Shown here piece after piece: positions 1 to 38,985 of a stretch of 38,985 nt of DNA. The position numbers were made by a program, and so were the translations under genes. Under the pieces are notes generated by a model. It was not told where the DNA came from and made no database searches. It saw nothing but the letters and a program-made list of their open reading frames with translations. Positions within the stretch are counted from its first letter, which is position 1. Every line of letters starts with the position of its first letter. The DNA comes from an uncultured Roseburia sp. (lineage in GTDB: Bacteria; Bacillota; Clostridia; Lachnospirales; Lachnospiraceae), in the NCBI GenBank assembly GCA_947088345.1, contig CAMUGE010000033.1, positions 1 through 38,985 of the forward strand, given 5' to 3'.

Positions 1-359
1 AACAGCAAGAGCTTGTCGCTGAAATTACAGAAGCGATGAATGAGCTTATAAACGGCGTGGAATATGAAGATGATTTTTACAAAGAAATCTTAGATAAAAT
101 GGTTGTAAACGACAAAGACCATATTGATGTGTATTTGAACCTGCTCCCTCTCAAATGGAGCTATACAGTTGCAAAAAGCGTAAACTGTCCGCAGGGTAAA
201 TCGCTAAAAAAAGCGCAGGCCCCTGAGATGGAACATTTCAGGGGCTTCTCTACCTATATCGGTGAGAATGCCCGCCACCTGACGGTACGGCATGCTGTAA
301 CGCTGGGAGAGATAGCGCATGGATGCGCCCATTTCGCCGTCAGGGCCGCCGTACTGTGA
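1..359 (+). CDS. C-terminal end of a probable serine recombinase (partial, runs off the left edge)
   Basis: An open frame enters from the left edge (codons start at base 3) and ends at a TGA at 357-359. The first ~60 residues (an amphipathic helix, then a strand-rich segment with DKMVVNDKDHIDVYL) look like the C-terminal tail of large serine site-specific recombinases from integrative elements; this is recalled family resemblance, not a search. The tail probably ends naturally near base 185-200. The remaining residues up to 359 are encoded antisense to the cotJC fragment, so the reading frame runs out of the element into host DNA. Placement of the recombinase at the element end next to a disrupted sporulation gene matches SpoIVCA beside sigK. 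The N-terminal catalytic domain is outside the window, so the family call is an inference. An alternative is another element-borne DNA-binding protein. Confidence 0.5.
   Translation, partial: QQELVAEITEAMNELINGVEYEDDFYKEILDKMVVNDKDHIDVYLNLLPLKWSYTVAKSVNCPQGKSLKKAQAPEMEHFRGFSTYIGENARHLTVRHAVTLGEIAHGCAHFAVRAAVL
206..245 (-). terminator. intrinsic terminator at the element end
   Basis: An 8-bp perfect stem, GCCCCTGA (219-226) with TCAGGGGC (238-245), is followed on the minus strand by CTGCGC and a run of seven T residues (206-212). It would stop cotJ transcripts that enter the element, directly beyond the truncated cotJC. On the plus strand the hairpin lacks a T-tract. Confidence 0.7.
244..256. 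other. putative recombination junction (attachment core) inside cotJC
   Basis: On the minus strand, codons for CotJC ILTDIG (ending with the GGT at 252-254) are followed by AGAGAA, where homologs would have an ACAGAAGAA-like sequence for TEE. Homology to cotJC stops within this interval, and the remaining sequence toward base 1 belongs to the element. The exact crossover dinucleotide cannot be fixed without the other end, but AGA/GAA at 246-251 would fit a short shared core. Confidence 0.5.
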
Positions 360-436
360 AATAATAATTTTAGCAATCTGTGCGTTTGGTCTGGTAATAT
401 TGACCGGATACTCTAATCTTCTCTCATAATTCCACA

Positions 437-703
437 TTATCTGCAATCTCCTTCCCACGGCAGCGGCATATCGCACCATACCCAATTATTTCCCATATCT
501 GCCGAATCCACGACAAGCGGCCCGTATTTCTGAGCAAATGTTTTTAACGCTCCTTTGCGCATCCCCAGATATTTCTGGAACACTTCCTGCGCTTTTGCAT
601 CCTCCGGATGGCTGTCTAAATAAAGCGTCATATCGGTCACGACAAAACTTACTACGTCAATCCAATGCAGAAGCTCTGCTCTGTTCATCTGGTTCATCAT
701 CAT
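437..703 (-). CDS. cotJB: spore coat protein CotJB
   Basis: This is an 88-residue protein with the CotJB hallmarks: an N-terminal helix with LLHWIDVVSFVVTDMTLYLDSHP, the central DAKAQEVFQKY block and the C-terminal MGNNWVWCDMPLPWEG motif. In Bacillus CotJB belongs to the CotJ inner-coat group made in the mother cell. The start overlaps the cotJA stop by 4 bp (ATGA), and its own stop overlaps the cotJC start. The three genes thus form one translationally coupled cotJABC unit in the standard order. The length is normal for the family and no lesion is visible, in contrast to cotJC downstream. Confidence 0.93.
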   Translation of the reverse strand: MMMNQMNRAELLHWIDVVSFVVTDMTLYLDSHPEDAKAQEVFQKYLGMRKGALKTFAQKYGPLVVDSADMGNNWVWCDMPLPWEGDCR

Positions 704-924
704 CTTCTTCTACCTGCCTTTCCCCCATAAAACGGAAGGTCAAGCTCAGGAAAAATTGTTCCCTGCTGCAGCCCTTTCTCCGGATCACACATTTCGGTAA
801 AATTCTGCCATGGCACATATGCCATGGCAACGACAAATTCATCTTGTGTTGTTTTATAAGAAAAATCCCGGCCGCAGCTGCAGTTGTAGTCGGGCTGCTG
901 GGATAAATTATAATTTCTCATCAT
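700..924 (-). CDS. cotJA: spore coat associated protein CotJA
   Basis: The product is 74 residues from the chosen start. It contains the CotJA core VVAMAYVPWQNF, EMCDPEKGLQQGTIFPELDLPF and YGGK, and an N-terminal Tyr/Cys stretch (QQPDYNCSCGRDF). An in-frame ATG exists at 954, but two observations favour the ATG at 924. First, an AAAGGA SD lies 9 nt before it. Second, a sigma-K-type promoter at 957-984 would start transcription near base 950, downstream of the ATG at 954. CotJA is a mother-cell coat protein that co-assembles with CotJC in Bacillus. It is the first gene of the cotJ operon here and is intact. Confidence 0.9.
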   Translation of the reverse strand: MMRNYNLSQQPDYNCSCGRDFSYKTTQDEFVVAMAYVPWQNFTEMCDPEKGLQQGTIFPELDLPFYGGKAGRRR

Positions 925-956
925 ATTTTTCATTCCTTTACTGATTCGTTTCATTA

Positions 957-984
957 TAATTTATGCCGCTCTCTGCCTTTTTGT
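957..984 (-). promoter_or_regulatory. candidate sigma-K-type mother-cell promoter for cotJABC
   Basis: On the minus strand the sequence reads AC (983-984), then 17 nt, then CATAAATTA (957-965). This matches the Bacillus sigma-K pattern AC-N16/17-CATANNNTA. Sigma-E shares the CATA part of the -10, but no GTCATATT-like -35 is present at the right spacing. The predicted start is near 950. Confidence 0.55.
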
Positions 985-1021
985 TCCTAAACGCCCATGC
1001 GTACGGACTTTTACAGTAGCT

Positions 1022-2188
1022 TCAAATGACCTTGCCAAGCCTGTGAATAGACTGTAAAATCTCCTGGATTTGCGGCTGCACATTACTGTGCGGCACATGA
1101 ACCGCCATCTCCACCGCTTCTTTCTCAAGTCTGTGAATCTCCATCAGGTTAAATTTCATGCGATCGCGCAGCTTCTGCCGCTGTGTGACATAATTATGTT
1201 TGACTTCCACCATTTCTTTTGCATCCACAAGCGCCGCAACCTGCGCCACCCAGATCTGAGCATCATACAGACTGAAACGATCCAGAACACGTACCAGCCG
1301 CCCGTTAAAATACTCAAGATCCTCGTTTGTCCGCTGATACTTCTCCCGCTCACGAACTGCTTCCACATAAGCTTCCCATGTACGGTTCAGTTCTTTGGCA
1401 TTCCTCACATGATACTTTTCGCAGGCGTAATCTATGGCATTTGCAATATTCACATATTTGATCTTAACTTTATTTTGTAATAAGATTGCACGGTTTAAAT
1501 TTTTCTCCGCAACAGAAGTATCTGTATCATCATTTTGCATTTTTATCAGAATACTGCAGACAGCCAGAACTGTCAAAAATGCAAGTATAATCCACGCGTA
1601 GAATATATCCAGCTTCATAAAAATACTGAGCAGCAGACATACACTGGCAGCTGTCACCGCAAGCCCGAAACTGACATAAAGCAGATGATGCATCTTTTTC
1701 TTGTGCTGCGCCAGATATTCCCTGTGCAGCTGCCACTCCGCTTTTTCCCGCTCCAGATAATTCATGTCTTTTTTTAATGTATCACGATAAACTTCATTGG
1801 AAGAAAGCCGTTTAATAGCATCCGGCACATCCTCTTTCGCATGATCCATCTGGGCGAACTGAACATCGGTGAGCTTTCTGGAAGAATTTAAAAAATCATT
1901 TCTCGCCCTGTTTAACTGTACAACGTTGACTGCCGTATCGGAAAGTTGTTTTTTCTCTTCCACAGAAAGATTTTCCAGAATTTGTATATCATTTAAATAG
2001 GAAGTAACCTTTCTGTACTCGGCTTTTTCCTCCTCCACTTCCTGAGCCAGTTCGATCAGCTGTTCCAATCGCTCAACAACATACTGCTCCACTTTTTCCG
2101 GATTTTTGATATCCTTGTCTGTCATAACAACGGGAGCTCCGTAATCCAGCTCCAGCTGTTTTTCTTTTCGAAATTTAAAACGAAACAT
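1022..2188 (-). CDS. two-TM coiled-coil protein, last gene of the DUF5716/DUF5717 operon (function unknown)
   Basis: The protein has 388 residues and I recognise no named family. Residues ~25-165 are highly charged and helical, with heptad-like patterns. Two hydrophobic segments follow at ~168-190 and ~195-212 (LLYVSFGLAVTAASVCLLLS and WIILAFLTVLAVCSILI), separated by a short loop. They form a membrane hairpin that puts both long helical arms on the same side, presumably the cytoplasm. Residues ~228-388 are again coiled-coil-like. There is no signal peptide or catalytic motif. The start has a strong SD (GGAGGAGG, 5 nt before ATG). It lies 26 nt after the preceding gene and ends the four-gene run, so it probably anchors or scaffolds the complex at the membrane. 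Confidence 0.8.
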   Translation of the reverse strand: MFRFKFRKEKQLELDYGAPVVMTDKDIKNPEKVEQYVVERLEQLIELAQEVEEEKAEYRKVTSYLNDIQILENLSVEEKKQLSDTAVNVVQLNRARNDFLNSSRKLTDVQFAQMDHAKEDVPDAIKRLSSNEVYRDTLKKDMNYLEREKAEWQLHREYLAQHKKKMHHLLYVSFGLAVTAASVCLLLSIFMKLDIFYAWIILAFLTVLAVCSILIKMQNDDTDTSVAEKNLNRAILLQNKVKIKYVNIANAIDYACEKYHVRNAKELNRTWEAYVEAVREREKYQRTNEDLEYFNGRLVRVLDRFSLYDAQIWVAQVAALVDAKEMVEVKHNYVTQRQKLRDRMKFNLMEIHRLEKEAVEMAVHVPHSNVQPQIQEILQSIHRLGKVI

Positions 2189-2214
2189 GAGCCTCCTCCT
2201 CTTTCGCTGCCAAT

Positions 2215-2991
2215 CTACAGTCTGCTCTTTTTGATATAATCCGATTTCCAGTTTTCCAATACAACTCTCGCCGCTTTTTTTGCCGCCTGTATATTTTCAG
2301 CCGCGAAAATCTGATCCACCCTGCGATACATCTCCTGCGCCGAAACCTCTTTTAATATCTTTTGCTTTTCCTCTGGCAGCTTTTCCGAAATGCCCATACA
2401 TTTTTGCACATTTGCACAGGCATGGAATGCCATTTCATCCTGACTGCACCGATATGCGTTCTGATAACAGGAGAGCGCCTCCTCAAACAGAAAAAGACGT
2501 GCAAAAGAGGTTCCCATGTTATGCCATACACTCCCCAAAAAAACGGGCTGCTGCTTCGCCTCCTCCATCTGCAGGAGCTTTCGGTATTCCTGGATACCGC
2601 AGATATATCTTTTATTCTCCACATACCAGTCGGCGCGCATTTTCATGCTTTCATAGGGAGGCCTTTGTTCAATCTCCCGCAGGTTCTTAACAATCTTAAG
2701 GCATCCCTCCTGCGTACAGTATCCGACCTGTCGAATCAACAATTCCACAAATTCAGCAAGAGAACCTCCGTCCTCACAGATTTTGACAAGCCCTGCGGCC
2801 AGGTCTTCCTTTTTTAGTTCGGAACCGATCCAGTCGGTCAGCTCCCGATTCATAAAAGAATCCGTCAACAGACATGTATTGTGCTCGATATAGTAACTCA
2901 GTTCTTCCAGCGAGTACACATGAATGGACATCTCTTCTAAAAAATAGGGCATAGCGGCCAACATGCGGTCACATAAAATCAATTCTCCCAT
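2215..2991 (-). CDS. helical-repeat (TPR-like) protein, unknown function
   Basis: The protein has 258 residues and is soluble. Residues 1-110 form a helical domain (MGELILCDRMLAAMPYFLEE, YSLEELSYYIEHN). Residues ~115-215 look like TPR or TPR-like hairpins: ADWYVENKRYICGIQEYRKLL, then VWHNMGTSFARLFLFEEALSCYQNAY with the G/A/Y/A spacing of a TPR. This suggests a protein-interaction adaptor. The SD is AAAGGAAA. It lies 17 nt after the actin-like gene and 26 nt before the coiled-coil membrane gene, inside the tight operon. No catalytic residues are evident. Confidence 0.78.
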   Translation of the reverse strand: MGELILCDRMLAAMPYFLEEMSIHVYSLEELSYYIEHNTCLLTDSFMNRELTDWIGSELKKEDLAAGLVKICEDGGSLAEFVELLIRQVGYCTQEGCLKIVKNLREIEQRPPYESMKMRADWYVENKRYICGIQEYRKLLQMEEAKQQPVFLGSVWHNMGTSFARLFLFEEALSCYQNAYRCSQDEMAFHACANVQKCMGISEKLPEEKQKILKEVSAQEMYRRVDQIFAAENIQAAKKAARVVLENWKSDYIKKSRL

Positions 2992-3008
2992 TTCTTTCCT
3001 TTACCCCG

Positions 3009-4265
3009 TTACAATGACATCGTATATTCCCAGATTTTATCTGAACTCTGAAACAATTCTCCAAACCCGAGGTCTTTGATTGTCACTTTCACTTCCACAT
3101 CTGAAATCGGTTTCGCAGCAATCCGAAGCCGCGTCACCTTATCCGGTCTCTGCGGAAAATCGGACAATTCAAGTTTCTCAATCTTTGCCTCCCTGCTGCT
3201 CGGCGCCTGCAGCCAGAAATCAATGGATGGCGTACCGCTTAAAATCACCTCGCACTCCCCGACTTTCTCATACCAGTTGTCACCCGCACTGATCAAAGTA
3301 TAAAATTCCAATTTCCCGCAATTTTTGACTTTCAGGCTGACATTAACTTTCATTTCTGTCGCACCCATATACACAAACGGCCAGTACACAAGATCCGCCT
3401 TTACGGCTGCGGCATAACAGGCTCCCTTGGAATACAGATTTTTCCCGAGAAAGACACGATGACCTTTACACAAAAACGCAAGGGACGTCTTCATCCAATC
3501 GCCGTCAAATCCATCGCCCACAAGATAGACCGTCGCAATAATATGACCTCGCATAAACTGCTGCGCAACCTGATAAAAATCGCTGTCTGCCTGCTCACGT
3601 CGTATTCTGTACTTTTTTTCTTCCATAATCAGAAGCTGCGGCGTTGTGCGAAGATTGCGCTGCAGTCTGAAGCAGGACATAGTATCTCCCCTGTAATCAA
3701 ACAGGCAGACATCATGGCGGTAGAGTTCTTCACGCTGGGAATAGGCAAAATAATAAAAGCTCTGCCTGCGCTCAATCAGCGTAATCTGATTATCCCTAAG
3801 GCCAAGGGAAGGCGCCATCCCCAGAAACAGGTCGGTTGCTTCCCTGGATAGTTTGTCCAGTGTGATTACAAGCATGTCCGGAACAACCGGCTTTAACATA
3901 CTGCCAGCGACAAACATCAGTCTTTTTATGTAAATACATAAAACTTCCCGCGCAGTATAGGATTCGTGAGCCGCTGCAAACTTCTCGTCGGCGTCCGCTC
4001 CCTTTGCATAAAACGTGATCAGCTCTCCTGCAGCCGCACGAAAAAGCAGACGGTCCGCCATAACGCCGCCTCTCTCTTTCTCCTTTTGAGCCTCCTCCCC
4101 GATCAGCCACGTTTTCCCATGTTTTGCAATTGCAAGCGGAATTTGAAACCGCTCGCTCCCCGCAATCATACTGACCGTTTCCGGTTCTTTCTTATTAAGT
4201 TGGTAATAACTGATAACCGCATATTGGTTATCCATATCGATTCCCAGATAAAAATGATTCTCCAT
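3009..4265 (-). CDS. DUF5716-type protein with a degenerate Hsp70/actin-like ATPase fold
   Basis: This 418-residue protein appears to match the DUF5716 family of Clostridia (recalled, not searched). The N-terminus (YLGIDMDNQYAVISYY) resembles the phosphate-1 loop of Hsp70/actin ATPases. VCLFDYRGDTMSCF (~188-201) occupies the phosphate-2 position but replaces the usual DxGGGT. ATVYLVGDGFDGDWM followed by LYSKGACYAAA (~250-295) matches the adenosine loop region. The last ~110 residues (from ~305) are beta-rich. It may bind nucleotide, but catalysis is doubtful. It starts 6 nt after the 1195-residue upstream gene, so the two are almost certainly co-translated. Alternatively it is a pseudo-ATPase scaffold such as a MreB/FtsA-like cytoskeletal adaptor. 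Confidence 0.72.
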   Translation of the reverse strand: MENHFYLGIDMDNQYAVISYYQLNKKEPETVSMIAGSERFQIPLAIAKHGKTWLIGEEAQKEKERGGVMADRLLFRAAAGELITFYAKGADADEKFAAAHESYTAREVLCIYIKRLMFVAGSMLKPVVPDMLVITLDKLSREATDLFLGMAPSLGLRDNQITLIERRQSFYYFAYSQREELYRHDVCLFDYRGDTMSCFRLQRNLRTTPQLLIMEEKKYRIRREQADSDFYQVAQQFMRGHIIATVYLVGDGFDGDWMKTSLAFLCKGHRVFLGKNLYSKGACYAAAVKADLVYWPFVYMGATEMKVNVSLKVKNCGKLEFYTLISAGDNWYEKVGECEVILSGTPSIDFWLQAPSSREAKIEKLELSDFPQRPDKVTRLRIAAKPISDVEVKVTIKDLGFGELFQSSDKIWEYTMSL

Positions 4266-4271
4266 CGCTGC

Positions 4272-7200
4272 CTACACTAATCGAAACCTTTCCTCGACAA
4301 ATTGAGTTAATAACGCATATTCTTTCATATCCTGTTTTAACAGGTCACTGTCGGCAGGCCGCTCGGACGAAAGCTTTTCCAAAAGCAGATTGATGCGCCC
4401 GTACGCCCCGTAAACAATGCTTTTTTGTATCTCTTTGGCCTCCAGACACCCGCTCTGTGTCACCCGATCCTGCTCGGAGCTGTTTTCTGTAATGTAATAC
4501 TGTATGGCTTCCCCGTAAAATAAAATAAATTCCTTTACGTAGATTCCGTCATACATTTCCGTCATCTCTTCTCTGCAAAATTCCCCGCCGTCTTTGCGGT
4601 GCGAGATGGAAACAACCGAATAAGGTTTTGTATGGTACTCCACAAACCACTTGTCAAACAGCAGGTATTCGCGCAGCAGCCGTTCCTCATATCTGCGGTA
4701 AAATCCAAAGTATATCCCTCTCTCAATATTTTCCCGCAAAATAATTTCCAGGATATTGCTCTGTACGTCCGTTAGCGTCTTTGCCTCCGAAAAATATTTC
4801 ATCAGCCCAATTTTACAGGTTTCATTGATCTTCCCGCCCTTTTGATATCGGTCTAAAATCTGCAGAAATACTCTGACCGGAATAATGGCATCTTTTGTAA
4901 TATAGGTATTTGCATAATAAGTCAGATATGCGTCGCAGATCTGCTCTTTCCCGCCGCCCGCCTGATAGCTGTCATAGATTTCCTCCGCGCAACCGATATA
5001 GTCGGTTGTATAGAGCATCTGCGTTAAGATGCGCTCCTCCAGTTCAAACGTATCAATGAACATCTGTTCCGCCGCTTTCCAGATCTGTGCCATATGTTTC
5101 GTCGGACCCTGATAAAAACGGCACAGATAGATCAGGATGCTCTCGTTGCCGCCCCCGTCAAAAAAAACAGAACACGCCAGTCCAAGCAGCAGGTCATCCT
5201 CCTCAAATTCCGATGCAACTACGGCATGCGTACATATTTTCTCACGCGCAGGCCCTTCCAGATAATCATACCCGAAATCCCTCACAAGGCCGTACGCCTT
5301 ATCAATCATACCGTATTCCGCGAGATAACAGATGACCTCGCGACGCTTTGCAACCGTTATCCCCGACACGTCCAAAAGAGGGAGAAACCTTTTAATATCA
5401 TCCTGATAGCCGTAGACCTGGCAGAGTTCAATGCGGTCGAGCAGAAGTTCCATGCGGTATGTCTCTCCGATATCCGCCGTTTTAATAAATTTAATAAAGA
5501 TATCAGAGTTATTTTTTAATATTTCACTGCCCCTTTTCTGCAGAATCATATACAGCATATATTCTACGCATGTGGGCGCAAGCTCATGGCACCGGTCTAC
5601 ATAAAGCTCTACATGAATTAACGGCTGCGTCTGATATACAATGCTCTCGGTAAACCAGTTTCCAAACCCGTCGCAGAGCAGTACGCAAAAATCTCCGGAA
5701 TACGCTTTAAAATAAGCTGTCCCGTTAATAAACGAGACAACCTGCGGTTCTCTCTGCCAACGGTCTAAAATCACTGCATGGCAGATATCCGGATTGATAC
5801 ACGAAATCTTCCAGGTAAAAATAATTTTAGAGAGCGCAATCGCAAGCTCCTCATTTAAAAACCCGCTTTTTAAGATTTCCTGATAGATTACGGCAAGGTT
5901 TTCGTCAATATGTCCGGCTTCAATCTGCTCCATCGCAAATTGTTCCACCATAGACTTATAATTTCGATAAATCTCGGGCTGTTTCTCTTTCTGCAGAATA
6001 ATATTCACAAACAAAACGGCTTTCAGATTTGCAGGAAGCATATTGTCATATCGAAAATACATCTGCAGCATTTTGGGTACTTCGACAACGCAGGTACTGT
6101 CAAGCGACATCAGATAGGCCTCATAAAGCCCGGTGAGCATCAACTGTTCCTCAATCCCCCTTTCATACCACACGATATATTCTTTCCCATACCGCTGACA
6201 GCGAATCAGATATCCGCAGACATCCTCAAGCGTTTCTTTCGATGGCAATACCTGATAACAGACCTCTAAAATTTTGTACAGAAACGGTAAAAACGTTCGT
6301 ACTTTCGGCAAAAGGCTTATGACCTGCCGCGCAATGGACTCTGTCATCACATCCTGCCTCACAGCCCAGAACAATATTCTAATCTCAAAGCTGCCCAGCT
6401 CCCGAATCAGATACGGTTCTTTCTGGTACAGGTAATACACCTCAACATAGTAATACGGACTGTTGTGACCGTTCGCAATCCACTGCTTCAACGCCTTTAA
6501 TTTACCGGGCGGATTTTTATAGTACTCCTCTCTCATATATAAAAGTACCCAAAAAAGCAGCGAACTTCTGCGATTCTCCATATAGATCCGCTCGATCTCA
6601 CCTGCCAGACGGTCCACATAGGACGGTTCACGCTCCATCAAAGTACAAAGATACAGATAATATCCCCAAACCGGCGTATTTTTAGGCTCGCGCTTTCGCT
6701 TAAACTCATCCATCAGCCACTCAGCTTCCTGACGCTGTTTGTTCATCAGAAGCGCCTGCGCTTTCATCAGCGTACAAAGCGCCGTGTCACTGCCAAGTGC
6801 AATCAGATGGTTTAGCTGTTCGATCGACTGTTTGGCCCAAATTCCGGTCACAATCTTTTTTAGCCTGTAATCTACATACAACTGCGCAAGCGAAATATGC
6901 GCCTGCTGTACCTGTCGGTGTACAGGCGCTTCTTTCGCATCATGCTCCCGCTCTCCTCTGACCGTAACCTCAAAAACAACTTTCTGGTCAAAAAGCCAAA
7001 AGATCAGCCTTCCGAAATTCTTACCTGCATGAAGCCTGTCCTTTCTGATATAGTATTCAAACATGCAGATACTGCCCAAAAAATCTTCCGATGTCAGTCT
7101 GTCCTTGACCGGCGCCAGGAACGATACATCGGTAGTTACGCGCAGATCCATATATCCCCAGTCGTTTTTGAGCAGTTCCACCTGCTCCCTGGTATCCTGT

Positions 7201-7859
7201 GAGACATATCCAAAATCCACGCGCGGCTTGCTTAATCGAATGGACACCGGTTTTTTCCGGTGGATTCCAACAAGAAATTCCTCTACTTTCTGCATAGTCT
7301 GCGTGCCCCTGCTAAGGCCCTCATACAAAAGAAGCTCGCGCCTCTCCCCTTTTTTCATAATATTTTTAAAATTCGGGGAATAAAAAAGCTTCGCCGCCTC
7401 CTTTGGCTCCTCTTTTGCCAAATGTACAAAATCACTGATACTGCCAATTTTCCCGACACTCGTCTCAGCGCTGACCCTGTTGATTGCGACCACATAGGAC
7501 AAATTATACTCGCCCTGATTCAATACAAAGAAAAAGTCTCCTTTCCGTATATCGCCGCCGGTCAGCCCCACGCTGTGGAAACGAAAAGAAACCTTTACCT
7601 CCTCCCCTTCGATCCGAGGCGTCAGACATTCCATCCTGGAATGAGAAGTATAGACGAGGCCTTTCATCGGAATGCCGTTTGTGCTCGTGATTGTAAATTC
7701 TCCCGTATAGTCTTTGCCTCCGGCCATCTCAATATCAATCCGGTCCGTAGAAAAGACAACTTCCGGTTTCTCATATACAAATTTGCCGTTTGCCAGCTGC
7801 TGTATTCGTTCGCGCAAAGTAACACCTGCTTTTTTCATTCTATTATTGCATTTTCCCAT
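4272..7859 (-). CDS. giant DUF5717-type protein (beta-sandwich N-terminus plus alpha-solenoid)
   Basis: The protein has 1195 residues and appears to belong to DUF5717 (recalled). Residues ~30-130 form an Ig-like beta domain (VVFSTDRIDIEMAGG...DYTGEFTITSTNG). A second beta domain of the same kind lies at ~205-305 (ISIRLSKPRVDFGYVSQDTREQVELL). The remaining ~890 residues are almost wholly helical with TPR/solenoid-like periodicity, rich in Tyr, Leu and Glu. There is no signal peptide or TM segment, so it is probably cytoplasmic. It is the first gene of the operon and is read from a TTGATT-17-TATAAT promoter that would leave a leader of only ~10 nt. No SD is visible before the ATG at 7859; an in-frame ATG at 7838 is an alternative. 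Its size and fold suggest an assembly platform for the downstream products. Confidence 0.75.
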   Translation of the reverse strand: MGKCNNRMKKAGVTLRERIQQLANGKFVYEKPEVVFSTDRIDIEMAGGKDYTGEFTITSTNGIPMKGLVYTSHSRMECLTPRIEGEEVKVSFRFHSVGLTGGDIRKGDFFFVLNQGEYNLSYVVAINRVSAETSVGKIGSISDFVHLAKEEPKEAAKLFYSPNFKNIMKKGERRELLLYEGLSRGTQTMQKVEEFLVGIHRKKPVSIRLSKPRVDFGYVSQDTREQVELLKNDWGYMDLRVTTDVSFLAPVKDRLTSEDFLGSICMFEYYIRKDRLHAGKNFGRLIFWLFDQKVVFEVTVRGEREHDAKEAPVHRQVQQAHISLAQLYVDYRLKKIVTGIWAKQSIEQLNHLIALGSDTALCTLMKAQALLMNKQRQEAEWLMDEFKRKREPKNTPVWGYYLYLCTLMEREPSYVDRLAGEIERIYMENRRSSLLFWVLLYMREEYYKNPPGKLKALKQWIANGHNSPYYYVEVYYLYQKEPYLIRELGSFEIRILFWAVRQDVMTESIARQVISLLPKVRTFLPFLYKILEVCYQVLPSKETLEDVCGYLIRCQRYGKEYIVWYERGIEEQLMLTGLYEAYLMSLDSTCVVEVPKMLQMYFRYDNMLPANLKAVLFVNIILQKEKQPEIYRNYKSMVEQFAMEQIEAGHIDENLAVIYQEILKSGFLNEELAIALSKIIFTWKISCINPDICHAVILDRWQREPQVVSFINGTAYFKAYSGDFCVLLCDGFGNWFTESIVYQTQPLIHVELYVDRCHELAPTCVEYMLYMILQKRGSEILKNNSDIFIKFIKTADIGETYRMELLLDRIELCQVYGYQDDIKRFLPLLDVSGITVAKRREVICYLAEYGMIDKAYGLVRDFGYDYLEGPAREKICTHAVVASEFEEDDLLLGLACSVFFDGGGNESILIYLCRFYQGPTKHMAQIWKAAEQMFIDTFELEERILTQMLYTTDYIGCAEEIYDSYQAGGGKEQICDAYLTYYANTYITKDAIIPVRVFLQILDRYQKGGKINETCKIGLMKYFSEAKTLTDVQSNILEIILRENIERGIYFGFYRRYEERLLREYLLFDKWFVEYHTKPYSVVSISHRKDGGEFCREEMTEMYDGIYVKEFILFYGEAIQYYITENSSEQDRVTQSGCLEAKEIQKSIVYGAYGRINLLLEKLSSERPADSDLLKQDMKEYALLTQFVEERFRLV

Positions 7860-7873
7860 GCAACCATTATAAT
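7846..7873 (+). promoter_or_regulatory. sigma-A promoter of the aminotransferase gene
   Basis: TTGCAT (7846-7851), a 16-nt spacer and TATAAT (7868-7873) are followed by an SD GGAGGAG at 7891-7897 and the ATG at 7904. It overlaps the first codons of the divergent operon. Confidence 0.5.
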
Positions 7874-7875
7874 AG

Positions 7876-7904
7876 ATTATAACCTAAATCGGAGGAGTAA
7901 TCAA
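7876..7904 (-). promoter_or_regulatory. sigma-A promoter of the DUF5717 operon
   Basis: On the minus strand the -35 is TTGATT (7899-7904) and the -10 is TATAAT (7876-7881), with a 17-nt spacer. The -35 overlaps the start codon of the divergent aminotransferase, so the two transcription units are mutually exclusive at this spot or co-regulated. Confidence 0.6.
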
Positions 7905-9013
7905 TGATAAAACACACAGACCATTTTCATGGCAGCGATCTTGAAAAAATCGAATCTATATACGGCGTCCGAAAAGAGGAGATCACAAGCTTCTCCGCGA
8001 ATGTCAATCCGCTCGGCATATCTCCGCTTCTGCGCAGCTCTCTGACCGATAAAATCGACGCCATTACAACATATCCGGACCGTGAATATACGTCTCTTCG
8101 CAAACACATTGCCGCATACTGTAAGACAGAGTATGAAAACGTTATTGTCGGAAACGGCTCAACGGAACTCATCTCTTTGTTTATTCAGATTGAACATCCT
8201 AAAAAAGCGCTTGTCATCGGACCCACCTACTCAGAATATGAACGTGAGATCTCATTGGGAAAAGGAACTACGCTCTATTACCCACTGCGGGAAAAGGACG
8301 ACTTTAAGTTAAATGTGTCCGATTTTCTGACACATTTAAACGAGAGCATCGACCTGATTGTTTTTTGCAACCCGAACAATCCGACCTCGTCCTGCATCAG
8401 CAGACGCGATATGCGCATGATCCTGGACGCCTGCAAACAATATGATATTTATGTCATGGTAGACGAGACTTATGTGGAATTTGCGGATAATATGGAAGAA
8501 ATCTCCGCTGTCCCGCTGACATACTATTACAATAATATTATTATACTGCGCGGAACCTCCAAATTTTTTGCTTCGCCCGGTCTGCGCCTGGGTTATGCCA
8601 TCACCGGAAATCATGACCTGATCAAAGCAATCAATACCAGAAAAAACCCCTGGACCATCAATTCGCTGGCAGTTGCCGCTGGAGAAACCATGTTTATGGA
8701 CCAGGATTATATCCGCAGAACAAAAGCGCTGATCTCCTCGGAACGCGCCCGCATCTATGCGCTTATGAAAGAAAATGCAGATTACAAGGTCTATCCGCCC
8801 AGCGGCAATTTTATACTGGTGCGCATTCTACGGGAAGATTTAACGGCGCAGGATTTGTTTGAACGCGCAATCCGCCAGAAAATGATGATACGAAACTGCT
8901 CGACATTCCCGTTTTTGGATCATAAATATATACGTTTTTGCTTTATGAAAAAAGAGGACAACGAAAGACTGCTTGCATGCCTGTTTCAAAATCATGAAAC
9001 GTCCCTGCTATAG
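7904..9013 (+). CDS. PLP-dependent aminotransferase, CobD/HisC-like
   Basis: This 369-residue fold-type I PLP enzyme starts with an HG-containing segment (DHFHGSDL) and FSANVNPLG, as in threonine-phosphate decarboxylase (CobD). It continues with the cofactor site GNGSTELI, CNPNNPTS (Asn156) and VDETYVEF (Asp187). The Schiff-base lysine is K220 in RGTSKFFASPGLRLGYA. Length and motif spacing are normal. HisC (histidinol-phosphate aminotransferase) and CobD are hard to separate by eye. The NPLG motif favours CobD-like, but no other cobalamin gene is nearby, so the substrate is open. It is the first and only gene of its transcript, with an excellent SD, and is divergent from the DUF5717 operon. 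Confidence 0.85.
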   Translation: MIKHTDHFHGSDLEKIESIYGVRKEEITSFSANVNPLGISPLLRSSLTDKIDAITTYPDREYTSLRKHIAAYCKTEYENVIVGNGSTELISLFIQIEHPKKALVIGPTYSEYEREISLGKGTTLYYPLREKDDFKLNVSDFLTHLNESIDLIVFCNPNNPTSSCISRRDMRMILDACKQYDIYVMVDETYVEFADNMEEISAVPLTYYYNNIIILRGTSKFFASPGLRLGYAITGNHDLIKAINTRKNPWTINSLAVAAGETMFMDQDYIRRTKALISSERARIYALMKENADYKVYPPSGNFILVRILREDLTAQDLFERAIRQKMMIRNCSTFPFLDHKYIRFCFMKKEDNERLLACLFQNHETSLL

Positions 9014-9021
9014 AAAAATGA

Positions 9022-9088
9022 CGTAACAGTGAAACCGAAGCAGAACTGTTGCCGCTGTTTACTGATTTTAAAGTCACGAACTGTTACG
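9022..9088. repeat. 9-bp inverted repeat in the gap before the FecR/cyclase operon
   Basis: CGTAACAGT (9022-9030) and ACTGTTACG (9080-9088) are perfect inverted copies separated by 49 nt. They lie between the aminotransferase stop and the promoter at 9117. There is no T-tract, so this is not an intrinsic terminator. It may be a paired operator or chance. Confidence 0.4.
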
Positions 9089-9116
9089 AAATGACAGATT
9101 TTCTGCCAAAATAAGA

Positions 9117-9145
9117 TTGCAGACTTTCCGGAAAAATGTTATACT
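9117..9145 (+). promoter_or_regulatory. sigma-A promoter of the FecR/CHASE2-cyclase operon
   Basis: TTGCAG (9117-9122), a 17-nt spacer and TATACT (9140-9145). The ATG of the FecR gene is 36 nt downstream and is preceded by GTGAGG. Confidence 0.6.
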
Positions 9146-9181
9146 GATACCAAAAAAAGGAAATAAAGTGAGGTTTATCTT

Positions 9182-10450
9182 ATGAGTGAAAAAAAATCTG
9201 CCTTTTTATCCAAAAAACTCATCCTCTGTATCGTTGCCGCCTGCGCGGTTCTAGCTGTCATTGTTTTCTTTGCATTGCGCGCCCGCAGTACGGGATACCG
9301 CGACATTTCGGTATTTGAACTCTCCGCGGACGGCGTCGTCTCCCGAAACGGTGAAGAACTTTCTGTATATCAGGGAATGAAACTGCAAAACGGTGACAAT
9401 TTAAAAGTATCGGGCGACGGTTTTGTGCGTCTGCTCTTAGACCAGGACAAATATGTATCGCTTGAACCGGGAACGGAAATCAATCTTGCGGCCACCGGAA
9501 ACGATACTGACAGCCACACGCAGATCGAGCTGGTTTGCGGTCGTATTTTAAATGAAATAGATTCTAAATTAAGCGATAATTCTTCCTATGAAATCACGAC
9601 TCCGGCTTCCGTTATGGCAGTCCGGGGCACGGCGTTTTATGTTTCCTGTGACCCGGACGAATCCGGCAGCTATACGGTAGATCTCGCCGTTTTGGACGGT
9701 ACGGTAGGCACAACGACAAGTGGAGACGACACAGAACAGTTTGTAGAAGCCGGGGAGGCGGCGCAGCTTTTTGGAAATGAAGAAAGCGCACAGGTTACAT
9801 ATATCAATGAGCCGATCTCCTATGGCTCGCTTCCGGCCAATGTCCTAAACCGCATTGAAGAACGCAAAGAGAACGGCGACTGGGAGGCGCTCCCTGTCAC
9901 AACAGAGGAACTCGAAAAGGCGCTTGCCATTGAGGAACCGGATACCGCTTCCGACGAAACGGACGAAACAGCAGACACAAAAACGCCAACGGAAACACAA
10001 GAAGCTGCAGACGAGGACTCCAAAGATTCCGAACCATCTGCTGACACGAAAAAAACAGGCAGCACAAAACATCCAACAGACGGCAGCCCGGCAGAAAACG
10101 AAGACAATGTCTCAGAACAGCAGCCGGATACGCCCCCCGCCGCAAATAACGGGAATAATCCTGCACCTGTGGGACCACAACCCTCCGGCGGCACAGACCA
10201 GACAGACAAAACCCCCTCAACCGTCAAAAAGCCGGGAGACGCCAATTCGTTCCCTGACATTCCGGTAAACCATACCGTTCTTTTTACCACAGCGGACGGC
10301 AAAGTCTTTGCACGTCAGACAATTGAGGACGGCGCATGTGCCGTATGCCCGACGCTGATCCCGACAGGCGGCAGCAACTGGTATCTCGGGGATACCGTAT
10401 ATGATTTTCAAACGCCTGTCACCTCAGATCTCACATTATGTTACAAATAG
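9182..10450 (+). CDS. membrane-anchored FecR-domain protein with an InlB-like C-terminal repeat
   Basis: The protein has 422 residues. Residues 12-34 form a single TM/signal anchor (KLILCIVAACAVLAVIVFFA). Residues ~50-195 form a FecR-type beta domain with the diagnostic ASVMAVRGTAFYVS at 142-155. Residues ~225-358 are a low-complexity acidic Thr/Pro/Asn linker typical of extracytoplasmic stalks. Residues ~362-422 (HTVLFTTADGKVF...TSDLTLCYK) resemble a Listeria-Bacteroides (InlB B) repeat. The topology therefore places the FecR part outside. It is followed after 25 nt by the CHASE2 cyclase. FecR and CHASE2-cyclase genes often co-occur, so it may feed an envelope signal to the cyclase. It is not an iron-citrate regulator in the classic sense, since no sigma factor or TonB receptor is present. 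The specific ligand is unknown. Confidence 0.82.
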   Translation: MSEKKSAFLSKKLILCIVAACAVLAVIVFFALRARSTGYRDISVFELSADGVVSRNGEELSVYQGMKLQNGDNLKVSGDGFVRLLLDQDKYVSLEPGTEINLAATGNDTDSHTQIELVCGRILNEIDSKLSDNSSYEITTPASVMAVRGTAFYVSCDPDESGSYTVDLAVLDGTVGTTTSGDDTEQFVEAGEAAQLFGNEESAQVTYINEPISYGSLPANVLNRIEERKENGDWEALPVTTEELEKALAIEEPDTASDETDETADTKTPTETQEAADEDSKDSEPSADTKKTGSTKHPTDGSPAENEDNVSEQQPDTPPAANNGNNPAPVGPQPSGGTDQTDKTPSTVKKPGDANSFPDIPVNHTVLFTTADGKVFARQTIEDGACAVCPTLIPTGGSNWYLGDTVYDFQTPVTSDLTLCYK

Positions 10451-10475
10451 CACAGGAAACGAAACGGAATAGATT

Positions 10476-12263
10476 ATGAATAAAAAATATTATCTCTGTT
10501 CACTGATTTTATTACTGGCGGGTTTTCTCGCCAGTAATTTTAACCTTTTTTATGCCGCAGACCGCTATATGATGGACAGCCTGTACCAGCGGCAATCCAA
10601 ACCTTCGGCAGATATCCGTATCATCGCCATTGATGAAAAAACGCTTGACGCCTACGGACCTTACGCCTCCTGGTCACGGGAAAAATCTGCCGAGCTTGTC
10701 ACACTGTTAAATCAGGACAAAGAATCAAAGCCCGCCGTTATCGGATTCGATATCATGTTTATCGGTGAGTCGGGCAGCGACGCCGACCGGCTTTTGGCGG
10801 ATGCCTGCGCCGGAGACGACAATGTCATTACAGCCGTTAATATCGTCAATGATACGGTGATCGAACCGGACAAAGATACCGGTAAACTTGTGGAAAATCC
10901 GCTCCACATTGCGCTGATCGAAAAACCATATGACGCACTGCTCGCCAACACTGCAATCGGATTTGCCAACACGCTTCCGGACAATGACAGCTACATACGG
11001 CGTTCCATCTTACAGCGCACAAACGGTACAGAAACAATCGACAGTCTGTCATATGCCATTTACCAAATGTACTGCAGTGCGAAAGGTATTGCGCCGTCTC
11101 TGCCGAATCTTGGTCCTTATCAGGAATTTTCCTTTTCCTATACCGGAAAACCAGGAAGCTACGAAACCGTTTCCCTTGTCGATGTCCTGAACAAATCGGT
11201 AGATCCAAAAACATTCAAAGACTGTATCGTATTAATCGGCGCTCATGCGCCCGGCATGCAGGATGCCTACAATACACCGATCGACCGTTCCACACAGATG
11301 TACGGCGTGGAGATACATGCCAATATCATTCAGGCTCTGCTCCAAAACCGTACTTTTTCTCCCATTGCATCCGTTTTAGCCGGGTTGATTGTCGGGTTTT
11401 TCGCCGCAGTCTATTACATTTGCCTCAAAAAAGTGCGTTTCGTAGGAGGCGCTGTCATAGGCGCAGCGCTGATTTTACTGGAATTAGGAGCCGGATTGTT
11501 TCTTTTGCCTCTTGGATACGAACTGCCACTATTGACACTGCCGGTCTTCCTTGTCCTGACTTATATCTATCAGCTGATCAGGGGATATGTGGAAGAACGT
11601 TTAAACCGCAAACGGGTTGTAGACGCATTTAAGAAATATGTGGCGCCGCAGGTTGTAGAAAAGCTTGTAAAAAAGGGAGAATACCAGATTACACTGGATG
11701 GCGAAAACCGCAGTATCGCAGTGCTTTTTGTCGATATACGCGGTTTTACCACGATGTCTGAAAGCCTGGAACCGGAACAGGTAGTCGATATCTTAAATGA
11801 ATACCTTTCACTGACAACATCCGCTATCTTTCAAAATGAAGGAACACTGGACAAATTTATCGGCGATGCGACTATGGCTATTTTTAACGCGCCATTTGAC
11901 CTTACCGATTACACCTATAAGGCGGTCTGTGCAGCGAGAGATATCGCGGCAGGAGCCAATAATCTGGAAGCAAAATTTAAGGAACGATACGGAAAATCTG
12001 TACGTTTTGGAATCGGAGTCAACATGGGCCCCGCTGTCGTGGGAAATATCGGATGCGATGTCAGGATGGATTACACAGCCATCGGAGATACGGTCAATAC
12101 GGCCGCGCGCCTGGAAAGCAACGCAAAAAGCGGACAGATACTGATCAGTGAAACTGTGTATAACGCTTTGAAAGGACGAATCGAGGCTACGGAAATCGGA
12201 GAAATTCCACTGAAAGGAAAAAACAGAGGAATTATGGTTTACCAGCTCGACAAAATCTTATAA
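10476..12263 (+). CDS. CHASE2-domain class III adenylate cyclase
   Basis: The protein has 595 residues. An N-terminal TM (7-27) is followed by an extracytoplasmic CHASE2 domain (~30-290), three closely spaced TMs (~297-365) and a cytoplasmic class III nucleotidyl cyclase domain (~405-590). The catalytic set is complete: metal-binding D420 (LFVDIRGFT) and D464 (FIGDATMAIF), adenine-recognising K460 and D532 (RMDYTAIGD), and N541 and R545 (NTAARLE) for transition-state binding. This predicts cAMP synthesis from ATP in response to an extracellular cue. It is co-transcribed with the FecR protein upstream. The adjacent convergent gene is a c-di-GMP phosphodiesterase-type HD-GYP protein. No cAMP effector (CRP) is in the window. 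Confidence 0.9.
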   Translation: MNKKYYLCSLILLLAGFLASNFNLFYAADRYMMDSLYQRQSKPSADIRIIAIDEKTLDAYGPYASWSREKSAELVTLLNQDKESKPAVIGFDIMFIGESGSDADRLLADACAGDDNVITAVNIVNDTVIEPDKDTGKLVENPLHIALIEKPYDALLANTAIGFANTLPDNDSYIRRSILQRTNGTETIDSLSYAIYQMYCSAKGIAPSLPNLGPYQEFSFSYTGKPGSYETVSLVDVLNKSVDPKTFKDCIVLIGAHAPGMQDAYNTPIDRSTQMYGVEIHANIIQALLQNRTFSPIASVLAGLIVGFFAAVYYICLKKVRFVGGAVIGAALILLELGAGLFLLPLGYELPLLTLPVFLVLTYIYQLIRGYVEERLNRKRVVDAFKKYVAPQVVEKLVKKGEYQITLDGENRSIAVLFVDIRGFTTMSESLEPEQVVDILNEYLSLTTSAIFQNEGTLDKFIGDATMAIFNAPFDLTDYTYKAVCAARDIAAGANNLEAKFKERYGKSVRFGIGVNMGPAVVGNIGCDVRMDYTAIGDTVNTAARLESNAKSGQILISETVYNALKGRIEATEIGEIPLKGKNRGIMVYQLDKIL

Positions 12264-12285
12264 ATATAACACTTTTTCTGCTGCC

Positions 12286-12323
12286 GATGGCCGCCTGAAC
12301 ACTCTGTTGTTCAGACGGCCATC
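12286..12323. terminator. bidirectional hairpin between convergent cyclase and HD-GYP genes
   Basis: GATGGCCG-C-CTGAAC pairs with GTTCAG-A-CGGCCATC around an 8-nt loop, giving a 14-bp stem with one mismatch. It lies between two convergent stop codons. T-tracts are weak on both sides. Confidence 0.6.
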
Positions 12324-12337
12324 TGTTCATTTGGTCG

Positions 12338-13807
12338 CTATTTGATTTTTGACGCATATGCATATTGCTCAAAGAGATCTACCAGCTGGCCGTCGAGTTT
12401 CCCCTCGGATACCATTGAATGCAAAATATCAAACGCCACCTGAAGCGACATTTCACTTTTATATGGCCGGTCGCGCGCAGTCAGAGCATCAAAGATATCA
12501 ATTATAGTCAAAATCCGTATCTCCGCCGGCATATGCTCTGCGGTAAGATGATTCGGATAACCCTCTCCGTTTAAAAATTCATGATGCGCCCCCGCCCAAA
12601 GCGGTACATTGCGAAAGTTGCGGTTAAACGATACATTGGAAAGTATTTCGCCTGTGATACGTACATGGCTCTCCATAATCCGCCGCTCTTCGTCAGTCAG
12701 CGTCCCTCTCCGGATAGACAGACAGTCACGCTCGTAAGGCGTCAGGTAACATATCCTCTCCCCATCTTTTTTTTGATAAGAACGCATGGCCAGTTTCTCT
12801 ACCTGAGCGATATCTTCGTCAGTCACAAACCCTGCCCCGTTCAGCCGTTCGATCAACGCCTCCGCCGCGTCCAGTTCCTTACAGGACGCTTCATACTGCT
12901 CTTTGCCGATACGCTTCTCGTAATAATCGATACAAAAATAACAGCGCAAAAGCTCATATCTGGAACGTATTTTGCCCATATTTCGCGCAAGTCTTGATTT
13001 TTTGTTCATAACTGTGCGCGGGATTGTCATCTTGCCAATATCATGCAGGCTGGCAGCCAGCACAAGCTGCTCTTTGCGGTTCTTGTCAAACATCTCCTGA
13101 TAACAACCGCCCTCATGCGCCACATTTAAGTAATCTACAAATCCGGTCGTATATTTCACGACATTTCTGGTGTGATTGCCGTTATACGGCGTTCTGTTAT
13201 CAACAATCGTCGACATCGTCTCGGCAAACGAATACAAAATGTCTTTGATTTCCTGAATATAACTCATATTGGAAAGCGACAGCGCTGCCTGCGATGCCAG
13301 AGATAATATAATGCGCTCATAATCCGAATCATAGGCAACGATCTGATCATTTTCATCCTGCGCATTTATCAGCTGCAACACGCCGATTACCTCGCTCTCA
13401 TGATTCATCAGCGGAAGCACTAACATGGAAACCGTACGGTATCCGGTCATTGTGTCATAATTTTTGGGACCCGAAAAATCAAATTTATCGCTGTGGTATA
13501 CATCCTGTATATTAATCACTTCCTTGTGCAGCGCGGCATACGCACAGACATTTTCCTCTTTAAGCGGTACAGGCGGCAGTTCGATGTGTTCCCCTCTCCC
13601 GCCGCGGTAAATCTGAAGCGACACGGTGCGCATAATCTGAAACCGCAGCGCATCATTTTCTACCATATAAAGCGTACCACCGTCAGAATGCGTAATATCC
13701 ATCGCCTTTTCTATAATCAGCTCAAATATGCGGTTGTAATCTTTCTCGATAGAAAGCTTTATGCCGATATCCAGGATATCTATGTATTGCTTTTCTGTAA
13801 ATCTCAT
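12338..13807 (-). CDS. GAF + HD-GYP cyclic-di-GMP phosphodiesterase-type protein
   Basis: The protein has 489 residues and is cytoplasmic. Residues ~20-180 are a GAF sensor domain (GGTLYMVEND, VLPLMNHESEVIGVLQLINA). Residues ~185-470 form an HD-GYP domain with H212, the HD pair at 255-256 (SLHDIGK), H381, HHE at 408-410 and GYP at 416-418. All expected metal ligands are present, so c-di-GMP hydrolysis is predicted. An insertion of ~110 residues between the HD and the HHE/GYP parts (~270-380) makes it longer than the minimal domain. A clear TTGCAA-17-TATAAT promoter lies upstream, with a leader of ~95 nt. It converges on the adenylate cyclase. I see no GGDEF partner in the window. Confidence 0.9.
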   Translation of the reverse strand: MRFTEKQYIDILDIGIKLSIEKDYNRIFELIIEKAMDITHSDGGTLYMVENDALRFQIMRTVSLQIYRGGRGEHIELPPVPLKEENVCAYAALHKEVINIQDVYHSDKFDFSGPKNYDTMTGYRTVSMLVLPLMNHESEVIGVLQLINAQDENDQIVAYDSDYERIILSLASQAALSLSNMSYIQEIKDILYSFAETMSTIVDNRTPYNGNHTRNVVKYTTGFVDYLNVAHEGGCYQEMFDKNRKEQLVLAASLHDIGKMTIPRTVMNKKSRLARNMGKIRSRYELLRCYFCIDYYEKRIGKEQYEASCKELDAAEALIERLNGAGFVTDEDIAQVEKLAMRSYQKKDGERICYLTPYERDCLSIRRGTLTDEERRIMESHVRITGEILSNVSFNRNFRNVPLWAGAHHEFLNGEGYPNHLTAEHMPAEIRILTIIDIFDALTARDRPYKSEMSLQVAFDILHSMVSEGKLDGQLVDLFEQYAYASKIK

Positions 13808-13910
13808 ATTCTGCCATACCTCATCTATTCCTTATGACCCATGGTTTCCATTTCATATCACTGCTCCCTAAGCAGCTAAGTTTTAAACAACTTCAAATCG
13901 TGTTCAGTTT

Positions 13911-13939
13911 ATTATAACACGAATAAAAACAATTTGCAA
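13911..13939 (-). promoter_or_regulatory. sigma-A promoter of the GAF/HD-GYP gene
   Basis: On the minus strand the -35 is TTGCAA (13934-13939), the spacer is 17 nt and the -10 is TATAAT (13911-13916). The rest of the AT-rich gap (13808-14061) shows only a small hairpin (CTGCT/AGCAG near 13860-13875). I see no c-di-GMP riboswitch in the ~95-nt leader. Confidence 0.7.
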
Positions 13940-14061
13940 AATTTCTTCTTTTCCATTATGATAATTATGATAATATTATAATGTTGGAGTCAAAATGTAT
14001 TTTAAATTTTTAACCCTGATATTATATTATATAATGTTTACTCACAGAAACGAGGCAATCT

Positions 14062-14847
14062 ATGAATACAATTGAAATCATACCAATAAAAAACCGTATT
14101 GAAGAATCTTTGCAGCTGGCCGACGACTATAACGCATGTTTTGAATACAATGATTTCTTTTCCCCCGCTGTTTTAGACCAGCCTGCTCTCTTAGACAGCC
14201 TGACTGACTTCTATCAAAGTCTGCCGCGCGACCGCAGTAACGACACGCTGCACGGCGCTTTTTTGGATGTCACTGTTCATAGTTCCGACACGCTGATACG
14301 CCAGGCATCCGAAAAACGGATTTGCCAGTCAATGGAAATCGCAGCAAAGCTGAATATACGAGGCGTGGTGTTTCACACAAACCTGCTCGCCACATTTCAA
14401 AACCGCGAATATCTGGACAACTGGCTCATCTGCAACCGGGAATTTTTTAAACGGCTTTCCGATCAATACCCAAACCTTCAAATCTATATGGAAAACATGT
14501 TTGACTTGTATCCGCTAACCTATGCTGCATTTGGAAAAGCCATGCAGGACTGCCCGAACATCAGTCTCTGTTTTGATATTGCTCATGCCCATCTTTCCAT
14601 GACGCCTGTAAGTGAATGGATTGACATCTCTTATCCATATATCGGCCATATTCATCTAAATGATAACGATGGTATCCACGATCTTCACGATTCAATCGGG
14701 CTTGGCACAGTCAATTGGGATATCTATAATACCTGGATGAAAAAATACAAAGTACAGGCCTCCGTTTTGGTAGAGATCGGCTCCATTGAAAAACAACAGA
14801 TCTCTCTGGCCTACTTAAAGGAACACCATATTTTTCCATTTGAATAA
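14062..14847 (+). CDS. TIM-barrel sugar phosphate isomerase/epimerase-family protein
   Basis: The protein has 261 residues of the xylose-isomerase-like (AP endonuclease 2) barrel type. Metal and active-site residues seen are LHGAFLDV (His after strand 2), VVFHTN, IYMENMFD (Glu), LCFDIAHAHLS (Asp/His), IGHIHLNDND (His) and VLVEIGS (Glu). The pattern Glu-Asp/His-His-Glu is that of sugar epimerases/isomerases and not of endonuclease IV, which has more Zn ligands. The substrate cannot be told. A GAGG SD lies 8 nt before the ATG, behind a very AT-rich region, and the gene stands alone. No sugar operon is adjacent. Confidence 0.82.
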   Translation: MNTIEIIPIKNRIEESLQLADDYNACFEYNDFFSPAVLDQPALLDSLTDFYQSLPRDRSNDTLHGAFLDVTVHSSDTLIRQASEKRICQSMEIAAKLNIRGVVFHTNLLATFQNREYLDNWLICNREFFKRLSDQYPNLQIYMENMFDLYPLTYAAFGKAMQDCPNISLCFDIAHAHLSMTPVSEWIDISYPYIGHIHLNDNDGIHDLHDSIGLGTVNWDIYNTWMKKYKVQASVLVEIGSIEKQQISLAYLKEHHIFPFE

Positions 14848-14893
14848 AAAACGTCGAACTTGCATAGAACAAAGAAGAATCGTATTCATCCAT

Positions 14894-14975
14894 CGAGCAG
14901 GAAAGATTTCTTCCCCTGCTCGCCGCGCGACCCGTGCGCCGTCTCAGCGGCTTACTTCCTCTGTACGGGGCTGCG
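14894..14975. other. GC-rich structured intergenic element (candidate ncRNA or repeat)
   Basis: The gap 14848-15059 contains no gene, but it has a strong 8-bp hairpin (CGAGCAGG 14894-14901 with CCTGCTCG 14915-14922). Nested complementary blocks follow: CCCGT (14931-14935) with ACGGG (14965-14969), and GCCG with CGGC blocks inside. Its GC content is well above its flanks. It is followed by a terminator at 15011. No coding potential is evident. Confidence 0.4.
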
Positions 14976-15010
14976 CATATAAAAAGCGCGCGTTCTGACC
15001 ACACAATAGA

Positions 15011-15053
15011 AAAGCGAAGTAATCATCCCTACCGACTGATTACTCCGCTTTTT
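15011..15053. terminator. bidirectional intrinsic terminator
   Basis: AAAGCGAAGTAATCA (15011-15025) pairs with TGATTACTCCGCTTT (15037-15051), with one mismatch, around an 11-nt loop. T-rich tracts lie on both sides. It sits between the epimerase gene and the convergent secreted-protein gene. Confidence 0.8.
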
Positions 15054-15059
15054 CTGTTT

Positions 15060-15989
15060 TTAACGGAATGTATAATTTCCGTTTGTATTAACCTGAAATG
15101 AAATTCCACTTGCATAATAGGAATTATCACCTTTTACGCCAACCGGCCCATCCAATACATATGTGGTTCCGGCAGAGAGATTATATGTCCCCGCTGCCGA
15201 GATCTTTGTACTGCCTGTCGGTTTCGACGGATTATGAGACGTGTCCGGACTTTCCGACGGCTCATTTCCGCCTGCCCCAGGTTTATCGCCCCCCGGTGTG
15301 CCCGGTTTGTCGTTTCCGGCATTATTGCCTCCCGGCGGCTCCGGCGTTTCGCTTTCGTCTCCGGCATTATCGCCTCCCGGTGTGCCTGGTTTGTCGTTTC
15401 CAGCATTATCGCCTCCCGGTGTGCCTGGTGTTTCGCCTCCTGACGTTCCCGGTTTGTCGTTTCCGGCATTATCGCCTCCCGGTGTGCCTGGTGTTTCGCC
15501 TCCTGACGTTCCCGGCGGCTCCGGCGTTTCGCTTCCGGGTGCGTTGCCGATCTTTTGTCTTACCAGCTTAATATGCCAGAAAAATGTTACAACTCTCTCA
15601 CTGACATCCGCTGTCATCCCTGTAACTTTCCAATAACCAAATGTCTCGTCTTTTGGCATATACAGCCAAAAAGATCCTTTTAACTCTTCATATAATGGCA
15701 TTGTAAACGCTTTCCCGTTTTCCTGCCTGAAACTTCGAAACAGCGTATCCGTTGCGCCCCATGCATCCTGATAGATATAAACATAGGAATTTACAACAGT
15801 TACTCCCTCAATGGACGGCCATGGAAGCACTGCCCCGTCGCTTAACCGGTCGCCTGCCGAGATGCTGCCCATTGTTGTATACGAAGAATCTGCCGCAGAG
15901 ATAAAATCTGTTGGGAACTGAACCATACATACACATAAGAGAATTGTAAAAGAGATCATAGCGATCAGTCTCGCCCGTCTTTTCTTCAT
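15060..15989 (-). CDS. secreted protein with a Gly/Pro/Thr-rich repeat stalk
   Basis: The product has 309 residues from an ATG with an optimal AAGGAGG SD. An in-frame ATG at 16064 lacks an SD and would put a charged extension before the signal peptide. Residues 1-33 are a signal peptide (KKRRARLIAMISFTILLCV, cleavage near SAAD). Residues ~34-145 form a globular beta-type domain of unknown family (DRLSDGAVLPWPSIEG, YVYIYQDAWG). Residues 151-241 are repeats of GGETPGTPGGDNAGNDKPGT type. Residues 262-309 are a small beta domain (AAGTYNLSAGTTYVLDG ... NGNYTFR). There is no LPXTG anchor. It lies 86 nt after alaS with no terminator in between and may be partly read through. Confidence 0.75.
   Translation of the reverse strand: MKKRRARLIAMISFTILLCVCMVQFPTDFISAADSSYTTMGSISAGDRLSDGAVLPWPSIEGVTVVNSYVYIYQDAWGATDTLFRSFRQENGKAFTMPLYEELKGSFWLYMPKDETFGYWKVTGMTADVSERVVTFFWHIKLVRQKIGNAPGSETPEPPGTSGGETPGTPGGDNAGNDKPGTSGGETPGTPGGDNAGNDKPGTPGGDNAGDESETPEPPGGNNAGNDKPGTPGGDKPGAGGNEPSESPDTSHNPSKPTGSTKISAAGTYNLSAGTTYVLDGPVGVKGDNSYYASGISFQVNTNGNYTFR
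15267..15539 (-). repeat. in-frame tandem repeats encoding the PGT-rich stalk
   Basis: Near-identical DNA blocks encode GGETPGTPGGDNAGNDKPGT and shorter GGDNAG variants about five times. Homogenised repeats like this are prone to copy-number change. Confidence 0.85.
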
Positions 15990-16075
15990 ACTTTTCCTCC
16001 TTACTGACTTATTCACACCGTTTTTCTTACCTGAACAAGTGTATTTCCGTATTCTGTTTTCCACACAGTAATCTG

Positions 16076-18733
16076 TTAAAGCTGCGCTTCCAGCGCCGCC
16101 TTAGCCTGTGCAAGCGCGTCCGGTATACCTGCCGGATTCTTTCCGCCTGCCTGTGCCATATTGGGACGTCCGCCGCCGCCGCCGCCGACTTTCTGTGCAA
16201 TTACTTTTACCAGATTGCCCGCATGCGCGCCCTTTTTCATTGCTTCATTCGTCGCCATGACAACAAGGTTGACCTTTCCGTCAAGCGCAGAAATCAATAC
16301 GACAACCCCCTCTCCCAGCCGGTCTTTCAACTGATCAGAGAGATCGCGCAGACCGTTCATATCCACGCCATCCACACTTGCAGCCAGTAATTTTACTCCT
16401 TTGACCTCCGTCACCTGATCCATCACATCGCCAAGCGCATCCTTTGCCGCTTTGCTCTTAAGCGCTTCATTTTCACTTCGAAGACCTTTGATCTCGGCCA
16501 TCATATGACGTATTTTATCGGCCAGATCAGCCGGCGCTGCTTTCGCCGCCCTGGCCGCTTCAAAAAGTTCCTGCTCCATATTGCGGTACCAGGCAAATAC
16601 ATTGTCTCCTGTCAGCGCTTCAATTCGCCGCACACCCGCGGCCACACCGTTCTCAGAAATAATTTTAAATGCCGTGATATCGCCCGTCTGTTTTACATGC
16701 GTGCCGCCGCAAAATTCTTTAGAGAAATCCCCCATGGATACCACACGGACTGTTTCTCCATATTTTTCGCCAAACAGCGCCATCGCGCCCGTTTTTTTCG
16801 CCTGCTCCACGCTCATTACATCCGTACTGACTGTTATATTTTCGGCAATCTTTTCATTGACAATCTGCTCTGTACGTGCAAGTTCTTCCGGCGTCATCGC
16901 CGAAAAATGGCTGAAGTCAAAACGTGTGCGCTCACCGTCCTGATAAGAACCGGCCTGTTCTACATGCGTGCCAAGCACCTCACGCAGCGCTTTCTGCAGC
17001 AGATGCGTTGCGGAATGATTCTTACAGATCTTTTCCCGTGTGGCAGCATCCACAGCAAACTCTGCCAGATCGCCGACTTTTAGCAGTCCGCGTTTCATCT
17101 GTCCGATATGGCCGACCTTACCCCCGGAAAGAGCGATTGTATCCTGAACCAGAAATTCGCCGTCCGGTGTGCGAATGGTTCCTTTATCTCCCTGCTGGCC
17201 GCCCATTGTCGCATAAAACGGCGTTTTATCAGCAATCACCGTCCCTGTCTGCCCATCGGTCAACGCTTCCGCAAGCTCGGCGTCTGTCGTAAGCACCGTA
17301 ATCTTTGCATTCGCCAAAAGAGTATCGTATCCGACAAACTCTGTGGTGACAGCCGGATCAATGGAATCGTATACGGTTGCATCCGCCCCCATATAATTTG
17401 TCGTCTTGTGCGCCGCTTTCGCTGTCCTGCGCTGAACTTCCATTGCTTTTTTAAAACCGTCCTCTTCCACCGAAAACCCTTTTTCTTCCAGAATTTCCTG
17501 CGTCAGATCAAGCGGGAAGCCATAAGTGTCATAGAGTTTAAACGCATCCTGGCCTGACAATACCTGCTCTCCCGCCTCTTTCATTCTTGCTTCCAGATCG
17601 GAGAGAATGGAAAGACCCTGATCGATCGTTTTTGCAAATTTTTCTTCTTCCTGTGTCAGGACTTTAAAAATAAACGATTTCTTTTCTTCCAGCTCCGGAT
17701 ATCCGTCTCTGCTCTCCTCAATCACAGTCTCTGCAAGCTTTGCCATAAACGTACCGTCAATACCAAGCATCCTGCCATGGCGCGCCGCACGCCGTATAAT
17801 ACGTCGTAATACGTATCCGCGTCCTTCATTCGTCGGCATAATACCGTCCGAGACCATAAATGTGGCGGAACGTATATGATCGGTGATCAAACGTATTGAT
17901 ATGTCGTCAAGCGCATCTGTCTGGTACGTCTTTCCCGACAGCTCGCACACTTTGTCGCGGATTGCTTTCATCGTATCAATGTCAAAAACAGAATCCACAT
18001 CCTGAATCACAACGGCAAGACGCTCAAGCCCCATGCCGGTATCAATATTTTTCTGTTCCAGCTCTTCGTAGCCGCCTTTTCCGTCACCGTTAAACTGTGT
18101 AAATACATTATTCCAGACTTCCATAAAACGGTCGCAATCACAGCCGACTTTACAGTCCGGATTTTTGCAGCCGTACTTCTCACCGCGGTCATAATAGATT
18201 TCGGAACAGGGACCGCACGGGCCTGCCCCATGTTCCCAGAAATTGTCGCACTCGCCGGTTTTGGGATCGCGGTAAAATCTTGTGATACGCTCGGCCGGAA
18301 TGCCGATCTCTTTGTTCCAGATTTCAAACGCCTCATCGTCCTCCCCATATACAGACGGATAAAGCCTGTCTTTTTCCAGTCCCAGTACTTCGGTCAGAAA
18401 TTCCCATGACCAGGCTATTGCCTCGTGTTTAAAATAGTCGCCAAATGAAAAATTTCCCAACATTTCAAAAAAAGTCAGATGCCTTGCCGTCTTGCCTACA
18501 TTCTCAATATCGCCGGTGCGGATACACTTCTGGCATGTCGCCACACGTCTGCGCGGCGGGATCTCCTGCCCGGTAAAATATGGTTTTAACGGCGCCATGC
18601 CTGCATTGATTAATAGCAGACTGTTGTCATTGTGCGGAATTAACGAAAAACTGTTCATCTTAAGATGTCCCTTGCTCTCAAAAAATTCAAGGTACATACG
18701 CCGCAGTTCATTTTCTCCATAAAACTTACTCAA
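16076..18733 (-). CDS. alaS: alanine--tRNA ligase
   Basis: At 885 residues this is full length for AlaRS. The class II catalytic core is at the N-terminus (FFESKGHLKMNSFSLIPHND, LINAGMAPLKPYF, RHLTFFEMLGNFSFGDYF). The HSATHLLQ motif and CGGTH of the editing domain follow at ~575-690, and the C-terminal oligomerisation/C-Ala part ends with GGGGGGRPNMAQAGGK. It charges tRNA-Ala and clears Ser/Gly mischarging. The start is TTG at 18733, with an SD (GGAGG) 9 nt upstream. No T-box leader is visible upstream, although many Firmicutes aminoacyl-tRNA synthetase genes have one. It lies 27 nt after a 48-residue membrane protein gene with which it is probably co-transcribed. Confidence 0.98.
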   Translation of the reverse strand: MSKFYGENELRRMYLEFFESKGHLKMNSFSLIPHNDNSLLLINAGMAPLKPYFTGQEIPPRRRVATCQKCIRTGDIENVGKTARHLTFFEMLGNFSFGDYFKHEAIAWSWEFLTEVLGLEKDRLYPSVYGEDDEAFEIWNKEIGIPAERITRFYRDPKTGECDNFWEHGAGPCGPCSEIYYDRGEKYGCKNPDCKVGCDCDRFMEVWNNVFTQFNGDGKGGYEELEQKNIDTGMGLERLAVVIQDVDSVFDIDTMKAIRDKVCELSGKTYQTDALDDISIRLITDHIRSATFMVSDGIMPTNEGRGYVLRRIIRRAARHGRMLGIDGTFMAKLAETVIEESRDGYPELEEKKSFIFKVLTQEEEKFAKTIDQGLSILSDLEARMKEAGEQVLSGQDAFKLYDTYGFPLDLTQEILEEKGFSVEEDGFKKAMEVQRRTAKAAHKTTNYMGADATVYDSIDPAVTTEFVGYDTLLANAKITVLTTDAELAEALTDGQTGTVIADKTPFYATMGGQQGDKGTIRTPDGEFLVQDTIALSGGKVGHIGQMKRGLLKVGDLAEFAVDAATREKICKNHSATHLLQKALREVLGTHVEQAGSYQDGERTRFDFSHFSAMTPEELARTEQIVNEKIAENITVSTDVMSVEQAKKTGAMALFGEKYGETVRVVSMGDFSKEFCGGTHVKQTGDITAFKIISENGVAAGVRRIEALTGDNVFAWYRNMEQELFEAARAAKAAPADLADKIRHMMAEIKGLRSENEALKSKAAKDALGDVMDQVTEVKGVKLLAASVDGVDMNGLRDLSDQLKDRLGEGVVVLISALDGKVNLVVMATNEAMKKGAHAGNLVKVIAQKVGGGGGGRPNMAQAGGKNPAGIPDALAQAKAALEAQL

Positions 18734-18760
18734 AACTAACTTCCTCCAACCTGTCGTATC

Positions 18761-18907
18761 TTAATTTTTTGCCGTATTATCGGAATCGGCTGTTTTCGCC
18801 GCTTTGCGGTCTGCCGATTTTTTGCCGGCAAAAAATCCGAACACGGCGAATGCTGTCATAACAAGAAAGATCAGTACATAGTGTACAAACCATCCCAAAA
18901 AAGCCAT
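18761..18907 (-). CDS. small single-TM membrane protein (48 aa) upstream of alaS
   Basis: This short frame encodes MAFLGWFVHYVLIFLVMTAF... with one strong TM helix (~3-28, ending FFAGKK) and a charged, polar tail (SADRKAAKTADSDNTAKN). A GAGAGG SD precedes the ATG, and 27 nt separate its stop from the alaS start. The TM-plus-charged-tail design and the SD make it likely to be expressed. The function is unknown. It may be a small regulator or a membrane-protein partner. Confidence 0.65.
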   Translation of the reverse strand: MAFLGWFVHYVLIFLVMTAFAVFGFFAGKKSADRKAAKTADSDNTAKN

Positions 18908-18975
18908 ACGATATCACACCTCTCTATCATTTCTATAGTTTAATATACCTCTGTTTCACTTATTTTACAACATCA

Positions 18976-19004
18976 ATTTTACCATAAATTTCAAAGAAAG
19001 TCAC
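18976..19004 (-). promoter_or_regulatory. candidate sigma-A promoter for the small ORF and alaS
   Basis: On the minus strand the -35 is GTGACT (18999-19004), the spacer is 17 nt and the extended -10 is TGG-TAAAAT (18976-18981). The rest of the 18908-19196 gap is AT-rich with short palindromes (TGTAATTTTACA near 19035) and no recognisable gene or riboswitch. Confidence 0.4.
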
Positions 19005-19196
19005 CATTCTTTTCATTTGAGTTTCCCCATTTTGTAAAATTACAGGACCAAAGTGTTTCCATCACAACATAATAGAAACGTTTTGTCTGATTTGTAACGT
19101 TCCCGGCGCAAATAGCCGTATGATAAAATCATCTGTCATGCTGATTTTTCACACAAACCCCCATGATTCCGCTCCCAGGAATCTCAAATCAAGATG

Positions 19197-19221
19197 AAAA
19201 ACGCCTGTTTTGGGCGTTTTT
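19197..19221 (-). terminator. intrinsic terminator of the nucleoside-salvage operon
   Basis: On the minus strand AAAAACGCC, a 6-nt loop and GGCGTTTTT are followed by CATC. The symmetric A/T tracts make it usable in both directions. Confidence 0.8.
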
Positions 19222-19223
19222 CG

Positions 19224-19289
19224 GCGTGAAACTTAGTACTTGTTGGCGAAATGCCCTCTGGCATGAGCCTTACTAGTACTTTTTCACGC
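19224..19289. repeat. 66-bp palindromic (cruciform) element overlapping the MBL gene 3' end
   Basis: The arms are GCGTGAAA (19224-19231) with TTTCACGC (19282-19289) and AGTACT (19235-19240) with AGTACT (19275-19280). Inner stems are GGC with GCC and ATGCC (19251-19255) with GGCAT (19260-19264). The last codons and stop of the MBL gene (19273) lie inside one arm. It is immediately followed by an intrinsic terminator. It looks like a folded RNA or a REP/MITE-like insertion. Confidence 0.7.
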
Positions 19290-20025
19290 TAAATACCTCA
19301 TTTTCCGAATGGATCTGCACAACACGCTCTGCTGCCGGCCTGCTTAGTTTTCTCTGTAATCTTGAAATACCGGAATAATCCTGCCACATATGCATCGGAA
19401 AAATAAGGTCAGCCATGGTATTTTGGATAAAGTATTCCATACCGGCTGACTGATACTGTCCCAGCCGTGGGTCAAGCGGTACAAATGCCAGATCTATCTT
19501 TCTCTGTGAAATCTTTCTGACATGCGCTTTGTAAGCGGCTTCCATTCGCCCGTTGATCAGATCGCCCGCGCCGTCCCATTTCCAGTGATACAGATCTCCT
19601 GCATGGTAAATACATACCCCGCCAGTCTCCGCATAAAACGCTACCCCTGCATCTGTAGACAAAAATGTTTCGATTTTAAGATCATCCACCTGGATCTTTT
19701 CCCCACAGCCGACATATCGTATTTTGCTTTTGACCTCAGCAGATATTCCATGTTTTTCCAGAAAATGATTTGACATTTTGCAGTCTTTTGAGAAAATATA
19801 GCGTATATTCGGATATCTTTGTACCCAGCGCAGTACGTCCATATCAAAATGATCCCTGTGCTTATGGCTGGCAAAAACATAAAACGGCGTTTCGGGCTCA
19901 TATTCGGGCACAACCCCGCCAAATTGAAAACCGTCCACACGATCCCCGGAAAACCAGTCAAATAACAAAACCTTTCTTTCCATTTCAATCAAAAAACAGC
20001 TGTGATGTAGAAATATTATTTTCAT
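19273..20025 (-). CDS. MBL-fold metallo-hydrolase
   Basis: The protein has 250 residues and is cytoplasmic. The metallo-beta-lactamase motif SHKHRDHFD (residues 53-61) supplies HxHxDH. Further ligand-like residues are in YHAGDLYHW and IFPMHMW. It belongs to the UlaG/YtnP-like small hydrolase group by look, with the substrate unknown. Its start overlaps the amidohydrolase stop by 4 bp (ATGA), so it is translationally coupled to that gene and presumably acts on a related compound. Its last residues (SVKKY) and stop are encoded by one arm of a palindromic element, which suggests that the present C-terminus was set by that element. Confidence 0.85.
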   Translation of the reverse strand: MKIIFLHHSCFLIEMERKVLLFDWFSGDRVDGFQFGGVVPEYEPETPFYVFASHKHRDHFDMDVLRWVQRYPNIRYIFSKDCKMSNHFLEKHGISAEVKSKIRYVGCGEKIQVDDLKIETFLSTDAGVAFYAETGGVCIYHAGDLYHWKWDGAGDLINGRMEAAYKAHVRKISQRKIDLAFVPLDPRLGQYQSAGMEYFIQNTMADLIFPMHMWQDYSGISRLQRKLSRPAAERVVQIHSENEVFSVKKY

Positions 20026-21329
20026 GTTCCTCCTCTGACACGCCTTGCCACTTCATTTGCTTTTTGATAGATTTCCTCCGGCGAAACACCAATATGAAAT
20101 GTTTTCTCCTCATAGAGAATTTTCCCGTCTACCATCGTCATTTTAACATTCTGTTTGCTGCCGCTGTACACCAGATTTTTCAGGATATGATTTTCGGGCT
20201 GCATATTCGGCTGATTTAAATCAATCAAAATCAGATCGGCTTTTTTTCCGACTGCAAGGCAGTCACACTCCGATAACCCCATCGCTTTAGCGCCGCCTGA
20301 AACCGCCATAGAAAGCGCCAAAAGCGCATCCATGGAGGAAGCGTCCATAGAAAGCAGTTTCGGAAGCACAGCTGTAAGAAACATTTCACGAAACATATCA
20401 AGACAGTTATTGCTCGCAGGACCGTCCGTACCGATTGCCATCGGAATCCCGCAGGCAAGCAGCTGCTCTGCGGGACAGATGCCGGAGGCCAGTTTTAAAT
20501 TGGAAGCGGGATTTGTCACGGCATAAAGCTTTCTGTTCTGAAAAACAGCCATATCTTCCTCTGAGAGCCAGATACAGTGGTATCCCCCGCCGCCATAGCC
20601 GTACATGCCCAGCTCATCCGTCAGCTGTGTCGGCGTTTTGCCGTAGCGCGCAATACATTCTTCTACCTCCTGCCTTGTCTCGGAATTATGCAGCCAGACC
20701 GGAGAATGCAGCTTTTGCGCAAGCGCCGCCACACGCTCCATATTTTGCAGGGAAGTCGTGTATTCTGCATGAAACCCTGTCACAAACGAAGTCAGACTGC
20801 TCATTTCGTTCACTGCATAAAAATCTTCCTCCATCTGTTCGGGAGAACTTACAAAATCGTTAAACCCGCTTGTCAATACCATACGAAAACCGGAATCGGC
20901 GGCCGCTTTCGCCATTTCCTGCGGCGAAAGATACATATCAAATCCGGCCGTGATTCCGCCTGTCAGATATTCCAGGATGCCAAGCCTTGCCAGCCAGTAG
21001 ATATCGCCTTTCTTAAGCCGCTCTTCTTTTGGGAACACCTTACAGTTTAACCACTCGCTTAACGGCAGATCGTCTGCATCGGAGCGCAAAAAAGTCATAG
21101 CTGTATGTGTATGTGCATTTTTAAATCCCGGCATCAAAAGATTGCCGTTTACATCAATTTCCCGATCCCAGATGATCGGGCCGTCTTTTGGAAAAATCTC
21201 ACAGCTGTCTGCACATTCGCCAATATAACAGATTCTGGTTCCTCTGACCCACAGCTCGCCCTCCAGAATTGAAAATGCATGGCCGGCTTCTGAAAGCAAT
21301 ATTTTTGCATGATAAAATCTTATATTCAT
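20022..21329 (-). CDS. amidohydrolase, MTA/S-adenosylhomocysteine deaminase-like
   Basis: The product has 435 residues from the ATG at 21329, chosen because GAGG lies 6 nt upstream; an ATG at 21353 has no SD. This is a TIM-barrel amidohydrolase. The metal ligands are AHTHTAM (HxH), FHAEYT, WLHNSE (His) and IGTDGPASNN (Asp). The GFKNAHTHTAM and GTDGPASNNCLDMF blocks are those of 5-methylthioadenosine/SAH deaminases (MtaD family). It would deaminate an adenosine-type nucleoside to the inosine form in purine and methionine-cycle salvage. It sits between purine nucleoside phosphorylase (43 nt upstream) and an MBL hydrolase (4-bp overlap). Guanine or other deaminases are less likely. Confidence 0.85.
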   Translation of the reverse strand: MNIRFYHAKILLSEAGHAFSILEGELWVRGTRICYIGECADSCEIFPKDGPIIWDREIDVNGNLLMPGFKNAHTHTAMTFLRSDADDLPLSEWLNCKVFPKEERLKKGDIYWLARLGILEYLTGGITAGFDMYLSPQEMAKAAADSGFRMVLTSGFNDFVSSPEQMEEDFYAVNEMSSLTSFVTGFHAEYTTSLQNMERVAALAQKLHSPVWLHNSETRQEVEECIARYGKTPTQLTDELGMYGYGGGGYHCIWLSEEDMAVFQNRKLYAVTNPASNLKLASGICPAEQLLACGIPMAIGTDGPASNNCLDMFREMFLTAVLPKLLSMDASSMDALLALSMAVSGGAKAMGLSECDCLAVGKKADLILIDLNQPNMQPENHILKNLVYSGSKQNVKMTMVDGKILYEEKTFHIGVSPEEIYQKANEVARRVRGGT

Positions 21330-21372
21330 TTTTTCCTCACTTTTGGATGGCAATACAGGATTTTATATCCCT

Positions 21373-22212
21373 TTAAAGAAATCTCTCGTCTTTGATTGTT
21401 AAAATTATTTCTGTTATAAGCGCCTCAAACTGCTCCGCAACATGGTCTGCCGTCCGCTGCACTTCCTCGTGGGACAGCGTAAACGGTGTGATTCCGCTTG
21501 CCATATTTGTAATACAGGAGATCCCAAGCACTCTCATCTGCATATGCCTTGCTGCAATCGCCTCACAGGCCGTGCTCATTCCGACTGCATCCGCCCCAAG
21601 CGTACGGCACATTGCGATCTCCTGCGGCGATTCATACTGAGGGCCTGGCAGCTGGATGTAAATACCTTCTTTTAAATCAATATCAAATTTCATCGCTGCA
21701 CGTTTTGCCGTCCGCTGCAAATCCAGGTCGTAGATCTGCCCCATATCCGGAAAGCGGACGCCAAACTCTTCGATATTCGGTCCGCGCAGCGGCGACGGCA
21801 CAAAGCTTGCAATCTGGCCGGTAATCAACATCAGGCTGCCGCCTCGAAATCCCTGGCGTATACCGCCGGCCGCATTTGTCAAAACCAGCGTATCCGCCCC
21901 CATCATTTTCATCAGACGAATCGGCAGCACCACATCCGACATCTCATATCCCTCATAGTAATGGACGCGCCCCTGCATACAGACAACCGGAACCTGCCCA
22001 ACATAGCCGAAAATAAAACGTCCCGCATGTCCGGATACTGTAGAGACAGGAAATCCTTCTATCTCTCTGTAATCAAGTATATCTTCTATTTCAATATGAC
22101 CCCCGTATGCGCCAAGTCCGGAACCAAGCACCAGCGCAACTTTAGGTTCAAAATCTGTTTTTTCCCTGACTGCCACAAAACATCTCTGCAGCTTATCATA
22201 AATTGGATTCAT
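21373..22212 (-). CDS. purine-nucleoside phosphorylase
   Basis: The protein has 279 residues, matching trimeric PNP (PNP/MTAP class II-like). It has the phosphate site GSGLGAYG, then SGHAGRFIFG, the catalytic region GRVHYYEGY, LTNAAGGIRQGF, the base-binding QLPGPQYESP with the GADAVGMSTACEAIAARH motif, and ITNMASGI. It cleaves (deoxy)inosine or guanosine with phosphate. The ATG at 22212 follows GGTGGGAGG. The alternative ATG at 22233 has no SD. It starts 59 nt downstream of the LRR gene's stop with no hairpin between, so some LRR transcripts could read into it. With the deaminase below it forms a nucleoside salvage unit. Confidence 0.95.
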   Translation of the reverse strand: MNPIYDKLQRCFVAVREKTDFEPKVALVLGSGLGAYGGHIEIEDILDYREIEGFPVSTVSGHAGRFIFGYVGQVPVVCMQGRVHYYEGYEMSDVVLPIRLMKMMGADTLVLTNAAGGIRQGFRGGSLMLITGQIASFVPSPLRGPNIEEFGVRFPDMGQIYDLDLQRTAKRAAMKFDIDLKEGIYIQLPGPQYESPQEIAMCRTLGADAVGMSTACEAIAARHMQMRVLGISCITNMASGITPFTLSHEEVQRTADHVAEQFEALITEIILTIKDERFL

Positions 22213-22271
22213 TTCCTCCCACCCTCTATGCATGATTCTGATCTGATTCTGATTGTCGATTCTCTCAATCT

Positions 22272-25200
22272 TTATTCCCTGATCTTAATTCTTATTTTTA
22301 CGCTCTTTTTCGATCCGTCGGTCGCTTTCGCCGTGATTGTAACCGTCTTGCCAGCGCCCGCTTTCTTTGCTGTCACCACGCCTTTTTTTGAAACGGTCGC
22401 ATATTTTTTATTGCTGGACGTCCACTTTAACTTTTTATTTGCAGCGGGACTGTTTGCAGTCACAACCGATTGAATCGCCAGTTTCTTCCCTGCTTTTAGC
22501 GTCTTTTTCTTTACCGTAAGCCTAATCTTTGTCACCGCTGCTTTTCCGATTCGGATTTTGTAAGTTCCCCGGATTGCAGAGCCGTCTTTTGCCGTCGCCG
22601 TAACTGTGACGGTTTTGCCTGCACCGGCTTTTTTTGCCGTCACAACACCTGTCTTGCTGACAGTCGCATATTTTGTCTGATCGCATTTCCATATTACGCC
22701 TTTATTGACGGCAGATGCCGGAAGCACCTCGGCTTTTAAAGAAAGCTGATTGCCCGCTATTACTTTGTTAGACTTTGCCGTAATACGGATGGAACTGACT
22801 TTCAGAGATAAATCGTCACCGGAAAGATCAGAATCCGTCGGGTTCGGGTTTGCCGGATCAGTCGGTTTTGGCTCCGTCGGATTTGGGTCTGCCGGATCGG
22901 TCGGTTTTGGCTCCGTCGGGTTCGGGTCTGCCGGATCGGTCGGACTTGTTGATTCCGTTGGTTCTGGCTCCGTCGGATTTGGGTCTGCCGGATCGGTCGG
23001 TTTTGGCTCCGTTGGATCTGGTTCGGTCGGTTTTGGCTCCGTTGGATCTGGTTCGGTCGGTTTTGGCTCCGTTGGATCTGGTTCGGTCGGACTTGTTGAT
23101 TCCGTTGGTTCTGACTCCGTTGGATTCGGATCGGAGCCCGGATTCTCGGTATCCGGCGGATTCGGCCCCTGCGTGTCTGTTACTGTGACAACAATCCCGT
23201 TCGTCTCTGCGCCGTATGCTTTTCCTGATGCGTCTGTAACGGTTAACTTACAGGAGAGGACTGCCTCGCCTTCCCGGATTCCAAATGATGCGCCAAGTTC
23301 CTCCAGTGTCCATGAAAAGAAATTTCTGCCCGGCTTTAACAGCATCTGTCTGGTCGCAGCAGTAACTCTCTGACTGCTCTCATCAAAAAACTCTGCTTTT
23401 ACTGTCACTTCTCTTGCATCGTTTGAATTGGATATAAGATCCGCATTGATCGTACCGCTTAACTCATTTTTTTCATTGCAGGAGGCGTCTGCCACAAAAT
23501 CCCTGATTTTAATGGAAAGATCGTCATCTTTTGCCACGAAAGAGCTCACAATCTGACCGTCCTCGACAGATGCGGCCTGACCGTCTATCGTTATCGAATC
23601 TGTTTGCTCTGCTTCTATGATAATTTTACTGTCTGTTCCAAGCTTCAGCGCCACATCTCCGGCCGCCTCGATCGTACGCTCCATTCCCTCGCCGTTCATA
23701 ACGGTAACAACTGTCGGCTGATCCAGGGACGAATCGGACGACACTGCAATGGTAAGCGTGCCCGCATCGTCTGACGCACTGTTTACGGTAAGCGCCGCAT
23801 CTCTGTCGTCAGAAGTTACCTCTGCAAAAATATCTTCCGAAGCCATATAAAACGTAACTGCATGTTCCTCCTGTGACCCGGTCTCCGAAACGCTGCCCCC
23901 GTCAGCTGTATGATCCGGGCTGATCCGGTAATTACCCTCCGGCAGGACAAAACTTCGGATTCCGGAGAACGTATCGTCTGCCGTTCCACTGACGGGAAAC
24001 TGTTCATAGGCTCCCTCGATGTCTTCCACACCGACACCCGCATCGTTTGTCAGATTCACTTTCTCACTGTCAACAGAAATATAAACCGAACTGTCCACAT
24101 GATTCTCATGCAGCACTACGCCCGACATATCGTCGGCATAGGTGAGATAATCCAGATACGATACCTTAGAATAGGGACCGTATTCGATGCCGCTGAGATC
24201 TTTTTTGATTTTCAGTGTCGAAAGCCCGCCCGGCACATTCGGATCATATACTTTCAGAAGAAAATCGCCGTTATCCGCCTGATCCACCGACACCGGAATC
24301 ACTGCATGGCCGCTGTTTGCAGAGGAAAGCACCATAATCACAGGCTGCGCATTTTCGTCAATGCTAATGCCGCCGGAACGCTCAAATGCTTCCACACGCC
24401 GGATTAACCCGCGCAGATCATTCATATGTCTTGCGATATCCCCGTCGCAGGCGGCTATGGCCGACTGATACTGAGAAATCTGGCATGCCTCAATCAGCTT
24501 TGTAAGCGGTGCAGACGCACTGCGCGGCGCGCCGAGTGCGAATAGATTTTCCGCTGATGCATCATAGTCTTTCACGTTATACTCGGTCGGATTCTCGTAA
24601 AATGACAGTGTGGATGCCGCCATTCCAAAACAGCTGCCCTGCCATCTGCCGCTGATTACAAAATAATACGTCCCTTTCACAATACTGTCCAGCACATCCA
24701 CATAACGCTGCCTTGGAATTTGATAGTTGCCCGAATAGCCAAACGATGCGGCGCTGTTATCAAACGAATAATGATCTTTCCTCTCCGTATAAAACCGGTC
24801 CAGCCCGACAACAAGCATCCCGTTCCAGCCCCCCGCGAGCGCATCCCATCCCGTATTGGCCTTACGGTAATACAGTGTCAAACCGTCGCCACAGTCCGAA
24901 AAACTGTCATCCGCCCAATCTGCCGGAACCTCTCCGTAGAAATATACTTTCTGCAGCTTCTCATCCGATGCAAACGCTCCCGCGCCGATTGCCGATACAT
25001 TTGCCGGAATATTTATGGAAGCGAGCGCTTTACATCCATAAAAAGCCCTGCTCTTGATCTGTGAAATACTCTCCGGAATCAAAAAATCGGAAAGCGCCGT
25101 ACACCCGGAAAATACATTTTCTTCTAATACGGTAAGATGCGAGCCAAGAAATACGGATTTCAGAGACGAACAATTCGAAAACGCTCCCGCACTGATCGAC

Positions 25201-27107
25201 GCTATCGTCTCAAGCGTCAGTTCCGAAACAGATGCGTTATTTTCAAACGCTCCCGCACCGATCACTTCGGCAGACGCAATGTCGAGCGCCCATAATTTCA
25301 CACAGCCGCGGAATGCGCCGTCGCCCACCGACCGCAGGTTTTCGTCTGTCTCCAGAAGAAGCAGAGTCTGCGCATCTGCAAAAGCATTTGCGCCGATCTC
25401 TGTAACGCCGTCTGCATAAACAGTCTGTATTCTGTCCATATAACCGATCCACGGAGCGGTCAAATACTCATCAAAATCCGGGATCTCCCCTGTTCCGGTA
25501 AACGAAAGCTTTCCGTTTGACTGATCGTACAGCCAGGAAATGCCGTCAAAACTTCCTTCCAGCGTACCCACATGATTTGGGTCCCACTCGGCAAATTCTC
25601 TGGGATCAAACGTAATCCACGTTCCATAATCCCATCCCTCCGAACCTTTTGTGCGATAAATCAACATTTTTTCGTGATTACTTTCCAGACTGTGCACATT
25701 TTCCAGAATCGGGGCGTCTCCCGCAAAATAAATTTCCCGCAGAGCCTGATTAAAATAGATTCCAAACCCATGGATTCCATTTACGCTTTCCGGCAGATAC
25801 AGCTGCTGCAAAGAATCGACATTTACGATCGCACTGTAATCGATTCGTTTCGTTTCCGGCAGTACCGTATAGGAAGTATCGCGCTTTCCGGCCGGATAGA
25901 GATATAATTTTGATCTGTCTTTTGCATAGATCACATTGTCTACTGCCTCAATATAAGGATTTTCCGGATCAACCACGATATTTTCCAGACGTTCGCTGAA
26001 TTCAAAATCAGTACCGGAAATATCTTTCAGTCCTTTTCCTATCGTAAGGTTTGTAAGCCTCATGCAGTAGCTGAATGTATTCCCGTTCAGGGACTGCAGA
26101 CTGTCGGGAAGAATAACGCTTGTCAAAAACAAAGAACTGATGAAAGCAGACCGGTCAATGACTTTTGTCCCGTCTGCAATTTGAAGTTCTGACGCCTGAC
26201 ATCCGGCAACATATACAAGGGCGCGTTCAGGCAGCCCATCCTGCCCTGTCTGATAGAGAACATGATCTATCACCCGAAAATTTGTATTTTGCTCCGCCAC
26301 TTGAATTTCCTGGATGCTGGTATAAAAACGGCTGCAAAACGCCTCTTCCCCGATTTCAGAAACATTCTGAGGTATACGCAGGATACCGCCTGGCATCGTA
26401 TCGGCAAATGCCCTCGACCCGATTGTGACAAGGCTGTCCGGAAAATTCAGGGTCGTAAGATTGGTACATCTCTCAAATGCTTCTGCACCAATCGTCAAAA
26501 GCCCTTCGTTAAAATTCAGCTCCTCAATCTGATTGGTATCGCCAAACCCGGGATAAAAAGCGCGCTGGCCAATTGTCTTTAATCCCGTTCCAAATGTAAT
26601 TGTTTTTAATGAAAGCCATCCGGCAAATGACATGCTGCCAATCGAAGCGACACGATTCGGAATTGTAAGATCTGCAATCTGCGTACAGCCCTCAAATGCC
26701 GAATCACCGATCGCTTCTATACTCTCCGGCAGCAAAACTGTCTTCATGCTGACAAGGTTCGTAAACGCGTACTGAGAGATATTCGTAATACCCTCACTGA
26801 CGGACAATGTTGTAATATACGGGCGGTAGGTATGCCATCCGTAAAACTCGGGACCATCCAGCGCCGGCATTTCCCCGCTTCCGATAAGCGAAAGCTGATA
26901 CGGTCTTCCCTGCGCAAGATCCCACTCCGCCGCCGTATCCTCCGTCAGCTCCCAACGAATATCTGTTCCCTCAAGCGTTCCCGATGTCGAACCCTGCGGC
27001 GTTTCTGCCGCACAGACCGTATATCCTCTGACAAACGATACAGGAATCAATCCAAACAACAGCGCTGTAATAAGCAGATAACTAACGGCTCTTTTCCATT
27101 GTTTCAT
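22272..27107 (-). CDS. very large BspA-like LRR surface protein with embedded cysteine-peptidase-like domain
   Basis: The protein has 1611 residues. A signal peptide (1-34) is followed by BspA-type leucine-rich repeats in two blocks (~95-470 and ~560-735), with typical AIGDSAFEGCTQIADLTIP units. Residues ~785-1000 form a distinct domain. Cys826 (WQGSCFGMAAST), His934 (NSGHAVIPV) and Asp955 (KVYDPN) are arranged like a papain-type Cys-His-Asp triad. Beta domains follow at ~1045-1310 and a Pro/Thr/Asp/Glu stalk at 1314-1425 (TEPKPTEPDP repeats). Two BIG2-like Ig domains (~1435-1611) contain duplicated YATVSK(T/K)GVVTAKKAGAGKTVT blocks. No LPXTG is present. A wall-binding role for the BIG2 part is an inference. 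A strong promoter and SD (GGAGGGG) drive it. It is probably an adhesin or protease on the cell surface. Confidence 0.88.
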   Translation of the reverse strand: MKQWKRAVSYLLITALLFGLIPVSFVRGYTVCAAETPQGSTSGTLEGTDIRWELTEDTAAEWDLAQGRPYQLSLIGSGEMPALDGPEFYGWHTYRPYITTLSVSEGITNISQYAFTNLVSMKTVLLPESIEAIGDSAFEGCTQIADLTIPNRVASIGSMSFAGWLSLKTITFGTGLKTIGQRAFYPGFGDTNQIEELNFNEGLLTIGAEAFERCTNLTTLNFPDSLVTIGSRAFADTMPGGILRIPQNVSEIGEEAFCSRFYTSIQEIQVAEQNTNFRVIDHVLYQTGQDGLPERALVYVAGCQASELQIADGTKVIDRSAFISSLFLTSVILPDSLQSLNGNTFSYCMRLTNLTIGKGLKDISGTDFEFSERLENIVVDPENPYIEAVDNVIYAKDRSKLYLYPAGKRDTSYTVLPETKRIDYSAIVNVDSLQQLYLPESVNGIHGFGIYFNQALREIYFAGDAPILENVHSLESNHEKMLIYRTKGSEGWDYGTWITFDPREFAEWDPNHVGTLEGSFDGISWLYDQSNGKLSFTGTGEIPDFDEYLTAPWIGYMDRIQTVYADGVTEIGANAFADAQTLLLLETDENLRSVGDGAFRGCVKLWALDIASAEVIGAGAFENNASVSELTLETIASISAGAFSNCSSLKSVFLGSHLTVLEENVFSGCTALSDFLIPESISQIKSRAFYGCKALASINIPANVSAIGAGAFASDEKLQKVYFYGEVPADWADDSFSDCGDGLTLYYRKANTGWDALAGGWNGMLVVGLDRFYTERKDHYSFDNSAASFGYSGNYQIPRQRYVDVLDSIVKGTYYFVISGRWQGSCFGMAASTLSFYENPTEYNVKDYDASAENLFALGAPRSASAPLTKLIEACQISQYQSAIAACDGDIARHMNDLRGLIRRVEAFERSGGISIDENAQPVIMVLSSANSGHAVIPVSVDQADNGDFLLKVYDPNVPGGLSTLKIKKDLSGIEYGPYSKVSYLDYLTYADDMSGVVLHENHVDSSVYISVDSEKVNLTNDAGVGVEDIEGAYEQFPVSGTADDTFSGIRSFVLPEGNYRISPDHTADGGSVSETGSQEEHAVTFYMASEDIFAEVTSDDRDAALTVNSASDDAGTLTIAVSSDSSLDQPTVVTVMNGEGMERTIEAAGDVALKLGTDSKIIIEAEQTDSITIDGQAASVEDGQIVSSFVAKDDDLSIKIRDFVADASCNEKNELSGTINADLISNSNDAREVTVKAEFFDESSQRVTAATRQMLLKPGRNFFSWTLEELGASFGIREGEAVLSCKLTVTDASGKAYGAETNGIVVTVTDTQGPNPPDTENPGSDPNPTESEPTESTSPTEPDPTEPKPTEPDPTEPKPTEPDPTEPKPTDPADPNPTEPEPTESTSPTDPADPNPTEPKPTDPADPNPTEPKPTDPANPNPTDSDLSGDDLSLKVSSIRITAKSNKVIAGNQLSLKAEVLPASAVNKGVIWKCDQTKYATVSKTGVVTAKKAGAGKTVTVTATAKDGSAIRGTYKIRIGKAAVTKIRLTVKKKTLKAGKKLAIQSVVTANSPAANKKLKWTSSNKKYATVSKKGVVTAKKAGAGKTVTITAKATDGSKKSVKIRIKIRE
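22836..23168 (-). repeat. Pro/Thr stalk repeats within the LRR protein
   Basis: DNA units encoding TEPKPTEPDP and TDPADPNPTEP are repeated many times with near-identical codons, covering residues ~1314-1424. This spacer lifts the LRR/peptidase part away from the C-terminal Ig domains. Confidence 0.85.
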
Positions 27108-27130
27108 AACACCCCTCCATAATTATGTTT

Positions 27131-27166
27131 ATTTTACCACTTCCGGATAAAATTAACAATATCCGG
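27131..27166 (-). promoter_or_regulatory. LRR-gene promoter with overlapping inverted repeat (candidate operator)
   Basis: On the minus strand the -35 is TTGTTA (27154-27159), the spacer is 17 nt and the -10 is TAAAAT (27131-27136). A perfect 7-bp inverted repeat, CCGGATA (27143-27149) and TATCCGG (27160-27166), encloses the -35 and most of the spacer. A repressor bound there would block transcription. The SD GGAGGGG precedes the ATG at 27107. Confidence 0.55.
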
Positions 27167-27229
27167 CGGGCATATTTGCTGTCCTTTTTCCAAAAAAGAA
27201 AAAAAAGAAATTTCGAAGCAAAAACAATC

Positions 27230-27256
27230 ACACATTCCCCCCATGCACATAAGATA
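27230..27256 (+). promoter_or_regulatory. candidate sigma-K-type promoter for the Cys-rich protein
   Basis: AC (27230-27231), 16 nt and CATAAGATA (27248-27256) fit the pattern AC-N16/17-CATANNNTA. The predicted start is near 27264, upstream of the SD at 27276 and the ATG at 27287. Confidence 0.5.
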
Positions 27257-27286
27257 CAGTGTAAAAAAAATTTTTGGAGGTATGAC

Positions 27287-27550
27287 ATGAGTGATTTAGC
27301 TGCAACAAACTGTGGTGGATGCAATTGTAACGAAGGAGGCGGATGCGGGTCCATTCTCTGGATCATCCTTCTGCTTTGCTGCTGTGGCGGCAACGGTTCT
27401 TTCATCGGCAACGGAAACAACTGCGGAGGCGGATGCGGATGTGGTTTCGGCGGCAACAGCGAATGCTTATGGCTGATCCTGCTTCTCTTCTGCTGCGGCG
27501 GTAACAACGGCGGTTGCGGTTGCGGTTGCAACAACGGCAGCTTCTGCTAA
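27287..27550 (+). CDS. Gly/Cys-rich small protein of the chorion-like high-cysteine type
   Basis: The protein has 87 residues. It consists of Cys/Gly/Asn-rich stretches (NCGGCNCNEGGGCG, CGGGCGCGFGG, GGCGCGCNNGSFC) alternating with two hydrophobic LWxILLL(C/F) blocks, SILWIILLLCCCGG and ECLWLILLLFCCGG, which are evident repeats of one unit. Such proteins are often labelled chorion-class high-cysteine HCB protein in Lachnospiraceae, a name based on composition only (recalled). An AGG SD (TTGGAGG) lies 6 nt before the ATG. A sigma-K-like promoter upstream suggests late mother-cell expression, so a disulfide-cross-linked coat or crust component is plausible. The GC-rich hairpin at 27583 and the terminator at 27629 follow. 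It is a separate transcript, divergent from the LRR gene. A bacteriocin-like role is less likely. Confidence 0.75.
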   Translation: MSDLAATNCGGCNCNEGGGCGSILWIILLLCCCGGNGSFIGNGNNCGGGCGCGFGGNSECLWLILLLFCCGGNNGGCGCGCNNGSFC

Positions 27551-27582
27551 GATTACACATCCTATTTTACAGAAATGAATCG

Positions 27583-27604
27583 GGGCGCCGCTAACGCGGC
27601 GCCC
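27583..27604 (+). other. strong GC-rich hairpin downstream of the Cys-rich gene
   Basis: GGGCGCCGC (27583-27591), loop TAAC and GCGGCGCCC (27596-27604) form a perfect 9-bp stem. No T-run follows, so it is more likely an mRNA 3'-end stabiliser than a terminator. Confidence 0.6.
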
Positions 27605-27628
27605 TAAATCAGATTTTCTAACAGAAAA

Positions 27629-27674
27629 GAAGCGTTTTGAATCATATTTCTATCTTCAAAACGCTTCTTTTTTT
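27629..27674 (+). terminator. intrinsic terminator of the Cys-rich gene
   Basis: GAAGCGTTTTGAA (27629-27641) pairs perfectly with TTCAAAACGCTTC (27655-27667) and is followed by seven T residues. Confidence 0.9.
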
Positions 27675-27680
27675 ATGCTT

Positions 27681-27854
27681 TCAACGGATTTTTTCTCTGC
27701 TGTCTGCGATCGAATCTGCCGGCTTTCGTGTACCGGAAAACAAATCCGCTTTCCCGGCCAGTTTTTCATAAACGGCGCATTCTTTTGAAACGCCCCTTCG
27801 TTTTACGCAGCTTTCATCTATTTCATACACACTGTTTTCTTCTACTACAAGCAT
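27681..27854 (-). CDS. small hypothetical protein (57 aa)
   Basis: A short frame begins MLVVEENSVYEIDESCVKRR and ends with a polar basic tail (SREKIR). An AAGGGTGG SD lies 3-5 nt before the ATG. It contains two cysteines (C16 and C26) within VKRRGVSKECAVYEKL and has no TM segment. It fills an otherwise empty 320-bp gap and is oriented against the adjacent terminator. Its coding status rests on the SD and reasonable composition only. The function is unknown. Confidence 0.5.
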   Translation of the reverse strand: MLVVEENSVYEIDESCVKRRGVSKECAVYEKLAGKADLFSGTRKPADSIADSREKIR

Positions 27855-27933
27855 TTTCCACCCTTCTCTCGTTTACGTAATAACCGTTTTTCTTTTTCAT
27901 TCTCTGATTACCCTATATGATATGTATCCGTCT

Positions 27934-27963
27934 GTCATATTGCAGCTTTTCTATTCATAAAAT
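27934..27963 (+). promoter_or_regulatory. candidate sigma-E-type mother-cell promoter
   Basis: GTCATATT (27934-27941), 14 nt and CATAAAAT (27956-27963) are close to the Bacillus sigma-E consensus (GTCATATT, 13-15 nt, CATACAAT), with one mismatch in the -10. The ATG at 28001 lies ~30 nt past the predicted start. Confidence 0.6.
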
Positions 27964-28000
27964 AAGAAAAACAACCCGTTTTTTTATCGGAGGATTCTCT

Positions 28001-28327
28001 ATGGAAGATTCTATGCTCACACCATTTGACAACATGACACAGACCAGGGAGCTGCAAATGTTAAAAACAGCTGTTCCCTATATGAAAGGAAACAGAAAAC
28101 GCCAGTTTGCCATTCTGATCAAATATCTGGAACTGCAGAATACGGCTTCTGTTTTTGCACAGGAGGACAAAGTGCTCTCCATGTGCTCCGTAGACGAAAA
28201 AGAAAATAATACGATGGCCATGCTGAATGATCTGCGCAAATTTTGCAACGAAAAGGAACTGGAAATGATTGATACATATGCAAATGTCATAAACATGATG
28301 GAAACTTATGGAACTGTTTTCAGTTAA
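28001..28327 (+). CDS. small helical protein (108 aa), predicted sporulation-associated
   Basis: I do not recognise the family. The start (MEDSMLTPFDNMTQTRELQM) follows a strong SD (CGGAGG). The protein is soluble and mostly helical, with a basic patch (YMKGNRKRQFAILIKYLELQ) and many methionines. There is no signal peptide and no TM. A near-consensus sigma-E promoter at 27934-27963 drives it, so expression in the mother cell early in sporulation is inferred. It is followed after 44 nt by a second Met-rich helical small protein, and the two share a transcript that ends in the terminator at 28663-28703. The resemblance in composition suggests they act together. Confidence 0.75.
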   Translation: MEDSMLTPFDNMTQTRELQMLKTAVPYMKGNRKRQFAILIKYLELQNTASVFAQEDKVLSMCSVDEKENNTMAMLNDLRKFCNEKELEMIDTYANVINMMETYGTVFS

Positions 28328-28371
28328 CTGTATAAGATATTATGATATCATAATTGAATGAGGTAACAGAA

Positions 28372-28659
28372 ATGGATTTTAGCATATTTGAAAACAACCC
28401 GCTGCTCAAAAGCATGGCTCCCGAAAAGATGCAGTTTTTAATGAATTTTGCCAACACAAAAAAGCCGTCCTCCATGCAGGAAATGATGCCTTTTTTACTG
28501 TCGTTTGTCAACTCGGCAAAGTCAAACAATATCCAGTTTACCAACCCGGAGACAGAATTACTGATCAACATGTTCAAACAGAATATGTCCCCGGAAGAAG
28601 CTGCAAAAGCTGATAAAATTGTCGCCATGATGAAACGTCAAAACCCGCAGAAACAGTAA
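28372..28659 (+). CDS. small Met-rich helical protein (95 aa), partner of the upstream gene
   Basis: The ATG at 28372 is preceded by GAGG (9 nt). An in-frame TTG at 28354 is less likely. The protein is MDFSIFENNPLLKSM..., with repeated NPLL/MQFLMNFAN and MPFLLSFVNSAK helices, then TNPETELLINMFKQNMSPEEAAKADKIV and a basic tail. There is no signal peptide, TM or known motif. It lies 44 nt after the 108-residue gene and is presumably co-transcribed from the sigma-E-like promoter. The function is unknown. The paired short helices could form a coat or forespore-membrane assembly factor. Confidence 0.72.
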   Translation: MDFSIFENNPLLKSMAPEKMQFLMNFANTKKPSSMQEMMPFLLSFVNSAKSNNIQFTNPETELLINMFKQNMSPEEAAKADKIVAMMKRQNPQKQ

Positions 28660-28662
28660 GAC

Positions 28663-28703
28663 AAAAAAATGTGCCCTGTAATCCATACAGAGCACATTTT
28701 TTA
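28663..28703. terminator. bidirectional intrinsic terminator
   Basis: AAAAAAATGTGC-CCTGT pairs with ACAG-AGCACATTTTTT. The long A and T tracts serve the small-protein operon (plus) and the propeller gene (minus), whose stop codon overlaps the T-tract. Confidence 0.88.
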
Positions 28704-30008
28704 CCACAGAGAAACAGTCTCTATTTCCAGAAGCTTGTCGATCGGCGCATTTGACTTTCCGCGCCCGTCTGTCCCCTCAAAATATTTCTGCCCGGCCGAC
28801 TCAAACAAAACATAAAGATAGTCGTTTTCCAATACAATCTCCTCGGAACATGGAGGCATCTCCACTTTAATGGCCGGACGATCCGGTTTTTCATCCATTG
28901 CGCGCAGCGAGCGATACACCTTTAAATAAGATGAGTTGTTCCTGCCAAACGATGTGCTAAGATACACTTTCCCGTCTGCGCCAAACGCAATTCCCTGCAC
29001 TTTACTTGGCAGACGGTAACTATCGCCGGGGCAAAGACTGTCTGTTCTCTCATCGTAACGGTAAGAAATTACCTGCGCATGAAACCGCCTGTCGTGCGTC
29101 GCTACCCAGATCAAACCGTTTTCATATGCAAGACACGACGGTTTGTTCTCCACACGATATTCCTGACCTGGCCCTGAGAGCTCTACATAACATTTTGGGG
29201 CCGCCCTGGCAACTGCAAGAATATCCGAGTAAGAAATTCGCTCTATTGTCGCAGAGACAGAATGACATACCCAGATATTTTCTCCGTCATATGCAATCCC
29301 GCCCAGATGACTTTGCGCTTTCATCCCAACCGACGCAAGATATTCTCCGGATTTACGGTCAAACACCAACAGGGAACCGGGCAATTCCGTTTCTTCGGCA
29401 TACGCCGTCATCAGCACAAGTTCTTCTGTCAGCACAAGACCCTGAAAATACTGCCCGCCGCTGTTGATGTAACGATTTTTAAAATCCATCTCCCTTGTCT
29501 GCGGCGTCCCCGGTATATTTAACCTCTTCACAAAACGATAGCTGCAGTCTTTTAATTTTTTCTGGTTTTGATTTAATTTGGAGTTTGTGCAATAAGGATA
29601 CAGTTCCACATTGCGCCGATTATCAATCGGTTCTGTCCATTTTGCAAAAAGAACAATCTTCTTATTTTCCGCGGATGAAATACAGTCCATTTTTTCACGG
29701 CGCCCGCTGTCTGTATACCACCCGGCAAAATTATATCCTTCACGATACGGAATCGCCAGTGAATACGGCAGATTTTCCCGCTTCAATACGACAGGATTCC
29801 CTCCGCTGTCTGAGCCGCCATTTAAAATATATTGAATGTGAATATATTCTGCCCGCCCCTCTGCCCGCATCGCGGGCAGAAAAATATTTTCTGAAAAACG
29901 CGCCGTTGCACTCTGCAGCTGATAAAAAGAATGCATATGCGGATCATTTAACAACAGGACAGCCGTATAAAAAATTGCAGCCATGAGATTTTGCAGTTTC
30001 AGATACAT
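28701..30008 (-). CDS. probable exported protein: InlB-type repeat plus beta-propeller-like domain
   Basis: The protein has 435 residues. A hydrophobic N-terminus (KLQNLMAAIFYTAVLLL) could be a signal or anchor. Residues ~55-125 form one Listeria-Bacteroides repeat (YILNGGSDSGG...REGYNFAGWYTD...VLFAKWT). Residues ~150-435 contain propeller-type blades: YFQGLVLTEELVLMTAY, SHLGGIAYDGENIWVCHS, PSCLAYENGLIWVATHD, VQGIAFGADGKVYLSTSFGR and NDYLYVLFES. No enzyme motif is visible. It follows the EF-G-like gene after 21 nt, so they are likely co-transcribed. The apparent SD (GGGGGG) abuts the ATG, which is unusual, and translation may be weak. The role may be a surface ligand-binding protein. Confidence 0.75.
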   Translation of the reverse strand: MYLKLQNLMAAIFYTAVLLLNDPHMHSFYQLQSATARFSENIFLPAMRAEGRAEYIHIQYILNGGSDSGGNPVVLKRENLPYSLAIPYREGYNFAGWYTDSGRREKMDCISSAENKKIVLFAKWTEPIDNRRNVELYPYCTNSKLNQNQKKLKDCSYRFVKRLNIPGTPQTREMDFKNRYINSGGQYFQGLVLTEELVLMTAYAEETELPGSLLVFDRKSGEYLASVGMKAQSHLGGIAYDGENIWVCHSVSATIERISYSDILAVARAAPKCYVELSGPGQEYRVENKPSCLAYENGLIWVATHDRRFHAQVISYRYDERTDSLCPGDSYRLPSKVQGIAFGADGKVYLSTSFGRNNSSYLKVYRSLRAMDEKPDRPAIKVEMPPCSEEIVLENDYLYVLFESAGQKYFEGTDGRGKSNAPIDKLLEIETVSLW

Positions 30009-30029
30009 CCCCCCTGTCGTTTATCTAAT

Positions 30030-32120
30030 TTATGATTCGCTGTTGTCTACTTTTGATGCGCGAGCCGCCACTTCTTTCTCCTGAATATCAGACGGCGCCT
30101 GCTCATATCTTGCAAATTCATACGAAAATGTGCCGCTGCCGCCTGTCATAGAACGCAAATCAGTATTGTACCCATAGAGTTCCATATACGGAATATCCGC
30201 AACAATCTCCTGATATCCGCCGTCGGACGGATTCATACCGAGGACTCTGCCGCGCCGTTTGTTTAAATCCCCCATAATATCGCCTGTATATTTGTCCGGC
30301 ACCACAACTTTAAGAGATGCAATCGGCTCTAACAGTACAGGAGAAGCCTCCATAAAACCTTTCTTGAACGCCTGTACCGTGGCTACCTTAAACGCCATCT
30401 CGGAGGAATCTACCGGATGATACGAACCGTCGTATAAAACAGCTTTCACGCCGACAACCGGGTATGCCGCCATCGGGCCTTTTTCCACCGCTTCCGAGAC
30501 GCCTTTTTCCACCGCCGGGAAATAATTTTTGGGAACTGCCCCGCCTACGACACACTGGTCAAATACATATGGCGTCTCAAGATCGCCTGACGGCTCAAAT
30601 GTCATTTTTACATGACCATACTGTCCATGTCCGCCGGACTGCTTTTTATATTTGTACTCCACATCAGATTTTTTGCGGATCGTCTCGCGGAATGCTACTT
30701 TTGGCTTTGAGAGCTCAATCTCTACTTTATAGCGTTCCAACAGTTTTGCAGCGATAATTTCAAGATGCTGATCCCCCATCCCGTACAACAGCGTCTGGCC
30801 GTTTTCACTGTCATTCACTGATTTGATTGTAAGATCCTCGGCCATTAACTTCTGCAGCGCCTGTGAAATCTTATCCTCATCGCCTTTATTTTTTCCCTTA
30901 TAGCGCTTATATGTATAGGGTGTGGAAATTGTCGTCCTGATATACAAAATCGGATTATTTTTTGTGGACAGCGAATCGGTTGTTGTGACAGATGTCAGCT
31001 TCGCCAACGCGCCGATATCCCCGGCATGGAGCTCTTTCACCTCCACCGGTTTGTTGCCGTTTAAGACATAAAGCTTGCCAATTTTTTCTTCCGAATCCTT
31101 GTGATGGTTAAACAGAACGTCATCCGGTTTGATGACCCCGGAATTTACTTTGATCAGCGAATATTTTCCGATAAACGGGTCTGCAATCGTCTTCCACACA
31201 TAAGCTGACTTCGGCTTTGAAAAATCATAGTCTGCATTGTATACTTCGTTTGTCTTGGCGTTGATACCGGTACAACTTCTCTTTTCCGGGCTGGGTAAAT
31301 ATTTTACAATATCCACCATCAGTGTATACATCCCCCGTGCCAGTATATTAGAACCCATCAGAACAGGGACAATACTTCCGTCCGCAACATTGACTCGCAG
31401 CGCCTGACGAATCTCGTCCTCGGAAAACTCTTCGCCGTTAAAATAGCGCTCCATAAACTCTTCGCTCGTCTCGGCAACTGCCTCCATCAGAGCTTCCCGG
31501 CAAAGATTTAAATTCTCGATCGAGTAGTCCGGCACTTCTGTCTTTTCAACACTGCCGTCCGGTTTCCAGCGTTTTGCTCTCTGCTGCAGCACATTGACAT
31601 ATCCGACAAATTCTCCGTTTTCACGAATCGGAAGATGGAACGGCGCTATGTGCTTGCCATACATATCCTGCAGATCCTGGACAACCTGACGGTAGCTTGC
31701 TTCATCAATATCCATATCCGTCACAAATACCATACGCGGCAGCTTGTATTTCTCACAGATTTCCCATGCTTTTTTTGTCCCCACTTCAATGCCGGATTTT
31801 CCGGATACCACAATAATCGCGGCATCCGCAACGCCGACTGCCTCCTCTACTTCGCCTACGAAATCAAAATATCCCGGCGTATCCAGAATGTTGATCTTTG
31901 TGTCTTCCCATGTAATCGGCACAACTGAGGTATTAATAGAAAAATGACGTTTGATCTCCTCTTTGTCATAATCGCTGACGGTATTGCCGTCGGTGACTTT
32001 TCCCATACGTGTCGTCATTCCCGAAAGATATGCCATTGCCTCCACAAGGCTTGTCTTGCCGCATCCGCCGTGTCCAAGCAAAACAACATTCCGAATTCTG
32101 TCCGTCGTATAAATATTCAT
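30030..32120 (-). CDS. elongation factor G-like translational GTPase, divergent (EF-G2 type)
   Basis: The product has 696 residues from the ATG at 32120, chosen because GGAGG sits 5 nt upstream; the ATG at 32132 has no SD. EF-G architecture is complete: G domain (1-~280), then domains II-V (VVGGAVPKNYFPAVEKG, the region around SGGHGQYGHVKM, YHPVDSSEMAFKVA, GDIMGDLNKRRGRVLGM). The P-loop is GHGGCGKT (16-23). Switch II is DTPGYFDF with Tyr instead of the catalytic His of EF-G, and the NKxD motif reads TDMD (134-137). These changes put it in the non-canonical EF-G paralog group and raise the question of GTP specificity. It is not the main EF-G, since no rpsL/rpsG/tuf is near. It is driven by a clear promoter at 32170. 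Confidence 0.9.
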   Translation of the reverse strand: MNIYTTDRIRNVVLLGHGGCGKTSLVEAMAYLSGMTTRMGKVTDGNTVSDYDKEEIKRHFSINTSVVPITWEDTKINILDTPGYFDFVGEVEEAVGVADAAIIVVSGKSGIEVGTKKAWEICEKYKLPRMVFVTDMDIDEASYRQVVQDLQDMYGKHIAPFHLPIRENGEFVGYVNVLQQRAKRWKPDGSVEKTEVPDYSIENLNLCREALMEAVAETSEEFMERYFNGEEFSEDEIRQALRVNVADGSIVPVLMGSNILARGMYTLMVDIVKYLPSPEKRSCTGINAKTNEVYNADYDFSKPKSAYVWKTIADPFIGKYSLIKVNSGVIKPDDVLFNHHKDSEEKIGKLYVLNGNKPVEVKELHAGDIGALAKLTSVTTTDSLSTKNNPILYIRTTISTPYTYKRYKGKNKGDEDKISQALQKLMAEDLTIKSVNDSENGQTLLYGMGDQHLEIIAAKLLERYKVEIELSKPKVAFRETIRKKSDVEYKYKKQSGGHGQYGHVKMTFEPSGDLETPYVFDQCVVGGAVPKNYFPAVEKGVSEAVEKGPMAAYPVVGVKAVLYDGSYHPVDSSEMAFKVATVQAFKKGFMEASPVLLEPIASLKVVVPDKYTGDIMGDLNKRRGRVLGMNPSDGGYQEIVADIPYMELYGYNTDLRSMTGGSGTFSYEFARYEQAPSDIQEKEVAARASKVDNSES

Positions 32121-32169
32121 ATGATCCTCCATTCTGCAACAGCTTTGCTGTTAACCCTAGTATGGATAT

Positions 32170-32198
32170 ATTGTACTAAATAAAAGTAGTTTTTACAA
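32170..32198 (-). promoter_or_regulatory. sigma-A promoter of the EF-G-like operon
   Basis: On the minus strand the -35 is TTGTAA (32193-32198), the spacer is 17 nt and the -10 is TACAAT (32170-32175). The leader is ~43 nt. A small palindrome, AACAGC-AAA-GCTGTT, lies in it before the SD. Confidence 0.65.
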
Positions 32199-32228
32199 CT
32201 TATTTATTCATTTTTACCAATTATTTTT

Positions 32229-35200
32229 CTATTTTAAGATCTCTCTGAGCAATTCCATCAATTTGGGCGTATCGATAGGCTTAGCTGCGTGTCCGTTCAT
32301 GCCTGCCTCAAATGCAGCCTTTTTATCCTCCTCAAAGGCGTTTGCCGTCATCGCGATAATCGGAATGCCGGCCAGCGCGCAATTCTCCATCGCACGGATC
32401 TGTCTTGCAGCCTCATATCCGTCCATCACCGGCATCTGAATATCCATTAAAATAAGATCGTATTGCCCCGGTACGGCGTCTCTGATTTTTTCTACTGCAA
32501 TCGCTCCGTTGCCGGCGACGTCCATCGCAAAGCCCGCTTCCTTTAATATTTCAACTGCAATTTCCTGGTTAATTTCATTGTCCTCAACAAGAAGAATTTT
32601 TTTGCCCAAAAATACAGTGTTATCATCCAAATTCGGTTCTTCTTCCTTAGAAACAGTAAACGGAGATTCTAATATTTCCCGAAGCTCCGAAAGGAATATC
32701 GGTTTGGAACAAAAAGCAGTGACACCCGCATCCCTTGCCTCTTCCTCTATATCCGACCAGTCATAAGCGGTCAGGATAATAATCGGCTTATCCTCCCCGA
32801 TGATTCCGCGGATGCGCCGAACTACTTCAATGCCGTTCATATCAGGCATAAGCCAGTCAATAATATAAACGAAATACTCGTCTCCCTGCTCCGCCGCCAG
32901 CTTGGCATGAAGCACAGCCTCCTTACCGGAAGTCGTCCAGTCGGGCCGCATCCCGATAACAGAGAGCATATTTGTGACACTCGAACAGGTGTTAAAATCA
33001 TCATCCGCCACAAGCGCACGCAGCCCCTTTAACTCCGGAACAACATCCTGCCGGACCGTACCGGAACATGTCTGAAACTGCAGCGATACAATAAACGTTG
33101 TACCCTTTCCCTCCTCGCTGGAAACAGAGATCGTACCGCCCATCATATCCACAATATTTTTGGTAATCGCCATTCCAAGTCCGGTTCCCTGAATACCGCT
33201 GACCGTACTTGTCTTTTCCCTTTCAAACGGTTCAAATACATGTTCCAGAAACTCTTTGCTCATACCGATTCCGGTATCTTTGACCTGGAACTCATAGAAG
33301 GCAAATCCCTCGGGCGCATTGTTTTTTTGGAGAATACGTACACTGACAATACCGCCTGGTTTTGTAAACTTCATCGCATTGCTCAGTAAATTGAGCAGAA
33401 CCTGATTGAGCCTTAACTTGTCGCACAAAATCGTCTCGTTTATGACGTCTGCGGTATCAATATAAAACTCCAGCTGTTTTGATGAAATATCCGCCTGTAC
33501 GATCGTCTTGATATCATGCATAATTTCAGGCAGGAAAGCTTCTTTTTCCTCTATTTTTACTCTTCCGCTTTCAATGCGGCTCATATCCAGCACATCATTG
33601 ATCAGGCTGAGCAGATGGTTGCTGGATGTAGTGATTTTCGACAGATAATCCTGCACCTGTTCCTTATTGTCAATATGCGCCGCCGCAAGGGAGGTAAATC
33701 CGATAATCGCATTCATCGGCGTCCTGATATCATGCGACATATTATTTAAAAACGTCGTCTTCGCTCTGTTGGCATGCTGTGCCGCTGCAAGTGCGTCCTG
33801 CAGATCGACTTTCTGTCTCTCCAGACATTCTTCCATCTTTTTCTCATCGTCGATATCGACAAACAAACCTACAAACATAATTGGAGATCCGTCTTCCCGT
33901 CTGGACAGCCTCCCCGCCGAATGGAACCACCGATATCCTGCTTTTTTTGTCAAAAGACGGTATTCCACATTAAATGTTTTATCGCCGGTATAATCGTTGA
34001 CCGTATCCCAGTATTCATTGATCACATATTCTTTTTCTTCGGGATGCAGCAAATCCAGCCAGGAATCCACCTTATTCGGAAAATCCTCTTCCCCGTTATA
34101 CCCGATCATTTCCCGAAAAGCCTGCGACCAGGTACAGGAGAGCATCTTCGCATGCCCGTCAAATTCCATACTCCACAGGCCGGACCCCAGAGCCGCATGA
34201 ATATTGTCCATTGCCGCCTGCTCCTTTTCTATCTGAGCAAACGCGGCACGAATGCGATTTCCGTCTTCCCTCTCCTGTTCGAGCATAATTCGCGCATTCT
34301 TTCTGGACTGGCCAATCAACACCAGAAACACCGCAAACATTGCGATCACTGTAATAATCATCTGAACAATCCCACGGCGCATCATACCGGAACTGATCGA
34401 ACTGATCTGACTGCTGATTACATTATCACGGATCAGAATTGTAAGCATCCAGTTCGTACCTTCCACAGGTATATAGCAGAGCGCCTGGCTTGATCCATTT
34501 AAGTCAAAAGAAACCTGCCCCTGCCTTGCGTTCGCAAAGTCCTCTTTCATCCGATCATAACTGTATCCGTCTGCAAAATCCGCTTCCCGAAGTACCGTAA
34601 GAAGATTATACCCTGATTTTATAGTTCCAAAATCTTCATTTGTCAAGTCCTCCCCGTTGCCGTAATACAGACCGCAGTACGTTTCGTTAAAACGGGTCTT
34701 TAATGTCAGCGAACTTATCATTTCGTCAATATTAATCTGTGTAAAGCATACTTTGATACGCGCCCCCAGAAATTCCAGATCATCCACCGGCACGGCAAGT
34801 ATCACCTGTTTCTTCGCCCCATAGAGACTGGCTGTACTTACGGTTGGTCCTTCCAGCTCCCCGGACAGAAAAGGGTACCTGCTCAGACCTGAAGTCGTGC
34901 TGTGTTCGGTATAGACAATGCCGTTTTCGTCTATCACTGCAAATTTGTCCACACCATACAGCTTCTTCACCTTTCCCAGAAATGCGCGCAACGCCTCCTG
35001 CGATTCCAAATCAGAGGATTCTATAATCTTTAGAGAATTTTCGATATAATCAAAATGATTTTTCAACTCCTCAGAAACTACCTGCGCCCTGCGCCCTGCA
35101 AGTTCCTCCAGATAAAATTCACTGACTCTGTTTACAGCTTCATTTGTACCGGTGCTCGCCCCGTTTGACACCCATAGCGTCGAAAGCAGAAAAACAGCAG

Positions 35201-35285
35201 CGATAAGCCCCCCGCATAACACTGCGTACACAACAGCGCGTTTTCTCTGACTTCCGTTGCTTCTGTTTTGAACTGAAATTTTCAT
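32229..35285 (-). CDS. membrane hybrid sensor histidine kinase with two receiver domains
   Basis: The protein has 1018 residues. TMs at ~18-40 and ~304-326 enclose an extracytoplasmic dCache-like sensor (~41-303). They are followed by a PAS domain (~360-480), HisKA with phospho-acceptor His518 (NMSHDIRTPMNA), HATPase_c (NLLSNAMKF, DTGIGM at 670-675, GTGLGMA at 700-706), receiver 1 (DDD at 761-763, phospho-site D810) and receiver 2 (ED at 901-902, phospho-site D948, K992). No HPt domain or output regulator is present. It starts 19 nt after a sugar-binding lipoprotein and is presumably co-transcribed with it, so the lipoprotein may present a ligand to the sensor. The downstream partner and any HPt must lie elsewhere. 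No terminator is apparent at its 3' end. Confidence 0.93.
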   Translation of the reverse strand: MKISVQNRSNGSQRKRAVVYAVLCGGLIAAVFLLSTLWVSNGASTGTNEAVNRVSEFYLEELAGRRAQVVSEELKNHFDYIENSLKIIESSDLESQEALRAFLGKVKKLYGVDKFAVIDENGIVYTEHSTTSGLSRYPFLSGELEGPTVSTASLYGAKKQVILAVPVDDLEFLGARIKVCFTQINIDEMISSLTLKTRFNETYCGLYYGNGEDLTNEDFGTIKSGYNLLTVLREADFADGYSYDRMKEDFANARQGQVSFDLNGSSQALCYIPVEGTNWMLTILIRDNVISSQISSISSGMMRRGIVQMIITVIAMFAVFLVLIGQSRKNARIMLEQEREDGNRIRAAFAQIEKEQAAMDNIHAALGSGLWSMEFDGHAKMLSCTWSQAFREMIGYNGEEDFPNKVDSWLDLLHPEEKEYVINEYWDTVNDYTGDKTFNVEYRLLTKKAGYRWFHSAGRLSRREDGSPIMFVGLFVDIDDEKKMEECLERQKVDLQDALAAAQHANRAKTTFLNNMSHDIRTPMNAIIGFTSLAAAHIDNKEQVQDYLSKITTSSNHLLSLINDVLDMSRIESGRVKIEEKEAFLPEIMHDIKTIVQADISSKQLEFYIDTADVINETILCDKLRLNQVLLNLLSNAMKFTKPGGIVSVRILQKNNAPEGFAFYEFQVKDTGIGMSKEFLEHVFEPFEREKTSTVSGIQGTGLGMAITKNIVDMMGGTISVSSEEGKGTTFIVSLQFQTCSGTVRQDVVPELKGLRALVADDDFNTCSSVTNMLSVIGMRPDWTTSGKEAVLHAKLAAEQGDEYFVYIIDWLMPDMNGIEVVRRIRGIIGEDKPIIILTAYDWSDIEEEARDAGVTAFCSKPIFLSELREILESPFTVSKEEEPNLDDNTVFLGKKILLVEDNEINQEIAVEILKEAGFAMDVAGNGAIAVEKIRDAVPGQYDLILMDIQMPVMDGYEAARQIRAMENCALAGIPIIAMTANAFEEDKKAAFEAGMNGHAAKPIDTPKLMELLREILK

Positions 35286-35303
35286 TATGTACTCCTGTCG
35301 TCC

Positions 35304-36449
35304 TTACTCCATTTTTCCATACAGGATTCCAAGCATTATAGCAGCTTCATCCTGATAAATAATTGTCGTATTTTCTTCTGTTTTTTCCGGATATGCTTCT
35401 CCGGGCTGATGACCGTCGGCGATTTTGACAGCCACCTGAACCGTATCAAAGCCGATCGAATAACAATCCTGCACGCCCAGCGCATAAATAACGCCGTCTT
35501 TCAGATAGGTAAGCGCCTCCTGGTCGTGGTCCATCCCCACAATCACAATATTATCCTCGCGGCCGGCTTCCACTACCGCCCTTGCCGCGCCGACCGGATT
35601 GCACATATTACAGCATATGATTCCTGCCAGATCCGAATGTCTTTTCAAAATCTCTTTTGTCAGCTCATAGGCTTTCTCTACGTTGTCTTCATCATATGCA
35701 ACCTCTGCAATCTCCATACCCGGATAATTTGAAATCACGTCTTTCGCGCCGCGCGCTCTGTCCTCATGACAGGGCGCTTCCTTTACGCCCACCAGAATCG
35801 CCACTTTGCCGCGATAAGAAAGTTTTTGACAAAGCGCCTCTGTCAGATCTGCGCCGTCCTCATAGTTATGCGTATTCCCCACATAAGCAATCCTGTGGCA
35901 TCCGTCTTCCTTACCCGCATCGGAACTGGAGAATGTCATTACTTTTTGTCCGTCTGCAATCAGCTTGTTAATTACAGGCGTTACTCTGCCGACATCCGCC
36001 ACATCTACGCCGATTACGTCAAACCCTCTGTCGGCCGCGTCGGTAAGACGCCTGATCTGCTCATCCGCCAGCGCCTCGTTTGGGGCAAGATATTCATAAT
36101 TTATCGTCACGCCTTCCTGCTGGTACTGGTTTGCAGCATCTTCAATTCCAAGCGCCACCGCGTCCCACCACGGATGAACCATTTTATAGGTAAAATAGAA
36201 ATTATATTCTTTGTTTAAGGGCGCATAGCCGTCCAGTTTATGATCAAAATCAACTGCGTTGTTCGCCGATGTAATATCACGTTCCACTGCCCTGGCAGCA
36301 TCCCCCTGCGTCGCCGATACCGGATCAGACGCGCCGCCGGCGCATCCGGACACCCCTCCGCCGCACATAAAAACGGCAAAAGCTACCGCGAAAGCCTTAA
36401 ATTGTTTCCTTTTATGAATGGCATCTTTTTTCATCGTGTTTTTAAACAT
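35304..36449 (-). CDS. sugar-binding lipoprotein (ribose/LacI-type periplasmic-binding fold)
   Basis: The protein has 381 residues. A basic N-terminus and hydrophobic segment end in a lipobox, VSGC (Cys36), so it is a lipid-anchored binding protein. The mature domain is a PBP type 1 sugar-binding fold: NFYFTYKMVHPWWDAVALGIEDAA, RGFDVIGVDVADVGRVTPVINKLI, VAILVGVKEAPCHEDRARG, LAGIICCNMCNPVGAARAV and VIVGMDHDQEALTYLKDG. This family carries ribose, galactose or autoinducer-2 like ligands. No ABC permease or ATPase lies nearby. The next gene is a membrane hybrid kinase 19 nt downstream, so a sensory role is more likely than transport. The GGGAGG SD lies ~13 nt before the ATG, which is far. Confidence 0.85.
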   Translation of the reverse strand: MFKNTMKKDAIHKRKQFKAFAVAFAVFMCGGGVSGCAGGASDPVSATQGDAARAVERDITSANNAVDFDHKLDGYAPLNKEYNFYFTYKMVHPWWDAVALGIEDAANQYQQEGVTINYEYLAPNEALADEQIRRLTDAADRGFDVIGVDVADVGRVTPVINKLIADGQKVMTFSSSDAGKEDGCHRIAYVGNTHNYEDGADLTEALCQKLSYRGKVAILVGVKEAPCHEDRARGAKDVISNYPGMEIAEVAYDEDNVEKAYELTKEILKRHSDLAGIICCNMCNPVGAARAVVEAGREDNIVIVGMDHDQEALTYLKDGVIYALGVQDCYSIGFDTVQVAVKIADGHQPGEAYPEKTEENTTIIYQDEAAIMLGILYGKME

Positions 36450-36653
36450 TTTCCGATTCTTTTCCTCCCTTACCCAAAAAGCAAAAAAGTCAATGATTCT
36501 ATGTCAAAATACTCTCGTATAACCGGCTGCCAAAAATTATAACATAACTGCAGCAGAATTTCCACTGTTTCCAAAACGCCCGAATCCCATTCGCGATCAT
36601 ATTTTAATTGGATTTGCGCATTTTTTGTGAACCGAGTGAGCAATAACGAATTC

Positions 36654-36682
36654 TTGACTTTTTGCACGGAAATCTATATTAT
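36654..36682 (+). promoter_or_regulatory. sigma-A promoter of tyrA
   Basis: TTGACT (36654-36659), a 17-nt spacer and TATTAT (36677-36682). The leader is ~30 nt and contains AAAGG before the ATG at 36718. There is no room for a T-box. The rest of the 36450-36653 gap holds no gene. Confidence 0.75.
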
Positions 36683-36717
36683 GAAAGAAAATGTGACAGA
36701 AAGGTACAGGTTTTTCT

Positions 36718-37818
36718 ATGTCTCCTCATAAAATTGGCTTTATCGGCTTAGGGCTGATCGGCGGCTCAATCGCAAAATGTCTGAAAAAACTCCGTCCGGA
36801 ACTGAAACTGATCGCCACTGCCGGTCATCTTAAGACAGTCGCCGACGCATATGAACAGAATCTGATCGAGAACAGCGGCTTATGCGAAATAAAAGATTTT
36901 TACGACTGCGATTATATATTTTTATGTACGCCGGTACAGAAAAATATTGAGTATCTGCGCATGTTAAAGGGAAATATAAAACCGGATTGTATTATTACCG
37001 ATGTAGGAAGCGTAAAATCTGATATTCATCAGGCCGTAATCTCTCTTGATATGGAAGAGCAGTTTATCGGCGGACATCCGATGGCAGGTTCCGAAAAAAC
37101 AGGGCTCTCGAATGCTGATGCCTATCTGCTGGAAAACGCCTACTACATTATCACGCCAACTGCCCGGTCAGATAAAAAGGCAATCCGCGCTTTCCGCGAT
37201 ATTGTCGCAGAACTGGGGGCCATTCCCCTGATTCTCGACTATGAGGCGCACGATTATGCAACCGCGGCAATCAGCCATCTGCCGCATCTTATTGCATACA
37301 ACCTTGTCAATCTGGTGCGAAACAACGATGACGAAAACGAGACTATGAAGACCATCGCGGCAGGCGGCTTTCGGGATGTCACCAGAATTGCCTCCTCATC
37401 TCCTGTGATGTGGGAAAATATCTGCCTTTCCAATCAGAAACAGCTTTTAAAACTGATTGACATGTATATGAATATGCTTGCAAAAACACGGGAAGACATC
37501 GTAAATTCGAACAGCGAATCTCTGCTCGCCTCATTCACCCAGGCAAAAGATTATCGGGATTCGATTACAATACCTGCAAAAGGGGCGCTCAAGAAAGTGT
37601 ACGAGCTGTATCTGGATCTTTTGGATGAAGCAGGCGGAATCGCAACTGTTGCAACGATCCTGGCAAGCAACAACCTCAGCATCAAAAATATCGGCATTAT
37701 CCACAACAGGGAGTTTGAGGCAGGCGTACTGCGTCTGGAACTTTATGATGAAAAATCACTGAAAGAATCATGTGCCCTTTTAAAAAAGCATCACTATAAG
37801 ATCTATGAACAGGAGTAA
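36718..37818 (+). CDS. tyrA: prephenate dehydrogenase with C-terminal ACT domain
   Basis: The protein has 366 residues. The NAD-binding motif GLGLIGGSIAK lies at 10-20. It is followed by VGSVKSDI, GGHPMAGSEKTG (catalytic-region His) and SHLPHLIAYNL. A C-terminal ACT-type domain (~300-366) begins GGIATVATILASNNLSIKNI and would give feedback control, probably by tyrosine. It oxidatively decarboxylates prephenate to 4-hydroxyphenylpyruvate. It has its own good promoter, is a single-gene transcript and converges on the AraC-type regulator with no evident terminator in the 42-nt gap. Confidence 0.95.
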   Translation: MSPHKIGFIGLGLIGGSIAKCLKKLRPELKLIATAGHLKTVADAYEQNLIENSGLCEIKDFYDCDYIFLCTPVQKNIEYLRMLKGNIKPDCIITDVGSVKSDIHQAVISLDMEEQFIGGHPMAGSEKTGLSNADAYLLENAYYIITPTARSDKKAIRAFRDIVAELGAIPLILDYEAHDYATAAISHLPHLIAYNLVNLVRNNDDENETMKTIAAGGFRDVTRIASSSPVMWENICLSNQKQLLKLIDMYMNMLAKTREDIVNSNSESLLASFTQAKDYRDSITIPAKGALKKVYELYLDLLDEAGGIATVATILASNNLSIKNIGIIHNREFEAGVLRLELYDEKSLKESCALLKKHHYKIYEQE

Positions 37819-37860
37819 TTTTGTTTGCGCATTTCTTATATGATACGCCCGTACGATTTT

Positions 37861-38844
37861 TCATACTGCCCCCTCCTGCGGCTGCTGTTCCGAAACGCGG
37901 TATTTTCTTGGCGTCATACCATATTTCTGCCTGAAAATGCGATGAAAATAGCTCATATTTTCATAGCCTACCGACATACCGATCTCCATCACGGACATAG
38001 CCGTATGTGACAGGAGGTAAGCGGCCTGAGAGAGACGCCTGCCCTGGATCAGTTCCGTATAGGTCATACCTGTCTGCTTTTTGATTTCGCGCGACATCCA
38101 GTAGATGTCATAGTGCATTTTCGCCGCAAGATCGGACAACTCCCCATCGCGGTAATGCTCCTCTATGTACCCCAGTACCTTAATTACGAACCTCTGTTCC
38201 TCATCCGCCTGATCCGTTTCAATCTTGTCCATCTGATTCATCAGCTGTAAAAACAACAGCCCCATTGTCACCTGATTGATACTGCGCTTGTTTGGCTGTT
38301 TATTTTGGATTGTCCAGATCAGATTTTCGACAAGGTTTTGAATTGGCAGTACATTGGCAACCCTGAAATGAAGATATCCGCTCGTATTTTTCTCTCCTCG
38401 CAGCGAATCTATGATAAAATCACGCAGCATATTTTCTCCGGCTTCCATCATGCGCAGAGCGCTGTCAAAAAACTCGGGCAGTATGATAAAATTAACGGCA
38501 ATGTCATCCTCGCCCGCAGGGTAAATCTCCTGCAGTGCGTTCTGATTTAAAAACAGAAGCTCTCCTTCTTTTAAAATCACATCGTTTCCGTTGATCAGGT
38601 GATGCGTGCTGCCTGAACACATATAGATTACCTCCACATAATTATGTGTGTGCTCCGGAAAGTGGACAAAACGCGTGTGCGTGCGAATAGAGATCAGCTT
38701 GCCGTCCTCAAGAAGCTTTTTTGCGTCGAAGATATTATAATCACTGCTGACATACAGCTCTTTTTCAATCTCGTTCTTTCCATTTAAAATACGCTGCTCT
38801 TCCGCAGTGATTTTTTTCAGTTCCCTTAACAGTTCTTCTCTCAT
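37861..38844 (-). CDS. AraC-family transcriptional regulator with N-terminal cupin
   Basis: The protein has 327 residues. Residues ~40-130 form a cupin ligand-binding domain (FPEHTHNYVEVIYMCSGS, GELLFLNQNALQEIYP). Residues ~220-320 contain two AraC helix-turn-helix units: LSDLAAKMHYDIYWMSREIKKQTGMTYT and MSVMEIGMSVGYENMSYFHRIFRQKYGMTPRKYR, the latter with the classic GYxxxSYFxRxFKxxxGxTPxxYR signature. It likely regulates sugar metabolism. No target operon is adjacent in the window (tyrA is convergent), so the regulon may lie to the right or elsewhere. It starts ATG near GAGG (11 nt). Confidence 0.9.
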   Translation of the reverse strand: MREELLRELKKITAEEQRILNGKNEIEKELYVSSDYNIFDAKKLLEDGKLISIRTHTRFVHFPEHTHNYVEVIYMCSGSTHHLINGNDVILKEGELLFLNQNALQEIYPAGEDDIAVNFIILPEFFDSALRMMEAGENMLRDFIIDSLRGEKNTSGYLHFRVANVLPIQNLVENLIWTIQNKQPNKRSINQVTMGLLFLQLMNQMDKIETDQADEEQRFVIKVLGYIEEHYRDGELSDLAAKMHYDIYWMSREIKKQTGMTYTELIQGRRLSQAAYLLSHTAMSVMEIGMSVGYENMSYFHRIFRQKYGMTPRKYRVSEQQPQEGAV

Positions 38845-38900
38845 TGCCGCTCAAAACCTCATCATTTTCTCTGATACCTTATTTTACTACAGGATCGGAC

Positions 38901-38932
38901 AAAAAAACAGCTTTCTTTAAAAAAAGAAAGCT
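38901..38932 (-). terminator. intrinsic terminator (serves a gene beyond the right edge)
   Basis: AGCTTTCTTT (38909-38918) pairs with AAAGAAAGCT (38923-38932), and on the minus strand it is followed by G and seven T residues. It lies upstream of the AraC gene, so it would end a minus-strand transcript coming from the right. Confidence 0.75.
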
Positions 38933-38940
38933 CAGACTGT

Positions 38941-38973
38941 AGACAATCGCCCTCTTTTTGGAGGCGGTTGTCT
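38941..38973. terminator. second tandem hairpin near the right edge
   Basis: AGACAATCGCC (38941-38951) pairs with GGCGGTTGTCT (38963-38973) through one G-T wobble, extended by CTC/GAG, with a 5-nt loop. TATTTT follows on the plus strand. It is probably a second arm of a double terminator. Confidence 0.6.
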
Positions 38974-38985
38974 ATTTTCAGTTTA

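Follow-up and report, generated by a model that had tools for sequence, protein, structure and literature searches.

A mobile element family that intervenes in the spore coat gene cotJC of gut Clostridia and probably restores it in the mother cell

The window, by which we mean the whole 38,985-nucleotide stretch of DNA from an uncultured Roseburia sp. that was analysed, is the entire contig G000:C33 of an 80-contig draft genome that is 90.5% complete, and the intervening element described here is consequently truncated at the contig start. The left end of the window holds the following features:

1..251, plus strand: the element's left end (bases 1-260 match L144 at 100% identity)
3..359, plus strand: open frame that encodes the C-terminal end of a large serine recombinase (homology over about 3-218)
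219..245, minus strand: hairpin that overlaps the arm of attL (190-260 folds at -24.9 kcal/mol, z -3.0)
230..254, minus strand: attL, the GGT codon of G62 and then the element arm AGAGAAGCCCCTGAAATGTTCC, identical to the attL of L144
252..437, minus strand: cotJC, first 62 codons (Pfam PF05067, 1.6e-15; aligned to intact CotJC)
437..703, minus strand: cotJB (Pfam PF12652, 6.6e-25)
700..954, minus strand: cotJA (Pfam PF11007, 5.8e-18)
957..984 (984-957), minus strand: sigmaK-like promoter match ahead of the cotJ operon, AC-N17-CATAAATTA, equalled by 10/2000 resampled sequences

Both cotJA and cotJB had been described as intact in the initial annotation of this DNA, and their Pfam domains are indeed matched over almost the full length. 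The true start of cotJA may lie downstream of the annotated ATG, in view of the promoter-like match. A mother-cell-type promoter upstream of the operon had also been claimed, which stands in part: the sigmaK-like match makes it plausible, but the sigmaE form was absent in a promoter pattern scan upstream of cotJA, repeated with the form from PMC3789822. An earlier sigmaE scan before cotJA, with another consensus and spacers that were too short, yielded no match better than chance, as 140/500 shuffles did equally well. For cotJC, the Pfam Mn_catalase model matches at positions 1-69 over window 204-485 (minus strand, 1.6e-15), and BLAST of CotJC extends to residue 69 via residues encoded by the element. 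Comparison of the attL of L144 and other relatives places the cut after G62, in agreement with the earlier claim that CotJC homology stops at DIG (residue 62); past G62 the frame continues for 15 further residues (REAPEMFHLRGLRFF) and then reaches a stop. Judging from its predicted fold, the hairpin at 219..245 could possibly act as a transcription stop for the cut cotJC, and a strict terminator scan found no terminator. The window genome encodes SpoIVA. Window 3009-7859, upstream of the cotJ operon, contains an ORF of 418 aa that by eye resembles HSP70 as well as a 1195-aa ORF, and the 418-, 258- and 388-aa ORFs of the window have no NCBIfam match.

The open frame at the left end was assigned through its relatives, as this ORF alone has no match in Pfam, NCBIfam or PHROGs. 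Its last ~70 residues share 65% identity over 71 aa with the end of a complete recombinase from G015 (L088), a genome of the window's genus in which the recombinase sits at the same cotJC junction, and the tail is 97% identical to the recombinase of L041, an IMG/VR contig. The complete G015 protein has Resolvase, Recombinase and zinc-ribbon domains, which supplies, via relatives, the N-terminus that the initial annotation had proposed to seek left of base 1 and bears out its view of this ORF as the tail of a serine recombinase facing the junction. The frame itself reads on through attL into the antisense DNA of cotJC. The proposed skin-like anatomy is also upheld: a site-specific recombinase lies at the edge of an element within cotJC, the window holding its tail and relatives a complete serine recombinase at that junction. 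The target is cotJC and not sigK, the insertion site of skin proper.

Window bases 1-260 are also 98.8% identical to L148, a locus of Lachnospiraceae bacterium A2 that holds the complete 33-kb element with a recombinase 99.5% identical to that of L041, and the genome of L144 (a Lachnospiraceae record) contains both a complete recombinase and the cotJC 3' half. In the L144 genome, attL consists of GGT joined to AGAGAAGCCCCTGAAATGTTCC and attR of GGAACATTACCGCTGCTTCTCTGGGT joined to AC; an attR arm matching the window-type attL is found in this genome and in complete elements. The attL and attR arms of the relatives are near-inverted copies around a GGTA core (the window attL being identical to that of L144), and crossover probably takes place within GGTA. 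Such arms fit a large serine recombinase. Two further junctions are more elaborate. At 2478-2609 of L041, a short cotJC middle piece (from residue 28) has serine recombinases on either side. In G004, L100 and L101 combine a left junction of a second site-B type (sites are defined below) with a right junction carrying the window-type attR arm, a sequence arrangement that suggests two elements in tandem at site B.

The junction of the window recurs in many genomes. Scanning the named genomes of GTDB r220 with the L041 recombinase identified 219 relatives, and the best 80 of these 219 were analysed. In 68 of these best 80, a cotJC 5' piece lies on the opposite strand, cut near the same codon, with its inner end between -36 and +90 bp relative to where the recombinase match ends, and in two more of the best 80 a cotJC 5' piece lies at 2.4 and 3.3 kb. 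Another 10 of the best 80 have no cotJC 5' piece within the fetched stretch; for 8 of those 10 loci the whole genome was searched and a 5' piece is present in each, L156 and L196 lying outside that search. The best 80 recombinase loci come from records of Lachnospiraceae, Roseburia, Eubacterium, Oscillospiraceae, Ruminococcus and others. A junction about 250 bp from the contig end of a draft might be an assembly chimera or a chance contig end, but the identical junction recurs in independent assemblies, some with megabase scaffolds, and its presence at 68 of the best 80 recombinase loci makes an artefact extremely improbable. In a phage collection from human fecal samples, two short and unannotated records, MT839280.1 and MT837874.1, have a related recombinase (48% and 43% identity) adjoining a cotJC piece (residues 1-65 and 59-184, respectively), so the recombinase-cotJC arrangement occurs in the human gut also.

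To follow both halves of the gene, 50 genomes with a window-type recombinase were chosen and 49 were searched with full CotJC; the counts leave out paralog-type and second full-length rows, and G132 of the 49 is apparently the same as G015. A 5' piece is present in 49/49 genomes, a piece starting at site B in 41/49 and some downstream piece in 46/49, while no downstream cotJC piece was found by this search in G118, G121 and G148. Removing the element in silico yields an open CotJC of 185-209 aa in 7/8 loci tried, the 5' half of the eighth, L196, being outside its stretch. The seven whole elements measure 3.0, 3.8, 3.8, 4.3, 5.3, 6.9 and 33 kb. Where the halves lie on separate contigs, joining them gave open frames of about 200 aa in 3/3 genomes, that of L144 included, and for other recombinase groups the frame was restored in silico for G054, G052 (two elements) and G084. 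A second full-length CotJC match, at 64-69%, is present in four genomes (G108, G124, G126 and G140).

The 3' half of cotJC had been predicted to lie elsewhere in the genome, which is borne out in the relatives but not in the window draft, where no cotJC 3' piece was found with the Pfam model or with 113-aa and 45-aa queries, an outcome that the initial annotation itself had listed as refuting its proposal. We read this as missing assembly, because 46/49 genomes with this recombinase have a downstream piece; binning readily drops a cotJC piece that has mobile DNA as its flanks. A real loss of the 3' half in the window genome is possible, since two other genomes of its genus, G015 and G032, are also without the piece expected after site B. 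No cotJC 3' piece was found in G032, and in G015 the cotJC middle is missing and the last 35 codons lie at a contig start, with an edge that resembles the site-D edge of G119. Synteny via feoB and gltX did not locate the piece: gltX in G000 and G032 has other neighbours, and G015 has no cotJC upstream of feoB on its short contig.

Beyond what the initial annotation had noticed, the window-type junction is one of several breaks in this gene, which serves as a general landing site. In many gut spore-formers, cotJC is split into two to four pieces. A first survey placed the cuts at codons 28-31 (site A), 62-69 (site B) and 132-137 (site C), and later searches added cuts at 161-180 (site D) and about 98-101 (site E). 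In all, four or five sites are used in the 200-codon cotJC, with three, perhaps four, used within one gene. By best BLAST match, the recombinases group by site, with one group at A, two at B (the window group and a second) and one more at C; most matches of the non-window groups have 25-53% identity to the query. In G052, elements of 45.6 kb (site B) and 24.9 kb (site C) lie on a single contig, and removal of both restores a frame of 202 aa; removal of the elements of G054 (35.8 kb, at A) and G084 (53 kb, at B) likewise yields the full frame. G119 has four cotJC pieces on one contig and hence three elements, and at least two sites are occupied in 21/49 genomes with a window-type recombinase. 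The pieces of G141 fit A, B, C and D, with the stretch 137-163 not found.

The intervening DNA is of several kinds. Among the sampled contents, prophage genes are present in the site-A element of G054, the site-B elements of G052 and G084 and the L042 record. The site-C element of G052 contains a conjugation-type ATPase and a cell-wall hydrolase, which makes it ICE-like. Relatives of the window recombinase occur in a 47-kb record that includes terminase and portal, and in elements of 3-33 kb with toxin-antitoxin, relaxase and ParB among the sampled genes: the small site-B elements carry MazF/PemK, AbiEii, HipA or DUF4143 genes, and the 33-kb site-B element carries a relaxase and ParB. As regards phage structural genes, the window holds only the end of its element. 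Some splits look different. The site-E segment of G311 (L268, 1570-15641) contains, by eye, pdxS/pdxT-like and other chromosomal-looking genes with a recombinase-like ORF at its edge, and may be a rearrangement rather than an element, so some cotJC splits are not plain mobile elements. In G136 (L269, 1537-4360), a site-D segment of ~2.8 kb holds, by eye, an ORF of 506 aa that looks like a serine recombinase and a small ORF resembling a toxin gene. In G239 (L266), two copies of the cotJC 3' half, at 1652-2086 and 5192-5626, are equal at 434/435 bases and lie 3.5 kb apart, with a single 5' half on another contig, and G194 (L267) has three cotJC 3' pieces in a row.

The frequency of such breaks was estimated in an even sample across the order of genomes at least 90% complete, of which 120/196 have a CotJC match; 113/120 were counted after dropping matches below 46% identity (paralogs) and unlisted rows. 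One contiguous cotJC is present in 63/113 genomes, and 50/113 are without a contiguous gene, though some of these breaks may be contig edges (the G191 piece starts at base 1 of its contig). The breaks fall at A in 14, B in 22, C in 15 and E in 4, some genomes being counted twice, and three of the 50 broken genes match none of the sites. Contig ends account for some of these breaks but not for their clustering. In the sample of the window's genus, 26/44 genomes with a match have cotJC unbroken at both A and B.

A conserved ORF of about 65 codons lies beside the recombinase in 73/84 loci, mostly within about 450 bp before it, and the encoded protein has no match in Pfam, NCBIfam or PHROGs. The regions upstream of the recombinase have a sigmaA-type promoter in 24/47 distinct cases (null mean 0.2) and a sigmaE-type promoter in 0/47. 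Upstream of the small ORF, in regions located by tblastn positions, the pattern ATA-N16-18-CATAnnnT occurs in 27/44 distinct sequences (50/70 in all) and a sigmaA-type pattern in 0/44, both promoter patterns having been fixed after the sequences were inspected and the conserved motif having been seen before the PMC3789822 pattern was set. The null for the sigmaE-type pattern (mean 0.4, maximum 2 in 200 resamples) is generous, as the small-ORF upstream sequences share ancestry. In the part of PMC3789822 available, ATA-N16-CATATATA is reported as a sigmaE promoter with a usual spacing of 16-18 bp. The strict sigmaE form is missing in 17/44 small-ORF regions, that of G015 among them, and both promoters are present in L144, the nearest relative of the window element. 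A repeat overlaps the sigmaA-type recombinase promoter. We propose that the small ORF encodes a candidate recombination directionality factor, by analogy with C. difficile skin, which divides control likewise, and with SPbeta, which does so in part.

The pieces of split cotJC genes are constrained, but less so than intact genes. No internal stop is present in 44/47 distinct 3' pieces and 72/72 distinct 5' pieces, with stops in the other 3/47 3' pieces. Since dN/dS at 0.1<dS<1 yielded no 3' pairs, nearest-neighbour pN/pS was substituted, for which pS is near saturation; the medians are 0.115 and 0.116 for the pieces (3' maximum 0.467), and the corresponding parts of 23 intact genes give 0.049 and 0.083. 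Window-type recombinases have often been transferred recently, as 60/62 recombinase pairs with >97% identity sit in cotJC pieces with <85% identity. Conservation of the cotJC halves may therefore partly predate insertion.

These observations establish a family of cotJC-intervening elements that is real, much wider than one element and skin-like with a new target. The window contains the attL of one such element, and we consider it probable that the element is excised in the mother cell with restoration of cotJC via a sigmaE-driven factor. In the mechanism we envisage, the recombinase would be made in growing cells from its sigmaA promoter and on its own would only integrate. The ~65-aa protein would be made in the mother cell from its sigmaE promoter and would act there as the directionality factor, whereupon the element would leave as a circle. 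This would restore cotJC in the coat-building mother cell, which dies, while the forespore genome would keep the element. Insertion would accordingly be cheap, such that unrelated elements could have used four or five cotJC sites. Searching a viral contig collection with two patterns for the att circle of the excised form found nothing; a further, shorter pattern gave 51 raw matches.

Restoration need not matter, given that B. subtilis spores without CotJC are reported, in the part of PMC12122855 available, to have no apparent defect. This finding favours the view that cotJC is merely a tolerated attachment site, dispensable and left broken, with its conserved halves reflecting recent insertion and the requirements of the att site. 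The frequent recent transfer of the recombinases, the second full-length match in four genomes and the 3' half not found in the window genome point the same way. Such a view is nonetheless unlikely, because 3' pieces that have neither start nor promoter keep a frame of ~140 codons in 44/47 cases, far above what an att site needs, and because the element itself carries a sigmaE-type promoter. That same promoter, before the small ORF, also argues against excision upon ordinary induction by DNA damage or growth phase, through which cotJC would be restored in a manner specific to neither sporulation nor cell type. Ordinary induction would agree with the sigmaA-type recombinase promoter, with the repeat that overlaps it and with several elements being prophages, and we rate it as slightly less likely again than a tolerated site. 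Restoration of cotJC in the mother cell by the element appears likely on indirect genomic evidence, namely cotJC halves that remain open and constrained and the sigmaE-type promoter of the small ORF. We also lean, with less assurance, towards a broader reading in which cotJC serves many elements as a common developmental landing pad. A large share of these gut Clostridia would then have a whole cotJC only in the mother cell, after one to three, perhaps four, independent site-specific excisions, and unrelated elements (prophages, ICE-like elements and toxin-antitoxin mini-elements) would have converged on the gene, since excision in the mother cell leaves insertion almost without cost. As part of this same broader reading, the smallest elements, which comprise a recombinase, a sigmaE-driven small protein and cargo in about 3 kb, would be nearly minimal intervening sequences able to excise themselves.

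Developmental gene rearrangement in spore-formers has so far consisted of a handful of single cases. In cotJC, this pattern recurs at four or five positions and involves several recombinase groups, providing many natural replicates, which can be used to ask why sporulation genes attract intervening elements. Our reading predicts that spores contain CotJC even in strains without an intact copy in the genome. In addition, genome annotation may miss or misname cotJC pieces, and the family offers many recombinase/att pairs together with a candidate directionality factor.

The sporulation genes listed as intervened in the available part of PMC10747680 are sigK, spsM, spoVFB, gerE and yabG, with spoVR added by PMC4191935, and the comparisons that follow likewise draw on the available parts of the papers cited. 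C. difficile skin has a recombinase under sigmaA control, and its directionality factor, a protein of 72 aa, is expressed under sigmaE and SpoIIID (PMC5025042). The cotJC elements resemble it in their large serine recombinase with a sigmaA-type promoter, in a small protein driven by a sigmaE-type promoter (72 aa there, about 65 here) and in a split gene restored by in-silico removal; unlike them, C. difficile skin targets sigK, and its excision and directionality factor are experimental where ours are predicted. In SPbeta of B. subtilis, growing cells produce the recombinase SprA, and the timing is determined by SprB (PMC4191935). Here too a spore-envelope gene, spsM, is split, with a vegetative recombinase and a separate timing factor (a candidate in our case), whereas SPbeta is a single case of one gene and one phage for which excision was shown. 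The gin element in gerE of B. cereus lacks phage genes, as do the mini-elements and the sampled 33-kb element, but differs in its target, its 28.6-kb length and its three recombinases (PMC5595907). The yin element in yabG of C. botulinum is likewise prophage-like and sits in a clostridial sporulation gene; it differs in its gene and in being known from one isolate, in which integrated and circular forms were observed (PMC10747680). A split cotJC was not found reported in the open-access literature, a scope outside which most subscription papers fall, and the main text of PMC10083194, a large survey of serine recombinase targets, contains no word beginning with "catalase" or "spore". In phi027 of C. 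difficile, the prophage att site adjoins a CotJC homologue (PMC11222575, PMC12122855), and one of these papers suggests that expression of this cotJC-like gene is perhaps altered. There, the homologue is a 678-bp ORF downstream of attR that is not described, in the parts available, as split or restored. Within the open-access literature searched, cotJC appears as a new target for elements that intervene in sporulation genes, with phi027 as its nearest hint.
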